Positions 1-40,906 of a DNA stretch of 40,906 nucleotides are shown here, piece by piece; the stretch's first letter is position 1; each line of letters starts with the position of its first letter. The notes under the pieces were generated by a model. The model had not been told where the DNA came from and did no database searches. It was given only the letters and a program-made list of their open reading frames with translations. The stretch lies in IMG/VR virus record IMGVR_UViG_3300005529_000065, positions 1 to 40,906 of that record. One strand, written 5' to 3'. The position numbers were made by a program, and so were the translations under genes. Origin of the DNA: a virus.

Positions 1-562
1 GGACAACGCTTCGCTGTTCAACTCGCAGCAGCAGATGGCCCAGTACATCGGGAACGATGTGTCCGCGACGGAGATGCAGTCCCGTCTGCAGGTGGCGCAC
101 GAGGCTGTCACGTCCGACAACCCCGCGACCCGTGCGATCTACCAGCAGTGGTATGCGCAGGGTTTGACGCAGCATGACGCTATCGCCGCGGTGCTGGACC
201 CGGACACTGCGATGCAGACGATTCAGATGAAGGCGAACGCGGCGAAGTTCGGGTCTGCGGCGCAGCAGGCTGGTTTGGGTTTGACGCAGGAACGCGCCGA
301 GCAGCTCTCCAATCTGGGTGCTGATGTCACGAACGCGGTGCAGGACTTCGGGAAGGTCGCCCAGATTCAGGCGAACGCTGGGACGTTGGCTTCCCGGTAT
401 GGCCTGCAGTGGGGCGGTCAGGGTCAGGCGGAGAACTCGGTGTTCTTCAATGACGCCCAGGCGAACCTGAACCTTGCCCGGTTGGGTAACGCTGAGCAGT
501 CGGCGTTCGCGGCCCAGGGCAACCAGGGTAACGCGTCTTCGCTGAAGCGCCAGAACTACTAG
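1..562 (+). CDS. C-terminal part of 608-aa structural protein (continues from 39642..40906)
   Basis: The frame is open from base 2 and ends at TAG 560-562. Joining the last two bases of the window (GC) to base 1 (G) gives an alanine codon and keeps the frame of the gene that starts at 39642, so this is its C-terminal 187 residues. The segment is rich in Ala, Gln and Asn, without Cys or a membrane segment, as in phage structural proteins. It sits between the 1926-aa structural gene and the scaffold/capsid genes. I recognise no domain. The open frame contains an internal ATG at 35, but nothing suggests it is the start. Confidence 0.85.
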   Translation, partial: DNASLFNSQQQMAQYIGNDVSATEMQSRLQVAHEAVTSDNPATRAIYQQWYAQGLTQHDAIAAVLDPDTAMQTIQMKANAAKFGSAAQQAGLGLTQERAEQLSNLGADVTNAVQDFGKVAQIQANAGTLASRYGLQWGGQGQAENSVFFNDAQANLNLARLGNAEQSAFAAQGNQGNASSLKRQNY

Positions 563-599
563 CAACGTTACCAACGATACAACATTGTATTGTTGGTTT

Positions 600-670
600 T
601 GGGGATTCGTCTAACGGTAAGACTGCGGCTTCTGGTGCCGCCAATTGAGGTTCGAATCCTTGATCCCCAG
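600..670 (+). tRNA. tRNA-Gln (anticodon CUG)
   Basis: The cloverleaf can be drawn by hand. Acceptor TGGGGAT (600-606) pairs with ATCCCCA (663-669) and the discriminator is G670. The D arm is GTCT/AGAC. The anticodon stem GCGGC/GCCGC closes the loop TTCTGGT with anticodon CTG. The T loop is TTCGAAT. CCA is not encoded. It lies in the 218-bp gap between the 608-aa structural gene and the scaffold gene, inside the late operon. The neighbouring structural genes use CAG heavily, which would fit a role in boosting late translation; that is inference. Confidence 0.95.
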
Positions 671-780
671 CCCCGTCCCGATTCCCGACCGGTGACGCGT
701 ACATAGGGAAACCATCGCACGAGCATCTCCCGCTCCCCTGGTGGGTCGGATTGGCGTGCACTTTCAAGGGTGAAAAGAAT

Positions 781-1257
781 ATGAGCGACGAAACTTTCGA
801 CATCAATTCGGCTGACGGCGGCGGTCTCCGCCGTGAGTTGGAGCGGGTGCTCGCAGACAACAAGGCTCTCCGCGCTAAGACGGAGGCGTTCGAGGCTGCG
901 AAGCGTACGCAGGATGCGAGTGAGTTTCTGTCGGCCCGGGGCCTGAACCCGAAGCTGGCGAAGTTCGTGCCGGCTGAGGCGGCGGGTGACCCGGCGGCGA
1001 TGGACAACTGGGTGAAGGAGAACGCTGAGCTGTTCCCCACTGCCCCTGCGGATCAGACCGGTTCGCAGGTTCAGGAGCCGGTCCAGACTGAACCGATTAT
1101 CGAGGCTGGTTCTCGTGATGGTTGGTCGAAGATCGAGCGGGTCGCGGCGAATGGTTCTGTCGAGCCGGTTGACATCGCGGCGCTGGAGTCTCAGGTTGCG
1201 GCGGCGCAGAATCCCGCCGAACTGATGGCTCTGCTGCGTCAGTATTCCATTTCGTAG
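781..1257 (+). CDS. capsid scaffolding protein (inferred)
   Basis: 158 residues, acidic, with a predicted helical coiled segment near residues 14-40 (LRRELERVLADNKALRAKTE) and a charged C-terminal half. An AAGGGTG element precedes ATG 781; an upstream TTG at 751 lacks such a site. It sits directly before the major capsid gene, the standard place for a scaffold, and its size and composition match small phage scaffolds. The assignment rests on position and composition, not on a recognised catalytic motif. Confidence 0.7.
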   Translation: MSDETFDINSADGGGLRRELERVLADNKALRAKTEAFEAAKRTQDASEFLSARGLNPKLAKFVPAEAAGDPAAMDNWVKENAELFPTAPADQTGSQVQEPVQTEPIIEAGSRDGWSKIERVAANGSVEPVDIAALESQVAAAQNPAELMALLRQYSIS

Positions 1258-1288
1258 AACCTAACACCCTTGAAGGGGGTGCATTCCA

Positions 1289-2221
1289 ATGGCTAACGCT
1301 TATAACAGCACTAGCACTCTGACCAACCTGGTTCAGACTGCTTACGACCGCATGGTCGAGTGGCAGCTTCGTAGCGTCCCGCAGTTCCGTGCGGTCGTTG
1401 ACAAGCGCCCGGCCATGCAGGCAATGCCTGGTTCGGTTGTCGTCTTCACCATCCAGAACGACCTGACCGCCCTGGCGACCACTCCGCTGACTGAGACGGT
1501 TGACCCTGACGCGGTTGCGCGTCCGGCCCCGACTCAGGTTTCGGTGACCCTGCAGGAGTACGGCAACGCTGAGCTTGACACTCTGCGTCTGCGGCGCCTG
1601 GCGTTCACTGACATCGAGCAGGAGCAGGCGATCACGATCGGCCGTAACATGGCTGACACGATGGACGCCCTTGTGCGTGGCGTTCTCGACGGCGGCTCGA
1701 ACAACCTGTACCAGACCGGCACCAGCACGATCGCCCTGTCTGGTCCGGCGACCTCCCCGGCCACCATCCAGTTGATGCAGACTGCGGTGACCAAGCTGCG
1801 TGCGGCTGCTGTTGACCCGCGGGTCGGCGACTCGTACGTCGCGTACATCCACCCGGACGTTTCGTTCGACATCCGGACCCAGTCCGGTGCGAACAACGCT
1901 GGCTGGATCACGCCCCACGCGTACACCGACACTTCCGCGATCTACGCGGGTGAGGTCGGGCAGTTCGGCGGGGCCCGGTTCATCGAGACTCCCCGTACCA
2001 CTGTGGTTGCCGGTTCGCCGAACATCTACAAGTCGTACGTCGTGGGTCGCCAGGCCGTTGCTGAGGCTGTGGCCGAGGAGCCGCACGTCATCATCGGCCC
2101 GGTTGTGGACAAGCTGCGCCGGTTCTACCCGCTGGGTTGGTACTCGCTGATCGGTTGGTCGCTGTACCGTCCGCAGTCTCTGTGGATCACGCAGTCGACC
2201 ACCAGCATTGCTGGCGGCTGA
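1289..2221 (+). CDS. major capsid protein
   Basis: 310 residues, starting at ATG 1289 after AAGGGGGTG. It follows the scaffold gene, has no Cys, and has the length and mixed alpha/beta composition of HK97-fold major capsid proteins. An N-terminal helix (residues about 10-28) is followed by VPQF and a beta-rich region, as in many actinophage capsids. The gene is followed at once by a copy of the dispersed TTGACAG element and a perfect 11-bp hairpin (2235-2264), suggesting separate control of capsid mRNA level. The fold is inferred from length and position. Confidence 0.8.
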   Translation: MANAYNSTSTLTNLVQTAYDRMVEWQLRSVPQFRAVVDKRPAMQAMPGSVVVFTIQNDLTALATTPLTETVDPDAVARPAPTQVSVTLQEYGNAELDTLRLRRLAFTDIEQEQAITIGRNMADTMDALVRGVLDGGSNNLYQTGTSTIALSGPATSPATIQLMQTAVTKLRAAAVDPRVGDSYVAYIHPDVSFDIRTQSGANNAGWITPHAYTDTSAIYAGEVGQFGGARFIETPRTTVVAGSPNIYKSYVVGRQAVAEAVAEEPHVIIGPVVDKLRRFYPLGWYSLIGWSLYRPQSLWITQSTTSIAGG

Positions 2222-2234
2222 TAGTTGACAGTCC
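2222..2234 (+). promoter_or_regulatory. dispersed element, copy 1 (TAGTTGACAGTCC)
   Basis: One of 14 copies of an asymmetric element with consensus TTAGTTGACAGTGCTA. It overlaps the capsid stop codon, points in the direction of transcription and lies directly before a hairpin. Confidence 0.6.
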
Positions 2235-2264
2235 TGTGGCCCGTGGCGTTTGTCACGGGCCACA
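2235..2264 (+). terminator. hairpin after capsid gene
   Basis: TGTGGCCCGTG (2235-2245) and CACGGGCCACA (2254-2264) form a perfect 11-bp stem with an 8-nt loop. There is no T-tract, so it is an attenuator or an mRNA 3'-end stabiliser rather than a classical rho-independent terminator. Confidence 0.65.
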
Positions 2265-2291
2265 GTCCTACCCACGTGAGGAAGGCGTGTT

Positions 2292-2555
2292 ATGACACAG
2301 CAGATTGTCGGGCGCGTCACCACGCCGACCCTGCAGCGGGTGAATACTGCTGCCACGACGGTGATCCCGTCGGGCGTGCAGTCGGTGAGTATCACGGTGG
2401 TGGCGTCCAGTGGTGGGACGTCTCCGACTGTGCAGGGTTGTCCGCTGCCGGCGAATGTGACCATTTCGTTGAGCGCGAACCCTGAGCAGACTTTGTCTCC
2501 GGTGACTGTGGTGACCGCGACCGGGGATGATGTGATCATCGCGGTGATTCAGTGA
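2292..2555 (+). CDS. small virion-associated protein of unknown function
   Basis: 87 residues, starting at ATG 2292 with GAGGAAGG upstream. Rich in Val and Thr with alternating hydrophobic residues, so probably all-beta. It sits between the capsid and collagen-like genes and overlaps the next start by 4 bases (GTGA). It could be a head decoration or connector component; I recognise no family. Confidence 0.7.
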
Positions 2556-3187
2556 GCATTCAGGCGCAGAAGTACGGCGCCACCGGGGCCACTGGGGCCA
2601 CTGGGGCCACTGGACCAGCGGGCCCTACCGGGGCTACAGGCGCTACCGGAGCCACTGGGGCCACGGGTGCCACGGGTGCCACTGGCACTAACGGTGCGGA
2701 CAACTTGGCGGGCCGGTCCTCAACGATCCCCCGCTACACGTTGGACAACATGCTCACGCCGACGGCGGGCTGCTGCTTCCTGATGGGCGTCACGGCCTCC
2801 GGGTCTTACACGTCTACGGGTGTGACGTTCTGGGCTACGGCCCAGTCGGGAACGATCCGCGTGGGCCTGTTCACGTTGGACGGTAGCGAGAACGGGACGC
2901 TGGTCGCGTCTGGGTCTGCGGCGTCTACGACTGCGGGTTTGAACACGATCAACTGGACTTCGGGCTACGCGGTTACTGGGGGCACCCGGTATGCGGCTGC
3001 GTTCCTGGTCCCGAGTGGCGGTACGCCGCCGACGGTGCTGGGGTTCTTCGAGAACATTGATGACGTGTTCCTGTTGCAGCATCCGTTCCTGTCTGGCTAT
3101 GTGGGTTCGGGTTCTATTTCGACGATTCCGTCGACTTTCACTTACGCGTCGGTGGCTTTCTGGCATCCGATCTGGTTGACGATCTGA
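2552..3187 (+). CDS. collagen-like structural protein 1
   Basis: 211 residues from GTG 2552. Residues about 10-48 are Gly-X-Y triplets, mostly GAT with GPA/GPT variants, that is, a collagen-like triple-helix stalk. A beta-rich C-terminal domain of about 150 residues follows and would be displayed at the tip. Such proteins act as trimeric fibres or capsid decorations in phages of Gram-positive hosts. Together with the Cys-rich gene after it, it forms a cassette that is repeated immediately downstream (3351-4330). Confidence 0.8.
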
Positions 3188-3194
3188 GGTTCCG

Positions 3195-3338
3195 GTGGCT
3201 TTGTATCCGTGTTCTTTGTATTGGTGTGACGTGTGCGGCACGGTGACGCGCTCGGTTGGTGCGACGCTGGTTTGTTCGAATGCCGCTAATCATGGGGCGC
3301 AGTTGTATTCGCCGCCTTCTTCGGGGCAGGTTGTCTGA
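3195..3338 (+). CDS. small Cys-rich protein 1 (zinc-ribbon-like)
   Basis: 47 residues from GTG 3195. It contains WCDVCGTVT then VCSNAANHG: a Cys-x2-Cys pair and a later Cys/His, as in a zinc ribbon. Its N-terminus (VALYPCS...WCDVC) matches the 52-aa product at 4172 (VALYPLLSFWCDYC). Each copy follows a collagen-like gene, so the two were duplicated together. Function unknown; a metal-binding structural role is inference. Confidence 0.65.
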   Translation: MALYPCSLYWCDVCGTVTRSVGATLVCSNAANHGAQLYSPPSSGQVV

Positions 3339-3350
3339 GGGGTGTGACCG

Positions 3351-4157
3351 GTGGTTCTGAATGCGAATACTGGGTTCGGTCAGACCCCTTATGGTTTCGC
3401 CCCTGGCGGTAAGTCTTCTGGGTCTGGTGGCACGGGGGCTACCGGCCCGACGGGGCCTACTGGTCCCACTGGTGCTACCGGCGCTGCCGGCGCCACAGGC
3501 GCTACGGGTGCTACGGGAGCCACTGGCGCTACTGGCTCTCAGGGTCCTACCGGTCCTACCGGTCCTACCGGCGCCACGGGGGCTACGGGCGCGACCGGGG
3601 CCACCGGCGCGACCGGTCCGGCGGGCGGTTCGTATCCCGTCCCGGGTCGCCTGCGCTCGGCCACATCGATCTGCAACATCGATCCGTGGCAGGCGACGAC
3701 GTTCCAGTCGCTCTCGTCCGGCTTCCTGTTCTTCTACTTCTTCACCGCCCCGGCGTCGATCACGACGACCCAGGTCCGGTACCTGGTCAACGCAGCCGCC
3801 TCCGGTGTGACCGGCAGCAGCATCGGCCTGTACTCGGTGGACTCCTCCGACAACGGGACGCTTCTCACTCAGGCGTCATCGACGACGCTGTTCACCAGCA
3901 CCGGCCCGCAGACCGCCACCTGGGCGGCGTCGCAGTCGCTGACGGCCGGAAACCGCTACGCGGTCGGGTTTCTCCAGGTGTCGAGCAGCACGCCGCAGCT
4001 TCTCGCCAGCGTCGGTGCGCTGTCCGCTCTCACGCTGGAGGAGGCGATCGTCCCGCGCATCGCAGCCTCCAAGTCTTCCCAGACGGTGCAGGGCTCGTTC
4101 ACGGCCGCCTCGCTCAGTGGCGCGTCCAGCTCTGTCATCTACTTCGTAGTCCTGTAA
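3351..4157 (+). CDS. collagen-like structural protein 2
   Basis: 268 residues from GTG 3351. An N-terminal segment of about 30 residues is followed by about 23 Gly-X-Y triplets (GAT, GPT, GAA) at residues 28-95, then a beta-rich domain of about 175 residues. It has the same architecture as the 2552 gene but a longer stalk and a divergent tip. The near-identical GGNGCNACN units make this DNA prone to slippage, so stalk length may vary. Probably a trimeric fibre or head decoration. Confidence 0.8.
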
Positions 4158-4171
4158 AGGAGGGCTGAACG

Positions 4172-4330
4172 GTGGCGCTGTACCCGCTTCTCTCTTTCTG
4201 GTGCGACTACTGCAATACAGTGACGATTCAGTCCGTCGGCGGTTGGGCGCCGGACGGATCGCTGACGATCACCTGCCCGAATACTGCGGGCCATCCCGCG
4301 CAGCCCACTCCACCTCCGGCGACGTTCTGA
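4172..4330 (+). CDS. small Cys-rich protein 2 (zinc-ribbon-like)
   Basis: 52 residues from GTG 4172, preceded by AAAGGAGGG. Motif WCDYCNTVT then ITCPNTAGHP: Cys-x2-Cys plus a second Cys/His, paralogous to the protein at 3195. Its TGA overlaps the ATG of the next gene, so translation is coupled. Function unknown. Confidence 0.65.
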   Translation: MALYPLLSFWCDYCNTVTIQSVGGWAPDGSLTITCPNTAGHPAQPTPPPATF

Positions 4331-4596
4331 TGACAACTCTCTGGGCCCTTAGCGTTCCGACGGTGCGCGAGCAGGTCGACCCGACGAAATGGTTGTGGCG
4401 CCGCTACTGCCTCGACGTGTCCCTGACCTTGGTGAAGTACAACGGGCATTGGGCGACGATCCGGTCTGCGTCCGAGGACTATCTGAATGCGGCGCAGAAC
4501 TATTTCGTAGGCGGCTACCAGTATCAGGTGGGCCAGTCGGTGCATGACGAGCTTGTGGCTGATGGTTTCGGGGCTTACTTGACCCCGCTGAATTAG
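4330..4596 (+). CDS. hypothetical late protein
   Basis: 88 residues. ATG 4330 is inside the preceding stop (TGATGA), so it is translationally coupled. Rich in Trp and Tyr (WLWRRYCLDVSL near residues 20-31; YFVGGYQYQVG near 58-68). Short, without a signal peptide or a recognised domain. By position between fibre-like and tail genes it may be virion associated. Confidence 0.65.
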   Translation: MTTLWALSVPTVREQVDPTKWLWRRYCLDVSLTLVKYNGHWATIRSASEDYLNAAQNYFVGGYQYQVGQSVHDELVADGFGAYLTPLN

Positions 4597-4604
4597 GGGA
4601 CGGT

Positions 4605-4970
4605 ATGGCTGCAACATACGTGAACGTGTTCGGCTCGTACATCAACGCCACCTCGAACGTGGCCGCTACGGGGACGGTGAAGTTCAAGCCGCGGTTCACG
4701 GGCCCGGCGCAGGACACGTCGGTGACGCCGACGGGTTACGTGGAGCCGGTGGAGATTTCGACGCAACTGGTGAATGGCGGGTTCTCGGTGAACCTGCGGG
4801 CCAGCGACGACTCGACGTTGTCTCCTACGGGTTGGACGTACCGGGTGACGGAGGAGATCACGGGGTTTCCGCGGCGCCAGTACGACATCAATGTGCCGTC
4901 GGCTAACGCCGGGTCTGGTTTGAATCTTGTTGGGGCGACGCAGGTTACGCCGCCGAATCTGGGTCACTAA
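4605..4970 (+). CDS. hypothetical structural protein, beta-rich
   Basis: 121 residues from ATG 4605, preceded by GGGGACGG. The sequence alternates hydrophobic and polar residues (TGTVKFKPRF; YVEPVEISTQLVNGGFSVNL) and looks like a small beta-sandwich, as in tail-fibre N-terminal or head-tail connector modules. No motif gives a specific role. Lies in the late operon 8 bases after the preceding gene. Confidence 0.65.
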   Translation: MAATYVNVFGSYINATSNVAATGTVKFKPRFTGPAQDTSVTPTGYVEPVEISTQLVNGGFSVNLRASDDSTLSPTGWTYRVTEEITGFPRRQYDINVPSANAGSGLNLVGATQVTPPNLGH

Positions 4971-4979
4971 GGGGTTTCG

Positions 4980-5237
4980 ATGTGCCGTTCCGGTTGCCGG
5001 ACTAAGGATCACCAGTCTTGGGGCGAGTGCCTGCGGGCGGCCAACCTCACCATCACCCCGGCTGACTCTGGGGCTAAGCCGCACGACTTCGAGTTGCAGT
5101 CGTACTACGACGCCAGGCGCCAAGGGATTCAGCCCGCGTCTACGAAGCTTGAGGCCACGCGGGCCGCTGTGGCTATCAGCGAGAAGCGTGGTACGGCGTT
5201 CGATGCGGGTAAGGAGTCGATCGCCAGTGTCGCCTAA
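4980..5237 (+). CDS. hypothetical late protein
   Basis: 85 residues from ATG 4980. Starts MCRSGCRTKDHQSWGEC, with three Cys and one His in the first 17 residues, which may bind a metal. The rest is helical and polar, ending in KRGTAFDAGKESIASVA. Overlaps the next gene by 11 bases. I recognise no family. Confidence 0.6.
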   Translation: MCRSGCRTKDHQSWGECLRAANLTITPADSGAKPHDFELQSYYDARRQGIQPASTKLEATRAAVAISEKRGTAFDAGKESIASVA

Positions 5238-6135
5238 TGTGCCCGAGTCCACGCTGGTGGACATTGTCACGGACGTTCTGGAGACCCTGTACTCCTACGC
5301 GCAGGTGAAGGACCGGATCGTTCTGCTTACCGTGAATGTGCTGTCCACTGACGGGCAGATCACGGTGTCGGCTACGGACTCCCTGCAGATCCAGCGGAAC
5401 ATGATTCTGCAGTTGTGCACGGAGAACTCAGCGCAGTCGGAGCTGGTGCGGGTGATGGCCGTGAACAACACGACCGGTGTTGTCACGGTGGCCCGTGGTG
5501 TGCGTAACACTACGGCGCAGGCGTGGAACGCGGCCACGGCGATTGTGCATGTGGAGCCGGAGTATCCGATCTCCAGCATTGTCCGGGAGATCAACCACGA
5601 GATTATCGGGATTGTGCCGGACATTTGGTGTGTGAAGAACTTCGCTACGACCGTGAGTGCCGGGTGGCAGATCGGTTACAACATGCCGCAGGACTGTCAG
5701 GGCATCGTGAAGATCGAGTACTACCCGTCGGGTACGCAGAACTTCTGGGAGCCGGTGCGCCGGTACCGGTACGACTTCACGACTCAGATCGTCACCATTC
5801 TCACGCTGATGCAGCCGGGCCGGCCGATGAACATCGTGTACCGCGGCGAGCCGACGGGCATGTTCTACGACACGGACACGGTGAACGGGACGGGCCTGCC
5901 GTCCACGTGCGATGAGCTGCTGACGTTGGGTTCCGCGTACCGGCTGATCAGCAAGCGCACGTCTGGGCGCCTGGTGGACACGCGCGCGGAGACGCCGTTG
6001 ACGGGGCAGTACCGGCAGCCGTCGTTCGTTCAGGACGCCGTGAAGTCGCTGTACGCGATCTATCAGGCACGCCTGACGCAGGAACGGGAACGCCAGCGTC
6101 TCAGGTATCCGATCCCGATGAACTACACCTTCTAG
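5227..6135 (+). CDS. putative head-tail adaptor or tail tubular protein
   Basis: 302 residues. GTG 5227 is chosen because AAGGAG lies 10 bases upstream; the frame is open further 5' but with worse sites. An N-terminal helical segment (ESTLVDIVTDVLETLYSYAQ) is followed by a beta-rich centre and a charged helical C-terminus (QARLTQERERQRL). Its position after capsid and fibre genes and its length suit an adaptor or tubular protein of a short-tailed phage. The role is inferred from context only. Confidence 0.6.
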   Translation: MSPNVPESTLVDIVTDVLETLYSYAQVKDRIVLLTVNVLSTDGQITVSATDSLQIQRNMILQLCTENSAQSELVRVMAVNNTTGVVTVARGVRNTTAQAWNAATAIVHVEPEYPISSIVREINHEIIGIVPDIWCVKNFATTVSAGWQIGYNMPQDCQGIVKIEYYPSGTQNFWEPVRRYRYDFTTQIVTILTLMQPGRPMNIVYRGEPTGMFYDTDTVNGTGLPSTCDELLTLGSAYRLISKRTSGRLVDTRAETPLTGQYRQPSFVQDAVKSLYAIYQARLTQERERQRLRYPIPMNYTF

Positions 6136-6143
6136 GAGGCGAC

Positions 6144-7520
6144 ATGACGCAGCACTACTACGTTGACCTTGCGGCCACCACCACCCTGTCGCTTCCGATC
6201 TCGAACTCTTCGACCACGATGACGGTCGGATCAACGACGGGGTTCCCGGCGTCGTTCCCGTACTACCTGGCTTTGGATTACGGCACCGGGAACCTTGAGG
6301 TTGTTGAGGTCACGGCCGCGTCTGGTCTCGTCTTGACGATGAACCGTGGCGTGTCCGGCACAGTCGCGCTGGCGCACTCGACGGGTGCGGCGATTGTGCA
6401 CGTGGCCCCGGCGCAGTTCTACAACGACACGTCGCTGCACACGAACAGCAACGCGGGCGTGCACGGCGTGGTCGGCTCGGTGGTCGGCACGACCGACGCG
6501 CAGACGTTGACGAACAAGACGATCAGCGGAGCGAGCAACACGCTGTCGGCGATTCCGGAGTCTGCGGTCACGAACTTGACGTCTGACCTGGCGGGGAAGC
6601 AGACCGCGTCCACTGGCCTGACGGCCATGTCGACCCTGCTGAACACCACCCCCGCTGTCGGGATCTTGGTCCAGACGGGCCAGAACACGGTGGGCGAGAC
6701 GAGCCTGGCGGCCGGTTCCAGCAAGGTCACGATCACGAACTCGACCGGCGTCTCCGGCGGGGTGGCCGCGCAGCCGACCATTGATGTGGTGCCGACGAAC
6801 ATCATGGCCGGGTTGCAGTCCCCGGCCCCGACGGTGGTCACGGGTACAGCCGCGAACGGTGGCACGCCGGGCACCGGCACGACCACAACGTACGCAGCCC
6901 CGTCGCCGATGCCGAAGTACCTGCGCATCTCCGGGTGCAACTCGGGTGCGGGTGGCGGCGGTTCCACGGGTGGCACGTCTACGGGTTCCGCTGGCGGTGG
7001 AGCCTGTGGTGCGGCGTCGGCGTACAAGACGATCTCGACGTCCGGTTTGACGTTCCCGCTGCAGGTTGTGGCCCCGGGTGGTTCCGCTGGTGGCACCGCG
7101 GCCAATGGTGGTAACGGTGTGCAGGCGACCGTGAAGGACAACAACGGCGCGGGTTCGACCCTGTGGAGTCCTGGGGTTCCGGCGGCGAACGGTGTCGGGC
7201 ACAGCGACGGCACGCACGCTGGGGCGAACTTCGGCGGCAACTCGGGGTATGACCCGACGACGACGGGCGCAGTGGCGGACTACGTCATCTACGGGCAGCC
7301 GGGTGAGAACGGGTTCCTGGTTTCCGCGACCGTCGGTGCGGGCGGGCAGGGCGGCTCTTCCCACTTCGGCGGCGGCGGCGTGCAGGGCTCGTTCATCCCG
7401 CAGGCCGGGAACAACGCTGCCGGTTACGGCGGCGGCGGTGGGGGTTCAGGTTCCACGACGACTAACGCCACTGGCGGCGGCGGTGGGGGCAGCATCGTCA
7501 TCATCGAGCCGATTTACTAG
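6144..7520 (+). CDS. putative tail fibre / receptor-binding protein
   Basis: 458 residues from ATG 6144, with AGGAGG just upstream. Residues about 115-135 contain DAQTLTNKTISG, a motif frequent in phage tail fibres. The C-terminal third is packed with glycine runs (GAGGGGSTGG; YGGGGGGSG; GGGGGGSIV), like the polyglycine lattices of some phage adhesin tips. The N-terminal 90 residues are beta-rich and could attach to the virion. It precedes another large tail gene. The receptor-binding role is inferred from the Gly-rich tip. Confidence 0.65.
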   Translation: MTQHYYVDLAATTTLSLPISNSSTTMTVGSTTGFPASFPYYLALDYGTGNLEVVEVTAASGLVLTMNRGVSGTVALAHSTGAAIVHVAPAQFYNDTSLHTNSNAGVHGVVGSVVGTTDAQTLTNKTISGASNTLSAIPESAVTNLTSDLAGKQTASTGLTAMSTLLNTTPAVGILVQTGQNTVGETSLAAGSSKVTITNSTGVSGGVAAQPTIDVVPTNIMAGLQSPAPTVVTGTAANGGTPGTGTTTTYAAPSPMPKYLRISGCNSGAGGGGSTGGTSTGSAGGGACGAASAYKTISTSGLTFPLQVVAPGGSAGGTAANGGNGVQATVKDNNGAGSTLWSPGVPAANGVGHSDGTHAGANFGGNSGYDPTTTGAVADYVIYGQPGENGFLVSATVGAGGQGGSSHFGGGGVQGSFIPQAGNNAAGYGGGGGGSGSTTTNATGGGGGGSIVIIEPIY

Positions 7521-7542
7521 ACAGTCCTTGGGGGTGTAGCAC

Positions 7543-9444
7543 ATGCCGGCCATTCTGCCCACTCCGCTACCGGCGAATCTGTCGGGGGCGGGTTCCAGTG
7601 GCTCTTCGGCGGTCATCACTTCCCCGTGGGATGTTGTGATCGGCCCGTACGGGTTCATGTTGAACAACGACCCGAACACTCCTCTGCTGCGGGCTGGCGC
7701 GGATTACCGGTCCCCGTACGTGAACTATTCGGGCGCGCCGGGCGAGCAGGCCCTGGGGTTCTGGTGGCCCCGTACGCAGTACGCGTGGCATGGCGGTGCG
7801 GGTAACCCGACGTTGGATTCGCTGGGTTCGGGTGACACGTCCATTGCTCTGACCCGATTTGACGAGTCTGCGGGTGTGGACGTACTGACGACCCTGTCGC
7901 AGTTCTCGTTGCTGTATGACACGGACTTCATCACGTCGGTGGGTGCTACACCGACGGAGCTGGTGGCGGTGCAGGACCCGACGCTTGGCGCGATTGTGGT
8001 GTGGGGCGACGGGGCGAACCTGAAGTACTACAACGGTTCGACCACCGGCACTTATCAGGCCGTGACGGCGAAGACGATCTGCACCGATGGCGTGAAGGTG
8101 TACGCCGTGGTCGGTTCGCAGGCGATCGGGTACACGTCTTCGACTTCGACGGTGATGTACACGGGCCTGTCGGGTACGGCGTTGATCCGGTACGCAAAGC
8201 AGCGCCTGGTTTTGGCGCAGGGTCAGGCCATGTACGAGCTGTCGCTGTCGGCTTCTTCCGCTTCTTTGCCGTCTGCTTTCTTCACGCATCCGAACGCTAA
8301 CTGGAAGTGGACGGATGTGGCCGCCGGGCCCGGTGCGATCTACGCGTCCGGGTACGCGGGTTCCACGTCTGCGGTGTACATGTTCATCCTGAACACTTCC
8401 ACGGGTGCCCTGCCGGTCCTGTCGAGTGGTATCACTGCGTGTGAGTTGCCGGACGGCGAGCAGGCGCTGTGCTTGAACACGTACTTGAACTTGTTCATCG
8501 GCATCGGTACGTCCGTGGGCCTGCGGGTCAGCAGTTACAACAGCGATAACAGCATCATCCTGGCTCCGTTGACGTTCAACTCTATGGGCCCCGTGTATGA
8601 CATCGCGTCGTGGGACCGGTTCTTCTACACGTCCTGCCAGATGGCCGACAATGTGGACAACTGCGGCCTGATGCGGGTGGACTTGTCGTTCCCGACGGAC
8701 ACGAACCGTTACGCCTACCAGATGGATATCCGGGCGAACAACAGTGCACCCACCGGTTTCTCGGGGGTGACTGGTACGACATCGGCGGTCATCATCCTGA
8801 ACGGCCTGCCAGTGTTCATCGTCCCAGGTGCGGGTTTGTATGCGCAGTCGGCTACGCGCTATGTGCCGACGGGCTATTTGACTAGTTCGAAGATGTATTT
8901 CGGTATGACCGATTACAAGATTTTCGAGCGTGGCTCGTTCACGATGTCCGGCCAGGGCCAAGTGACGATGTCCACGTCCGTGGATTCGACCACTGGTTTC
9001 GTGTCCCGGGCGGTCGGCAATGCGGGGTTGACGTCTCGGGTTGAGGCGAACATCGGCGGTCTCCGCGGTTCGTTCCTCAAGGCGAGGTTCGATTTGCAGC
9101 GACCCACGACTACGCAGACCCCGGTGGTGCTGGGGTATTCGATGCGGGCGTTGCCGTCGCAGGCCCGCGAGGACGCGTGGACGTTGCCGCTGCGCGTGTA
9201 TGACCGGGTGGAGGGTCCGTACGGGGAGACCGTTCACCAGTCGGCGATCAGCGTGGTCCAGGGTATTGCGAACCTTGTGCGGTTCCAGACTCCGGTGATC
9301 TTCCAAACCTTTTTCGGTGAACCGGGCGGGGATTGGCAGACGTTCCTTGTTCAGGTTGAGAATTACGAATTCAAGCAGGCGACCGCCGAAGATGGTTGGG
9401 GCGGCACGCTGACCCTCTCTCTTCGCACGCTCACGGGAGAGTGA
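7543..9444 (+). CDS. large tail protein, beta-rich
   Basis: 633 residues from ATG 7543, with GGGGGTG upstream. Repeated short strands such as LVAVQDPTLGAIVVWGDG and TICTDGVKVYAVVG suggest a beta-propeller in residues about 100-420, followed by a beta-rich C-terminal domain (YEFKQATAEDGWGGTLTLSL). Size and position resemble tail nozzle or stopper proteins of short-tailed phages. No enzymatic motif seen. Confidence 0.6.
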   Translation: MPAILPTPLPANLSGAGSSGSSAVITSPWDVVIGPYGFMLNNDPNTPLLRAGADYRSPYVNYSGAPGEQALGFWWPRTQYAWHGGAGNPTLDSLGSGDTSIALTRFDESAGVDVLTTLSQFSLLYDTDFITSVGATPTELVAVQDPTLGAIVVWGDGANLKYYNGSTTGTYQAVTAKTICTDGVKVYAVVGSQAIGYTSSTSTVMYTGLSGTALIRYAKQRLVLAQGQAMYELSLSASSASLPSAFFTHPNANWKWTDVAAGPGAIYASGYAGSTSAVYMFILNTSTGALPVLSSGITACELPDGEQALCLNTYLNLFIGIGTSVGLRVSSYNSDNSIILAPLTFNSMGPVYDIASWDRFFYTSCQMADNVDNCGLMRVDLSFPTDTNRYAYQMDIRANNSAPTGFSGVTGTTSAVIILNGLPVFIVPGAGLYAQSATRYVPTGYLTSSKMYFGMTDYKIFERGSFTMSGQGQVTMSTSVDSTTGFVSRAVGNAGLTSRVEANIGGLRGSFLKARFDLQRPTTTQTPVVLGYSMRALPSQAREDAWTLPLRVYDRVEGPYGETVHQSAISVVQGIANLVRFQTPVIFQTFFGEPGGDWQTFLVQVENYEFKQATAEDGWGGTLTLSLRTLTGE

Positions 9445-9445
9445 A

Positions 9446-9646
9446 ATGGATGAGGCACTCAAGCTCTATCTGGATGTGAAGTTCGACGGGATCACTGAGC
9501 ACATCAAGGATATCAAGGGCGCGGCAGATAAGCATGATACGCGTATCGCCGCTCTTGAGAAGAAGGTGTGGGCGATCACAGGTGGGTTGTCGTTGGCGTC
9601 GACCATTTCGGCGTCGTCGTTTATCTACGTGCTGGTCAACCGTTGA
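9446..9646 (+). CDS. XhlA-like small membrane protein (lysis region)
   Basis: 66 residues. An amphipathic coiled N-terminus (KFDGITEHIKDIKGAADKHD; TRIAALEKKVW) is followed by one C-terminal membrane segment (ITGGLSLASTISASSFIYVL) and a short basic tail. This layout matches hemolysin XhlA-type proteins, which sit in phage lysis cassettes as membrane partners of holins. It starts 1 base after the tail gene stop. The family is suggested by architecture only. Confidence 0.65.
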   Translation: MDEALKLYLDVKFDGITEHIKDIKGAADKHDTRIAALEKKVWAITGGLSLASTISASSFIYVLVNR

Positions 9647-9795
9647 TCGGTCTCGGTGGGTACACGTTCGGTCCGACGGTTGTCACGTCTCAACGGGACA
9701 CGTTGCCGGAGAGTTTCTGGGTTTGCCAGGCCGCTGCTGCGGCTCTGGTCGGTGGTGAGGTCGACGGGTGGCCGTCGCAGTGGGAGAGAAAATGA
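9643..9795 (+). CDS. possible small protein of 50 aa
   Basis: A TTG at 9643 overlaps the preceding stop (TTGA), giving 50 residues ending QWERK and overlapping the next start by 4 bases. It fills a gap that would otherwise be empty in a tightly packed operon. The start codon is weak and no family is recognised, so the gene is probable rather than certain. Confidence 0.45.
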   Translation: MIGLGGYTFGPTVVTSQRDTLPESFWVCQAAAAALVGGEVDGWPSQWERK

Positions 9796-10091
9796 ACCTG
9801 ATCCTGTCTTTTCTGGGTAAGTACATTCGCCCTATCGAAACGTATGGTTACTCGTTCCTGGGCCTCATTGCAGGGAGCGGCTCCGGTGCCGTCTCTCTGT
9901 CTGCGTCCACGTCGGCGCTGGCTGCTGCTTTCCCGGCAGTGACCCATCTGATCGTCGAGGTTGTGAAGGACGTGAAGGATGCGTACGCGCTGCTGAATTC
10001 GGACCTGCAGGACCTGAAGGCTTCGGCCGTTGCGGCTGAGGCTGAGGTCAAGGCGGACATCGCGGATGTTCAGAAGGCCACTGGGGCCTGA
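9792..10091 (+). CDS. small membrane-associated protein (lysis region)
   Basis: 99 residues from ATG 9792, preceded by GGGAGAGAAA. A hydrophobic segment (SFLGLIAGSGSGAVSLSAST, residues about 16-35) is followed by helices with a heptad-like pattern (VVKDVKDAYALLNSDLQDL) and an Ala/Glu/Lys-rich tail. One membrane pass plus a coiled coil fits a lysis accessory or holin-like role. Family unknown. Confidence 0.55.
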   Translation: MNLILSFLGKYIRPIETYGYSFLGLIAGSGSGAVSLSASTSALAAAFPAVTHLIVEVVKDVKDAYALLNSDLQDLKASAVAAEAEVKADIADVQKATGA

Positions 10092-10092
10092 G

Positions 10093-10392
10093 GTGGGACG
10101 CCGCTCCGAACGTTTCCTCAACGGTTTCGCTGACTGGTTTGCGTCTCGGGGCGGCATCTACCAGACCACTTTCGTGGTCGGGGTGTGGTGGTTCTTCGAG
10201 GCCGTGACGGGTCACGCCAACGACATCACGATGTTGACGGTGCTGACTGTGTATTCGGCTGTTACTCAGCCGATCCTTGCCTACTGCGCGCGTCGCGCGG
10301 CGGAGAGGGCTGACGAGTTGATGGCTGCCGTGAAGGCCGAAGAGGACTTGATTCTTCACGAGATTCAGGAGATTGAGCATGACGGTTCTTGA
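10093..10392 (+). CDS. putative holin, two membrane segments
   Basis: 99 residues from GTG 10093. Two hydrophobic segments, residues about 22-41 (TTFVVGVWWFFEAVT) and 48-65 (MLTVLTVYSAVTQPILA), are followed by a charged C-terminal helix (RAAERADELMAAVKAEEDLI). Lying directly before the endolysin gene, it is the best holin candidate. The C-terminal half also resembles small proteins of the low-affinity iron permease type; this is weak. Confidence 0.6.
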   Translation: MGRRSERFLNGFADWFASRGGIYQTTFVVGVWWFFEAVTGHANDITMLTVLTVYSAVTQPILAYCARRAAERADELMAAVKAEEDLILHEIQEIEHDGS

Positions 10393-11266
10393 CGGCCGGG
10401 CTGTTTACAATTACGCGGTCGGTGCGGGGTTCACCCGCGCGGAGGCCGCGATCATGACCGCTATCGCGCATTACGAGTCTGGCTGGGACACGACGAATAT
10501 CGGCGACCAGTCGCTGTCGAAGTACGGTTCCCGTGGGCTGTGGCAGATCTTCACGGGGGCGCATTCCCCGAGTGAGGTGCTCGGGCACGGCGGGTCGACG
10601 TGGACGCTGGCTTTGGCGGATGAACTGTTCGACCCGGTGAAGTGTGCGCGGGCCGCGCACATCGTGTACCGGGAGCAGGGCTTCCGGGCGTGGTCGACGT
10701 ACAACAACTATCACACCTCTTCTGGGTTCCAGAAGATTGTCGCGGAGGCGTCGCATTGGTCGAGTCCGGTGAACCCCCAGCCGACGCCCCCTGCGCCCAA
10801 GCCCGTGGCTGCGCCTGGGTCGGGCCCTGTCGCCACTGCGCCGGACCCGATGTCGGAGCTTCGGAAGAAGGCTCTGGCGAACGCGGAGAGGGCCGTCCAT
10901 GACGGCACAGACTTCGGTGTGGGTATGTGCCTGCGGACCGTGCGGGGCTACTACGAGCTGCCGGCTGACGGCAACGAGCCGACCGCCGCGTCCGCGTGGG
11001 ACGACTGCCCGAAGGCGAACCGGCACCCGGGTGGGGGGACGAAGGCCCCGGCCGGTGTCCCGTTCATCTTCTCCGGTGGCAGTTCGGGTGCTGGGCACAT
11101 CGTGCTGATGCTTGGCGACAACAAGGGTGGCTGTATCAGCACCGACATCAAGCGGCCGGGCAAGGCCGACTACACAACCATCGGTCACATCCTGAACACG
11201 TGGACGGATCTCCACGCCGAAGGCTGGGTCGGTCATCTGGAACAGGTGGATATCTGGCATGGCTAA
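10379..11266 (+). CDS. endolysin with lysozyme-like and C-terminal peptidase/amidase-like domains
   Basis: 295 residues from ATG 10379; AGGAG lies 7 bases upstream, while the earlier TTG at 10373 is too close to it. N-terminal domain (residues about 1-120): AIAHYESGWD with Glu33 as likely catalytic acid and SRGLWQIF, typical of lytic transglycosylase/lysozyme-like folds. A Pro/Ala linker (about 128-153) follows. The C-terminal domain has one Cys (GMCLRT) and a later His (GAGHIVLML), the order found in CHAP/NlpC-P60 enzymes. There is no signal peptide, so release needs the preceding membrane proteins. It would cut peptidoglycan at lysis. Confidence 0.8.
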   Translation: MTVLDGRAVYNYAVGAGFTRAEAAIMTAIAHYESGWDTTNIGDQSLSKYGSRGLWQIFTGAHSPSEVLGHGGSTWTLALADELFDPVKCARAAHIVYREQGFRAWSTYNNYHTSSGFQKIVAEASHWSSPVNPQPTPPAPKPVAAPGSGPVATAPDPMSELRKKALANAERAVHDGTDFGVGMCLRTVRGYYELPADGNEPTAASAWDDCPKANRHPGGGTKAPAGVPFIFSGGSSGAGHIVLMLGDNKGGCISTDIKRPGKADYTTIGHILNTWTDLHAEGWVGHLEQVDIWHG

Positions 11267-11579
11267 TTCGAAGAACGGGAGTATCCCTCCCTGCAACCCG
11301 TCCCCGGTTGTGGTGCAGGACAACGTGCTGTCGGAGATGGCGGCGTTCATGCCGTCCCGGCAGCAGGACTACGCGACCACCCCGGAGCGTATCCGCCTGA
11401 TGGCGGCGTCTGGTGTTCAGTCCCCGGATGCGGCGTTCCCGAACCCGGACCCGCGTCACGACGGTTCGATCTCGGACACGGGCCCGATCGGGGTTCTGGA
11501 CTTCCGTGCCGGCATCAACGAGAACATGGCTGCGCCGGATCCGCATTCGACGGACGGCGCCCACTGGCTGAACCACTGA
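11259..11579 (+). CDS. hypothetical late protein
   Basis: 106 residues; ATG 11259 overlaps the endolysin 3' end by 8 bases. Polar, with many Pro, Asp and Asn, no membrane segment. C-terminus APDPHSTDGAHWLNH. Unrecognised. It overlaps the next gene by one base. Confidence 0.6.
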   Translation: MANSKNGSIPPCNPSPVVVQDNVLSEMAAFMPSRQQDYATTPERIRLMAASGVQSPDAAFPNPDPRHDGSISDTGPIGVLDFRAGINENMAAPDPHSTDGAHWLNH

Positions 11580-11803
11580 TGGCCCGGTTGACGGGCGGGG
11601 AGCGGAAGAAGCTCCCGTCGTCGGACTTCGCTGAGCCGAAGTCCCGCAAGTATCCGATTGAGGATGCGGCTCATGCGCGGAACGCGTTGTCGCGGGTGGC
11701 GCAGAACGGTACGGCTGCGGAGAAGAAGCAGGTCCGTGCGGCGGTTCACAAGAAGTTTCCCGGTATCCATTCCACGGATGCCGGGCACTACGGTAAGGAT
11801 TGA
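11579..11803 (+). CDS. small basic protein, DUF6582-like
   Basis: 74 residues from ATG 11579. The pattern KLPSSDFAEPKSRKYPIEDA then HARNALSRVAQNGT is a conserved small-protein family in actinobacteria and their phages (KLP..FA.P..R.YPI.D..HARNAL.R). Function unknown; basic and probably helical. The match is from memory of the family pattern. Confidence 0.7.
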   Translation: MARLTGGERKKLPSSDFAEPKSRKYPIEDAAHARNALSRVAQNGTAAEKKQVRAAVHKKFPGIHSTDAGHYGKD

Positions 11804-11818
11804 GGGGAGGAACCACTA

Positions 11819-11956
11819 ATGGCTTTCAGCAACTTCCTCGGCAACAACGGCGACGGCGTCATGATCGCTGGCGACGCTGGCCCTGGGGTCACTGGCCCGG
11901 AGAGCATCTCTCACACTCTGGCCGACGTGCCCGGTAACGAGAGCACCGGCTTCTAG
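11819..11956 (+). CDS. hypothetical 45-aa protein, last gene of the late operon
   Basis: ATG 11819 is preceded by GGGGAGGAACC, a strong ribosome-binding site. The product is Gly/Asp-rich (NFLGNNGDGVMIAGDAG) and ends NESTGF. It is followed by two hairpins that close the operon. Function unknown. Confidence 0.65.
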   Translation: MAFSNFLGNNGDGVMIAGDAGPGVTGPESISHTLADVPGNESTGF

Positions 11957-11970
11957 TCCTAGGTGGTGAT

Positions 11971-11987
11971 CCAGCGTCTCACGCTGG
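11971..11987 (+). terminator. hairpin at end of late operon
   Basis: CCAGCGT (11971-11977) and ACGCTGG (11981-11987) form a 7-bp stem with a 3-nt loop just after the last late gene. No T-tract. Confidence 0.5.
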
Positions 11988-12023
11988 GATGCCCCTAGAA
12001 GGTACCTAGCGTGCCCGCAGAGA

Positions 12024-12067
12024 CAATGGCCCCATCTTCCCATATCCGTGGGAGGGTGGGGCCATTG
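12024..12067. terminator. bidirectional terminator hairpin between converging operons
   Basis: CAATGGCCCCA (12024-12034) and TGGGGCCATTG (12057-12067) pair over 11 bp, with partial inner pairing. It lies between the rightward late operon and the leftward integrase operon and could stop both. Confidence 0.75.
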
Positions 12068-12085
12068 CGGCGTTCTACGGGGCTC

Positions 12086-12328
12086 CTAGCGCTTCCGGGG
12101 TTTCTTGTCCGGGATCTTGATGGGTGTGGCGTGGATGCCGACCGGACCCCGCCGGGCGGGGGTGCCGTGCTTCACGAGGTGGTGCAGGTCGATGGCGTGG
12201 CGGTTGCAGACGACGACGTAGGTTTTGATGCCGTCGGGGTTGATGAGTTCCCAGCGTTCGCCTTCGTCCCCGCAGAGGTTGCATTCTCCCTGCCACAGGC
12301 CGGTGAGTTGGTCTCTTGGGTCAGCCAC
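12086..12328 (-). CDS. small Cys/His protein downstream of integrase
   Basis: 80 residues; GTG start overlaps the integrase stop by 8 bases, so it is co-translated with integrase. ECNLCGDEG then VVVCNRHAIDLHHL gives a Cys-x2-Cys...Cys-x2-His pattern, consistent with a small zinc-binding domain; the C-terminus is basic (PDKKPRKR). It could be a recombination directionality factor or other DNA-binding partner of integrase, but no excisionase signature is seen. Confidence 0.65.
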   Translation of the reverse strand: MADPRDQLTGLWQGECNLCGDEGERWELINPDGIKTYVVVCNRHAIDLHHLVKHGTPARRGPVGIHATPIKIPDKKPRKR

Positions 12329-13361
12329 TGCGTCTCCTAGTGAAGTCGACGGTGATGATGTTGGAGTCTTCCACGGCCGGGGCCTCCATGAACGACTTGC
12401 CCTTCAGGTACTCGTCCAGCTTCTGCCGCTCATGGTTGGTGCCGATGTAGTGCTGGGTCATCGACGCGTCGGAGTGGTCGAGGAACGCCTGGGTGATGTG
12501 GATGGCCCGCGCCTCCCCCGAGTCCGCGAGCGCGTCGAACAAGGCCCGCGCGGAGGACCGCCGGAACGTGTGGAAGCCCTCGTACCGTCCGTCCATGTCC
12601 ACCGCGGCGAGAGCCTTGTGGGCGATGTCGCGGGGAGTGAACGGCAGTGACGGGATGTAGCTGCGCTGGCCGGCCCTGCCGCCACGGTGACGCCGAGGCA
12701 CGAGGAACCAGGACTTCTGCGGCGTGCCGCACTGCTCGGTGTACACCGTCAGCCAGGAGCGCAGTTCCCGGTCCAACTCGGCGGTGATCGGGAGGGTCCG
12801 CTCCCGTTGAAGCTTGACATTCACATAGCGGATGGAACCCGCTTCGAGGTTCACGTCACCGACCCGCAGTTCGGCGACACTTGACACTCTCACGCCCGTG
12901 TGGATCGCAATGGCCAACGCTATCCGGTCCCTCGGGTTGTCGGCACTCTCGATCGCTGCGGTCATCTGCGCGGGGGTGAGGCGCTGCCGCTCCCGCTTGT
13001 AGACCTTGCGGCAGGTCACCCGCCGCATCGGGTCCTCGTTGAGCATCCCTTCGTCGCGGGCCCACTTGCAGAACGCCCGCAGGTTCGCGACGGAGTTGTT
13101 GAACGCACCGGCCTCTACCTGGGTGTTCCGGCCCCTGGGGCCGTAGAACCAGCGCTCCATGTGGTCCACGGTCAGGTCACGCACGGGGATGTTCCCGATG
13201 TCGTTGAGGAACCGGCGCATCTCCCCCTCGATGCAGCGCATGGTGTGGGGCCGCGCTCCACGGGTCCGCCGGTGGCGGAGGTACTCCTCGATCGCCTTGC
13301 TCAGGTACATGGCGCTGTCTACTTCCGTTGAGTGGAGCGTGGACTGAGTTGAGTGTGCCAC
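12321..13361 (-). CDS. int: tyrosine integrase
   Basis: 346 residues. N-terminal SAM-like core-binding domain (residues about 15-115), then the catalytic domain with Arg158 (HTGVRVSS), a probable Lys183, His264-x2-Arg267 (HTFRR), His296 (LDHSD) and nucleophile Tyr305 (QHYIG): the full tyrosine recombinase set. It would integrate the phage into the host chromosome. The GTG at 13361 lies 9 bases from a leftward copy of the dispersed TTGACAG element; an internal ATG at codon 18 is an alternative start. No att core is recognisable nearby. Confidence 0.93.
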   Translation of the reverse strand: MAHSTQSTLHSTEVDSAMYLSKAIEEYLRHRRTRGARPHTMRCIEGEMRRFLNDIGNIPVRDLTVDHMERWFYGPRGRNTQVEAGAFNNSVANLRAFCKWARDEGMLNEDPMRRVTCRKVYKRERQRLTPAQMTAAIESADNPRDRIALAIAIHTGVRVSSVAELRVGDVNLEAGSIRYVNVKLQRERTLPITAELDRELRSWLTVYTEQCGTPQKSWFLVPRRHRGGRAGQRSYIPSLPFTPRDIAHKALAAVDMDGRYEGFHTFRRSSARALFDALADSGEARAIHITQAFLDHSDASMTQHYIGTNHERQKLDEYLKGKSFMEAPAVEDSNIITVDFTRRRSG

Positions 13362-13370
13362 TGACCTGCG

Positions 13371-13384
13371 GAACTGTCAACTAA
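13371..13384 (-). promoter_or_regulatory. dispersed element, copy 2 (TTAGTTGACAGTTC)
   Basis: Leftward copy 9 bases before the integrase start codon. Confidence 0.6.
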
Positions 13385-13563
13385 CCAGTTCCAGGCTCTG
13401 GTCATCGACTCACCTGATGCCGTTTGACCTGCGGCGGAGCAACCCCCCAGAGGCTTGGGTAGAGTTGACGCCGTGGTTACTGCACTGTTCCGTACCGTGT
13501 CGCATTTGTCCTCACTTCGCTTCCTGTCTTCGTTCGTCAAGGACACTACATGTTGTGCCCGGG

Positions 13564-13577
13564 TTACTTGACAGTGC
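13564..13577 (+). promoter_or_regulatory. dispersed element, copy 3 (TTACTTGACAGTGC)
   Basis: Rightward copy 74 bases before the HTH-protein start. Confidence 0.6.
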
Positions 13578-13651
13578 CGGCCCTTGTGGCGCAAGATCAC
13601 TCACGTAAGTTACTCGTAGTACCAACTCAGCCGAACACTTAGGACTCTGCC

Positions 13652-14086
13652 ATGGGCGCACCCTTCATCCTCCCCGAGGACGACAACGAGCTGGAGAAGC
13701 TCATCCTCGAACACGGTCAGGCGGAGGTAGCACGCATGTACGGCGTCACCCGCGGGGCAGTCGCCGCACGCGTCGCCAGGGCCCACGAGCGTGGGCAGAT
13801 GCGGAGAATCCAGCCCCGTCGGGACTACAGCAAGTACATCCCGTGGACCCTCGACGCCAAGCACAAGAACCACGACACGGCGAAGAAGCTCCGCATCTAC
13901 GGGGCCCTCCAGGAGGGCTGGCCCGTCACCGCCGACGAGGAACGACGCCTCCGGACGTGGATGGGCCTGCTCGACTCCGACGGCCTGGTGTTCGCCTACG
14001 ACCGGTCGGAGGGGTTCTACCGCGTCCCCCGGCAACCCGAGGACGTGGGGTACATCCGCCAACCGGAACCATCCTCCGGAAAGTGA
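13652..14086 (+). CDS. HTH DNA-binding protein, candidate immunity repressor
   Basis: 144 residues from ATG 13652. Residues about 20-45 form a helix-turn-helix (HGQAEVARMYGVTRGAVAAR), followed by a basic segment (RRIQPRRDYSK) and a mixed C-terminal domain. It is transcribed divergently from integrase and is closed by its own terminators (14132-14185), the usual setting of a phage repressor. If the dispersed TTGACAG elements are operators, this is the leading candidate for the protein that binds them. Function inferred from context and the HTH. Confidence 0.65.
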   Translation: MGAPFILPEDDNELEKLILEHGQAEVARMYGVTRGAVAARVARAHERGQMRRIQPRRDYSKYIPWTLDAKHKNHDTAKKLRIYGALQEGWPVTADEERRLRTWMGLLDSDGLVFAYDRSEGFYRVPRQPEDVGYIRQPEPSSGK

Positions 14087-14131
14087 AACCTGTCCCGTTA
14101 CACTGTCTCTTAACAACAGCAGTTGATTGGT

Positions 14132-14185
14132 GGCGGCTCCGCCGCCTTCCTCTCATCATCTTCGTGGGGGCCCTCCGGGGCCCCC
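14132..14185 (+). terminator. tandem hairpins after HTH gene
   Basis: GGCGGC/GCCGCC (14132-14146, 3-nt loop) is followed by GGGGGCCC/GGGCCCCC (14166-14185, 4-nt loop) and then TTCGTTTTG, a rho-independent type terminator. Confidence 0.75.
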
Positions 14186-14278
14186 TTCGTTTTGTTCATC
14201 ATCCTTGTGGCCGCTGCGCGGCCCATCACTTGTCTGTGCTATCTTGCGTGGAACTGTTCATCAATCGTGGGAGTGAGC

Positions 14279-14452
14279 ATGGGCAAGTGGCACGAGGACT
14301 GGCACCTGATCGTCTCTGCCGTGGGCTGTGGTGACTGCGGCGCCCGAAGGGGCGAGGACTGCGTGGGCCGACAGCTGTGCGCGTCCCGGTCCCGGCGGGC
14401 ATTTGCGGCAGACCCAGCCGAAGCGTGGCTGGCAGCTCATCCGAACGGATGA
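14279..14452 (+). CDS. small Cys-rich protein (zinc-binding-like)
   Basis: 57 residues from ATG 14279, with GGGAG upstream. CGDCGARRGEDC gives three closely spaced Cys and a further Cys follows (QLCASRSRRAF), resembling the short CxxCGA..G..C modules common in actinobacterial and phage small proteins. C-terminus AWLAAHPNG. First gene after the repressor-like gene's terminators. Role unknown. Confidence 0.65.
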   Translation: MGKWHEDWHLIVSAVGCGDCGARRGEDCVGRQLCASRSRRAFAADPAEAWLAAHPNG

Positions 14453-14464
14453 TCCTTGCGCTTG

Positions 14465-14478
14465 ATAGTTGACAGTTC
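14465..14478 (+). promoter_or_regulatory. dispersed element, copy 4 (ATAGTTGACAGTTC)
   Basis: Lies 56 bases before the membrane-protein start at 14534 and is followed by a short GTGCC/GGCAC hairpin. Confidence 0.6.
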
Positions 14479-14533
14479 CACGTGCCGGAGGCACAGTCTT
14501 CCCAACGGAGTCAACCGGTGGGAGGCAAAGGGA

Positions 14534-14686
14534 ATGAAGATCTGGTGGGCGTGGGCCGGGCTGATCCCGGCCATCAACCTCGGGGTGGTGCCCGGGAACG
14601 CGGCAACCTCCCAGTCGTGGGCCCTCGGCTGCGTCTCGGCGGCGCTGCTGTGGACGGGCACGATCCTCTGCGCACGGAAGGTCTGA
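14534..14686 (+). CDS. small membrane protein
   Basis: 50 residues from ATG 14534, with GGAGG upstream. Two hydrophobic stretches, WWAWAGLIPAINLGVV (residues 4-19) and WALGCVSAALLWTGTIL (29-45), predict two membrane passes. It precedes the SsgA-like gene by 3 bases. Function unknown. Confidence 0.6.
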   Translation: MKIWWAWAGLIPAINLGVVPGNAATSQSWALGCVSAALLWTGTILCARKV

Positions 14687-14689
14687 CCG

Positions 14690-15100
14690 ATGCGAGTGCT
14701 CCAGACCACCAAGTTCACCCACGTTGCTACCGGTTCCCGCGGGGACGTGGTCATGTCGTTCGACCCCGAGTCGCCGCTGGTGGTCAACTTCGACTTCGAC
14801 GTCGAGGGCGTGGCCGCCAAGTGGATGTTCTCGCGGGACCTCGTCGCCGAGGGCTGCTACTCCCCCAACGGCGTGGGAGACGGTGACTGCCGGTTCTGGG
14901 CGGACAACGACGGCACCACCGACATGCTCACGGTCCTGATCTCCTCCCCGGAGGGCGAGGCGGTCCTGGACGTGCCCCGCCAGTCGGTCCTGTTCTTCCT
15001 GGAGACCTGTGACGCGCAGGTGCGCCGCGGGTCGAAGGCGGAGGACATGGCGCTGGCGGAGCAGGTTGAGCTGCTGCTGGGTGCCCTGTTCTGCGGGTAG
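14690..15100 (+). CDS. SsgA-like sporulation/cell-division regulator
   Basis: 136 residues from ATG 14690. The order and content match SsgA-like proteins (SALPs): FDPESPLVVNFDF, then KWMFSRDLVAEG, then GDGDCRFW, then LTVLISSPEGEAVLDVPR and a C-terminal FLETCD segment. SALPs occur in morphologically complex actinomycetes, where they steer septation, spore maturation and cell-wall remodelling. A phage copy could alter host division or development during infection or lysogeny. Identification rests on family pattern; function in the phage is inference. It is followed by a copy of the dispersed element. Confidence 0.82.
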   Translation: MRVLQTTKFTHVATGSRGDVVMSFDPESPLVVNFDFDVEGVAAKWMFSRDLVAEGCYSPNGVGDGDCRFWADNDGTTDMLTVLISSPEGEAVLDVPRQSVLFFLETCDAQVRRGSKAEDMALAEQVELLLGALFCG

Positions 15101-15116
15101 TTAGTTGACAGTGCTA
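15101..15116 (+). promoter_or_regulatory. dispersed element, copy 5 (TTAGTTGACAGTGCTA)
   Basis: Full consensus copy directly after the SsgA-like gene, before a 330-base region without genes. Confidence 0.65.
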
Positions 15117-15224
15117 CGATGATCTGGCACCACTGAGAGTCCCACAACATGGCCTAGGGCGCGGGCGCAAATCCGGCCGACAACGGAAGGCCGGGACCGG
15201 TGCACGAGTAGGGCCCCACTTGAT

Positions 15225-15423
15225 GGGGACGACGGCATGTCGCACCACCCGAGATAAGCCCTAGCTGGACCCGCCAGACGCACTGGGGGCTAGGCGCTCA
15301 CCAAGCCGGCAGCGACCGGGACTGGCTAACTCAATCCTCAAGGGCGCGCTAGGTGCCCCGCAGACCGTCCCCCACCCCCTCGGGCCAGGTCGCGGTGCGC
15401 GAGTTCGATTCTCGCGGCGTCCA
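15225..15423 (+). ncRNA. tRNA-like / tmRNA-like structured RNA candidate
   Basis: The 15101-15447 interval holds no supported gene. Its 3' end has a clear tRNA T arm: GCGAG-TTCGATT-CTCGC (15399-15415) followed by acceptor-like GGCGTCC and A (15416-15423). GGACGAC (15227-15233) pairs with that acceptor strand at 6 of 7 positions. GCACC (15242-15246) pairs with GGTGC (15394-15398) directly next to the T stem, as helix P2 does in tmRNA. Inner helices include GCGAC/GTCGC, CTGGC/GCCAG and CCTAGC/GCTAGG. No convincing tag peptide is seen and it is shorter than usual tmRNA, so identity is open. Confidence 0.45.
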
Positions 15424-15447
15424 CTCCCAAGCACAAGGAGAACGGTC

Positions 15448-15801
15448 ATGCTCACGGTCGACCAGCTCGATCAAATCAAATGCTCCGGCAAGACGGCCCT
15501 GTACGACAAGGCCGCGGACGGCGACAGCGAGGCTGCCGTGTACGCCAAAGCCATCTGCCGGCTCTGCCCCGTACGGGAAGCCTGCCTGGACGAACACTTC
15601 CTCGACCGGGACGTCGTCGTCGGTGGCACGACGTGGGCTGAGCGGCGGAAGATGCTGGAGGCCGGGGACTATTCCGAGCACGTCCAGCGGCGCCTGGAGG
15701 CCTGCCTGCACGGTGTACAGGGCACGATCGCGGCGTCCAGCATCGGCCTGCAGAACGATTTGCTGCAGATGCTCCGGGCACGGCACGACATCGCCGCCTG
15801 A
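15448..15801 (+). CDS. WhiB-like Fe-S transcription factor
   Basis: 117 residues from ATG 15448, with AAGGAG 9 bases upstream. The four cluster ligands are in the family order: Cys12, Cys37, Cys40 (CRLC) and Cys46, followed by the turn motif VVGGTTWAERRK (residues 57-68) in place of GVWGG. Wbl proteins bind a [4Fe-4S] cluster and usually the primary sigma factor; phage copies can interfere with host WhiB-controlled septation and superinfection. The C-terminal extension of about 50 residues is longer than in many Wbl proteins. Hairpins follow the gene. Confidence 0.88.
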   Translation: MLTVDQLDQIKCSGKTALYDKAADGDSEAAVYAKAICRLCPVREACLDEHFLDRDVVVGGTTWAERRKMLEAGDYSEHVQRRLEACLHGVQGTIAASSIGLQNDLLQMLRARHDIAA

Positions 15802-15826
15802 GAGTTTGCTGAATCGTTCACGCGAG

Positions 15827-15889
15827 ATCCACCGAACGGTGGATGCGGGCCCGACCGGTCCGCCGGTACACCCAACCAGATGGTTGGGT
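15827..15889 (+). terminator. two hairpins after whiB-like gene
   Basis: ATCCACCG/CGGTGGAT (15827-15844, 2-nt gap) and ACCCAACC/GGTTGGGT (15870-15889, 4-nt loop) are both perfect 8-bp stems; the second is followed by CATTGTT. They probably end or attenuate the transcript. Confidence 0.6.
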
Positions 15890-15951
15890 CATTGTTCCCT
15901 GTAACGCATACGAAAAACGAACGATCAACATCAACAGGGGCGGGGGCCTCC

Positions 15952-16182
15952 ATGGTAGGAGACATCATCAAAGCGGATGCGGCCACCGGTGGGGACCGGT
16001 GGGCGTTCATCGACGCAGGCAACGGCAACATCGAGGTCCACATCTTCGATCTCGACCACGACGACGAAGCGACGGACACGGCGCTGGTGGATTTCCCGGA
16101 CCTGCCGGTCTACGACTTCTACTGGGACGAGTCCGCTGACGCCCGGGTGGTTGTGTTGGGCTACGGCCCGGACGATTGCTGA
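15952..16182 (+). CDS. hypothetical acidic protein
   Basis: 76 residues from ATG 15952, an internal start chosen because the upstream part of the frame runs through the hairpin region. Very acidic (FDLDHDDEATDTALVDFPDL), no Lys-rich or membrane segment. Acidic DNA-mimic behaviour is conceivable but not supported further. Confidence 0.55.
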   Translation: MVGDIIKADAATGGDRWAFIDAGNGNIEVHIFDLDHDDEATDTALVDFPDLPVYDFYWDESADARVVVLGYGPDDC

Positions 16183-16188
16183 CCCGGA

Positions 16189-16202
16189 TTAATGAACAGT
16201 CC
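16189..16202 (+). promoter_or_regulatory. dispersed element, degenerate copy 6 (TTAATGAACAGTCC)
   Basis: Differs from consensus at the TTGAC core (TGAAC) but is in the same position class: 44 bases before a start codon and followed by a near-palindrome of CCGG repeats. Confidence 0.4.
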
Positions 16203-16245
16203 CAGGGCCGGCCGGCCTGTCAAACAATCATGAAGGGCCCGTGAG

Positions 16246-16482
16246 ATGCCCAGTTACGGACGGGGCGCGTACCGCCAAGCCAAGGCCAACGAGCGGGTTG
16301 CCAGGGATGTTGCATCAGACCTGGACCAAATGCGCCGGGAAATGGAACGCATCATCGCTGAGCGGGATGCCGCCGTGGCTCGCCTTGCCGCCATCCGCGC
16401 CGAGATTGAAATCGGGCCCACGCACCACCTCATCGGGGTTACCTATGCCCGCTTGGAACAGTTGCTGGACGGAGACACGTGA
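16246..16482 (+). CDS. small coiled-coil protein
   Basis: 78 residues from ATG 16246. Residues about 12-52 are a long charged helix (DLDQMRREMERIIAERDAAV) with heptad spacing, then HHLIGVTYARLEQLLDG. Overlaps the nuclease start by 4 bases (GTGA), so the two are probably translated together. Function unknown. Confidence 0.6.
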   Translation: MPSYGRGAYRQAKANERVARDVASDLDQMRREMERIIAERDAAVARLAAIRAEIEIGPTHHLIGVTYARLEQLLDGDT

Positions 16483-17315
16483 CCGCACCCCCGCACCTTT
16501 CGCACTCGCAGATCGACACCGTCCTAAAATGCGGCGAGCAGTACCGGCTAGAGCGCATCTACAGAGCGCCCCGAACACCGGCCTGGTACTTCATTGGTGG
16601 CTCAGTCGTACACGTCGTCACTGAAATGATCGACGTCGGGTTTGATGACCTCAACGAGGTCACACCTGACTGGATCGAGAACGCTTGCGCTCGCCAGTTC
16701 GATGATCTCGTTGAAGACGAGTACTTCAAGTCGGGAATCGACCCCGTGGATTGGCGCGCGGGTGGCCGGGGCGGTTCCGAAGATGCGTCTTGGTGGCACG
16801 TTGAGGCCCCGAAGATGGTGCAACGGTGGGTTGACTTCCTCCGTGAGGGCAACTTGAAGGTTGCGAACATCGACAAGAAACGTGCCGTCGAACTGGAGTT
16901 CGTCTCCCACTACGGCGGCGTCCGGTTCAAGGGCGGTATCGACCGGGTCCTGCTCGGGCGGGACACCAACGAGCGTGTGATCGTGGACTTGAAGACGGGC
17001 CGCAGCGAACCCACGTCGCCGTTCCAGCTCGCGCACTACCGTGACGCACTCAGGGAGTGCCACGGGATCGATGTGCGCTGGGCGTACTACTGGATGGCCC
17101 GGACCGGGAAGCTGTCGAAGCCGTTCGACCTGGACCTGATCGACGACGAGACGATGACGCAGCGCGTCACTGTCGCCCACACCCTCATCTCGGAGGGCCT
17201 GTTCACCCCGAACCCCTCGCCCCTGTGCTCATCGTGCGGGGTCAAGCGCTGGTGCAGCGCATTTGGCGGGACCACCTTTGAGTTTGAGGAGTTAGTTGAC
17301 AGTGCTAACGACTGA
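16479..17315 (+). CDS. Cas4/RecB-like PD-(D/E)XK nuclease with Fe-S cluster ligands
   Basis: 278 residues from GTG 16479. The N-terminus LSHSQIDTVLKCGEQYRLE is typical of RecB/Cas4-type nucleases, with Cys18. Core motifs: GGIDRV (Asp155), IVDLKTG (Asp170, Lys172) and a conserved QLAHYRDAL helix. Cys250, Cys253 and Cys259 close the protein (PLCSSCGVKRWC); with Cys18 they make the four ligands of the Cas4/AddB-type Fe-S cluster. It would act as a 5' or end-processing exonuclease in phage recombination or replication. No CRISPR or recT-like partner is adjacent. Confidence 0.85.
   Translation: MTAPPHLSHSQIDTVLKCGEQYRLERIYRAPRTPAWYFIGGSVVHVVTEMIDVGFDDLNEVTPDWIENACARQFDDLVEDEYFKSGIDPVDWRAGGRGGSEDASWWHVEAPKMVQRWVDFLREGNLKVANIDKKRAVELEFVSHYGGVRFKGGIDRVLLGRDTNERVIVDLKTGRSEPTSPFQLAHYRDALRECHGIDVRWAYYWMARTGKLSKPFDLDLIDDETMTQRVTVAHTLISEGLFTPNPSPLCSSCGVKRWCSAFGGTTFEFEELVDSAND
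17292..17307 (+). promoter_or_regulatory. dispersed element, copy 7 (TTAGTTGACAGTGCTA)
   Basis: Full consensus copy inside the 3' end of the nuclease gene and overlapping the start codon of the next gene, which argues against a simple -35 role. Confidence 0.6.
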
Positions 17316-17574
17316 CGACGCACGGCACGTGCTCGACCTGTACGACAGCGGCGAATACGCGGCACGTTTCACCACCGCCCACGGCACCACCACGTTCCTC
17401 AACTCGACCGACGACCGGTACGGATTTGTGGTCACCAAAGACGCCCACAACGGTGACCTGACGATCGACGAGTTGCCCGCGTCGGTGGAGGACATGGTGA
17501 CGCGGTTGGCGACGAAGTGGGCGCAGCAGGGTGTCCCGATGGTCATCAGAAGGAGTGAGAACAATAACCAGTAA
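17302..17574 (+). CDS. hypothetical early protein
   Basis: 90 residues from GTG 17302 (GAGGAG 10 bases upstream); TTG 17296 is possible but close to that site. Mixed alpha/beta: ARHVLDLYDSGEYAARFTT then RYGFVVTKD and a helix (SVEDMVTRLATKWA). Overlaps the nuclease by 14 bases. Unrecognised. Confidence 0.6.
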   Translation: MLTTDDARHVLDLYDSGEYAARFTTAHGTTTFLNSTDDRYGFVVTKDAHNGDLTIDELPASVEDMVTRLATKWAQQGVPMVIRRSENNNQ

Positions 17575-18034
17575 CGTGCAGGTCTCAGGAAAGATCGGGG
17601 ACCAGATCTTCGTCATCGGCGGTGAGACCGCTGAGGAGTTCCTCGGGAACGCGACCGCGATTCTCGGGTCGGATGTGGTCGAGCGGATTCGCGACGGGTT
17701 CGCGCTCTGTTTCGACCGGGACATGGCCCAGGCGGTAGCGACTGTGGCCGCGGTTTTCCCTACTGCACCTGCGGCGGCCCCGTCGGCCGCCCCGACCTCT
17801 GGTGCAGCGCCTGCCGCAGAGGGCCCGAAGACTGAGACAGACAAGTGGAACAACGTGTGGACCTACGGCCTCCCCGAGGCCCCCTCATGCCCCCACGGGC
17901 AGCGTGTCCACAAGGCCGGCACCAGTCAGGCCGGTAAGCCCTACAAGGCCTGGGTGTGCGGCACCACGTCGCCTGCCGCGTACCGGAAGAAGATCCCCGC
18001 CGACAAGACTTGCCAACCGGAATGGATTCGCTAA
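17555..18034 (+). CDS. early protein with C-terminal Cys/His metal-binding domain
   Basis: About 159 residues; the start is uncertain (GTG 17555 overlaps the AGAAGGAG site; GTG 17576 is later). N-terminal domain VSGKIGDQIFVIGGETAEEF, Ala/Pro linker (residues about 68-92), then WTYGLPEAPSCPHGQRV, AGTSQAGKPYKAWVCGT and KTCQPEW. This CxHG...GKPY..W.C...C.P.W pattern recurs at the C-terminus of actinophage early proteins near replication genes. It may bind single-stranded DNA, but that is only suggested by context. Confidence 0.6.
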   Translation: MRTITSNVQVSGKIGDQIFVIGGETAEEFLGNATAILGSDVVERIRDGFALCFDRDMAQAVATVAAVFPTAPAAAPSAAPTSGAAPAAEGPKTETDKWNNVWTYGLPEAPSCPHGQRVHKAGTSQAGKPYKAWVCGTTSPAAYRKKIPADKTCQPEWIR

Positions 18035-18237
18035 TGAGCCTGCGTGATTGTCACAACGAGAACGTCAAGGTGCTGGAGATCGTCTCCGCCGACCTTGAGG
18101 GCGCGGCCGACTGCTGGACCGAGCTGGCCGCGTGGACTTCAGAGAACCATGGTGTGTACAACGTCTCCAGTGCGCATGTCGCGTTCGACGGCGAATCGGG
18201 GAAGTGGTACCTGACCGCGTTCGCGTGCGAACTCTAG
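18034..18237 (+). CDS. hypothetical early protein
   Basis: 67 residues; ATG 18034 overlaps the previous TAA (TAATG). Two hydrophobic strands near the C-terminus (HVAFDGESGKWYLTAFACEL). Overlaps the next gene by 13 bases. Unrecognised. Confidence 0.6.
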   Translation: MSLRDCHNENVKVLEIVSADLEGAADCWTELAAWTSENHGVYNVSSAHVAFDGESGKWYLTAFACEL

Positions 18238-19034
18238 CCCGCGCTTTCCGTAATACCCCGGACGCGGGCGGCGTCATTCCTTGCCCGCTCCGGTGCGTAC
18301 AAGACCTCGGACTGAAAATGCTCCGAGGCCAACTGTCCCTGTGGGTCGCGGCACCGGGCGGCGGGAAGACACTCCTGGCCCTGCAGATAGCCCTCCAGGC
18401 CGGTGTACCGACCCTGTACGTGTCCGCGGACACCGACCGCACGGACCAGTCCGTTCGTGCGGCTTTGGCCCTCGGATGGGACGGAATGGACCCCCACGGG
18501 CAGGAAACCGCACTTTCGTGCATCCCGTTGAACGTCCAGTTCTCCTTCGAGTCGTCCCCCACGGCACACGACATCGCGCAGGAATGCGAGGCGTACGCGT
18601 TGGTGTGGGGCCAGTACCCGGAGCTGATCGTCATCGACACCCTGGCGAAGGTGTGGTCGGAGGGCGATGAGACGGCCCGGAACAAGGACGGGGTGGACAA
18701 GTGCCAGGAGATTGCACGGGAGACCGGTGCGCACGTGATGCTCCTGCATCATGCCCAAAAAGCCTTCGATTCTGGAGACAAACCCATCCCACTGGATGGA
18801 TTGATGTCGGGGGTTTCCAAGACTCCGGAGCAGGTCGTTTCTATGTGGAGAGACGACGAGGACCGGTTGACCCTGGCGGTGATCAAGAACCGATCCGGCA
18901 GGGCTGACCCGACGGCGCAGCGCGTGCGGTCTCATGCGGTGCTGAATTTCGAGCAGATGCGTGTGGAAGAGATACAGGTTCAGACCTTCGATTGGGCTGA
19001 CGACGAGTACCTCAAGGGCGGTGTTTATGAGTAA
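18225..19034 (+). CDS. RepA/RecA-fold ATPase (replicative helicase-like)
   Basis: 269 residues from GTG 18225. Walker A APGGGKT (residues 43-49) is followed by the strand VPTLYVSADT; Walker B is LIVIDTLAKVW (near 130-140) with a downstream HVMLLHH motif. The spacing fits the RecA-fold hexameric ATPase group of plasmid RepA and phage DnaB-like helicases (AAA_25 type). Placed before resolvase-like and primase genes, it is the probable replication motor. The usual DnaB N-terminal domain is missing. Confidence 0.8.
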   Translation: MRTLARAFRNTPDAGGVIPCPLRCVQDLGLKMLRGQLSLWVAAPGGGKTLLALQIALQAGVPTLYVSADTDRTDQSVRAALALGWDGMDPHGQETALSCIPLNVQFSFESSPTAHDIAQECEAYALVWGQYPELIVIDTLAKVWSEGDETARNKDGVDKCQEIARETGAHVMLLHHAQKAFDSGDKPIPLDGLMSGVSKTPEQVVSMWRDDEDRLTLAVIKNRSGRADPTAQRVRSHAVLNFEQMRVEEIQVQTFDWADDEYLKGGVYE

Positions 19035-19497
19035 CTGCTTGGAGATGGGCTGCGACCGGCAGGCACAGGCGCGTGGCTACTGCAACCGAGACTACGAGCG
19101 CCGTCGCATGCACGGCGAGTGGGGCACTCCTGCGCCGCGGACGTATGCGGTAGCGGCCGAAGGCGGCTGCATCGTTTGGTTGAAGCCAAACAGCTCGGGA
19201 TACGGGCCCCACGTCCGCGAGTACCGCAAGATGTTCGGCCCCCACTCCATCCCAGTGGGGATGACGGTTGACCACCTGTGCCGGAACAGGTCGTGTGTCA
19301 ACCCATTCCACATGGAGATCGTGACGCAGGGCGAGAACAACAGCCGCCGCGACCCGCAGGAGCACTGCCGATCAGGCAGACACCTCATGGCCGAGACGCG
19401 GCGGAAACACGGAAAGACGACTACGTGTGGCGAGTGCCTCAGGGAGACGTGGGCTAGGGCCGAGGCGAAGCGTCGAGCCAAGAAAGAGCTGATGTGA
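19027..19497 (+). CDS. HNH homing endonuclease 1
   Basis: 156 residues from ATG 19027. A Cys-rich N-terminus (CLEMGCDRQAQARGYCNRDY) is followed by the HNH core VDHLCRNRSCVNPFHMEIV (residues 81-99) and a C-terminal CRSGRH...CGECL metal site. The same VDHLCRN core is found in the proteins at 23837 and 30952. Short overlaps on both sides (8 bases and 1 base) show it is inserted without disrupting its neighbours. Likely a free-standing homing nuclease; a packaging role is less likely given position. Confidence 0.85.
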   Translation: MSNCLEMGCDRQAQARGYCNRDYERRRMHGEWGTPAPRTYAVAAEGGCIVWLKPNSSGYGPHVREYRKMFGPHSIPVGMTVDHLCRNRSCVNPFHMEIVTQGENNSRRDPQEHCRSGRHLMAETRRKHGKTTTCGECLRETWARAEAKRRAKKELM

Positions 19498-19988
19498 TGC
19501 CACCAAAGCGAAGGGGAAATCGTAGTGGAGCAATCGGCACTGCCACGGAATCTGCGGTCGTTCACTACCTGCACAGTCGTGGGCTCAACACTGTTGAGCG
19601 GCGTCGTCTACGCGGAACGGCAGACCTGGGTGACCTGTGTGGCTTTCCTGTTGGCCGCGTGCTCGTGGAGATCAAAGGTGGTGCTGCTGCCGAAACGGCA
19701 AGCGACACACAAATCGAGGACTGGCTGGTAACGGCCGAGCTGAAGGCCAAGGCCTACGACCAGGACGTCGTGGTCCTGATCGTGAAGCGCAAGAGCATCG
19801 GCCCGGGGAACGCTGGGCGATGGTGGGCCATCAACCGCACGGTCCTTCCCTGCGGGACGTTCACAACGCGCTGGTTCCTGTCCGACTGGACTACCCAGTA
19901 TCTGGCTGGCTGTTTCGACAAGGTGGAAGATGGAAACGAACTACGGGGGGCGGCCGGACCCGACCAAGTGTCGCAATGGTCTGCATGA
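19497..19988 (+). CDS. PD-(D/E)XK nuclease, Holliday-junction-resolvase-like
   Basis: 163 residues from ATG 19497. GTATESAVVHYL (Glu18 in the first helix), then TADLGDLCG (Asp43/Asp46) and VLVEIKGG (Glu58, Lys60) give the E...D...ExK signature of resolvase-type PD-(D/E)XK enzymes. It would cut branched DNA during replication or before packaging. Located between the ATPase and primase genes. RusA-type resolvases have a different fold, so that name is not used. Confidence 0.75.
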   Translation: MPPKRRGNRSGAIGTATESAVVHYLHSRGLNTVERRRLRGTADLGDLCGFPVGRVLVEIKGGAAAETASDTQIEDWLVTAELKAKAYDQDVVVLIVKRKSIGPGNAGRWWAINRTVLPCGTFTTRWFLSDWTTQYLAGCFDKVEDGNELRGAAGPDQVSQWSA

Positions 19989-20346
19989 CTGGGTCCCGGA
20001 GAACATCATCGTCCACAAGCGTCAGCGTGGCGCGGACACCCGGTCGTGTCGGGTGTGCAACAACGACCGGAAGCGCCGGTCGATGCACGCCCTCGGGCTG
20101 GCGGTGCCGGGGCGGAAGCACACGGGCCCCCGGAAAGCAACGCTGGCGTTGATCGAGGATTACCTTCTGCTGCTGGAGCAGGGCGTCCCGATGGTGACCA
20201 TTTCGGAGAAATTGAATAGGTCCCCGGACGCGCTGCGGCAAATGTGCAAGCGGCAGGGGCTGCCGTTCCCGAAGGAAGAGGAATTGCGTATCTACCGGGA
20301 GCGGGGTGCGAAAAGGCGTGCGCGGACAGGCGACAGAAAAGCCTGA
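19930..20346 (+). CDS. DNA-binding protein with zinc site and helix-turn-helix
   Basis: 138 residues from ATG 19930, with AAGGTGGAAG upstream. KCRNGLHDW and SCRVCNNDRKRR supply possible zinc ligands; residues about 82-110 form an HTH (GVPMVTISEKLNRSPDALRQ); the C-terminus is basic. It overlaps the resolvase gene by 59 bases and the primase zinc ORF by 41. Regulatory or replication-initiator role possible; no family is recognised. Confidence 0.6.
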   Translation: METNYGGRPDPTKCRNGLHDWVPENIIVHKRQRGADTRSCRVCNNDRKRRSMHALGLAVPGRKHTGPRKATLALIEDYLLLLEQGVPMVTISEKLNRSPDALRQMCKRQGLPFPKEEELRIYRERGAKRRARTGDRKA

Positions 20347-20698
20347 CATTCTAGAAGTGTTGCGCTTTTACGGGGCGGAATTGCCGCACTATATTCGCGG
20401 TAACTGGACTCCGATGAAGTGCTGTTTCCACGACGATTCCGTCGCATCCGCGCAGGTCAGGGCCGATGAGGGCGGGAAGTTCAACTGTTTCGTGTGCGGC
20501 ATTTCCGGCGACGGACTGGACATCATAATGGACCGCGAGGGAGTCGGATTTGCTGTCGCACGTTCTCTCGCAGAAGAACGTCACGGAACAATTCGTGGCG
20601 GAATGCGAGACGAGAATAGAGGCCGCCGGTCCCTATTTGATGGGTCGGGGAATCACGAAACAAATGGCAACAGCGGGGCGTCTCGGGGTCTCTTCTGA
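20306..20698 (+). CDS. primase zinc-finger (CHC2) ORF
   Basis: 130 residues from GTG 20306. KCCFHDD and FNCFVCGISGDGLDIIM give Cys39-x2-His42 ... Cys61-x2-Cys64, the CHC2 zinc finger of DnaG primases. The next residues, VARSLAEER, still look primase-like. The last about 35 residues (from HGTIRGG) do not, and here another frame carries the catalytic part (20550-21182). Either two polypeptides cooperate or a +1 shift joins them. Confidence 0.75.
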   Translation: MRKGVRGQATEKPDILEVLRFYGAELPHYIRGNWTPMKCCFHDDSVASAQVRADEGGKFNCFVCGISGDGLDIIMDREGVGFAVARSLAEERHGTIRGGMRDENRGRRSLFDGSGNHETNGNSGASRGLF

Positions 20699-21182
20699 CC
20701 GTCGGCTGGTTATCCCGTACCTGACAATGACCGGTCCGATAACATACAAACTGCGTTGCATTCAGGAGCATGAATGCAAGGAATTCGGGCATCCGAAATA
20801 CGTTGCGCAGGACGATGTGCCGCCGCTGCTGTACGGGACTCACAACCTGATACGGGACGAGGACGTCCTGGTGGTCACGGAGGGTGAACTGGATGCGCTT
20901 GTTTGGTCTGAAGGACTGGGAGTCCCTGCTGTCGCATACCCGGGGGTCAAGAACTGGCGAGACACCTTCGCCCGAGCTATCGGACCTGACTGGCGACACA
21001 TCGCCGTTGTTGCGGACGGAGACGCTCCTGGGCGGGACGCAGCCCGCACTGTGGCACGAAAACTTCGAGGACGTGTTCTGAAGCTACCGGATGGAGAAGA
21101 TACATCATCGCTACTGGTCAAGGAGGGGCCGGACGCCCTGCGGGCCCGGCTTGCGAAGTGTGTGGGCGACGGTGGCCGGTAG
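20550..21182 (+). CDS. primase TOPRIM catalytic ORF
   Basis: 210 residues. TTG 20550 has GAGGGAG 7 bases upstream. AAGPYLMGRGIT is the conserved helix before the catalytic core; TOPRIM motifs are VVTEGELDA (Glu111) and ADGDAPGRDAA (Asp156, Asp158). With the zinc ORF at 20306 it makes a DnaG-like primase, but in a different frame and overlapping by 149 bases. The good ribosome-binding site favours independent start; frameshift fusion is not excluded. Confidence 0.8.
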   Translation: MLSHVLSQKNVTEQFVAECETRIEAAGPYLMGRGITKQMATAGRLGVSSDRRLVIPYLTMTGPITYKLRCIQEHECKEFGHPKYVAQDDVPPLLYGTHNLIRDEDVLVVTEGELDALVWSEGLGVPAVAYPGVKNWRDTFARAIGPDWRHIAVVADGDAPGRDAARTVARKLRGRVLKLPDGEDTSSLLVKEGPDALRARLAKCVGDGGR

Positions 21183-21225
21183 CCAGCTTGGCTGAACTGT
21201 GCTGCCGCATGCTCAAGGAGCCCCG

Positions 21226-21399
21226 GTGAAACGGCGCGGGTGGCGCAGATACCGGAAACCATCGACGCGGCCGATGGAGCATTGCCCGGTGTGCCGGCAG
21301 TTGTGCAAGGCCCGATGGAGGGTTACGTCGTGGCCGAAGGGCGTGTGGACGTGTTCGCGGTGTTGTTTGAAGCGGAGAGGGCCGTGGGCTGATGTCTGA
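21226..21399 (+). CDS. small zinc-ribbon protein
   Basis: 57 residues from GTG 21226, with AAGGAG 6 bases upstream. Basic N-terminus (KRRGWRRYRKPSTR), then HCPVCRQLC and TCSRCCLKRRG: two Cys-x2-Cys pairs of a zinc ribbon. Overlaps the next gene by 8 bases. Probably nucleic-acid binding. Confidence 0.65.
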   Translation: MKRRGWRRYRKPSTRPMEHCPVCRQLCKARWRVTSWPKGVWTCSRCCLKRRGPWADV

Positions 21400-21616
21400 T
21401 CGCTGGTATCTCGCCGATGACGAGAAGTTCAACTCGCTCGTCGGAGCAGTGCCCTACATTGCGGCCTGTCCCGCGTGTGGGGCTGACGCGAAGTGGCGGG
21501 ACGTGCTGATCAACGTGTCGTCGCCGTCTATGGGCTGCAGGAGCGTTGTGCAGCCGGATATTCAGTGTCCCGTGTGTCCGAGCGTTGAGGGAGTGCGGTT
21601 CGATGTCGAGTCCTAA
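21392..21616 (+). CDS. small zinc-ribbon protein
   Basis: 74 residues from ATG 21392. AACPACGADAKW and QCPVCPSVEG form a two-knuckle zinc ribbon; the spacer holds one more Cys (MGCRS). Neighbouring reading frames overlap by 8 and 14 bases, typical of this packed early operon. Function unknown. Confidence 0.65.
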   Translation: MSDRWYLADDEKFNSLVGAVPYIAACPACGADAKWRDVLINVSSPSMGCRSVVQPDIQCPVCPSVEGVRFDVES

Positions 21617-21989
21617 GCCGGGTGACAAAGTGCGCGTGACGTTCGAAGCCGAGTTCGTCAAAATCGGCTACGCCATCGACCCGGACAAGACGGGGACGAC
21701 GTTCAAGTACGAGGACCTGGAGTTCCGTGTTCCGAACAGGGTGATGCTGTCGGCACCCGAGGTTCTGTCTCCCGCCCTGCCGCCCGAGCCGCCCGTCGGC
21801 TCCGTGGTGCTGGACGCGAAGGGCCGTGCGTGGCAGCGGCGGGGATCGTTCAAGGGCGCCTCGCGCTGGAAGGCCACGCATCACCGGATGGGGGAGGCGA
21901 CGTGGGAGTCGCTGAACCTCGCGGTTGGCCCGTTGCGGGTGCTGTACAACCCGGAGTCAATGCGTGAGGAGGACAGGGACCGTGACTGA
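21603..21989 (+). CDS. hypothetical early protein
   Basis: 128 residues from ATG 21603. Beta-rich N-terminal half (GDKVRVTFEAEFVKIGY), Pro-rich linker (LPPEPPVGSVVLD) and aromatic C-terminal part (RGSFKGASRWKATHH). SH3-like barrel is possible from the GDKVRVTFE start. Not assigned to a family. Confidence 0.6.
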   Translation: MSSPKPGDKVRVTFEAEFVKIGYAIDPDKTGTTFKYEDLEFRVPNRVMLSAPEVLSPALPPEPPVGSVVLDAKGRAWQRRGSFKGASRWKATHHRMGEATWESLNLAVGPLRVLYNPESMREEDRDRD

Positions 21990-22488
21990 TTACAGCGAAC
22001 TCGTCGCCGAACTGCGCGACTGGGGCACCTGCCAGGAGGAAGACTTCTGCTGCCCGAGTTCAGCATGTCGACGCGCCGCCGACGCCATCGAAGAACTGCA
22101 ACGCTCCCTAGCTCAGCGCACCCACCAGCGCGACGAGACTTACGTCGAATGGGAGTCGACGCTGGAGCGCGCTACAGGCGCGGAGGCCGAGTACCGCCGA
22201 GCGTCCGGGCTGGCAGCCGAGTTGGCACTGCGGGCCGCAGCCTGCGACGACTGGCGGGAGCGTGCCCTGGCCGCCGAGGCGAAGATCGCGACTTACGACG
22301 ATGCGATGTGCGTCGGTCCGTACTACGAGCAGGCACCCTACTGCTGCTGTCATGACATCCGGGCGGCGGTCGAAGCCCTGCGCGGCCCGGCCGGGCCCGC
22401 AGCGGAGGGCCCGTTCGACCAACTCAAAGCCGCGTTCGATGTGGTGCGCCGCGAACACGCTTACCCGGCCGAACCCGCCGATGATTGA
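21982..22488 (+). CDS. hypothetical early protein with coiled coil
   Basis: 168 residues from GTG 21982, with AGGAGGACAGGG upstream. Cys-rich near the N-terminus (CQEEDFCCPSSACRRAAD), then a long helix with many Arg/Glu/Ala (residues about 40-110) and a YCCCHD site near residue 120. Two Cys/His patches around a coiled coil suggest metal binding and oligomerisation. No family recognised. Confidence 0.6.
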   Translation: MTDYSELVAELRDWGTCQEEDFCCPSSACRRAADAIEELQRSLAQRTHQRDETYVEWESTLERATGAEAEYRRASGLAAELALRAAACDDWRERALAAEAKIATYDDAMCVGPYYEQAPYCCCHDIRAAVEALRGPAGPAAEGPFDQLKAAFDVVRREHAYPAEPADD

Positions 22489-23011
22489 CTTGGTCGTGGC
22501 TGCGGCCGTCTACGGCAACACCGCCGCAGTCAAACACTGGCAAATGCAGACCGCGCCTGACTGTGTTGAGCAGACCATCCGCATCGTCACCGACGAACTA
22601 GCGTCACCCGTAAGCGAGTCCGCGGTGGACGGGTATGCGCAGCGAAATGGCTGGTACGACCCCAGCGTTGGGACAAGTGGGCTGTACTGGCCCACGGTGC
22701 TGGCGCATTTCGGTGTGGCGCATTCCGAGGAGGGATACCACTCCCTCGCAACTGTGAAACGTGACCTACGGGAGGGCCGGCGTGTCGTGGTCGTTTTGGA
22801 TGGGCCTCGCGTTTGGGACCTGTTTGGTTACAGCACTCCGGTTGATACTGGGGCCGCTGATCACGCTGTCGTTTTGGATGAGGTCACGGCATCGTCCGTG
22901 GTTCTCACTGACACTGGCGTGCCTACAGGCGCTACGGAGGTTGCGCCGTTGAGCGTGTTTAAATCGGCGTGGTCCACGTCCGGTTACTTAACAGTGTCAG
23001 CCTGGAGGTAG
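22481..23011 (+). CDS. C39-like cysteine peptidase
   Basis: 176 residues from ATG 22481. HWQMQTAPDCVEQT places Cys28 at the start of a helix; AADHAVVLDEV (His128) and VVLTDTGVPTG (Asp144) follow, then FKSAWSTSGYL. This Cys...His...Asp order and the DHAV..L.D.G....F..AW..S frame match C39-type papain-fold peptidases seen in Streptomyces. No ABC transporter or signal peptide is present, so it would act in the cytoplasm. Substrate unknown. The gene shares a junction with the coiled-coil gene. Confidence 0.7.
   Translation: MIDLVVAAAVYGNTAAVKHWQMQTAPDCVEQTIRIVTDELASPVSESAVDGYAQRNGWYDPSVGTSGLYWPTVLAHFGVAHSEEGYHSLATVKRDLREGRRVVVVLDGPRVWDLFGYSTPVDTGAADHAVVLDEVTASSVVLTDTGVPTGATEVAPLSVFKSAWSTSGYLTVSAWR
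22984..22997 (+). promoter_or_regulatory. dispersed element, copy 8 (TTACTTAACAGTGT)
   Basis: Inside the 3' end of the peptidase gene, 17 bases before the next start codon; two core changes. Confidence 0.45.
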
Positions 23012-23014
23012 CAG

Positions 23015-23266
23015 TTGAGCGACTACTACACGCGCCACTACGGCAAACCCGAACCCCAAGGCCCCACCCAGCCCGAGCGGCCCGAGCTGCCGCCGGTCAA
23101 CCCAGTAGAGAACTACATCCCCCGCGAGACACCCCCTCCGATGCCGGAGAAGATCCTGGTCCCGGTGCTGGCGCAACAGCCGACGTGGACGTACCCGGAC
23201 CGGTGGCTGCTCACCCTGGCGATCATCCCACTCTGGGTGATGGTCATTGCCCTGTTCGTGCGCTGA
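23015..23266 (+). CDS. small single-pass membrane protein
   Basis: 83 residues from TTG 23015, with GGAGGT upstream. The Pro-rich soluble N-terminus (residues 10-55) carries PPVNPVENYIPRETPPP; one membrane helix (WLLTLAIIPLWVMVIALFV) ends the protein. Tail-anchored topology. Function unknown; superinfection exclusion is one possibility but not supported. Confidence 0.65.
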   Translation: MSDYYTRHYGKPEPQGPTQPERPELPPVNPVENYIPRETPPPMPEKILVPVLAQQPTWTYPDRWLLTLAIIPLWVMVIALFVR

Positions 23267-23267
23267 T

Positions 23268-23281
23268 TTAGTTGACTGTTC
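23268..23281 (+). promoter_or_regulatory. dispersed element, copy 9 (TTAGTTGACTGTTC)
   Basis: Just after the stop of the membrane-protein gene and 19 bases before the next start codon; ACTGT replaces ACAGT. Confidence 0.55.
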
Positions 23282-23300
23282 TACGGAAGGACAGCGGTGA

Positions 23301-23405
23301 GTGACGAAGCAAGAAGTCGACGAAGTCTGTCAGTGGTTGATCAATCAGGGCTTCAGGATCGTTACGGTAACTGCGACGGATATAACGATCAGGTTGCCGC
23401 AGTGA
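23301..23405 (+). CDS. small protein of 34 aa
   Basis: GTG 23301 follows GGAAGGACAGCG. The product, starting VTKQEVDEVCQWLINQG and ending TDITIRLPQ, has natural-looking amphipathic helix and strand patterns. Its TGA overlaps the ATG of the DUF3310 gene (TGATG). The alternative reading, a longer DUF3310 protein from GTG 23297, would have an atypical polar N-terminus, so two coupled genes are preferred. Confidence 0.55.
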   Translation: MTKQEVDEVCQWLINQGFRIVTVTATDITIRLPQ

Positions 23406-23629
23406 TGACCGACGTGCACGAAGGCATCGGAGACCCCGTGGCCAAGCCCAAGCACTACCTCGCACACCCCTCCGGCGTCGAGGCCATCACGATCACTGAG
23501 GCTTTCAACTTCAACCTGGGCAACGTCATCAAATACACGTGGCGTGCCGGTTTGAAGTCCGCCGACCCTCGCGAGGATCTGCGTAAGGCCGCGTGGTACC
23601 TGCAACGCGAGATCGATCGCCTTGGGTAA
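23405..23629 (+). CDS. DUF3310 protein
   Basis: 74 residues from ATG 23405. GDPVAKPKHYLAHPSGVEAI, FNFNLGNVIKYTWRAGLKS and EDLRKAAWYLQREIDRL are the conserved blocks of DUF3310, a small phage family (sometimes annotated nucleotide-kinase-like) found near nucleotide or replication genes. Length is complete for the domain. Activity unproven. Confidence 0.85.
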   Translation: MTDVHEGIGDPVAKPKHYLAHPSGVEAITITEAFNFNLGNVIKYTWRAGLKSADPREDLRKAAWYLQREIDRLG

Positions 23630-23639
23630 CCACCTGACG

Positions 23640-23786
23640 ATGAGCGCCCTATGCCCCTGGTGTTGTGACACCAGCCACGCCGGGCCCGCTTGTTACTGCG
23701 TTGATGGTGGTTGCGAGTCGGAGGACTGCCCGGTGCGTACGCCGCTAGAGGACTGGTCCGTGCCGAGAGTACCGAAATTTCGCTGA
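23640..23786 (+). CDS. small Cys-rich protein
   Basis: 48 residues from ATG 23640. LCPWCCDTSHAGPACYCVDGG then CESEDCPV carries eight Cys and one His in the first 31 residues, enough for one or two zinc sites. It ends PRVPKFR. The start lacks a strong ribosome-binding site. Function unknown. Confidence 0.5.
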   Translation: MSALCPWCCDTSHAGPACYCVDGGCESEDCPVRTPLEDWSVPRVPKFR

Positions 23787-23790
23787 TGCT

Positions 23791-23806
23791 ATACTTGACA
23801 GTGCTA
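23791..23806 (+). promoter_or_regulatory. dispersed element, copy 10 (ATACTTGACAGTGCTA) with hairpin
   Basis: Overlaps a perfect 6-bp hairpin TACGCC-GCGT-GGCGTA (23805-23820). The element lies 30 bases before the HNH gene start. Confidence 0.6.
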
Positions 23807-23836
23807 CGCCGCGTGGCGTACGTCAGGGAGGGCTAG

Positions 23837-24262
23837 ATGCCTAAGCGCACCCGCACCCCAGAAGAGCGTTACTGGGAGAAAGTGGGCATGGGGCCGAATG
23901 GCTGCCACGTCTGGTTGGCTTTCAAAAACAAGCTGGGCTACGGATGGTTCTGGGCGAATGGCCGCCACTGGGCGGCGCATCGATACGCCCTAAAACTGGC
24001 TGGCCGCGAGGTCCCGGACCACTTGGTGGTTGACCACCTCTGTCGCAACCCGAGTTGCGTGCGCCCGGACCACCTTGAGGCCGTCACGGACAAGGTCAAT
24101 ATCCAGCGCGGCCTGGTCCCCAAGACTCACTGCAAGTCCGGAAAGCACGTGCTGGACGTAGACGGCAGAGACCCTTACAACGGCTCTTGCCTTCCCTGTC
24201 GAAAGGAATACAAGATTGAGTGGCAGCGCGCGAATCGGGCGGCGCGACGTGCCGCTCTCTAG
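23837..24262 (+). CDS. HNH homing endonuclease 2
   Basis: 141 residues from ATG 23837. GCHVWLAF...GYGWFW...RYALKLAG is followed by VVDHLCRNPSCVRPDHLEAVT, the HNH core, and C-terminal Cys pairs (HCKSGKH; CLPCRKEYK). The core is nearly the same as in the proteins at 19027 and 30952. It overlaps the metallophosphoesterase gene by 47 bases. Its own copy of the dispersed element may control it separately. Confidence 0.88.
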   Translation: MPKRTRTPEERYWEKVGMGPNGCHVWLAFKNKLGYGWFWANGRHWAAHRYALKLAGREVPDHLVVDHLCRNPSCVRPDHLEAVTDKVNIQRGLVPKTHCKSGKHVLDVDGRDPYNGSCLPCRKEYKIEWQRANRAARRAAL

Positions 24263-25007
24263 GATCTTGGTGCTTCCCGACTCCCAGTTTGGGAGCGAGG
24301 ATCGACGCCTCCACCGCCAATTCATCGCCTTCATATCGACCTACCAACCAGACCGCATTGTCCATGTCGGCGATTTTCTCGACTGCAAAGCGCCCGCGCG
24401 CTGGTCGCGTGACACCGCCGAAGAGTTCGCCCACACCTTGCAGGAGGAGATTGACCGTGGACGTGCGTTTCTGCATGGTGTGCGACAAGTGTTCAGCGGT
24501 CCAGTCGATATCAAGTCAGGCAACCACGACGAGCGGATCGAGGTTTATCTGCGAACCAAAGCGCCAGCACTGCAATCGTTGCGGAGCCTCCGAATTGAGG
24601 CTCTTCTCGGCCTTGATCAATACAATGTCGGATGGCACCGGCAACCCTTCGACGTCGCACCCGGATGGCTCATCTGCCACGGGCACGAAGGGAGTCTCAG
24701 CCGCTACGCGGGTGGAACAGCTATTGGCCTTGCACGAAAGCTGGGAAAATCCGTCGTAACGGGGCACACCCACAGGGCCGGCATCATCTCCGAGTCCTAC
24801 GGGCTCCCCGGAAACATGAAGACCATCACCGGGATGGAGGTCGGCCACGCGATGGACATGAAAAAAGCGGCCTACCTGAACGCCGGAGCGAACTGGCAGA
24901 CCGCTTTCGGGTTGCTGTACGTGGATGGTCACCGGGTCACCCCGACGTTGGTGCCGGTGCACAAGGACGGCTCGTTCACCGTCGAGGGCGAGGTGTTCGG
25001 TGGGTGA
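24216..25007 (+). CDS. calcineurin-like metallophosphoesterase
   Basis: 263 residues from TTG 24216, preceded by AAAGGAA; GTG 24249 is an alternative. All metal-ligand motifs are present: LPDSQFG (Asp22), HVGDFLD (Asp53), SGNHDE (Asn103, His104), CHGHEG and TGHTHR. The family hydrolyses phosphodiesters or phosphomonoesters; phage copies may act on DNA ends or nucleotides. Located near the end of the early operon. Confidence 0.85.
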   Translation: MSGSARIGRRDVPLSRILVLPDSQFGSEDRRLHRQFIAFISTYQPDRIVHVGDFLDCKAPARWSRDTAEEFAHTLQEEIDRGRAFLHGVRQVFSGPVDIKSGNHDERIEVYLRTKAPALQSLRSLRIEALLGLDQYNVGWHRQPFDVAPGWLICHGHEGSLSRYAGGTAIGLARKLGKSVVTGHTHRAGIISESYGLPGNMKTITGMEVGHAMDMKKAAYLNAGANWQTAFGLLYVDGHRVTPTLVPVHKDGSFTVEGEVFGG

Positions 25008-25431
25008 GCCCTTGGACGTCGAAAGCGACGCGATCATCCCCTATCCCTTACTCGAAGACCACGACGCATACCGGACATTCTGCCTCAAACGAGCAGCAGC
25101 CCGGAAAGGATACGACGTGACCGACCTAGCCTGGTATTCCACCGAAACGCTCGCTGAGCTGGTGGAGGCCGTCCTGGGCGCGTTCACCCCCACACCACAG
25201 GGTGACGGGCGGGGCAACAATGATCCCGCTGAGGGGTGGAACGTTCAGGCTGCGCTGGCTGACGTTCAGCGGGCCCTGTACAAGCTGATGAGCCCCGAGC
25301 ACCGGGCCGTGCTCATGCTCCACCACAGTGGCTATCTGGAGGCCTCAGACGAGTCCCTGCAGGCCGCCTACACGGACCTGCAGGGGTGCCTGGGTGGTAG
25401 GCGCCCCAAAGGGCTTCTCGACCGTTCGTAG
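25000..25431 (+). CDS. hypothetical early protein, weakly sigma-region-4-like
   Basis: 143 residues from GTG 25000, overlapping the preceding gene by 8 bases. A central helical stretch (DVQRALYKLMSPEHRAVLML) resembles the first helices of sigma region 4, but the following segment (SDESLQAAYTDLQGCLGGRRP) lacks a clear recognition helix. Last gene of the rightward early operon, followed by a terminator. Regulatory role is a guess. Confidence 0.55.
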   Translation: MGEPLDVESDAIIPYPLLEDHDAYRTFCLKRAAARKGYDVTDLAWYSTETLAELVEAVLGAFTPTPQGDGRGNNDPAEGWNVQAALADVQRALYKLMSPEHRAVLMLHHSGYLEASDESLQAAYTDLQGCLGGRRPKGLLDRS

Positions 25432-25444
25432 GACCGCACACACA

Positions 25445-25488
25445 AGAACCCCCGCACTCAGGCTCACGGGCCCGGGTACGGGGGTTCT
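25445..25488. terminator. bidirectional terminator between converging operons
   Basis: AGAACCCCCG (25445-25454) and CGGGGGTTCT (25479-25488) form a perfect 10-bp stem between the rightward early operon and the leftward small-gene cluster. Confidence 0.75.
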
Positions 25489-25501
25489 CTGCGTTCACGG
25501 G

Positions 25502-25690
25502 TTAAGACCACTTCACGGTCTTGTTGTAGCCGTCACGGACGCGGACCGCGCGCTTAGCCGCGCCCATCGAAACCTCAAGCCGCGCCCGGAACAGGGCCGA
25601 CTGCAGGTCCACCCCATCCGCGTCGAAGCAGCGGACCCAGCGCGTACCGTCATCCGACCGTACGTCCACAGTGTAGTCAGCGCAGTACAT
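25502..25690 (-). CDS. small protein of 62 aa, last gene of leftward cluster
   Basis: ATG at 25690 is preceded by GGAGGGGAAC. The product starts MYCADYTVDVRSDDG and contains SALFRARLEVSMGAAKRAVRV, a strand-strand-helix pattern. Its ribosome-binding site overlaps the 3' strand of stem II of a hammerhead-like RNA (25699-25754), so access to it may depend on ribozyme folding or cleavage. Function unknown. Confidence 0.7.
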   Translation of the reverse strand: MYCADYTVDVRSDDGTRWVRCFDADGVDLQSALFRARLEVSMGAAKRAVRVRDGYNKTVKWS

Positions 25691-25698
25691 GTTCCCCT

Positions 25699-25754
25699 CC
25701 GGCTCATCAGGCCCGGGCTGAGTCCCGGACGACCCCATCACGGGGTTTCGCCAA
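25699..25754 (-). ncRNA. hammerhead ribozyme candidate HHR-2 (type II)
   Basis: Leftward strand, 5' to 3': stem II strand TTGGC (25754-25750); GAAA (25749-25746); stem III A+CCCC / GGGG+T (25746-25742 with 25736-25732) closed by loop GTGAT; cleavage-site C25731; stem I GTCCGGG / CCCGGGC (25730-25724 with 25717-25711, one T-G pair) closed by ACTCAG; CTGATGA (25710-25704); stem II return GCCGG (25703-25699; three Watson-Crick and two G-T pairs). All invariant core bases are present. It starts at the first base after the upstream gene's stop and ends in the downstream ribosome-binding site. Confidence 0.88.
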
Positions 25755-26015
25755 TCAACGCGCTGCAGGCTGCAGGAAACCCGCGCCGTGATTCCGGCCA
25801 CCACACTCACAATCACACGACGGCCCGACCGCCCCAGTGCACTTCGAACTGCACTTCGTCTCAGACACACGACCCTGCACCGCCGACATACGCATACGCG
25901 CCGCGCCACACGAGCAGTACTGGTTCTTCGGGTTGTTGTTCTCGCCCGGCTCCAAGTCCAGCGCGAACGGGTGACCGTTCCTGCACTTACCAACCCAGCG
26001 GGTCAAGGTGACCAT
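25755..26015 (-). CDS. Cys-rich small protein conserved in actinophages
   Basis: 86 residues from ATG 26015, with TGAGGGGG upstream. VGKCRNGHPFALDLEPG, QYCSCGAARM, VSETKCSSKCTGAVGPSCD and CECGGRNHG give nine Cys in pairs, a probable multi-zinc fold. The KC..KCTGA.GPSCDC.CGG.NHG block is one I have seen repeatedly in actinobacteriophage early regions; function is unknown. A hammerhead-like RNA (26042-26096) and a copy of the dispersed element lie in its leader. Confidence 0.75.
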   Translation of the reverse strand: MVTLTRWVGKCRNGHPFALDLEPGENNNPKNQYCSCGAARMRMSAVQGRVSETKCSSKCTGAVGPSCDCECGGRNHGAGFLQPAAR

Positions 26016-26041
26016 CGTGAACCCCCTCAGGACTTGGCTTG

Positions 26042-26096
26042 GACTCATCAGACCAACGAGAGCCACTCGTTGATGACGCCTCAACGGCGTTTCGCC
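26042..26096 (-). ncRNA. hammerhead ribozyme candidate HHR-1 (type II)
   Basis: Leftward strand, 5' to 3': stem II strand GGC (26096-26094); GAAA (26093-26090); stem III A+CGCC / GGCG+T (26090-26086 with 26080-26076), loop GTTGA; cleavage-site C26075; stem I ATCAACGAG / CTCGTTGGT (26074-26066 with 26060-26052, 9 bp with one T-G), loop TGGCT; CTGATGA (26051-26045); stem II return GTC (26044-26042). Stem II is short (3 bp with one G-T). The core is complete. It sits between a TTGACAG element and the 86-aa gene's ribosome-binding site. Confidence 0.85.
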
Positions 26097-26108
26097 ACAC
26101 GGTTTGGC

Positions 26109-26122
26109 GCTGTCAACTAACC
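26109..26122 (-). promoter_or_regulatory. dispersed element, copy 11 (GGTTAGTTGACAGC)
   Basis: Leftward copy 12 bases upstream of HHR-1. Confidence 0.6.
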
Positions 26123-26138
26123 GCCCAACCCCAACCCC

Positions 26139-26231
26139 TCACCACGGCAACACCCGACCACCAGGTGTCCGAGTGTTCACCGGCTCAACCGGCCGACGAA
26201 CCGGCCTACGCGTGATCTGAACCCGCTTCAC
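26139..26231 (-). CDS. possible 30-aa basic peptide
   Basis: GTG at 26231 overlaps the preceding stop by 4 bases (GTGA). The product KRVQITRRPVRRPVEPV... is basic and Pro-rich, ending GGRVLPW. The coupling favours a real gene; size and lack of known relatives make it uncertain. Confidence 0.4.
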   Translation of the reverse strand: MKRVQITRRPVRRPVEPVNTRTPGGRVLPW

Positions 26232-26380
26232 CGCGCCACCCCCATCTCCCGGTAGAGCTGGGCCACCAGATAGGCCGCGTGCTCCTGCACGTCCGAACGA
26301 ACCTCGTCCCGGCCCACCCCGTACTCGCCCATCCACGCCTCAGCGTCGACATCGACGGTGAAACTGATCCTGACCTTCAT
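26228..26380 (-). CDS. small protein of 50 aa
   Basis: ATG at 26380 follows GGAGGGAGGCGTC, a strong site. Product MKVRISFTVDVDAEAWMGEYG then EVRSDVQEHAAYLVAQLYRE: a beta strand followed by an amphipathic helix, compatible with a ribbon-helix-helix DNA-binding fold, though that is not certain. Its leader has plain hairpins but no hammerhead core. Confidence 0.65.
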   Translation of the reverse strand: MKVRISFTVDVDAEAWMGEYGVGRDEVRSDVQEHAAYLVAQLYREMGVAR

Positions 26381-26465
26381 GACGCCTCCCTCCACTCTCA
26401 ACCCACACGGCGTGTGGACCCAGAGCAGAGGACGGGCCTTTCGGCCCGCCCCGGCTGCACAACGA

Positions 26466-26588
26466 CTACTCGTCAGCGGAAAACACGCCCTGCGGGCACC
26501 GACACATCTCGTGATCCGCATGCGCGCATTCACCACACAACACACACACGTACAGGCTCATGCACGACCCATAGTGCTCAGCGTCCAT
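26466..26588 (-). CDS. small Cys/His protein of 40 aa, first gene of leftward cluster
   Basis: ATG at 26588 with GGGAGGG upstream. MDAEHYGSCMSLYVCVLCGE and CAHADHEMCRC give a zinc-finger-like Cys/His set in 40 residues. The ribosome-binding site lies in stem-loop II, and the first base of the ATG in stem III, of the hammerhead-like RNA HHR-3. This is the clearest sign that translation of this gene is tied to ribozyme structure. Function unknown. Confidence 0.7.
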   Translation of the reverse strand: MDAEHYGSCMSLYVCVLCGECAHADHEMCRCPQGVFSADE

Positions 26589-26640
26589 GGTTTCGCCCTC
26601 CCATTGGGCTCATCAGTCCGCGCGGGATACGCGGAGACCA
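26588..26640 (-). ncRNA. hammerhead ribozyme candidate HHR-3 (type III)
   Basis: Leftward strand, 5' to 3': stem III strand TGGT (26640-26637); cleavage-site C26636; stem I TCCGCG / CGCGGA (26635-26630 with 26622-26617), loop TATCCCG; CTGATGA (26616-26610); stem II GCCC / GGGC (26609-26606 with 26598-26595), loop AATGGGA; GAAA (26594-26591); stem III return A+CCA (26591-26588, 4 bp). Loop I (TCCC) and loop II (GGGA) are complementary, as in loop-loop contacts of fast natural hammerheads. The GGGA also belongs to the ribosome-binding site, and base 26588 is the A of the start codon. Confidence 0.9.
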
Positions 26641-26805
26641 AACCTCGGGCCAACACATCGCGTCAGGGGAACCCGGTCTCATCGCGCGCACGCGCCCGGT
26701 GCCTGCACGCGAGAAGCCCTCGCGGCATTAGAGTGGCCAAGCCACCCGTGACGCCTCCCGGCGATGAACCAACAGTGCCACCACCAGCGAGCACTGTCAA
26801 CCAAC
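26589..26805 (-). other. leader of the leftward cluster, no further gene supported
   Basis: Beyond HHR-3 this 217-bp stretch holds a leftward TTGACAG element (26791-26804) and GC-rich short hairpins (GCGAG/CTCGC and GTGGC/GCCAC on the leftward strand). A leftward GGGAGGCGTCACG near 26755 resembles the ribosome-binding site and start of the 50-aa gene but with ACG instead of ATG, perhaps a decayed gene. Confidence 0.4.
26791..26804 (-). promoter_or_regulatory. dispersed element, copy 12 (TTGGTTGACAGTGC)
   Basis: Leftward copy at the head of the leftward cluster, probably near its promoter. Confidence 0.6.
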
Positions 26806-27188
26806 TCAACCAAGGTCACCACACCAAACCGGCCAGCCACAACACAACCCTCAACCATTGCTTGAGGGTTTTAGTTCATGCGTGAACCATTCGCTTGCAT
26901 CAGCAAGCATTAGCTAGCAGCTGGCATACCAATACCATCAATCACACACACCACATCAACATGATGCCATCGCACAATGGCAACCAACTCACACATTGGT
27001 TTGTGCGCATTCGTGCACGTCACAAGCATGATCATCGCAACGTCTCGCGCGCCGGAAGTTTGACCCGGTATTGCTAAATTCGCGCGCACGGATCTTTATT
27101 ACTGTTGTCTCACAAATCTTGGGAAGTATTCCGGTTTCGGGCGCTGTGGGGATGTCCCCAGTGGGTCTCCGGAGTGCTCCCCCTAGTG
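26806..27188. other. intergenic block rich in inverted repeats (possible replication origin)
   Basis: No supported gene in 383 bp; base composition is visibly richer in A and T than the rest. It contains AACCCTCAA/TTGAGGGTT (26846-26870), GCTTGC-ATCA-GCAAGC (26893-26908), TGCCAT/ATGGCA (26965-26982) and repeats of the type AACCATT(C)GCTTG near 26853 and 26885. It lies between the leftward and rightward transcription units. Origin or divergent promoter region is inferred; no DnaA-box array is clear. Confidence 0.4.
26846..26870. terminator. hairpin AACCCTCAA/TTGAGGGTT
   Basis: Nine-bp stem with 7-nt loop, followed by TTTAG on the rightward strand; could end a transcript or serve as an origin element. 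Confidence 0.45.
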
Positions 27189-27202
27189 GTACAGTCAACT
27201 AT
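27189..27202 (-). promoter_or_regulatory. dispersed element, copy 13 (ATAGTTGACTGTAC)
   Basis: Leftward orientation although the nearest gene downstream (27228) is rightward; the only copy that points against its adjacent gene. ACTGT replaces ACAGT. Confidence 0.5.
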
Positions 27203-27227
27203 CTTCTCTGGAGTGGGGTGGGTCGTT

Positions 27228-27413
27228 GTGGGTACTTGGGATTATGGGTGGGGTTCTGGGTCGGGTCCGGGTGTGTGGGGTGTGTTGTTGGTGGTGGTTG
27301 TTTTTTGTGTGGTGCGGGTTGGGGTGGAGGAGTTGGTGGGTTGGGTTCGTCGGCGGGTGGCTCGGAGGCGGGCGTTGGTTGCGGCTCGGCGTAATCGGCG
27401 TGGGTGGTTGTGA
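27228..27413 (+). CDS. small single-pass membrane protein
   Basis: 61 residues from GTG 27228, with GGAG about 14 bases upstream (a nearer site is lacking). GTWDYGWGSGSGPG is followed by a membrane helix (VWGVLLVVVVFCVVRVGV) and a basic tail (RRRVARRRALVAARRNRRGW): N-out/C-in topology expected. Isolated between the repeat-rich block and the tandem terminators. A role in superinfection exclusion is possible but unproven. Confidence 0.6.
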   Translation: MGTWDYGWGSGSGPGVWGVLLVVVVFCVVRVGVEELVGWVRRRVARRRALVAARRNRRGWL

Positions 27414-27516
27414 TGGTTAGGTGGAGGTTAGCTTCGCAGGTCAATCCGGGACTGGATTGCTGTTGCAGTACAGTGAGGGGCACACACAGTGCCCTTGTAG
27501 ATACTCCGTATCTAGT

Positions 27517-27644
27517 GGGCCCCATCTAAGGGGCCCCATCTTCTTGGTGTTGAATGTGTTCCGGCCTGGAGGCCGGTTGGTTCGTATTCAACTACCGTAG
27601 GCTTGTTTCTAGCACCACCCTTGAGGGGTGGTGCTTTTGTTTTT
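27517..27644 (+). terminator. tandem terminators upstream of late operon
   Basis: Three perfect stems: GGGCCCC/GGGGCCC (27517-27536), CCGGCC/GGCCGG (27561-27576), and AGCACCACCC/GGGTGGTGCT (27611-27635) followed by TTTTGTTTTT, a classical rho-independent terminator. They insulate the late operon from upstream transcription. The rest of 27414-27722 shows no gene. Confidence 0.85.
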
Positions 27645-27692
27645 AAGTCTTATACGCGCGTGCGCGCGTAACGTCCGTGTTGTCCTGTACGA

Positions 27693-27706
27693 TTAGTTGA
27701 CAGTGC
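27693..27706 (+). promoter_or_regulatory. dispersed element, copy 14 (TTAGTTGACAGTGC)
   Basis: 16 bases before the first late gene (27723), directly after TACGAT, which may be a -10 hexamer. It is the only copy serving the long late operon before the capsid gene. Confidence 0.6.
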
Positions 27707-27722
27707 CGTAGGCAGGTGGAGC

Positions 27723-27905
27723 ATGTCCCGTTGGGATTGCCGTGGGTGCGGTGGACCGCTGGTGACGGCGGAGAACGGGACGGGCATGTACTGCCCGGAC
27801 TTGACGTGTCCGACGGGGAACCGTCAGGCCCGCAGGTTGGCTCGGGCTGGTCGGTGGGCGGACGAGAGGGTTGACCCGGATGAGTGGTTCTACGGCGACG
27901 ACTGA
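27723..27905 (+). CDS. small zinc-ribbon protein, first late gene
   Basis: 60 residues from ATG 27723, with CAGGTGGAG upstream. WDCRGCGGPL then MYCPDLTCPTG is a two-knuckle zinc ribbon; the C-terminus is acidic (DPDEWFYGDD). The following gene also has Cys pairs. Role unknown; late regulator or packaging accessory possible. Confidence 0.65.
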   Translation: MSRWDCRGCGGPLVTAENGTGMYCPDLTCPTGNRQARRLARAGRWADERVDPDEWFYGDD

Positions 27906-28410
27906 GTGCGCTTGGTGCCGGGGGCGGATGAAGCCGCGTACCGGTAAGCGGTTCTGTTCGGAGGCGCACAAGAAGGCGGCTCAGCGGGCGACGGCGGTTG
28001 TGCTGCACGCGATCCGGGAGGGCTGGTGCGCGGAGTGCGGCGCCCGGTTCGAGCAGGCTGGTCCGGGTCGGCCGCGGGTGCGTTGTGGCGCGCCGCAGTG
28101 CGAGCAGGCCCGGCAGCGCCGGCGGAACGAGTCGGTGGAGGAGATGCACCGGCAGCAGTTCGCGGAGTTCATGGTGCAGATGGTCGATGCTGATGAGGAT
28201 GGCGGCGAGGACTGGACTGCTCCGGGTGGGTTCCGGTTCGAGCAGCCGGCTCCGCGCGCCCGGCTTGGTCGGGCGGATGGCGGGCACGATATTGACCCGC
28301 GGTTTGGTGATTGGGACTGGCCGCTCTTTGTGAGCGAGTTCGGTGTTGCGGGGGATGAAGTTGGCCAGACGTATCCGCTGGCTGGTGTGACGCTCGGCGC
28401 GGGCCTCTGA
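27880..28410 (+). CDS. zinc-finger protein upstream of terminase
   Basis: 176 residues from ATG 27880 (GAGAGGG 9 bases upstream). CAWCRGRMKPRTGKRFCSEA is a treble-clef-like finger; CAECGARF...RCGAPQCEQ is a second. The C-terminal half is acidic. Two zinc modules and position before terminase suggest a DNA-binding packaging or regulatory protein, but no HNH catalytic residues are seen. Confidence 0.6.
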   Translation: MSGSTATTECAWCRGRMKPRTGKRFCSEAHKKAAQRATAVVLHAIREGWCAECGARFEQAGPGRPRVRCGAPQCEQARQRRRNESVEEMHRQQFAEFMVQMVDADEDGGEDWTAPGGFRFEQPAPRARLGRADGGHDIDPRFGDWDWPLFVSEFGVAGDEVGQTYPLAGVTLGAGL

Positions 28411-28679
28411 TGGGAAGGGACCGTGACTTATGGATTCTTGTGGAGGCTCTTGTGGCGGATCTTGCCAACCTGACTTCGGCCGTGAATGCGCTTGTCGCTA
28501 CTCAGGGCCAGGTCGTTACTGCTCTGAACGATTTGAGTGCGAAGGTCGCGGCTGGGTCGACTGACCAGGCTGCGGTTGATGCTTTGGCTGGCCAGGTGGC
28601 CGGTGTGAATTCTGCTCTGGCCGCCGCCTTGTCGGCGGATGTTTCTGCTCCCGCAGCGCCTGCTGCTCCGTCTGCCTGA
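28410..28679 (+). CDS. small coiled-coil late protein
   Basis: 89 residues; ATG 28410 overlaps the previous stop. A long hydrophobic heptad pattern (LVEALVADLANLTSAVNALV; GQVVTALNDLSAKV) is followed by an Ala/Pro-rich tail. Likely an oligomeric helical bundle. Function unknown. Confidence 0.6.
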   Translation: MGRDRDLWILVEALVADLANLTSAVNALVATQGQVVTALNDLSAKVAAGSTDQAAVDALAGQVAGVNSALAAALSADVSAPAAPAAPSA

Positions 28680-28697
28680 TAAGGAGATCACCTAAAC

Positions 28698-29030
28698 ATG
28701 TCCGGTCTGGACGACTACAGCTTCACTACCCGCGTGGTTGCCGCGAGCACCACGCTGGGCAACAACGACTTCTTCTGTGTGGTTGAGGCCCCGACTGCGA
28801 ACGTGGTCGTGACTCTGCCGGCGGTCGCTTCGGTCCCGGCCGGGCGCCCGTTTTACGTTGCGCGTGACACCACCGCGACTTACACGGTGACTCTGACCCC
28901 GAACGCCGCGGACAAGATCGACGCTGGCACCGCTGGCGTGGGTGTCGCGGTTGGCGCTGCCGGTACTGCTGGTGGTTGCACTGTCGTTTCCGATGGCGTG
29001 ACCGGCTGGTACCGCGTCGGCGTTCACTAA
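28698..29030 (+). CDS. small beta-rich structural protein
   Basis: 110 residues from ATG 28698, with AAGGAG upstream. TANVVVTLPAVASVPAG and TATYTVTLTPN are strands; the TLP...G..Y...D pattern resembles small head-decoration or fibre-tip domains. Located just upstream of terminase. Confidence 0.6.
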   Translation: MSGLDDYSFTTRVVAASTTLGNNDFFCVVEAPTANVVVTLPAVASVPAGRPFYVARDTTATYTVTLTPNAADKIDAGTAGVGVAVGAAGTAGGCTVVSDGVTGWYRVGVH

Positions 29031-29054
29031 TTAGACAGAAGGGCGGTGGTCCCC

Positions 29055-30968
29055 GTGGCTGATGCGACGCCCGGGGGCCGCCCCCGTCGTAACACTGGCG
29101 GTCGCCAGTCGGTGACCCGTGAGACTTCCGGGCGCGTGACGTCCGACGTTGCGAAGCAGATCATCCTGGAGCGCCTGTCGCTCGGCGAGACTGTGATTCC
29201 CGCGGCCCGTGCGGCGGGTCGTACCCGCAAGGGTTACGAGTACATGCGTAGCCAGGACAGGGTGTTCGCGGAGCAGTGCGACATCATCCTGCAGCGGCGC
29301 GCTGGGTCGGTCACGTATGACTGCCCGGACTTCCCGGAGTTCTGCGCAGAGTTCCTCCATCAGCCACTGTTCGAGCACCAGCTCCGGTGGTACGACATTC
29401 TTTGCGGCGAGGAGCCGCGGTCGCTGCACCCCAGCATGCGCTGGGAGCCGGGCGACACGTCCATGCTTCTGTTCAACGTCCCGCCGGGCTTCGCGAAGTC
29501 GACGACGTTGACGGTGAACTACACGGTGTGGCGTATCTGCCGTGACCCGAACGTGCGGATCGTGATCGTGTCCGCGACGGAGAAGATGGCGAAGAAGTTC
29601 CTGTACGCCGTGAAGCAGCGGCTCATGAATCCCGCCTACTCCGACCTGCAGCGCCGGTTCGGCCCGGATGGTGGGTTCCGCGCCACGGCCGAGTCGTGGA
29701 CCGCTACGGAGATCTACCTGGGCGGTAAGGACGACGGCGAGAAGGACCCGACCGTTCAGGCTATCGGTATGGGTGGGCAGATTTACGGTGCCCGCGCGGA
29801 CATCATCATCGTGGACGACGCGGTGCTGTTGAAGAACGCGCACCAGTGGGAGGACCAAATTGACTGGCTCACCCAGGACGTGGTTACTCGACTTCCAGAG
29901 GCTGACCCGGATGCCAAACTTCTTGTCGTCGGCACGCGGGTGGGCCCGGTTGACCTCTACCAGAAACTTCGTGATGAGTTTCGAGATGAGGACGACCGCG
30001 CAGTCTTCACCTACTTCGCTCAGCCTGCCGTGCTGGAGTACGCCGACGACCCTAGCGATTGGGTCAGTCTTTGGCCCGAGACGGTAGACCGGGACGGGGT
30101 GGTCACCCCGAAGTGGCCCGGCCGCGCGCTGAAGTCCCGGCGGGACAAGGTGCGACCCGGCACGTGGGCTCTCGTGTACCAGCAGCAAGACGTCGAACTG
30201 AACGGTGTGTTTGATGAGAAGCTTGTTCGCGCGAGCATTCAGGAATCCCGGCGCCCCGGGCTGCTCTTGCCGATGGCCGAGCGGGCTAAGGGCATGCAGG
30301 GCCTGTATGTCGTTGCAGGCCTGGACCCTGCTGCTGCTGGTTTCACTGCTGCTGTGGTGCTCGGCGTCGATAGGGATAGTCGTAAGATCTATCTTCTAGA
30401 CGCCTTCAACAAGGCTGACCAGTCGGCATCCCAGTTGCGAGAACTCATCAAGACGTGGGCGATCCGCTACGAGATCAAAGAGTTCGTGGTCGAGCAGAAC
30501 GCGTTCCAGCGTTTCCTCGTTCAGGACGACGATATCCGCACATTCCTGTTCGCCCGGGGTTGTGTGCTTCGTGGGCACCACACGCATCGTGGGAACAAGA
30601 ATGACCCGGACTTCGGCGTTGCCTCGATGGCGCTCCTGTTTGACCCGCAGCCCGACGGAAAGCCCACGCTTCTACTGCCCAACGCTAACGCTGCGAACGG
30701 CGCGGTGTCACGGTTGGTGGAACAATTGATCGTGTGGCAGCCGCAGATGAAGGTTACTTCGGCGGGGCAGACCGACTTGGTTATGGCGCTTTGGTTTGCC
30801 ACGCTGCGGGCGCGTAAGTTCATCTTCGACGCCCCGTTCCCGCAGCGTAGTCACATGCCGAATCAGTTCCTTTCTCGTGGGCGCACCAACCGTGAGCGCA
30901 CGACTATCAACTTGCACGACTATGCGGTGCAGTTGGAGATGGAGAAAGCGTATGGCCGTTCGGTCTAG
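29055..30968 (+). CDS. terL: terminase large subunit with N-terminal HTH
   Basis: 637 residues if GTG 29055 is used (AGAAGGG 11 bases upstream; GTG 29046 is alternative). Positions here count from 29046. Residues about 35-80 form an HTH like small terminases (QIILERLSLGETVIPAARAA). ATPase: Walker A PPGFAKST (146-153), coupling VSAT (175-178), Walker B IIIVDD (253-258), VVGTR (294-298). Nuclease: AGLDPAAAG (Asp427) and later FVVEQNAF. It pumps and cuts DNA at the portal. No separate small-terminase gene is evident. Confidence 0.92.
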   Translation: MADATPGGRPRRNTGGRQSVTRETSGRVTSDVAKQIILERLSLGETVIPAARAAGRTRKGYEYMRSQDRVFAEQCDIILQRRAGSVTYDCPDFPEFCAEFLHQPLFEHQLRWYDILCGEEPRSLHPSMRWEPGDTSMLLFNVPPGFAKSTTLTVNYTVWRICRDPNVRIVIVSATEKMAKKFLYAVKQRLMNPAYSDLQRRFGPDGGFRATAESWTATEIYLGGKDDGEKDPTVQAIGMGGQIYGARADIIIVDDAVLLKNAHQWEDQIDWLTQDVVTRLPEADPDAKLLVVGTRVGPVDLYQKLRDEFRDEDDRAVFTYFAQPAVLEYADDPSDWVSLWPETVDRDGVVTPKWPGRALKSRRDKVRPGTWALVYQQQDVELNGVFDEKLVRASIQESRRPGLLLPMAERAKGMQGLYVVAGLDPAAAGFTAAVVLGVDRDSRKIYLLDAFNKADQSASQLRELIKTWAIRYEIKEFVVEQNAFQRFLVQDDDIRTFLFARGCVLRGHHTHRGNKNDPDFGVASMALLFDPQPDGKPTLLLPNANAANGAVSRLVEQLIVWQPQMKVTSAGQTDLVMALWFATLRARKFIFDAPFPQRSHMPNQFLSRGRTNRERTTINLHDYAVQLEMEKAYGRSV

Positions 30969-31374
30969 GGTCGGCTGCAAGGCTCATGTTGTTCGGGACA
31001 TGAAGTGCGACCCCTGCCGACGGTGGGCTCTCCGCCTCCGTGAACCGTGGCGCATGCCGTGGTCCTCGTTCCTCACACACTGCGGTGTGTCTCTGAACCG
31101 CAGGTTCTGGCTGTGGGTCGAGGAAGACGGCGACTGCTGGGTTTGGACGGGCGATGTCACTGCCGGTGGCTACGGTACTTGGGATCATGACGTGGTACAT
31201 CGTGTTGCGTACCGCGAGATGGTGGCCGAGATTCCGGCGGGCTACGAGGTGGACCACCTCTGCCGCAACACACGCTGCGTCAAGCCGGATCACCTGGAGG
31301 CGGTTCCTCCGCGGGTGAACAAGAACCGGATCGTGAATAAGGGTCGCCCGAAGGGGGTGCGCAGTGGCAACTAG
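30952..31374 (+). CDS. HNH homing endonuclease 3, between terminase and portal
   Basis: 140 residues from ATG 30952, with GGAGAAAG upstream. N-terminal Cys pairs (VGCKAHVVRDMKCDPC), then GDCWVWTGDVTAGGYG and VDHLCRNTRCVKPDHLEAV, the HNH core. It overlaps terminase by 17 bases and portal by 11. Its core matches the proteins at 19027 and 23837. HNH proteins next to terminase can assist cos cleavage, but similarity to the two others favours a homing element. Confidence 0.87.
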   Translation: MAVRSRVGCKAHVVRDMKCDPCRRWALRLREPWRMPWSSFLTHCGVSLNRRFWLWVEEDGDCWVWTGDVTAGGYGTWDHDVVHRVAYREMVAEIPAGYEVDHLCRNTRCVKPDHLEAVPPRVNKNRIVNKGRPKGVRSGN

Positions 31375-33187
31375 CGATCTCAACGCCATCATGAGGCGAG
31401 TCAACCACATGAGGCGCGAACCCGACGCGACCGCTAGGACCTGGCGGCAGAGCCAAATTCGCTTGGCTCGCGCAGGGAATTATGAGCTGATCAACCCGGA
31501 TGCGTTCTCGGACACGTGGCCGAAGCCGGTCATCGCGAACTTCTTGAACATGGCGGCGCTGGACATGGCGGAGTCGCTGGCTCCCCTGCCAGCGATCAAC
31601 TGCTCCAGTGGCGCTATGACGTCGGAGCGGGCGAAGCAGCGCGGGAACGTGCGCACGAAGATCGCCCACTACTACTGGCAGCATTCGAAGTTGAAGAAGT
31701 ACTCCGTGAACGCGGCGGACTGGTTCTTCACGTACTCGTTCCTCCCGATCATTGTTGAGCCGGACTTCGACGCGAACTGTCCGCGTATCCGGTTCGAGGA
31801 CCCGTTCGACTCGTTCCCGAAGGTCGACCGGTACGGCGAGGTGCTGTACTACGCGAAGGTGCAGCGCATGCTGGCCTCGGAGCTGGCGGCGATGTTCCCG
31901 GAGGCAGCCCCGCGGCTGCTGGTGGACTATGCGCGGCGTGACCGGTCGAACTCCTTCATGGAGGTCATCCGGTACTACGACAAAGACGCGATCGTCATGT
32001 ACGCGTCGGACTCGGACCCGCAGGGGAATTACTTCCCGATCCCGCTGGTGCAGATGGAGAACAAGCTTTCCCGCTGCCCCATCGCCGTGCCGCAGCGCTC
32101 CAGCCTGGATGGGCAGTGGCGGGGCCAGTACGACGACGCTATCTGGGTGCAGATGGCGCGGGCGAAGATGGCGTCCCTGGCCCTTGAGGCCGGCATGAAG
32201 GCTGTTGAGGCGCCGATTGCTGTGCCGCAGGACATGGTTGAGATGCCGATCGGGCCTGACTCGATTTGGCGGACGGACAACCCGCAGGCCATCAAGCGCG
32301 TCAGCCTTGAGGTGCCGCAGTCGGCGTTCTCGATGGATCAGCGCCTGGACATGGAGGCGATGCGTTCCACCCGGTACCCGGAGGCCCGCAGCGGCAACAT
32401 CCAGGCTTCGGTGATCACGGGCCGTGGCGTGCAGGAACTCATGGGTTCCTTCGACATGTTGATCAAGTCTGCGCAGGACCAGTTCGGTGAGGGTCTGCGC
32501 GAGGCGACCAGTATCGCGTTCGAGATGGACGAGAAGTACTGGGGTGGGATGTCGAAGAACATTGAGGGCATCTCCGCCGGGGCGCCGTACGAGATCACGT
32601 ACCGGCCGGACCGGGACATCGCTGGGGCGTATGACGCCGAGGTGTCGTACGGGCTGGCGGCGGGTTTGGCCCCGAACAATGCTGTGGTGATGATGCTGCA
32701 GTTGTTGGGGGCGAAGCTGATTTCGAAGGAGGCTGTGCAGAAGCAGCTTCCGTTCGACGTGGACCCGATTGAGATGAACACGGCTATCACGATGGAGTCT
32801 GGCCGGGAGGCGATCCTGGCCGGGATCATGGGGTATGCGCAGGCTATCCCGCAGATGGCGGCGCAGGGCGCTGACCCGTCGATGCCGTTGCAGCAGATCA
32901 GCAGTTTCCTCGATGCGGTGCGTAAGGGCACGGACATCGAGGCGGCTGCGTTGAAGGCGTTCACGCCTCCGCAGCCCTCCCCGCAGGACCAGGCGGCGGC
33001 TGCAGCCCAACAGGGCGCGCCCGGTGCTCCTGGCCCAGGTGGCCCAGTGGGGGGCCCGCCTGCGGGTGGAGGCTTGCAGTTGCCGCAACAGCAGGCGGCG
33101 CCGCCGAATTTGATGCAGATGGTGGCCCAGATGCGGGGCGGCCAGGCCCAGTTGAACGGGTCGGTTCGACAGAACACTCTCACATAA
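31364..33187 (+). CDS. portal protein
   Basis: 607 residues from GTG 31364. It follows terminase and has portal-like length and mixed helical composition, with a C-terminal Gln/Pro/Gly-rich tail (residues about 535-600) such as QQGAPGAPGPGG. It would form the dodecameric ring at one vertex for DNA entry. Assigned mainly by gene order and size. Confidence 0.82.
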   Translation: MATSDLNAIMRRVNHMRREPDATARTWRQSQIRLARAGNYELINPDAFSDTWPKPVIANFLNMAALDMAESLAPLPAINCSSGAMTSERAKQRGNVRTKIAHYYWQHSKLKKYSVNAADWFFTYSFLPIIVEPDFDANCPRIRFEDPFDSFPKVDRYGEVLYYAKVQRMLASELAAMFPEAAPRLLVDYARRDRSNSFMEVIRYYDKDAIVMYASDSDPQGNYFPIPLVQMENKLSRCPIAVPQRSSLDGQWRGQYDDAIWVQMARAKMASLALEAGMKAVEAPIAVPQDMVEMPIGPDSIWRTDNPQAIKRVSLEVPQSAFSMDQRLDMEAMRSTRYPEARSGNIQASVITGRGVQELMGSFDMLIKSAQDQFGEGLREATSIAFEMDEKYWGGMSKNIEGISAGAPYEITYRPDRDIAGAYDAEVSYGLAAGLAPNNAVVMMLQLLGAKLISKEAVQKQLPFDVDPIEMNTAITMESGREAILAGIMGYAQAIPQMAAQGADPSMPLQQISSFLDAVRKGTDIEAAALKAFTPPQPSPQDQAAAAAQQGAPGAPGPGGPVGGPPAGGGLQLPQQQAAPPNLMQMVAQMRGGQAQLNGSVRQNTLT

Positions 33188-33196
33188 GGAGAACCG

Positions 33197-33433
33197 GTGG
33201 ACGAGGACGAAGAGTTCGAGCACGAGCATGTTTGCGTCCCCGTCGGCCGGTTCACCAAGTGGGACTTCTTCATGCACTTCTTCGGGATGTGCATGGCGGT
33301 GTGCGCGGCGGTGTCCCAGTTCTTTGAGGGGATGGTGGAGGCGTCGGTGGCCGCAGCGAATAAGCAGTTGCAGGACGACGACTTCCACCAGGCCGCCGCG
33401 ATTGAGATCGAGACTATGACTCAGGAGTCATAA
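33197..33433 (+). CDS. small protein with one membrane-like segment
   Basis: 78 residues from GTG 33197, with AAGGAG upstream. Acidic N-terminus (DEDEEFEHEH), hydrophobic middle (FFMHFFGMCMAVCAAVSQFF, residues 24-43), polar C-terminus. Such segments occur in ejection or internal virion proteins. Function unknown. Confidence 0.6.
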   Translation: MDEDEEFEHEHVCVPVGRFTKWDFFMHFFGMCMAVCAAVSQFFEGMVEASVAAANKQLQDDDFHQAAAIEIETMTQES

Positions 33434-33849
33434 TGGCATCTGGGGGCTACCATCCGCCGGCTTCTCCCGCTCCGGTTAGCGGGCCCGGCGCCTTGTCGCA
33501 GCGGACGGACGCTCCGCCGCTTGCTGTGTCCGGCCTTGCGTACGGCTCGAATGGGCCGTTGAACCAGCAGATGTCTGGGTTGCCGAATGGGCAGGCACCG
33601 AATGTTCCGCCGATGAACCCGCCGGGTGGGCCGCAGTCCCCCAGTGGGGCGCAGATCCTGCCGCCGTCGGCGCCTACGACTCTGCCGAACCAGCCGATCT
33701 CGCATGGGGCACCGTTCGGCCCTGGGCCGAATTCTGTGCCGGGCCAGCAGCCGTACACGCTGACAGACATTCTCGGGCGCATGCTCGGGAACGATATCGC
33801 CGGCCGGCTCGAAGACGTCTACCTGAACGCCGAGAAGAACGGCCTATAA
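33433..33849 (+). CDS. Pro/Gly-rich structural protein
   Basis: 138 residues from ATG 33433, overlapping the previous gene by 1 base. Residues 1-105 are disordered and Pro/Gly/Ser-rich (HPPASPAPVSGPG; PPMNPPGGPQ). The C-terminal 33 residues are ordered (TLTDILGRMLGNDIAGRLED). Probably a linker or internal virion protein. Confidence 0.6.
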   Translation: MASGGYHPPASPAPVSGPGALSQRTDAPPLAVSGLAYGSNGPLNQQMSGLPNGQAPNVPPMNPPGGPQSPSGAQILPPSAPTTLPNQPISHGAPFGPGPNSVPGQQPYTLTDILGRMLGNDIAGRLEDVYLNAEKNGL

Positions 33850-33861
33850 CCTGGAGGACCC

Positions 33862-36800
33862 GTGACGTACCCCGGCACCCCTAACCCTGCTGCGGTTACG
33901 TTCGGCGACACCCTGTCCGGGAATCCCCAGCTCGTGAACGACCCGTCTCTGGCGTACCCGACTGCGATGGCTGGTCTGTCGGCTGACCAGCAGGTTCAGG
34001 TGACGAACGCTGGTGCGGGCAACTCCATCAAGGACTACCTGACTGCCCTGCCGGCCGCGGAGCAGCCGAAGGCGTGGGCCGCCCTGAACGGGCAGCAGCA
34101 GCAGTTGGCGTTGGCTTCCGGGTACCAGACCGGTTTGGCGCAGGCGCAACAGTCGCGGGTGACGGCCCCGGAGAACCAGGGCGGCAAGTCTTGGCTGTCC
34201 CGCATCGGCGGGGACGTTCTGGGCGCGGTGAAGACGGGCGTCACGGACACCGTGGACAGCGTGTGGAATGCCGGGGCCAAGGTCCTGTCCATGGCCGGTA
34301 TCCCGTTGAAGTACGTGCAGCGGGCCGCCAACACGGGAATCCTGGACATTACGGACCTGGCCGAGGGTAACCCGATTTCGATCGGGCGGGCCTGGGCTCA
34401 GGCCGGTTCGGCGCCGATGACGCAGGACTCGTACAACGACCTGGTGAAGCAGTTCGGCCAGCCGATGATGGACTTGGTGAGGTCTGCCCAGAAGGGCGAC
34501 GATCCGGAGGCGCTGGCGGGGCAACTGCTGGCGAAGGCCAAGGCTGACCCGGCGAATGCCGCGATGTACAACCAGCAGATTGCGGCGATCCAGAATGCGC
34601 AGAACTCCCCGGAGTTCAAGCAGGCCTTGATTGCGGCGAACAACCACCTGATCTCCCCTGGGCGCATTGTCACCTCCTGGGCCGCTAACGCCCTGTCGAC
34701 GGTGACCGGCGGGAACGTGGACCTGTACCAGCACAAGGTGCTGTACGGGCTGCTGTCCGGGCCCGTGGACGCGATGTTCGACTTCCAGGCCGACCCGTTG
34801 ATGCTCGCGGGGAAGCTGCACGAGGAGGCCGCAGTCATGCGGCGCGGCATCCAGATCGCCGAGAACTACGCAGGCGAAGACTTGGCCAAGGTCGGCGGGG
34901 CTCTCGCCGAGGGCGCCGGGGAGGCCGCCGCTGGGGCCGAGGCGGGCGCTGAAGCTGGCGGTGTTGGCGGTTCCCTGGCGGGCCCGGAGGGTACCGCTGT
35001 CGGTGGCCTCGTGGGTGGTGTTGCTGGTGCCGCGGGCGGGATTCTGTCGACGATTCTGCAGTGGGCCAACAAGGGCGGCTCGCAGCGCCTCGCGCACGTG
35101 ATCGCTCAGCACGCCGCTGGCGGGGACGGTTTCCAGCCGATCGCCGACGCTGCCGCGTTCCAGAACCGGCTGCGCCAGGTGTTTTCCGTTCCGTCCGTGC
35201 AGCGGTACTTCGACGGCATGGGCGCGCGGGTTCAGACGGTCATGTCCGGCACGGCGGAGGGCGCTACCGAGGCTGACCGGGACGCGGCTGCTGCGGCGAT
35301 GAAGTCGATGCGCCGTGACTACCCGCGCTTCGCCCCGGTGCTGGACTCCCTCGTGGAGGCCGGTGTCACCGACGCCCACAAGGCGGAGAACTTCTTCAAC
35401 AACTACAAGGGCTTCCAGCTTTTGACGCAGGGCGTGCCCGCGTCGCGGGTGCCGTTGATGGCTGCCCGCACCCAGTTGGGCGAGAACATCAAGAAGTTCA
35501 TCAGCCCTGGTGCGGTGTTCGACTTCCTGGAGAACGGCCACAAGCTGACCCAGGACGACATGAACGACATCAAGACGCACATCGCTGGGCTGACTCAGGA
35601 GGTTTCTCCGGAGTCGCGCGCTGCGGCGCTGGGCGGCCAGAACCTGGCTGAGGGTACGACTGCGGCGCAGGCGAACCTGCATGTGGCGAACCTGTTGTCG
35701 CAGGCCCAGTTCGACACGTGGCGTGGCAAGACGGCCACGATCATGCGCCGTATCGGGTCGAAGATCCCCACCTTCGGTGAGGGCAACGTCCTGTACCACG
35801 ACGGCCTGGACGCCGAGGGCAAGCCGGTGTCGGAGCCGACGCAGGAGTTCACCCGGTTCGTGAAGATGTTCGCGCCGTCGTTCTACGCGGACCAGGTCGG
35901 GCAGGCGTACGCGGCTGCGGACTTGGCGGGGCGGAAGAACATTGCGGCGTCGATGCTGCACATGATGGGCGACTCTGCGGGTATCACGAAGACTGCGGCT
36001 GGCCGCGACTCGTGGGCCCGCGTGATCGGTGCCCTGAATGAGGATGGCCAGGCGAAGTACACGCTGACGGACCTGGGGCAGATGCCTGATGGCCGGAACG
36101 TGGTGGCGGACCCGGGCAAGGCCCGGCCGTACACGGTGATGCCCAGCATCAAGGAGTTCTACGCCCAGTCGGCTAAGCATGGTGTGCTGGCGCACACGGT
36201 GGGTTGGACGAACAAGGATGTTGTTGACAGTCTTGTTGACAAGATCTGGCGTCCGTTCGTTCTGATCCGCCCGGCATTCATCATCCGGTCGAACATCGAA
36301 GAGGCGCTGAACCACATTCTGCGCAACGGTCCGGGTGACAAGTTCATGTCTATGATCCGCCGGTCGGCGGGTAACGAGCTTGCCCGGCAGCAGAAGGAGA
36401 AGCTGGGGATCGACGCGGCGAAGGCAAACCAGGCTTTGTCGGAGCACATTGCCGCGGTGAAGTCCGTGTACGGCGACGACGCGACGGTTGAGAAGCTGCG
36501 CGCCGCGACCACGGGCGACACGCAGGACATGCGTACGGTGGCGGACAAGTGGGCCAGCCTGAAGGCGAATGCCCAGGAGGCGACGAACGCGTTCGAGCAG
36601 CACCCCGGCGTGTTGGACCCGGACCACTCCAGGTTCACGAAGCTTGCGCTGATGCCGATCACGCAGTCGTCGCGGGCGTTCACTGCCGCGCTGCGGAAGG
36701 TGCCGGTCGACGCGCAGTTCTTCGGCCGGGGCTTCAAGTCTTCTGGGGCTGAGATCCGTGACGCCATTGAGGCGCACGGCACCCAGATGCAGCAGTTGCA

Positions 36801-39642
36801 GGCGAACCTTGAGGACGCCCGGACGAACCTGTCGCGGGCTACTGCCGCGTTCGAGCAGAAGTACGGGAAGCCCCTGGCTGAGGTTCAGGCCCGCGCGGCC
36901 GACCAGTCCCTGACCCCGGCGGATCGTCGGGTGGCTGAACGGCAACTGAAGGCGCACAACGACAACGTGTCGAAGTTGCGTGACGGTGTCACTCAGGCGC
37001 AGATGGCGTTGGACGCGCACGGGGATCTGCCGGCGGTTGCGCGGTCTGCCCGGGACAACATGGTCGCGGGGTGGGTGGATCGCCGTGAGGCGGCGTTCTT
37101 CCACTTCATGGGCCGCATGTCTTTGAAGGTTATTCAGGACATGAACCCGAAGGACGTTGAGCGTCTGTGGGAGTGGGCTCAGCACCCTGAGGGCCAACGC
37201 ATCATGGGCCACGCCTTGAATGAGGCGGCGGACCGGTCTATGCGGAACGCGACTCCGGACATTCAGCCGGGGAAGCGGGCGCAGAAGGTCCGGGTGAAAC
37301 TGGACACGTTCGGCACGAAGTCGGCCGCTGGCGATGAGGGCGCGAAGGCTTGGTCCTGGGCGCTTGAGGACCAGTCCAGCAACCCGTTGCTGCAACCGGC
37401 GATGCTGCACGCGGATGACACGCAGGCCGCGGAGAAGGCTGTCCTGGCTGCGATCAAGGCGCATCCGGAGTGGAAGAAGACGATGACCCTGTTCGCGGGG
37501 AAGTCGGATGAGACTGTGGCGCAGCAGGCCGTGAAGGAAGTTCAGGCTCACCTGTCGTTCGGGAACACGGCGGAGGGTCCGGGCCAGTTGAACCGGGACC
37601 TGTTCGCCCGGATGATCAAGGAGGACCCGGAGACGGGTATCCGCACCCTGAACCCCGAGGCGTGGACCCCGGAGCGTTTGCAGGAGATCCCCGGGAAGTT
37701 CCGGCCGGAGCAGGTGTTCGCACCGGATTCGCATCTGGTGGAGGACAACTCGAAGGACGGCTTCTACACGCGGCTGGTGCAGGACGGCTTCTCCCGGATG
37801 GGGAAGTGGATCTCATTCCTGGGCCGCAGCGACCAGGCCGTGTCGGAGTACCTGAACGCCCGCAAGGTGCTGCAGCCGTGGGAGGAGATGTACGCCAACC
37901 ACCTGGCCCACGTCGGGCTGGAGGAAGGCGTCGAGCCGACCGCCGAGGAGATGGCGAAGGCCCAGGCGATTGCCAAGGACCAGGCCATCAAGAACGCGTC
38001 CAGCCAAGCGCTGGCCCGCACTCTGCGGTTCGTCGACCACCCCGGTGTGCGTTCCCAGGCCGCTGTCCTGATGCGGAACATGGCGCCGTTCTGGCGCGCC
38101 GAGCAGGGTTTCCTTGAGCGGTGGGGGCAGACGTTCCGGTACGCCCCGTCCGCGTTGGGAAAGCTTGAGGAGACTGCGCATTTCCTGCAGACGACTCCGT
38201 ACCTGCACAAGGACGCCAACGGGAACACGTACATGTCGTTGCCGTTCACGCGGCAGATGACCAGGTTCGTGGACGACATCGGCCACGCGACCGGGCTGCC
38301 GCTTCAGTATCTGCCGATCCCGAACACGATCAGCGGGAACATCCTGCGGTCATCGCCCGGGTTCAACGTGGACTTCCTGAAGCACCCGATCAACGGCCCG
38401 ATCGTGACGCTGCCGCTGCAGACGTGGCAGATGTTCACGCACGGTTCGACCCCGGATCTTCTGTTGAAGACCCTGGGTGGGGATCAGGCGACGACGCAGG
38501 CCGGCCAGGGTTTCGAGGGTGCGTTCTTGAACTCGCTGCCGTCGGCTATCCGGCCGCTGATGCAGTTGGCGTTCAACCAGGATCAGTACCGTGAGACTGC
38601 GACGATGCAGGCCATCGCGACGATCCAGAGCAACCCGGAGCTGGCGTTGCCGACGGATGCCACGTCGGCGCAGAAGCAGGCGTGGCTGAACCGGGTCAAC
38701 GCTGCTGCGCTCGGGATGGCGTTGACTGAGGCGTTGTTCCGTCCGTTCGACCCGATGCCCATCACCAATGAGGCTCCTATTCCGGCGGCGGACCCGGCTG
38801 CTCAGGCGGCTGGCCTGTTGAACGTGAAGCAGGAGTTCAACCAGATGGTGAAGGACTCCGGTGGGGATTACATCCAGGCGTACAACTACTGGGTGGCTGC
38901 CCACCCGGATGAGATCCCGTTCTTGACGGGACAGTCGGAGTCGTCTGGTGGGCCTTCGATTCCGGACACACAGCAGGCGTTCGACTGGATGCAGAACAAC
39001 CAGCAGTTGATCAAGGATTACCCGCTGGCTGCCACCTACCTGATTCCGCAGCCGGGATCTAGCGGTGACACGTTCTCGTTCGCGCCGTTCCAGATGGCCC
39101 AGCAGTTGGGTCTGGTGAAGAACCTGTCGGCGCGGGACTACCTGTCGAAGGTTCAGGAGAAGTCGAACATCAACACGTACTACCAGATGAAGGATCAGGA
39201 GGCCCAGGAGATCGGGGACCTGTCCCCGTATTCGGCGGCTGCCGCGCAGATCCGGGCCAAGTGGAACGCGAAGATCCAGCCCTGGTTGGCCCTGAACCCG
39301 GATGTGGCTACGTACGTGAACGACTCCAGCAACCGTGCCGACACCCGGAACCAGACGGTGGTTCAGATGGTGCAGATGTTGGACGCGCATCCGGAGCTGT
39401 TGAACACGCAGGCCGGGAAGGTCATGAACGGTTTCGTTGGTTTGTTTGTGCAGTACCAGTCGAACATGGCGGGGATCATGGCCCACGGGATGGCGAAGAC
39501 CACCCAGCAGAAGGCTCTGACGAACCAGTTCGACCAGGAGGCGCAGCAGATTGCGAACGGTTCGCCGACTGGGCAAATGCTTTACAACTCGCTGTTCCGT
39601 GACATGGAGCAGACCGACATCGCGGCGGTTGGGGGTATCTGA
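33862..39642 (+). CDS. giant structural protein, probable internal/ejection protein
   Basis: 1926 residues from GTG 33862, with GGAGGACC upstream. Mostly alpha-helical and Ala/Gln-rich. Features: a glycine-zipper segment near residues 350-395 (AGGVGGSLAGPEG; GGLVGGVAGAAGGIL); a RPAFIIRSNIEEALN block near 810; coiled coil near 975-1065 (MQQLQANLEDARTNLSRATA). No lysozyme motif is clear. It lies between portal and scaffold, not after tail genes, so tape measure is unlikely; transport into the cell with the DNA, as for large podovirus internal proteins, is the best guess. Its TGA overlaps the next ATG. Confidence 0.75.
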   Translation: MTYPGTPNPAAVTFGDTLSGNPQLVNDPSLAYPTAMAGLSADQQVQVTNAGAGNSIKDYLTALPAAEQPKAWAALNGQQQQLALASGYQTGLAQAQQSRVTAPENQGGKSWLSRIGGDVLGAVKTGVTDTVDSVWNAGAKVLSMAGIPLKYVQRAANTGILDITDLAEGNPISIGRAWAQAGSAPMTQDSYNDLVKQFGQPMMDLVRSAQKGDDPEALAGQLLAKAKADPANAAMYNQQIAAIQNAQNSPEFKQALIAANNHLISPGRIVTSWAANALSTVTGGNVDLYQHKVLYGLLSGPVDAMFDFQADPLMLAGKLHEEAAVMRRGIQIAENYAGEDLAKVGGALAEGAGEAAAGAEAGAEAGGVGGSLAGPEGTAVGGLVGGVAGAAGGILSTILQWANKGGSQRLAHVIAQHAAGGDGFQPIADAAAFQNRLRQVFSVPSVQRYFDGMGARVQTVMSGTAEGATEADRDAAAAAMKSMRRDYPRFAPVLDSLVEAGVTDAHKAENFFNNYKGFQLLTQGVPASRVPLMAARTQLGENIKKFISPGAVFDFLENGHKLTQDDMNDIKTHIAGLTQEVSPESRAAALGGQNLAEGTTAAQANLHVANLLSQAQFDTWRGKTATIMRRIGSKIPTFGEGNVLYHDGLDAEGKPVSEPTQEFTRFVKMFAPSFYADQVGQAYAAADLAGRKNIAASMLHMMGDSAGITKTAAGRDSWARVIGALNEDGQAKYTLTDLGQMPDGRNVVADPGKARPYTVMPSIKEFYAQSAKHGVLAHTVGWTNKDVVDSLVDKIWRPFVLIRPAFIIRSNIEEALNHILRNGPGDKFMSMIRRSAGNELARQQKEKLGIDAAKANQALSEHIAAVKSVYGDDATVEKLRAATTGDTQDMRTVADKWASLKANAQEATNAFEQHPGVLDPDHSRFTKLALMPITQSSRAFTAALRKVPVDAQFFGRGFKSSGAEIRDAIEAHGTQMQQLQANLEDARTNLSRATAAFEQKYGKPLAEVQARAADQSLTPADRRVAERQLKAHNDNVSKLRDGVTQAQMALDAHGDLPAVARSARDNMVAGWVDRREAAFFHFMGRMSLKVIQDMNPKDVERLWEWAQHPEGQRIMGHALNEAADRSMRNATPDIQPGKRAQKVRVKLDTFGTKSAAGDEGAKAWSWALEDQSSNPLLQPAMLHADDTQAAEKAVLAAIKAHPEWKKTMTLFAGKSDETVAQQAVKEVQAHLSFGNTAEGPGQLNRDLFARMIKEDPETGIRTLNPEAWTPERLQEIPGKFRPEQVFAPDSHLVEDNSKDGFYTRLVQDGFSRMGKWISFLGRSDQAVSEYLNARKVLQPWEEMYANHLAHVGLEEGVEPTAEEMAKAQAIAKDQAIKNASSQALARTLRFVDHPGVRSQAAVLMRNMAPFWRAEQGFLERWGQTFRYAPSALGKLEETAHFLQTTPYLHKDANGNTYMSLPFTRQMTRFVDDIGHATGLPLQYLPIPNTISGNILRSSPGFNVDFLKHPINGPIVTLPLQTWQMFTHGSTPDLLLKTLGGDQATTQAGQGFEGAFLNSLPSAIRPLMQLAFNQDQYRETATMQAIATIQSNPELALPTDATSAQKQAWLNRVNAAALGMALTEALFRPFDPMPITNEAPIPAADPAAQAAGLLNVKQEFNQMVKDSGGDYIQAYNYWVAAHPDEIPFLTGQSESSGGPSIPDTQQAFDWMQNNQQLIKDYPLAATYLIPQPGSSGDTFSFAPFQMAQQLGLVKNLSARDYLSKVQEKSNINTYYQMKDQEAQEIGDLSPYSAAAAQIRAKWNAKIQPWLALNPDVATYVNDSSNRADTRNQTVVQMVQMLDAHPELLNTQAGKVMNGFVGLFVQYQSNMAGIMAHGMAKTTQQKALTNQFDQEAQQIANGSPTGQMLYNSLFRDMEQTDIAAVGGI

Positions 39643-40906
39643 TGGCTAACGCACCTGGCACTGGCGGTCCTACGGACGCTAGTCAAGAGGCTATTGCCTT
39701 GCAGGCGCAGCAGGATATCCCCACTCCGCCCGCTGTCGGCGGTCAGGCCCCGGGCGCTACTGGCGCTCAGGCGACGGTTCCGGTGACTATCGCCGGGTCG
39801 ACGTCGAACGTCAACGTGGAGCCCGGGGCGAACTTCCTGGCCGACTGGATCAACCAGGAAGTGATGACGGCGGACTCGCAGTGGGCGGGTCTGCAGTTGA
39901 CCGAGGATGACGCTGTCATCTACAACGGCCACCTGTACCCGTCGATGGCTGCCGCGAACGCGCAGTACACCCAGGATCTGAGCGACTGGGTGAAGGGTGG
40001 CGGCGGGGTTTCCGACCTGACGAGCCAGCTCGCCAATGGTGCGGCGGGTAAGCCCGGCACCCCGCAGCCTCCGGACATCAATGCTATCGCCACTGAAGTG
40101 ATGAACAAGATGGGCATCAGCCCGGACGACCAAGTCCTGTACATGAATCAGATCATGGGCAGTGGCGGTAACGGTGGGGCTGGTTACGGTGCCATGCAGT
40201 TGTCGGCGCAGGCGAAGAACGTGGCCACGCAGATCCGCGCAGCGGCTAATAACGCTGGGGTCAACTTGGGTTACAAGTTGAACTCTGACTTCTCGTGGTC
40301 TGCGATCGGTGGCGGTGCTGGCGCCACGGGGTCCGCTCCGGCGGCGGGCGCCACTGGGGGTACTGGCGCCACGGGGGCTACGGGCGCGCCTGCGGCGCCG
40401 ACGAAGGACCCGTCGCTGATCCAGTACGTGCAGCAGTGGTTCTCGACGGCGTCGTCTACTCAGATCGCCCAGTTGCAGCGGCAGATGGCCGCAGCGGGCA
40501 TGAGCGTGTCTGGGATGAATGGGCAGATCGACCGGAACACGGTCGACAATTTCGCGAATCTGTTGCAGACGACCCAGATGAATATCGACAAGGGTGACCC
40601 TGCGGCGACGTGGCAGTCGACGCTGAACGACGCGATCAAGAAGAACGGTTACACGCTCAACGCGAACGGCGACTACCAGAAGACTACGTCGGACACGATG
40701 AACCTGACGCCCATTCTGGCGCAGACCGCGTTCACGCAGGCCGTCGGTAGGGCGCCGTCGGCTGACGAGTTGAAGAATTTCATGGGCGCGTTCAATGCGA
40801 TCACGGCCGCGAACCCGATCACGTCGACCACGACGATCGGCTCGAAGGGCGACGTGTCCACTTCGACTCCGTCCTACAGCGAGAAGGCTGACACGGTACA
40901 GGCAGC
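39642..40906 (+). CDS. N-terminal part of 608-aa structural protein (continues at 1..562)
   Basis: Starts at ATG 39642 inside the previous stop (TGATG) and runs off the window with two bases of a codon, completed by base 1. N-terminal region Ala/Pro/Gln-rich; residues about 225-250 hold collagen-like triplets ([15 protein letters not shown]); then helical segments such as IQYVQQWFSTASSTQIAQLQ. With the 187 residues at 1-562 the protein has 608 residues. It lies between the giant protein and the scaffold. A role as internal or tail-tip protein is inference. Confidence 0.82.
   Translation, partial: MANAPGTGGPTDASQEAIALQAQQDIPTPPAVGGQAPGATGAQATVPVTIAGSTSNVNVEPGANFLADWINQEVMTADSQWAGLQLTEDDAVIYNGHLYPSMAAANAQYTQDLSDWVKGGGGVSDLTSQLANGAAGKPGTPQPPDINAIATEVMNKMGISPDDQVLYMNQIMGSGGNGGAGYGAMQLSAQAKNVATQIRAAANNAGVNLGYKLNSDFSWSAIGGGAGATGSAPAAGATGGTGATGATGAPAAPTKDPSLIQYVQQWFSTASSTQIAQLQRQMAAAGMSVSGMNGQIDRNTVDNFANLLQTTQMNIDKGDPAATWQSTLNDAIKKNGYTLNANGDYQKTTSDTMNLTPILAQTAFTQAVGRAPSADELKNFMGAFNAITAANPITSTTTIGSKGDVSTSTPSYSEKADTVQA

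Follow-up and report, generated by a model that had tools for sequence, protein, structure and literature searches.

Does a phage that carries an SsgA-like (SALP) gene beside a WhiB-like gene use the pair against its host, and would it do so as a dormant prophage or during infection? The question is raised by the IMG/VR virus record IMGVR_UViG_3300005529_000065, which stands alone, has no host attached and was analysed over its full length of 40,906 bases (the window). The SALP and WhiB-like genes adjoin each other, between an immunity repressor and the replication genes. A first reading of the letters alone (the sequence-only reading) had assigned the two genes to families that control septation and sporulation, had placed a tRNA-like RNA between them and copies of a dispersed element in front of them, and had suggested that the pair ensures prophage entry into spores or blocks septation. 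The pair is most naturally read as acting on host division or development, a function that we infer from sequence, and both genes look like tools for host takeover during infection more than aids to a dormant prophage.

Results

By blastn, no close relatives of the phage were found, and an IMG/VR search with the SALP, the WhiB-like protein and the exonuclease yielded no close relatives for any of the three. The terminase, capsid and portal are 42%, 48% and 41% identical, respectively, to their counterparts in FlowerPower and WRightOn, podoviruses of the Beephvirinae. The gene order of the phage is a permuted version of theirs, including a tRNA before the capsid module and the order WhiB, exonuclease, DnaB, in which two small ORFs intervene here. 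A tyrosine integrase is encoded at 12321-13361 on the minus strand (PF00589, 3.1e-18; phrog_1, 7.7e-36), its true start probably lying further downstream in frame, and an immunity-repressor homologue of the L5/R4 family is encoded at 13652-14086 on the plus strand (phrog_3929, 4e-14); the proteins that it matches by tblastn in Streptomyces and Mycobacterium phages are annotated as immunity repressors. Because these two genes are present, the phage is probably temperate. Relatives of the integrase at 1e-20 were not found in 61 genomes of the family. Judged by its genes, this uncultivated phage is a probably temperate relative of the Beephvirinae, which are virulent, lytic Streptomyces phages, and Streptomyces is its putative host.

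Elsewhere in the window, a single tRNA-Gln (CTG) at 599-673 lies just before the capsid module, at the exact site of the 21-tRNA cluster of FlowerPower. A 1926-aa ORF at 33862-39642, 3' of the portal gene, occupies the position of the large hypothetical gp9 of FlowerPower, and its first 1000 residues have only a weak PHROG match (phrog_11489, 1.5e-4). At 24216-25431, a metallophosphoesterase is followed by an ORF weakly like a FlowerPower protein annotated as sigma-K factor (26%, 1.5e-4), which is a possible partner of the WhiB-like protein.

Between the repressor gene and the SALP operon lies a terminator-like hairpin (14166-14195; eight pairs, all G-C, then TTCGTTTTGT). The probable first gene of the operon, read from the sequence, is a small ORF of 50 aa at 14534-14686, which has two hydrophobic stretches and no family match and ends 3 nt before the SALP start. 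The SALP gene (14690-15100; 136 aa) is followed by a non-coding whiB leader of 330 bases (15118-15447), in which no gene was called, and then by a divergent WhiB-like gene (15448-15801; 117 aa) with AAGGAG upstream. Downstream are a PD-(D/E)XK exonuclease (16479-17315; PF12705, 4.1e-23) and a DnaB-like helicase (18132-19034; phrog_243, 1.1e-47), all of these features being on the plus strand. Codon-position GC, that is, the third-position GC of true genes, supports both the SALP and the WhiB-like frames.

The SALP matches the Pfam profile PF04686 with 65.1 bits (5.6e-18; cut-off 25). The sequence-only reading had named a lack of such HMM support as one of the things that would refute it, and the SsgA-like assignment is borne out both by this score and by the fold. 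An AlphaFold model made from nine sequences (pLDDT 90) contains seven strands and three helices and superposes on 6slc with TM 0.80/0.85 and rmsd 1.8. By sequence, the best solved relatives are S. coelicolor SsgB (PDB 6slc, 1.3e-14) and then T. fusca SsgB (3cm1, 7e-7). One Streptomyces genome encodes seven SALPs; against its SsgB orthologue the phage protein reaches 65.9 bits, and against its likely SsgA orthologue 28.5 bits, and another SALP, of a second genome, scores 67.8 bits. The 6slc molecule is named SsgA in the PDB, and the paper reporting it describes S. coelicolor SsgB (PMC8061694). Going by these comparisons, the phage SALP is not SsgA proper and is nearer to SsgB-type proteins. It is 32% identical to SsgB, and in a tree its end branch is 2.07 changes per site long, with a placement that has no resolution. 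The highest identity to a host protein in these SALP comparisons was 37%, over a shorter stretch. In searches of 296 Streptomyces genomes and of 246 from the actinobacterial class, no best match exceeded 36% identity; therefore, the SALP was not recently captured from any genome searched, and a recent capture from a host was rejected.

The SsgB residues with known mutants were mapped onto the phage SALP by alignment. The core residues W51, R55, L57, G67, G69, S89-S90-P91-E92 (SSPE), V115 and G118 are all kept, Y35 is replaced by Leu, and E120 is replaced by Lys (Lys116), an assignment that depends on the alignment of a variable loop. Glu is found at this position in 13 of the 13 host SALPs in which it could be aligned (five genomes). 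Most SALPs of BE-type phages have no clean G-x-E motif, and the SALP of phage Dagobah retains it. In SsgB, E120 orients septa, interacts with R55 and Y35 and keeps the last helix in place; FtsZ binding is retained by E120 variants, which misplace septa, and E120G weakens the contact with SsgA (PMC8061694). The Lys at this position is the best clue that the SALP may be no plain copy of SsgB function.

The assignment of the second gene is likewise upheld. Its product matches PF02467 with 30.8 bits (4.3e-7; cut-off 23.6), phrog_472 ('WhiB transcriptional factor') at 5e-10 and phrog_1333 at 1.9e-6, and it keeps the four Fe-S-type cysteines (Cys12, Cys37, Cys40 and Cys46), with a CxxC in the middle. 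The G[VI]WGG turn of the family is not kept, the sequence being VVVGG and then TTWAERR, and because this turn is absent, sigma binding by the protein is uncertain. No basic cluster was found after residue 68, where a basic C-terminal tail was looked for; such a DNA-contacting tail is found in many, not all, PF02467 members. A structure model made without an alignment was unusable (pLDDT 50).

That the E120 hinge and the WhiB turn are lost and that the SALP branch is long would also suit passenger genes that were acquired by chance, are decaying and have no present function. However, both frames are intact with strong codon-position GC, the fold core is kept in the confident SALP model, all four WhiB cysteines are retained, and both families have been kept in other phage lineages, so that we hold this explanation to be distinctly improbable.

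The combination of the two families in one phage is not new, as BE-type Streptomyces phages precede it. Both were found in six of the six BE-type records searched (MT114162, PP171440, PP171438, MK620896, PP537961 and NC_048728), at a SALP-WhiB distance of 11-29 kb; the SsgA-like genes of these phages are mostly annotated as hypothetical. SsgA-like proteins in phages, with a likely role in manipulating development, have already been noted for Dagobah (PMC7650747). WhiB-type genes are the commonest transcription regulators in actinophages (PMC8612146), and are cited as being present in 24% of actinophage genomes (as given in PMC10117723).

In the Beephvirinae, WhiB was found in seven of seven records, just before the exonuclease and the DnaB helicase, and a profile search for SALP gave none in the seven, the same profile finding SALPs in other phages. 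Since these relatives carry WhiB in this position and no SALP was found in them, the WhiB slot looks ancestral, and the SALP, like the integrase and the repressor, looks like an addition. The SALP-WhiB neighbourhood may therefore be a mosaic assembly more than a designed pair. It is possible, although on balance we doubt it, that the WhiB-like protein is a regulator of phage genes, for example in an early-to-middle switch, which came from a Beephvirinae-like ancestor and is unrelated to host development, and that only the SALP is directed at the host, whose division it would inhibit, the two genes having become neighbours by mosaic assembly. The place of WhiB beside the exonuclease and helicase in these virulent phages speaks for this, as does the sigma-like gene of Beephvirinae genomes with its weak counterpart in the window. 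On the other hand, the tested phage example, TM4 WhiB, acts on the host, where it is cited as inhibiting whiB2 transcription and hindering septation (as cited in PMC7650747), and the BE phages also combine SALP and WhiB.

When would the two genes be expressed? The window contains a dispersed 15-bp asymmetric element with the consensus AGTTGACAGTgCYAC, whose copies are mostly intergenic. At two or fewer mismatches, AGTTGACAGTNCYRC occurs 13 times in the window, where 0.73 copies would be expected, and a count of 13 was not reached in any of 100 shuffles, so that the copies seen by the sequence-only reading are real. They lie at the integrase start (a head-to-head pair at 13347-13382, both arms 13/15 to the consensus), before the repressor gene (13566-13580, plus strand), before the SALP operon (14467-14502, plus strand, a 15-mer with no mismatches and a partial inverted second arm of 10/15), downstream of the SALP gene and ahead of the whiB leader (15103-15117, plus strand, no mismatches to the pattern), at the end of the exonuclease gene (17294-17308, plus strand) and elsewhere; the copies at 14467 and 15103 precede the SALP and whiB units. 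Head-to-head pairs with a 6-bp spacer occur at 13347-13382, 14467-14502 and 26767-26802 (second arm 10-13 of 15), and the other copies are single. A wholly palindromic operator was rejected, a convincing second arm being found only at the 13380, 26800 and 14469 sites. No good -10 box was found beside the elements. R4-like phages possess a repressor-stoperator system (PMC10276819). Because the 13 copies include those at the integrase, at the repressor, before the SALP operon and before the whiB leader, and a repressor homologue of the L5/R4 family is encoded nearby, the elements are probably operators or stoperators of the phage's own immunity repressor. As such, they would predict that both genes are off in the lysogen and on early in infection.

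This prediction bears on the idea that the two are lysogeny genes, which the prophage would express so as to be carried into spores or to adjust how the lysogen develops. That the phage is probably temperate, having an integrase and a repressor homologue, and that whiB is enriched in temperate actinophages (PMC8612146) would agree with such a role. But both units lie after repressor-type elements, and the families are also known from phages that lack lysogeny genes: WhiB, for example, is present in Abafar, a member of the Beephvirinae reported as virulent and as having no such genes (PMC11536984). We regard expression in aid of the prophage as unlikely.

The tRNA-like RNA that had been placed between the two genes is weakly supported. 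In the leader (15118-15447), ARAGORN called no tRNA or tmRNA at its default threshold, Rfam gave no match, and the folding energy is no better than that of shuffles (z about +0.4 to +0.5). The sole feature that stands out is a canonical T-arm-like hairpin, GCGAGTTCGATTCTCGC, at 15399-15415 (plus strand). A tmRNA or an intron-bearing tRNA was rejected, since ARAGORN with introns allowed found none and calls appeared only at a threshold of 50-60%, where many are false. An origin of the T-arm as attP, from a tRNA 3' end, was also rejected: GCGAGTTCGATTCTCGCGGCGTCCA had no match with up to three mismatches in three and then in 61 genomes of Streptomyces, the one bacterial genus covered, had no exact match in IMG/VR, and lies 2 kb from the integrase.

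In the Beephvirinae themselves, the space between whiB and the exonuclease holds a conserved RNA, roughly 235 nt long. A tRNA fold is embedded in it, and the nominal anticodon of this fold varies among the phages. The RNA lies at 33707-33942 (minus strand) in L158, 15852-16086 (minus strand) in L159, 2038-2271 in L160, 2017-2248 in L161, 2002-2236 in L162, 1939-2168 in L163 and 1978-2212 in L165. Of its 52 pairs, 33 are changed on both sides, with a covariation score of 0.639 against 0.08-0.09 for slid controls; the Rfam match is confined to the tRNA part, and the covariance model also detects the RNA in the held-out L164 and L166. Possibly, this is a structured phage RNA that has yet to be described. 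The leader of our phage was rejected as its homologue, the covariance model finding the T-arm only (7.9 bits).

Discussion

Taken as a whole, our model of host takeover is that the repressor, bound to the elements, would keep SALP and whiB silent in the lysogen, and that upon infection or induction the two proteins would be made early. Since the SsgB core is kept and the E120 hinge is not, the SALP would take its place in SsgB/SsgA/FtsZ complexes, and septa would be misplaced or blocked. The WhiB-like protein, since it keeps the Fe-S cysteines and has no basic tail, would bind to the main sigma factor and change transcription in the host or the phage, in the way that TM4 WhiB acts on whiB2. 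Jointly, the two would keep the mycelium undivided and infectable. Against this model stand the dependence of the hinge comparison on how a variable loop is aligned, the absence of the turn in the WhiB-like protein, the absence of a good -10 box and the chance that mosaic assembly alone made the two genes neighbours, and we consider it plausible at slightly short of even confidence. Its most specific form is more tentative, and we think it rather less probable than its opposite: that the SALP is a purpose-changed SsgB, retaining the core and the contact with FtsZ but with a different E120 hinge, which would enter host SsgB-FtsZ complexes early in infection, and that an L5-type repressor would switch it together with a sigma-directed WhiB, in a two-pronged attack on mycelial division.

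The sequence-only reading is partly supported: the two families stand, and the SALP turns out to be SsgB-type rather than SsgA and the pair to act probably in lytic growth. The predicted silence in the lysogen weakens the idea of prophage entry into spores, which is less likely than an action during lytic infection, and therefore favours a takeover of division. Independent support for such a takeover comes from the BE-type phages, which combine both families, and from the presence of WhiB in the Beephvirinae, including Abafar.

It has been reported that host differentiation contains phage infection, that Streptomyces escapes phages partly by differentiating, and that developmental genes are repressed at an early stage of infection with Alderaan (PMC10117723). 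Adjacent SALP and WhiB-like genes behind repressor-type sites would provide a compact system in which to test whether a phage holds the mycelium undivided. Furthermore, the natural change at SsgB position 120 would be a variant already at hand for work on the guidance of FtsZ by SsgB.

Comparison with known systems

Like R4-like Streptomyces phages and cluster A mycobacteriophages with their repressor-stoperator systems, the phage has a homologous repressor and many dispersed sites that contain TTGACA; unlike in those systems, some of its sites are head-to-head pairs, and the element was not found in the BD phage Itza. With SsgB (6SLC and 3CM1), the SALP shares the seven-strand, three-helix fold (TM 0.80 to 6SLC), whereas its identity is 28-37% and its gene sits under repressor-type sites. 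The four-cysteine core is shared with actinophage WhiB-like proteins (TM4 WhiB, phrog_472 and phrog_1333), although the WhiB-like protein here has the VVVGG turn and no basic tail, and its nearest phage matches cover it partly. The SALPs of BE-type phages and Dagobah belong to the same family at 27-37% identity; however, SALP and WhiB are unlinked in the BE-type phages and neighbours here, and Dagobah has a SALP and no WhiB match. Finally, in comparison with FlowerPower and WRightOn, the integrase, the repressor and the SALP are extra in this phage, FlowerPower has 21 tRNAs where this phage has one, and the conserved whiB-exonuclease RNA of the Beephvirinae is absent from it.

What the first reader, a model, noticed from the sequence alone, without database searches (positions are those of the whole stretch)
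25502..26805. A leftward operon of tiny genes controlled by serial hammerhead ribozymes: possible new regulatory system
Three hammerhead cores occur within about 950 bases and, as far as I could read, nowhere else in the genome. All are on the same strand, each directly upstream of a small open frame. Two overlap translation signals. Hammerheads in phages are known individually; three in series as intercistronic leaders of one operon is, to my knowledge, not a described arrangement. Possible roles: mRNA processing into monocistronic units, ribosome-site gating, or timing of early or lysogenic expression of small Cys-rich proteins.
Basis: partly seen in the sequence, partly recalled or inferred. 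Interest (0 to 1): 0.97.

Follow-up and report, generated by a model that had tools for sequence, protein, structure and literature searches.

The report
Phage operon cut by three hammerheads
A phage of actinobacteria carries three self-cutting RNAs ahead of and between its small genes; comparison with more than 100 similar phage arrays suggests that such series follow a fixed order and cut one long message into short messages that each end in a hairpin.

Summary
In detail: three consensus hammerhead ribozymes (HHRs) lie on the minus strand, one type III followed by two type II; none appear elsewhere in the window and none in 60 shuffled windows. The claim that serial HHRs are undescribed is wrong. 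Perreault et al. 2011 reported clustered phage HHRs, including a triple array that cuts in vitro and in E. coli. The window is a new member of that known kind.

New here are two rules from 117 non-redundant phage arrays. (1) Order: in 27 of 31 mixed arrays containing type III, type III is 5'-most (11.9 expected, P = 8e-9); type III precedes type II in 31 of 31 pairs. (2) Types I and II start within a few nt of the upstream stop codon, so their own stems form the 3' end of the upstream mRNA. Type III cannot do this: at operon heads it has no gene to serve, and between genes it usually carries an extra hairpin abutting it (71 groups, P = 8e-8 against heads).

Best explanation: co-transcriptional cutting into short mRNAs with hairpin 3' ends. 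Ribosome-site gating is possible for two of the three but atypical of the class. Cleavage in this phage is untested.

The parts
26585..26643 (-). HHR1, hammerhead type III; predicted cut after 26636 (GUC^UCC); contains SD and ATG of ORF1; loop I UCCC can pair with loop II GGGA
   Evidence: Rfam RF00008 35.1 bits E 2.5e-5; independent scan
26466..26588 (-). ORF1, 40 aa, Cys/His-rich
   Evidence: only a weak homologue in a Gordonia phage, E 0.5
26431..26450 (-). GAAA-tetraloop hairpin between ORF1 and ORF2 (no ribozyme in this gap)
   Evidence: read from sequence
26228..26380 (-). ORF2, 50 aa, small actinophage protein family (phrog_2869)
26139..26231 (-). ORF3, 30 aa, GTG start overlapping the ORF2 stop; uncertain
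   Evidence: read from sequence; not called
26032..26097 (-). HHR2, hammerhead type II; predicted cut after 26075; loop I UGGCU / tail AGCCA pseudoknot option
   Evidence: Rfam RF02276 34.7 bits E 8.8e-5
25755..26015 (-). ORF4, 86 aa, Cys-rich (phrog_6842)
25694..25753 (-). HHR3, hammerhead type II; predicted cut after 25731; abuts the ORF4 stop; stem II overlaps the ORF5 SD
   Evidence: Rfam RF02276 34.2 bits E 1.2e-4
25502..25690 (-). ORF5, 62 aa, no homologue found
25445..25488 (-). Terminator-like hairpin (AGAACCCCC/GGGGGTTCT), T/G-rich tail
   Evidence: read from sequence; overlapping hits
26641..27879 (.). About 1.2 kb without predicted genes between HHR1 and the divergent rightward genes leading to terminase; expected promoter region
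   Evidence: no sigma-70 consensus promoter found

Best explanation
The three hammerheads punctuate a leftward transcript. HHR1 (type III) removes the 5' leader at the head of the operon. HHR2 and HHR3 (type II) cut between genes. The products would be three units: ORF1-3 (26635-26075, 561 nt), ORF4 (26074-25731, 344 nt) and ORF5 (25730 to the terminator near 25445, about 290 nt). Because of their topology the type II cuts leave a stem-loop on both new ends: stem III with a 2',3'-cyclic phosphate closes the upstream mRNA, and stem I with a 5'-OH opens the downstream one. Across phages the common denominator is a defined hairpin 3' end for each upstream mRNA without stopping RNA polymerase, which would let neighbouring small genes have separate mRNA lifetimes and translation. 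Shown (computed): ribozyme presence and consensus structure, gene positions, the order rule, the hairpin rule. Inferred: cleavage in this phage, RNA stabilisation, independent expression.
For: Rfam and independent detection with full consensus cores. Neighbouring HHRs within 2 kb in phage loci share a strand in 257 of 259 cases. They fill intercistronic gaps: stop codon to ribozyme median 1 nt (type I) and 3.5 nt (type II), ribozyme to next start about 25 nt, few inside genes. Type III is 5'-most in 27/31 mixed arrays against 11.9 expected, P 8e-9; 20/24 at the level of unrelated groups, P 1.6e-6; robust to scanner and gap choice. In those arrays the first type III follows an opposite-strand gene or a stop a median 781 nt away, whereas later HHRs follow a same-strand stop at a median of 1 nt in 53/53. 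Intercistronic type III carry an extra hairpin whose 3' end abuts the ribozyme at 0-1 nt (81/98), mean z -2.74 over 71 groups against -0.99 at heads, P 8e-8; 59% against 19% of HHR-free gaps have z below -2, P 4e-22. The four exceptions to the order rule (L264, L499, L642, L662) have such a hairpin. A comparable triple phage array cuts in vitro and in E. coli (Perreault 2011).
Against: No RNA data exist for this phage. In a 106-nt context the minimum-energy fold of HHR1 is not the hammerhead (-36.4 against -30.4 kcal/mol with the hammerhead enforced), so HHR1 may misfold or be conditional. HHR3 has only a 3-bp candidate tertiary contact. The terminase relative L809 has a similarly placed leftward operon of small genes with hairpin-like sequences after several stops but no hammerhead, so cutting is not essential to the layout. 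HHR2 starts 42 nt after the ORF3 stop, not directly on it. Hammerhead cutting leaves a 5'-OH, which for Bacillus glmS leads to decay by RNase J (own knowledge), so downstream mRNA could be destabilised. No promoter was identified.
Confidence: 0.62

Rival explanations
1. Ribosome-site gating: the folded ribozyme hides the SD of ORF1 (loop II/stem II paired with loop I) and of ORF5 (stem II), and cutting or unfolding exposes it, so the ribozymes act as translational switches.
For: HHR1 contains the SD and ATG of ORF1, and HHR3 stem II overlaps the ORF5 SD (sequence).
Against: HHR2 leaves its SD free. In comparable loci only 31/440 starts lie within 10 nt of the ribozyme. After type III cutting, stems I and II stay on the downstream RNA, so cutting alone would not free the ORF1 SD.
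Confidence: 0.13
2. Circular mRNAs: the two ends of a unit between type II ribozymes rejoin through stem II and are ligated.
For: Type II topology permits it; neighbouring type II ribozymes in arrays cross-pair in stem II better than chance (2.86 against 1.77 bp).
Against: The reverse cross-pairing, which would not make a circle, is equally high (2.83), so similarity of neighbours explains it. Perreault et al. looked for circular or spliced products and found none.
Confidence: 0.06
3. Cassette recombination: similar ribozymes flanking single genes are homology tracts by which phages exchange small genes; cutting is secondary.
For: Neighbouring ribozymes in arrays are alike (type I open stem cross-pairing 3.55 against 0.98 bp); genes in arrays are mostly non-conserved; the L809 relative lacks the ribozymes.
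Against: Intact catalytic cores, the order rule and the type-specific hairpin are not expected from homology tracts. The two type II ribozymes of the window differ in all stems.
Confidence: 0.1
4. Relics or chance matches without function.
For: All three are below Rfam cut-offs; no activity data; absent from the relative L809.
Against: None in 60 shuffled windows; full consensus cores; ordered placement against genes.
Confidence: 0.07

Closest known systems
Clustered hammerhead ribozymes of prophages (Perreault et al. 2011, PMC3088659, Figure 3; triple array around ardA in Agrobacterium tumefaciens)
   Same: Several HHRs on one transcript flanking single small phage genes; the same proposed role (processing of long phage transcripts).
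   Different: Different genes and host group; here a phage contig of an actinobacterial type with order III-II-II. In the passages read the paper gives no order rule, stop-codon abutment or extra hairpin with type III.
Rfam RF02276 Hammerhead_II and RF00008 Hammerhead_3
   Same: Core and topology match full length.
   Different: All three score below the gathering cut-offs (34.7 and 34.2 against 37; 35.1 against 48.5).
HHphage of haloviruses HF1/HF2
   Same: Ribozyme just upstream of a phage start codon (13 nt).
   Different: Single ribozyme before a helicase gene; not a series.
glmS ribozyme
   Same: Self-cleaving leader of a bacterial mRNA.
   Different: Different fold, metabolite-activated and single; destabilises its mRNA (own knowledge).

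Membership tests
Hammerhead ribozyme (types III and II) | Invariant core C3-A9, G12-A14, A15.1-U16.1, H17 with three helices | tested here: met
Hammerhead ribozyme (types III and II) | Rfam gathering score | tested here: not met
   below cut-off although full length with E below 2e-4; the cut-off is a curation threshold, not a biochemical criterion, and misses other arrays too
Hammerhead ribozyme (types III and II) | Loop I contact with loop II or the stem II tail | tested here: inconclusive
   Read from sequence: HHR1 UCCC/GGGA 4 bp, HHR2 UGGCU/AGCCA 5 bp, HHR3 only 3 bp
Hammerhead ribozyme (types III and II) | Self-cleavage | not testable with these tools
   needs in vitro transcription
Clustered phage hammerheads (Perreault 2011) | Two or more HHRs close together in a phage or prophage | tested here: met
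   three within 950 b; phage genes
Clustered phage hammerheads (Perreault 2011) | HHRs flank single genes or short gene blocks | tested here: met
Clustered phage hammerheads (Perreault 2011) | Transcript cut at all sites | not testable with these tools
   shown for other arrays
Order and hairpin rule proposed here | Type III 5'-most, without an adjacent upstream gene | tested here: met
   HHR1 is first; about 1.2 kb without predicted genes upstream
Order and hairpin rule proposed here | Intercistronic HHR starts within a few nt of the upstream stop codon | tested here: inconclusive
   HHR3 0 nt; HHR2 42 nt after the ORF3 stop

The most novel reading that the evidence does not exclude
Hammerhead arrays of phages form a directional mRNA punctuation system. 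Type III marks the operon head; types I and II (or type III with an added hairpin) sit on stop codons and give genes their own hairpin 3' end while RNA polymerase reads on, acting as processing signals in place of terminators. The window's III-II-II array is an instance, elaborated by placing two ribosome-binding sites in or against the ribozyme.
Probability: 0.45. Interest if true: 0.82.

Novelty: new member of a known kind. Interest (0 to 1): 0.6.

Why it matters
The biological role of hammerheads in phages has stayed open since 2011. The order and hairpin rules, computed here from many unrelated phage contigs, turn that open question into a sharp prediction: the ribozymes make short mRNAs with hairpin ends, and the permutation used depends on whether a gene needing a 3' end lies upstream. 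The window gives one compact operon (three ribozymes, five small ORFs, one terminator-like hairpin) in which this can be tested.

Tried and rejected
Relatives of ORF4 in viral contigs: none. Hammerheads near homologues of ORF2 and ORF4 in six named actinophages: none, so the genes are not tied to HHRs. Circle-specific pairing: neighbour complementarity is high in both directions, so not specific. Sigma-70 promoters upstream of head type III: no excess in mean score over shuffles (7.66 against 7.60), although 14% against 4% score at least 10/12; left open. Bacterial genomes: the one scan gave no mixed array containing type III. The idea that every downstream product needs a 5' hairpin was rejected because type I leaves none (5'-leader z -0.38). 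Folding-energy z-scores of the three window ribozymes are unremarkable; the evidence for them is sequence consensus. Literature searches found no report of the order or hairpin rule; only open-access papers are held, so this is not proof of novelty.

Full report
What was checked. The window is a 40,906-base IMG/VR virus record. Its genes mark it as a tailed phage with an integrase: large terminase at 29046, portal at 31364, major head protein at 1289, integrase at 12321 (minus), DnaB-like helicase at 18318 and primase at 20550. Its terminase is closest among named phages to Streptomyces phages, at about 42%, and other genes match mycobacteriophages and Arthrobacter phages, so an actinobacterial host is likely. 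Rfam with default cut-offs sees no ribozyme. With E-value reporting it gives one type III and two type II hammerheads on the minus strand, full length and in series. A scanner written here, requiring the full core and three helices in any permutation, finds exactly the same three and none in 60 dinucleotide-based random windows.

Anatomy. Reading leftward there is about 1.2 kb without predicted genes, then HHR1 (type III, cut after 26636), ORF1 (40 aa), a GAAA-loop hairpin, ORF2 (50 aa), ORF3 (30 aa, uncertain), HHR2 (type II, cut after 26075), ORF4 (86 aa), HHR3 (type II, cut after 25731), ORF5 (62 aa) and a terminator-like hairpin at 25488-25445. A simple gene caller trained on the window itself places ORFs 1, 2, 4 and 5 exactly there. 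ORF2 and ORF4 have homologues in other actinophages, ORF1 only a weak one, ORF5 none. In HHR1 the SD of ORF1 lies in loop II/stem II, in the strand that can pair with loop I, and the ATG lies in stem III. In HHR3 the ORF4 stop codon TGA abuts stem II and the ORF5 SD overlaps it. HHR2 has the usual type II pseudoknot option (UGGCU/AGCCA) and a free SD.

The novelty claim. Perreault et al. 2011 state that multiple hammerheads lie close together flanking individual genes or short blocks in prophages, propose processing of long transcripts, and show that a triple array from Agrobacterium cuts in vitro and in E. coli. A 2017 review repeats that different HHRs lie close together and flank ORFs for small, non-conserved proteins. 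The arrangement is therefore known.

What the comparison adds. The scanner gives 2 hits in 1.76 Mb of shuffled sequence against 670 in 5.2 Mb of real loci, and neighbouring HHRs within 2 kb share a strand in 257 of 259 cases. Rfam at its own cut-offs confirms all ten ribozymes of L070 and the three type II of L507, though it misses those of L670, L468, L281, L178, L490 and L217. After removing near-duplicates there are 117 arrays of 2-10 ribozymes.

Order rule. The idea that type III comes first arose from the first loci and was then tested on later scans. Array clusters first seen in the discovery scans: 6/6. Second set: 13/15, P 6.5e-5. Third set: 8/10, P 0.005. Overall 27/31 against 11.9 expected, P 8e-9; type III before II in 31 pairs and after in 0; before I in 33 and after in 6; no order between I and II. 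With one array per unrelated group: 20/24, P 1.6e-6. The result holds for strict and relaxed scanners and gap limits of 0.8-4 kb, although at 4 kb with the relaxed scanner four II-before-III pairs appear. The window (III-II-II) obeys the rule and was not part of the test.

Gene context. Ribozymes sit in the gaps between genes: stop codon to ribozyme median 1 nt for type I, 3.5 nt for type II, 35 nt for type III; ribozyme to next start about 25 nt. In mixed arrays with type III first, that element follows an opposite-strand gene (6/20) or a stop a median 781 nt away; the later ribozymes follow a same-strand stop at a median of 1 nt in 53/53. Among single ribozymes, type III is at operon heads in 54/122 against 22/129 for types I and II, P 2.7e-6.

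Hairpin rule. Type I cleavage leaves stems II and III, and type II cleavage leaves stem III, on the end of the upstream mRNA. Type III leaves only a bare strand. If the point is a hairpin 3' end, intercistronic type III should bring its own hairpin. It does: stop-to-ribozyme segments fold at -14.4 against -7.0 kcal/mol when shuffled. The hairpin ends 0-1 nt from the ribozyme in 81 of 98. Over 71 unrelated groups mean z is -2.74, against -0.99 for 62 groups at operon heads, P 8.5e-8. Ordinary HHR-free gaps in the same contigs do not match this (z -0.67 against -2.71, P 4e-22). The four arrays that break the order rule all have the hairpin before their internal type III (L499, L264, L642 and L662). 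Downstream products show no such universal feature, since type I leaves an unstructured leader. This points to 3' ends of upstream genes as the selected property.

Interpretation and limits. I favour co-transcriptional cutting into short mRNAs with hairpin ends, with a type III element trimming the leader at the head. The structural statements are computed. Cleavage and RNA stability in this phage are inferred. In longer context HHR1 has a competing fold that is 6 kcal/mol better than the enforced hammerhead, so its activity is the least certain. A terminase relative (L809, 63%) has a divergent leftward operon of small genes in the same place, with hairpin-like sequences after several stop codons but no hammerhead. 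That fits the view that the hairpin is the constant and the cut an addition, and it shows the ribozymes are not conserved within this lineage.

Noticed in passing
L670:477-4847 (coordinates on the reverse complement of the locus): Ten hammerheads in series (III then nine II), one after almost every small gene, ending at an integrase gene and followed by an 833-aa gene that reads like a T7-type RNA polymerase (recognised by eye, not searched).
   Followed up: partly
L070:3925-6747 (minus): Ten type II hammerheads, mostly one per small gene; all ten pass the Rfam cut-off.
   Followed up: yes
Rfam RF00008 and RF02276; window, L670, L468, L281, L178, L490, L217: Rfam gathering cut-offs miss many phage hammerheads: those of the window and of these loci are not reported by default.
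   Followed up: partly
26636-26681 (minus): GAGACC upstream of HHR1 can pair with GGUCUC spanning its cleavage site, a possible inactive alternative fold.
   Followed up: partly
L809:252-1410 (minus): Terminase relative with a leftward operon of small genes and hairpin-like sequences after several stops but no ribozyme; TTAGTTGA-like motifs recur in its gaps and in the window (26120-26113).
   Followed up: partly
33862-39642 (+): 1926-aa ORF with no PHROGs match.
   Followed up: no
2552-3187 and 3351-4157 (+): Two ORFs with collagen-like Gly-Ala-Thr repeats.
   Followed up: no
600-670 (+): tRNA gene among structural genes (Rfam 51.4 bits).
   Followed up: no

What the first reader, a model, noticed from the sequence alone, without database searches (positions are those of the whole stretch)
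25699..25754. Type II hammerhead ribozyme filling the exact gap between two genes
Seen: stem II (TTGGC/GCCGG), GAAA, stem III (5 bp), cleavage C25731, stem I (7 bp), CTGATGA. The motif begins one base after the upstream TGA and its last stem overlaps GGAGGGG, the ribosome-binding site of the 62-aa gene. Known: type II, opened at stem II, is a permutation found mainly in bacterial and phage sequences. Inference: cleavage separates the two cistrons and the fold masks the second site.
Basis: partly seen in the sequence, partly recalled or inferred. Interest (0 to 1): 0.93.

Follow-up and report, generated by a model that had tools for sequence, protein, structure and literature searches.

The report
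Self-cleaving RNAs between phage genes
A phage operon of tiny genes carries three self-cutting RNA motifs (hammerhead ribozymes), each placed just before a gene, so one long message is probably cut into separate, hairpin-protected messages; the motif and clustered copies were already known, but the same layout fills most gene gaps in the early operon of Streptomyces phage R4 and its relatives, which makes its long-debated purpose testable in the laboratory.

Summary
On the minus strand, 25754-25699 has every core element of a type II hammerhead, cut site after C25731, directly between the TGA of an 86-aa ORF and the start of a 62-aa ORF. Chance gives about 0.02 such motifs per window, and never two in 400 simulations. 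All three score below Rfam's gathering cut-offs. The likely function is processing of a small operon into short mRNAs, each with a stem-I hairpin at its 5' end and, after type II cuts, a stem-III hairpin at the upstream 3' end. Support is comparative: viral type II hammerheads sit between a stop codon and, typically 20-29 nt further on, a start codon; arrays are always co-oriented; and Streptomyces R4-like phages carry 8-11 type II hammerheads filling 33 of 39 wide gaps in the region. Clustered phage hammerheads and the processing idea were published in 2011, so this is a new member of a known kind. Masking of the second ribosome-binding site is not supported by folding. No cleavage was measured.

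The parts
25699..25754 (-). Type II hammerhead ribozyme 'a'; predicted cut after C25731 (between 25731 and 25730)
   Evidence: sequence
26035..26096 (-). Type II hammerhead ribozyme 'b' (26096-26042) plus tail AGCCA (26039-26035) that pairs with loop I UGGCU (26065-26061); predicted cut after C26075
26588..26640 (-). Type III hammerhead ribozyme; predicted cut after C26636; contains GGGAGGG (26602-26596) and ends at the A of the ATG of the 40-aa ORF
26466..26588 (-). 40-aa Cys-rich ORF, starts at the 3' end of the type III ribozyme
   Evidence: no family match above cut-off
26228..26380 (-). 50-aa ORF (phrog_2869, unknown function), homologues in Mycobacterium, Gordonia and Arthrobacter phages
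26139..26231 (-). 30-aa ORF with GTG start overlapping the stop of the 50-aa ORF
   Evidence: sequence
25755..26015 (-). 86-aa Cys-rich ORF (phrog_6842, unknown function), SD GAGGGGG 26028-26022; between ribozymes b and a
25502..25690 (-). 62-aa ORF, SD GGAGGGG 25700-25694 adjoining or overlapping stem II of ribozyme a; no homologue found
25446..25487 (-). G+C-rich hairpin after the last ORF, followed by a weak T run: likely operon terminator
   Evidence: sequence; partly matched

Best explanation
Three co-oriented hammerhead ribozymes punctuate a small leftward operon of tiny genes. As each is transcribed it cuts the nascent polycistronic RNA. Cleavage at 26636, 26075 and 25731 would give mRNAs of about 561 nt (40-, 50- and 30-aa ORFs), 344 nt (86-aa ORF) and about 285 nt (62-aa ORF). 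Each begins with a 5'-OH and the stable stem-I hairpin and has its ribosome-binding site further downstream. After a type II cut the upstream RNA ends in the stem-III hairpin with a 2',3'-cyclic phosphate. The most likely role is to uncouple neighbouring genes and give each its own protected ends, in effect a natural counterpart of ribozyme insulators. Shown: the motif, three copies, orientation, position relative to ORFs, and recurrence of the same layout in other phages. Inferred: cleavage, fragment ends, stability and expression effects.
For: Complete hammerhead cores with all three stems, three times in 1 kb on one strand, versus 0.02 expected. Ribozyme b has the 5-bp loop I-tail pseudoknot described for type II in PMC3088659. 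Position in other viral loci: of 156 non-redundant type II hammerheads, 86 have an SD-preceded start codon 20-29 nt after stem II (control about 3%) and 101 have an ORF stop within -10..+9 nt of the motif (control about 10%). All 45 loci with two or more hammerheads have them all on one strand. Phages related by TerL carry type II hammerheads at or near an upstream stop codon, 23-36 nt before an ATG. In five R4-like Streptomyces phages, 33 of 39 gene gaps of 60 nt or more hold a type II hammerhead, against 3 of 87 narrower junctions, and a whole-genome search finds none outside this region. Core-only matches in viral contigs have both stems in 99 of 161 cases against 0.9 expected, with many compensating pair types. 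Clusters of this kind self-cleave in vitro and in E. coli (PMC3088659).
Against: No cleavage data for this phage. All three score below Rfam gathering cut-offs. Ribozyme a has only a 3-bp candidate pseudoknot. No homologue of this exact junction or of the 62-aa protein was found, so covariation could not be tested at this locus. The nearest TerL relatives L003 and L004 gave no hit, and named phages with related TerL or metallophosphoesterase genes gave none either. One internal gap (ORF40-ORF50) has a strong hairpin but no hammerhead.
Confidence: 0.66

Rival explanations
1. Self-cleaving translational switch: the intact ribozyme hides the ribosome-binding site or start codon of the next gene, and cleavage frees it.
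For: GGAGGGG adjoins stem II of ribozyme a, and loop I has CUC that could pair with GAG in it. In the type III copy the SD lies in loop/stem II and the A of the ATG pairs in stem III; predicted SD accessibility rises from 0.32 to 0.57 on cleavage.
Against: For ribozyme a accessibility is unchanged, 0.69 to 0.70; for b it is low in both states, 0.40 and 0.31. In most viral type II cases the start codon is 20-29 nt beyond stem II, so masking cannot be the general role. The loop I hairpin stays on the 3' product, so a loop I-SD pairing would survive cleavage.
Confidence: 0.15
2. Cleavage coupled to translation: a ribosome finishing the upstream ORF covers stem II and the GAAA, so the RNA is cut only when the upstream gene is not being translated.
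For: ORF stops abut the ribozyme in 101 of 156 viral type II cases; in the window the TGA touches stem II.
Against: Simple genome compaction gives the same adjacency: other junctions in R4-like phages mostly overlap or lie within a few bases. Ribozyme b has about 40 nt between the upstream stop and its start.
Confidence: 0.08
3. Neutral or selfish remnants without a role in gene expression.
For: Scores below Rfam cut-offs; not found in nearest relatives examined.
Against: Intact cores in all three, strict position and orientation in many phages, and retention in otherwise nearly gapless operons.
Confidence: 0.07
4. Chance similarity to the hammerhead motif.
For: MFE is not better than shuffled sequence.
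Against: Three complete motifs in 1 kb on one strand versus 0.02 per 40.9 kb, never two in 400 simulations; cmscan E = 0.0005 to 0.0024 for the whole window.
Confidence: 0.02

Closest known systems
Type II hammerhead ribozyme, Rfam RF02276 (Perreault et al. 2011, PMC3088659)
   Same: Core CTGATGA / GAAA / UH, stems I and III closed, stem II open, loop I-tail pseudoknot (clear in copy b), phage setting.
   Different: 34.2 and 34.7 bits, below the gathering score of 37; copy a has a weak pseudoknot and an SD directly at stem II.
Clustered hammerheads flanking single genes in prophages (A. tumefaciens triple array, C. scindens, A. caulinodans; PMC3088659)
   Same: Several co-transcribed hammerheads around individual small genes; [quoted passage not shown]
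   Different: Different phage and genes; II + II + III mixture.
Type II arrays in R4-like Streptomyces phages (R4, ELB20, Hank144, Animus, Loofah; found here)
   Same: Co-oriented hammerheads between small genes, stop codon close by, start codon shortly after.
   Different: 8-11 copies, nearly all above Rfam gathering score, type II only; not close relatives of this phage.
Type III hammerhead, Rfam RF00008
   Same: Core, three stems, open at stem III.
   Different: 35.1 bits against a gathering score of 48.5; start codon at the end of stem III.

Membership tests
Type II hammerhead ribozyme (RF02276) | Conserved catalytic core CUGAUGA, GAAA and UH at the cut site | tested here: met
   copies a and b
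Type II hammerhead ribozyme (RF02276) | Three stems around the core, I and III closed by loops, II open | tested here: met
   stems I/II/III: a 7/3-5/5-6 bp; b 9/3/5 bp
Type II hammerhead ribozyme (RF02276) | Rfam gathering score of 37 bits (curated search threshold, not a structural feature) | tested here: not met
   34.2 (a) and 34.7 (b) bits
Type II hammerhead ribozyme (RF02276) | Loop I-3' tail pseudoknot (common, not universal) | tested here: inconclusive
   b: 5 bp UGGCU/AGCCA; a: 3 bp CUC/GAG only
Type II hammerhead ribozyme (RF02276) | Compensatory changes in homologues of this locus | tested here: inconclusive
   no homologue of the junction found; strong covariation in other viral type II hammerheads
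Type II hammerhead ribozyme (RF02276) | Self-cleavage | not testable with these tools
   needs in vitro transcription or RNA 5'-end mapping
Type III hammerhead ribozyme (RF00008) | Core and three stems, open at stem III | tested here: met
   26640-26588, stems I/II/III 7/4/4 bp
Type III hammerhead ribozyme (RF00008) | Rfam gathering score of 48.5 bits (curated search threshold) | tested here: not met
   35.1 bits
Clustered phage hammerheads processing polycistronic RNA (Perreault 2011) | Two or more co-oriented hammerheads around single genes or short gene blocks in a phage | tested here: met
   three within about 1 kb, minus strand, around three gene blocks
Clustered phage hammerheads processing polycistronic RNA (Perreault 2011) | All are on one transcript and are cleaved | not testable with these tools
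   no promoter-like site found by consensus scan; no RNA data

The most novel reading that the evidence does not exclude
Hammerhead punctuation is a general gene-expression layout of some phage early operons: a ribozyme is kept in nearly every gap as a stop-ribozyme-short leader-start module, so every gene gets a separate mRNA with ribozyme-made hairpins at its ends. In this window the layout is taken further, with ribosome-binding sites inside or touching two of the ribozymes, so that cleavage and translation start compete.
Probability: 0.3. Interest if true: 0.72.

Novelty: new member of a known kind. Interest (0 to 1): 0.55.

Why it matters
A 2017 review calls the role of prokaryotic hammerheads an open question linked to phages (PMC6155905). 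The window adds a mixed II + II + III array. Following it up showed that phage R4, a classic Streptomyces phage, and its relatives carry 8-11 type II hammerheads in one operon, so the role of hammerhead arrays could be tested by core point mutations in a laboratory phage or in a reporter. It also shows that annotation can misread ribozymes as genes or as 5' ends of genes.

Tried and rejected
MFE z-scores were uninformative. Homologues of the 62-aa protein: none in phages or viral contigs. Homologues of the 86- and 50-aa proteins exist, but the five host phages examined gave no type II hammerhead, so the ribozymes do not travel with those genes as far as tested. A near-exact pattern of ribozyme a in viral contigs: none. 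TerL in genome contigs: one distant MAG contig, which does not name the host. SD masking by ribozyme a: considered, not supported by accessibility. That the ribozyme region is coding in the frame of the 62-aa ORF: that frame is open, but an ATG with a good SD after the motif and the intact hammerhead core argue against it; base composition by codon position does not decide. No sigma-70-type promoter was found.

Full report
WHAT IS THERE. The motif lies on the minus strand. From 25754 down to 25699 the RNA reads UUGGC GAAA CCCC GUGAU GGGG UC^GUCCGGG ACUCAG CCCGGGC CUGAUGA GCCGG: all core elements of a hammerhead, with stems I and III closed and stem II open (type II), cut expected after C25731. 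It directly follows the TGA (25757-25755) of an 86-aa ORF and ends 8 nt before the ATG of a 62-aa ORF whose SD, GGAGGGG, is at 25700-25694.

TWO MORE. A permissive Rfam search and an independent structural scan agree on three hammerheads and no others: type III at 26640-26588 (35.1 bits), type II at 26096-26042 (34.7) and type II at 25754-25699 (34.2), all minus strand. None reaches its gathering score (48.5, 37, 37). The same scan gives 0.02 hits per first-order Markov window of this size and never two in 400. The middle copy has a perfect 5-bp pseudoknot, loop I UGGCU with tail AGCCA, the contact described for type II in PMC3088659. The left copy has only CUC/GAG.

THE OPERON. The flanking genes are on the plus strand (metallophosphoesterase 24216-25007, HNH-like 27871-28410, TerL 29046-30968). 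Between them a minus-strand run reads: type III ribozyme, 40-aa ORF, 50-aa ORF (phrog_2869), 30-aa ORF, type II b, 86-aa Cys-rich ORF (phrog_6842), type II a, 62-aa ORF, terminator-like hairpin. The cuts would release RNAs of about 561, 344 and 285 nt.

RELATED SEQUENCES. TerL relatives at about 44% identity carry type II hammerheads on the strand opposite TerL, 1.1-1.7 kb upstream; most begin at or within a few bases of an upstream stop codon and have an ATG 23-36 nt after stem II with a clear SD, and their stems differ by compensating changes (Rfam support in part). A core-only pattern scan of viral contigs gave most of the 161 unique matches examined, of which 99 have both stems against 0.9 expected; pairs at each stem position take five or six types, and a slid register loses the pairing. 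Over 156 non-redundant type II copies, 86 have an SD-preceded start 20-29 nt after stem II and 101 an ORF stop within -10..+9 nt of the motif; random positions in the same loci give about 3% and 10%. All 45 loci with two or more hammerheads have them on one strand.

A LABORATORY MODEL. One array proved to be Streptomyces phage Hank144. With R4, ELB20, Animus and Loofah it belongs to, or resembles, the R4-like phages. A whole-genome Rfam search finds 8-11 type II hammerheads in each, all at the right-hand end on the coding strand of the leftward genes. Against the deposited annotation 33 of 39 gaps of 60 nt or more hold one, versus 3 of 87 narrower junctions. In R4 the annotated genes gp60.1, gp67.1 and gp75.1 consist almost wholly of a hammerhead, and the annotated 5' ends of gp72, gp76 and gp81 run over one; in ELB20 the gaps corresponding to the first three are left unannotated. 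These are probably mis-annotations. That this operon is expressed early is an assumption from gene content and position, not tested.

MECHANISM. The best-supported reading is co-transcriptional processing: each cut gives a downstream mRNA that begins with the stem-I hairpin and a 5'-OH and, for type II, an upstream mRNA that ends in the stem-III hairpin. That such ends protect RNA follows from general knowledge of bacterial RNA decay and of ribozyme insulators such as RiboJ, and is inference here. ViennaRNA does not model the tertiary hammerhead fold, so this is weak evidence either way.

KNOWN OR NEW. Perreault et al. 2011 (PMC3088659) described type II hammerheads, clusters that flank individual genes in prophages, a triple array in A. 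tumefaciens that cleaves in E. coli, and proposed processing into single-gene mRNAs. The window is therefore a new member of a known kind. The regular stop-ribozyme-leader-start layout and the R4-like arrays were not found in the papers searched, but that library holds open-licence papers only, so no claim of priority is made.

LIMITS. No RNA data; no homologue at this junction, so covariation is untested there; below-threshold Rfam scores; host unknown.

Noticed in passing
L329 (NC_019414.1, phage R4) 2435-2518, 4798-4890, 7746-7847: Annotated R4 genes gp60.1, gp67.1 and gp75.1 are almost entirely type II hammerhead ribozymes (46-54 bits); the annotated 5' ends of gp72, gp76 and gp81 also cover hammerheads. 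Probable mis-annotation.
   Followed up: partly
L328-L332 (R4-like Streptomyces phages): 8-11 co-oriented type II hammerheads per genome, confined to the right-hand leftward operon.
   Followed up: yes
window 26380-26466, minus strand: The gap between the 40- and 50-aa ORFs has no hammerhead but folds into very stable adjoining hairpins (-46.7 kcal/mol for 87 nt).
   Followed up: no
L329 hammerheads at 2449-2513, 4817-4881, 7769-7833: An extra base between CUGAUGA/CUGACGA and the 3' strand of stem II (CUGAUGAUGGC): a core variant shared by several R4 copies.
   Followed up: no
L319 3858-5010; L175; L095; L099; L161: Further viral contigs with arrays of four to seven co-oriented hammerheads; L319 mixes one type III with three type I.
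   Followed up: partly
window 600-670, plus strand: A tRNA gene near the left end (51.4 bits).
   Followed up: no

What the first reader, a model, noticed from the sequence alone, without database searches (positions are those of the whole stretch)
26588..26640. Type III hammerhead ribozyme that contains the ribosome-binding site and the first base of the start codon of a phage gene
Seen: complete core (CTGATGA, GAAA, TC), stem I 6 bp, stem II 4 bp, stem III 4 bp on the leftward strand. Loop I (TATCCCG) and loop II (AATGGGA) can kiss through TCCC/GGGA. The GGGA is part of the GGGAGGG ribosome-binding site and the A of the ATG pairs in stem III. Known: natural hammerheads cleave 3' of the UH position and are sped up by loop contacts. 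Inference: translation of the 40-aa gene is coupled to ribozyme fold, and cleavage after C26636 may process the leader.
Basis: partly seen in the sequence, partly recalled or inferred. Interest (0 to 1): 0.95.

Follow-up and report, generated by a model that had tools for sequence, protein, structure and literature searches.

The report
Self-cutting RNAs between phage genes
A bacterial virus carries three hammerhead self-cutting RNAs between its small genes, and the one reported here contains the signal that tells the ribosome where to start the next gene; clusters like this have been known since 2011, but that degree of merging with gene borders is unusual and can be tested directly.

Summary
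The hammerhead at 26588-26640 (- strand) is real: every core base is present, stems I, II and III have 6, 4 and 4 pairs, and Rfam Hammerhead_3 scores 35.1 bits (E 1.2e-7 in this record). That is below Rfam's cut-off of 48.5, but eight other phage type III hammerheads I scored also fall below it (30-47 bits). The start codon begins at the last base of stem III, and the GGGAGGG ribosome-binding site lies in loop II and stem II. The second fills the gap between one gene's stop codon and the next gene's ribosome-binding site. Clustered hammerheads in prophage operons were reported, and some shown to cut, by Perreault et al. 2011, so the kind is known. In viral contigs, start codons inside type III ribozymes are rare but recurrent (6 of 91). 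Type II ribozymes abut the upstream stop codon in 85 of 134 cases, against 6 for random positions. Most likely the three ribozymes cut the leftward transcript at gene borders. Coupling to translation is plausible but unproven. Cleavage was not tested, no relative with both gene and ribozyme was found, and a competing fold is predicted 5-6 kcal/mol more stable.

The parts
26588..26640 (-). HHR1, type III hammerhead; predicted cut between 26636 and 26635
   Evidence: sequence; RF00008 35.1 bits; own scanner
26610..26616 (-). HHR1 core CUGAUGA
   Evidence: sequence
26591..26594 (-). HHR1 core GAAA
   Evidence: sequence
26623..26629 (-). loop I UAUCCCG; UCCC complements GGGA of loop II
   Evidence: sequence; loop pairing above chance in phage type III set
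26596..26602 (-). ribosome-binding site GGGAGGG inside loop II and stem II, 7 nt before the ATG
   Evidence: sequence; anti-SD duplex -10.7 kcal/mol
26466..26588 (-). 40-aa Cys-rich ORF; its ATG (26588-26586) begins at the last base of stem III
   Evidence: weak match to Gordonia phage Kuwabara gp45
26228..26380 (-). 50-aa ORF, phrog_2869-like, own ribosome-binding site
   Evidence: 52% identity to Mycobacterium phage Paito gp59
26042..26096 (-). HHR2, type II hammerhead; predicted cut between 26075 and 26074; loop I UGGCU complements downstream AGCCA
   Evidence: RF02276 34.7 bits
25755..26015 (-). 86-aa ORF, phrog_6842-like
25699..25754 (-). HHR3, type II hammerhead; predicted cut between 25731 and 25730; starts at the base after TGA 25757-25755 and ends 8 nt before ATG 25690
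   Evidence: RF02276 34.2 bits
25694..25700 (-). ribosome-binding site GGAGGGG overlapping the end of HHR3 stem II; GAG can pair with CUC of HHR3 loop I
   Evidence: sequence
25502..25690 (-). 62-aa ORF downstream of HHR3
   Evidence: no relatives found
25445..25488 (-). terminator-like hairpin at the end of the leftward operon

Best explanation
This is a type III hammerhead ribozyme and the first of three hammerheads (III, II, II) in one leftward operon of small genes in an actinobacterial tailed phage distantly related to Streptomyces phages of the Manuelvirus group. As the transcript is made, each ribozyme most likely cuts it once, at 26636/26635, 26075/26074 and 25731/25730. This splits the operon into short mRNAs whose 5' ends begin with a stable stem I hairpin and a 5'-hydroxyl. 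In HHR1 the ribosome-binding site and start codon are built into the ribozyme, so ribosome binding and the catalytic fold cannot both occupy that RNA; cutting releases the start codon from stem III. Shown here: sequence, fold class, placement, and the general placement of phage hammerheads at gene junctions. Inferred: cleavage, mRNA processing, 5'-end protection, and competition with ribosomes.
For: Full-length covariance match for all three and none in shuffles. All three lie on the coding strand of one operon, each in front of a start codon with a ribosome-binding site. Among viral contigs, 73% of type II and 45% of type III hammerheads have a ribosome-binding site plus ATG ORF within 60 nt downstream, against 11% and 7% at random positions. 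Type II hammerheads begin at an upstream ORF's stop codon (-3 to +5 nt) in 85 of 134 cases against 6, as HHR3 does. Start codons inside type III hammerheads recur in unrelated contigs, three in a row in L233 with TGA-ribozyme-ATG twice. Similar natural clusters in prophage operons cleaved in vitro, and one in E. coli (PMC3088659).
Against: No cleavage data. No relative with both a homologous gene and a ribozyme: homologous genes in Arthrobacter, Mycobacterium, Gordonia and Streptomyces phages lack hammerheads, so conservation cannot be tested. Without tertiary contacts, a competing fold that pairs GGUUU with the core AAACC is 5-6 kcal/mol better than the HHR1 fold in context; only 5.5% of phage type III hammerheads have so large a gap. 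No consensus promoter was found.
Confidence: 0.72

Rival explanations
1. The ribozymes are active but only cut the transcript; overlap of HHR1 with the ribosome-binding site is compaction, made easy because stem II of many hammerheads (GGAC/GGGC before GAAA) looks like a ribosome-binding site. There is no regulation of translation.
For: Embedded starts are a minority, 6 of 91 type III; predicted exposure cost after cutting is ordinary; non-embedded hammerheads also carry anti-SD complementarity in stem II (mean -4.0 kcal/mol, against -5.4 for embedded, where part of the embedded set was chosen by a purine-rich pattern).
Against: The site in HHR1 is unusually strong (-10.7 kcal/mol) and takes part in the possible loop-loop contact.
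Confidence: 0.35
2. HHR1 is a decayed or misfolding hammerhead-like RNA that cleaves poorly; HHR2 and HHR3 do the processing.
For: Competing fold 5-6 kcal/mol better; short stem III; score below Rfam cut-off.
Against: No core base is changed; GC-rich stems; possible 4-pair loop contact; eight other phage type III hammerheads score 30-47 bits, also below the cut-off; folding energies ignore Mg2+ and loop contacts.
Confidence: 0.15
3. The ribozymes release or circularise RNA between cuts (as retrozymes and viroid-like RNAs do) rather than make mRNAs.
For: Three hammerheads in series would release defined 561-nt and 344-nt pieces.
Against: The pieces hold ordinary phage genes with ribosome-binding sites; Perreault et al. 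looked for spliced or circular products and found none.
Confidence: 0.04
4. Chance resemblance.
For: Two short core motifs alone are expected about once in this window.
Against: Full structure absent from 40 shuffles; three in one operon; covariance E-values of 1e-7.
Confidence: 0.01

Closest known systems
Clustered hammerhead ribozymes flanking genes in prophage operons (Perreault et al. 2011, PMC3088659)
   Same: Several hammerheads of mixed type between small genes on one transcript; proposed to cut long phage transcripts into operon- or gene-length mRNAs; the Agrobacterium triple cleaves in vitro and in E. coli.
   Different: The passages I read do not describe a ribosome-binding site or start codon inside the ribozyme, or ribozymes abutting stop codons; those clusters involve other genes and hosts.
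HHphage of haloviruses HF1 and HF2 (PMC3088659)
   Same: A hammerhead in a tailed virus just upstream of a start codon; the 5' end of the native transcript was reported to suggest cleavage in vivo.
   Different: It lies 13 nt upstream of the start codon in archaeal viruses and is a structural variant; HHR1 overlaps the start codon and has the consensus core.
Rfam RF00008 Hammerhead_3
   Same: Full-model match to fold and core.
   Different: 35.1 bits against a cut-off of 48.5; longer GC-rich stem I, Watson-Crick loop complement.
Rfam RF02276 Hammerhead_II (HHR2, HHR3)
   Same: Full-model match; HHR2 keeps the loop I to 3'-tail pseudoknot (UGGCU/AGCCA).
   Different: 34.7 and 34.2 bits against 37; in HHR3 the ribosome-binding site itself could form the short contact.
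glmS ribozyme (own knowledge)
   Same: Self-cleaving RNA in a bacterial mRNA leader.
   Different: Different fold, needs a cofactor; no overlap with the start codon.

Membership tests
Hammerhead ribozyme class, type III permutation | Core CUGANGA, GAAA and UH at the three-way junction | tested here: met
   CUGAUGA, GAAA, UC present
Hammerhead ribozyme class, type III permutation | Stems I and II closed by loops, stem III open | tested here: met
   6, 4 and 4 pairs
Hammerhead ribozyme class, type III permutation | Contact between loops I and II | tested here: inconclusive
   UCCC/GGGA complementary; such pairing is enriched in phage type III hammerheads (9/91 vs 2.3 expected) but not shown here
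Hammerhead ribozyme class, type III permutation | Self-cleavage 3' of C17 | not testable with these tools
   needs an RNA assay
Rfam RF00008 (curated membership) | Score at or above gathering cut-off 48.5 | tested here: not met
   35.1 bits; other phage type III hammerheads also 30-47 bits. By Rfam's own rule it is not an RF00008 member; it is filed as type III hammerhead by structure
Rfam RF02276 (HHR2, HHR3) | Score at or above gathering cut-off 37 | tested here: not met
   34.7 and 34.2 bits
Hammerhead ribozyme class, type II permutation (HHR2, HHR3) | Core, closed stems I and III, open stem II | tested here: met
Clustered prophage hammerheads (Perreault 2011) | Two or more hammerheads on one strand flanking genes of one phage operon | tested here: met
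   three on the - strand within 942 nt, flanking small phage genes
Clustered prophage hammerheads (Perreault 2011) | All copies lie on one transcript and cleave it | not testable with these tools
   no promoter match; terminator-like hairpin after the last gene; no RNA data

The most novel reading that the evidence does not exclude
Phage junction hammerheads form a class in which ribosome traffic gates mRNA cutting. Ribosomes stopping at the upstream stop codon that abuts type II ribozymes, or loading on a ribosome-binding site inside the ribozyme (HHR1 and similar type III cases), block the catalytic fold, so poorly translated junctions are cut and well translated ones are kept.
Probability: 0.2. 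Interest if true: 0.85.

Novelty: new variant of a known kind. Interest (0 to 1): 0.55.

Why it matters
The role of bacterial and phage hammerheads has been open since 2011. The placement found here (stop codon, ribozyme, ribosome-binding site and start codon with almost no spare bases) gives a concrete hypothesis, translation-gated cutting of phage operons, that can be tested with reporters. HHR1 and the L233 series are compact test cases.

Tried and rejected
Nucleotide relatives in 50,697 phage records: none. Protein relatives of the 86-aa and 62-aa ORFs in viral contigs: none. Hammerheads in related phages (Manuel, WRightOn, contigs L002 and L003, metallophosphoesterase relatives, phages with homologous genes): none. 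A general rule that phage type III hammerheads contain the start codon was rejected: 6 of 91. The CUGACGA...GAAA match at 26439-26476 was rejected: it cannot form stem II. A sigma-70-type promoter: none. Minimum free energy as evidence was set aside: shuffles fold nearly as well.

Full report
OBSERVATION. The - strand sequence 26640-26588 reads UGGUC|UCCGCG-UAUCCCG-CGCGGA-CUGAUGA-GCCC-AAUGGGA-GGGC-GAAA-CCA, followed by UGG, so the last A is the A of AUG 26588-26586. Rfam Hammerhead_3 matches over its whole length with 35.1 bits, E 2.5e-5 in a 2-kb stretch against all families and 1.2e-7 for this record with that family alone. The Rfam cut-off (48.5) is not reached. Eight other phage type III hammerheads scored in the same way gave 30.4-46.7 bits, also below it, so the cut-off is strict for phage members. 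A scan of the whole window for all three permutations found exactly three hammerheads and none in 40 Markov shuffles.

Two type II hammerheads lie downstream on the same strand: HHR2 26042-26096 and HHR3 25699-25754 (RF02276, 34.7 and 34.2 bits; cut-off 37). HHR2 has the type II pseudoknot (loop I UGGCU with downstream AGCCA). HHR3 starts at the base after stop codon 25757-25755 and ends 8 nt before ATG 25690; GGAGGGG overlaps its stem II and can make a short contact with loop I (CUC/GAG).

SURROUNDINGS. The window is a 40.9-kb virus record. Terminase, portal, capsid, DnaB-like helicase, exonuclease and metallophosphoesterase are recognisable. Terminase is 42% identical to Streptomyces phages of the Manuelvirus group. 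As there, the metallophosphoesterase and a DNA-binding protein run rightward and are followed by a leftward operon of small genes. In the window this operon holds ORFs of 40, 50, 86 and 62 aa, and a possible 30-aa one at 26231-26139. The 50-aa and 86-aa ORFs have relatives in Mycobacterium, Arthrobacter and Gordonia phages; the 40-aa ORF has only a weak match to Gordonia phage Kuwabara gp45. A terminator-like hairpin closes the operon at 25488-25445. None of the related phages searched has a hammerhead, though several related contigs do not cover this region.

PLACEMENT IN OTHER PHAGES. Pattern scans of viral contigs followed by my structural scanner gave many hammerheads, with up to ten type II in one 7-kb stretch (L167). 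Of distinct type II hammerheads, 73% are followed within 60 nt by a ribosome-binding site plus ATG ORF of at least 30 aa, against 11% at random positions; type III 45% against 7%. The stop codon of an upstream ORF lies -3 to +5 nt from the 5' end of the ribozyme in 85 of 134 type II and 30 of 86 type I, against 6 and 1 at random; type III shows no such effect (4 against 4). Relative to GAAA, the stop of type II typically ends 1 to 8 nt before it.

START CODONS INSIDE TYPE III. In a set gathered without regard to start codons, 6 of 91 distinct type III hammerheads, from 4 contigs, have the ATG 3 to 6 nt after GAAA; the others have it 12 or more nt away, or none within 60 nt. A pattern that required a nearby ATG gave 13 distinct cases counted together with these. 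In contig L233 three consecutive type III hammerheads end at or within 2 nt of an ATG, and two of them begin directly after a TGA. HHR1 is the tightest kind, with the ATG 2 nt after GAAA. Stem II of embedded cases is more complementary to the 16S anti-SD sequence (mean -5.4 against -4.0 kcal/mol, p 0.009), but part of that set was chosen by a purine-rich pattern; HHR1 has -10.7.

MECHANISM. Shown: fold class, coordinates, placement. Following from knowledge of hammerheads: cutting 3' of C17 at 26636/26635, 26075/26074 and 25731/25730, giving 561-nt and 344-nt internal pieces and a 3' piece, each beginning with the stem I hairpin and a 5'-hydroxyl. Inferred: that this makes separate mRNAs, and that ribosome loading and catalysis compete at HHR1. 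Predicted cost of opening the HHR1 ribosome-binding site and start codon is 12.8 kcal/mol uncut and 9.8 cut, against a median of 8.6 for other genes in the window, so cleavage may modestly help translation. HHR2 and HHR3 show no such drop. A caution is a competing fold (GGUUU with AAACC) that is 5-6 kcal/mol better than the HHR1 fold in context, a gap reached by only 5.5% of other phage type III hammerheads; it could be a trap or a switch.

KNOWN OR NEW. Perreault et al. 2011 (PMC3088659) described clustered hammerheads of types I to III flanking genes in prophages, showed activity for three tandem arrangements, and reported a hammerhead 13 nt before a start codon in haloviruses HF1 and HF2. 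So the kind is known. I found no paper in the held library that describes ribosome-binding sites or start codons inside natural hammerheads, or the abutting stop codons; subscription journals are mostly missing, so this is not proof of novelty.

Noticed in passing
L167 (IMGVR_UViG_3300017605_000570), - strand 3926-6740: Ten type II hammerheads in under 3 kb, about one every 300 nt; other long series in L118, L130, L181 and L213.
   Followed up: partly
L096-L573, type II hammerheads: In viral contigs type II hammerheads begin at the stop codon of the upstream ORF far more often than chance (85 of 134 against 6).
   Followed up: partly
L231:8758-8824 (+): A pistol ribozyme above Rfam's cut-off in the same phage contig as a start-codon-containing type III hammerhead.
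   Followed up: no
window 26430-26460 (-): GC-rich hairpin GGGCGGGCC-GAAA-GGCCCGUCC between the 40-aa and 50-aa genes, without a U tract; could be a terminator or a processing signal.
   Followed up: no
window 26846-26870: Hairpin AACCCTCAAGCA/TGGTTGAGGGTT upstream of HHR1, with a T-rich tail on the + strand.
   Followed up: no
L449 and L453: Type III hammerheads in Patescibacteria and Shapirobacteria genome bins (L453 has two nearly identical copies 725 nt apart) without a nearby ATG ORF.
   Followed up: no
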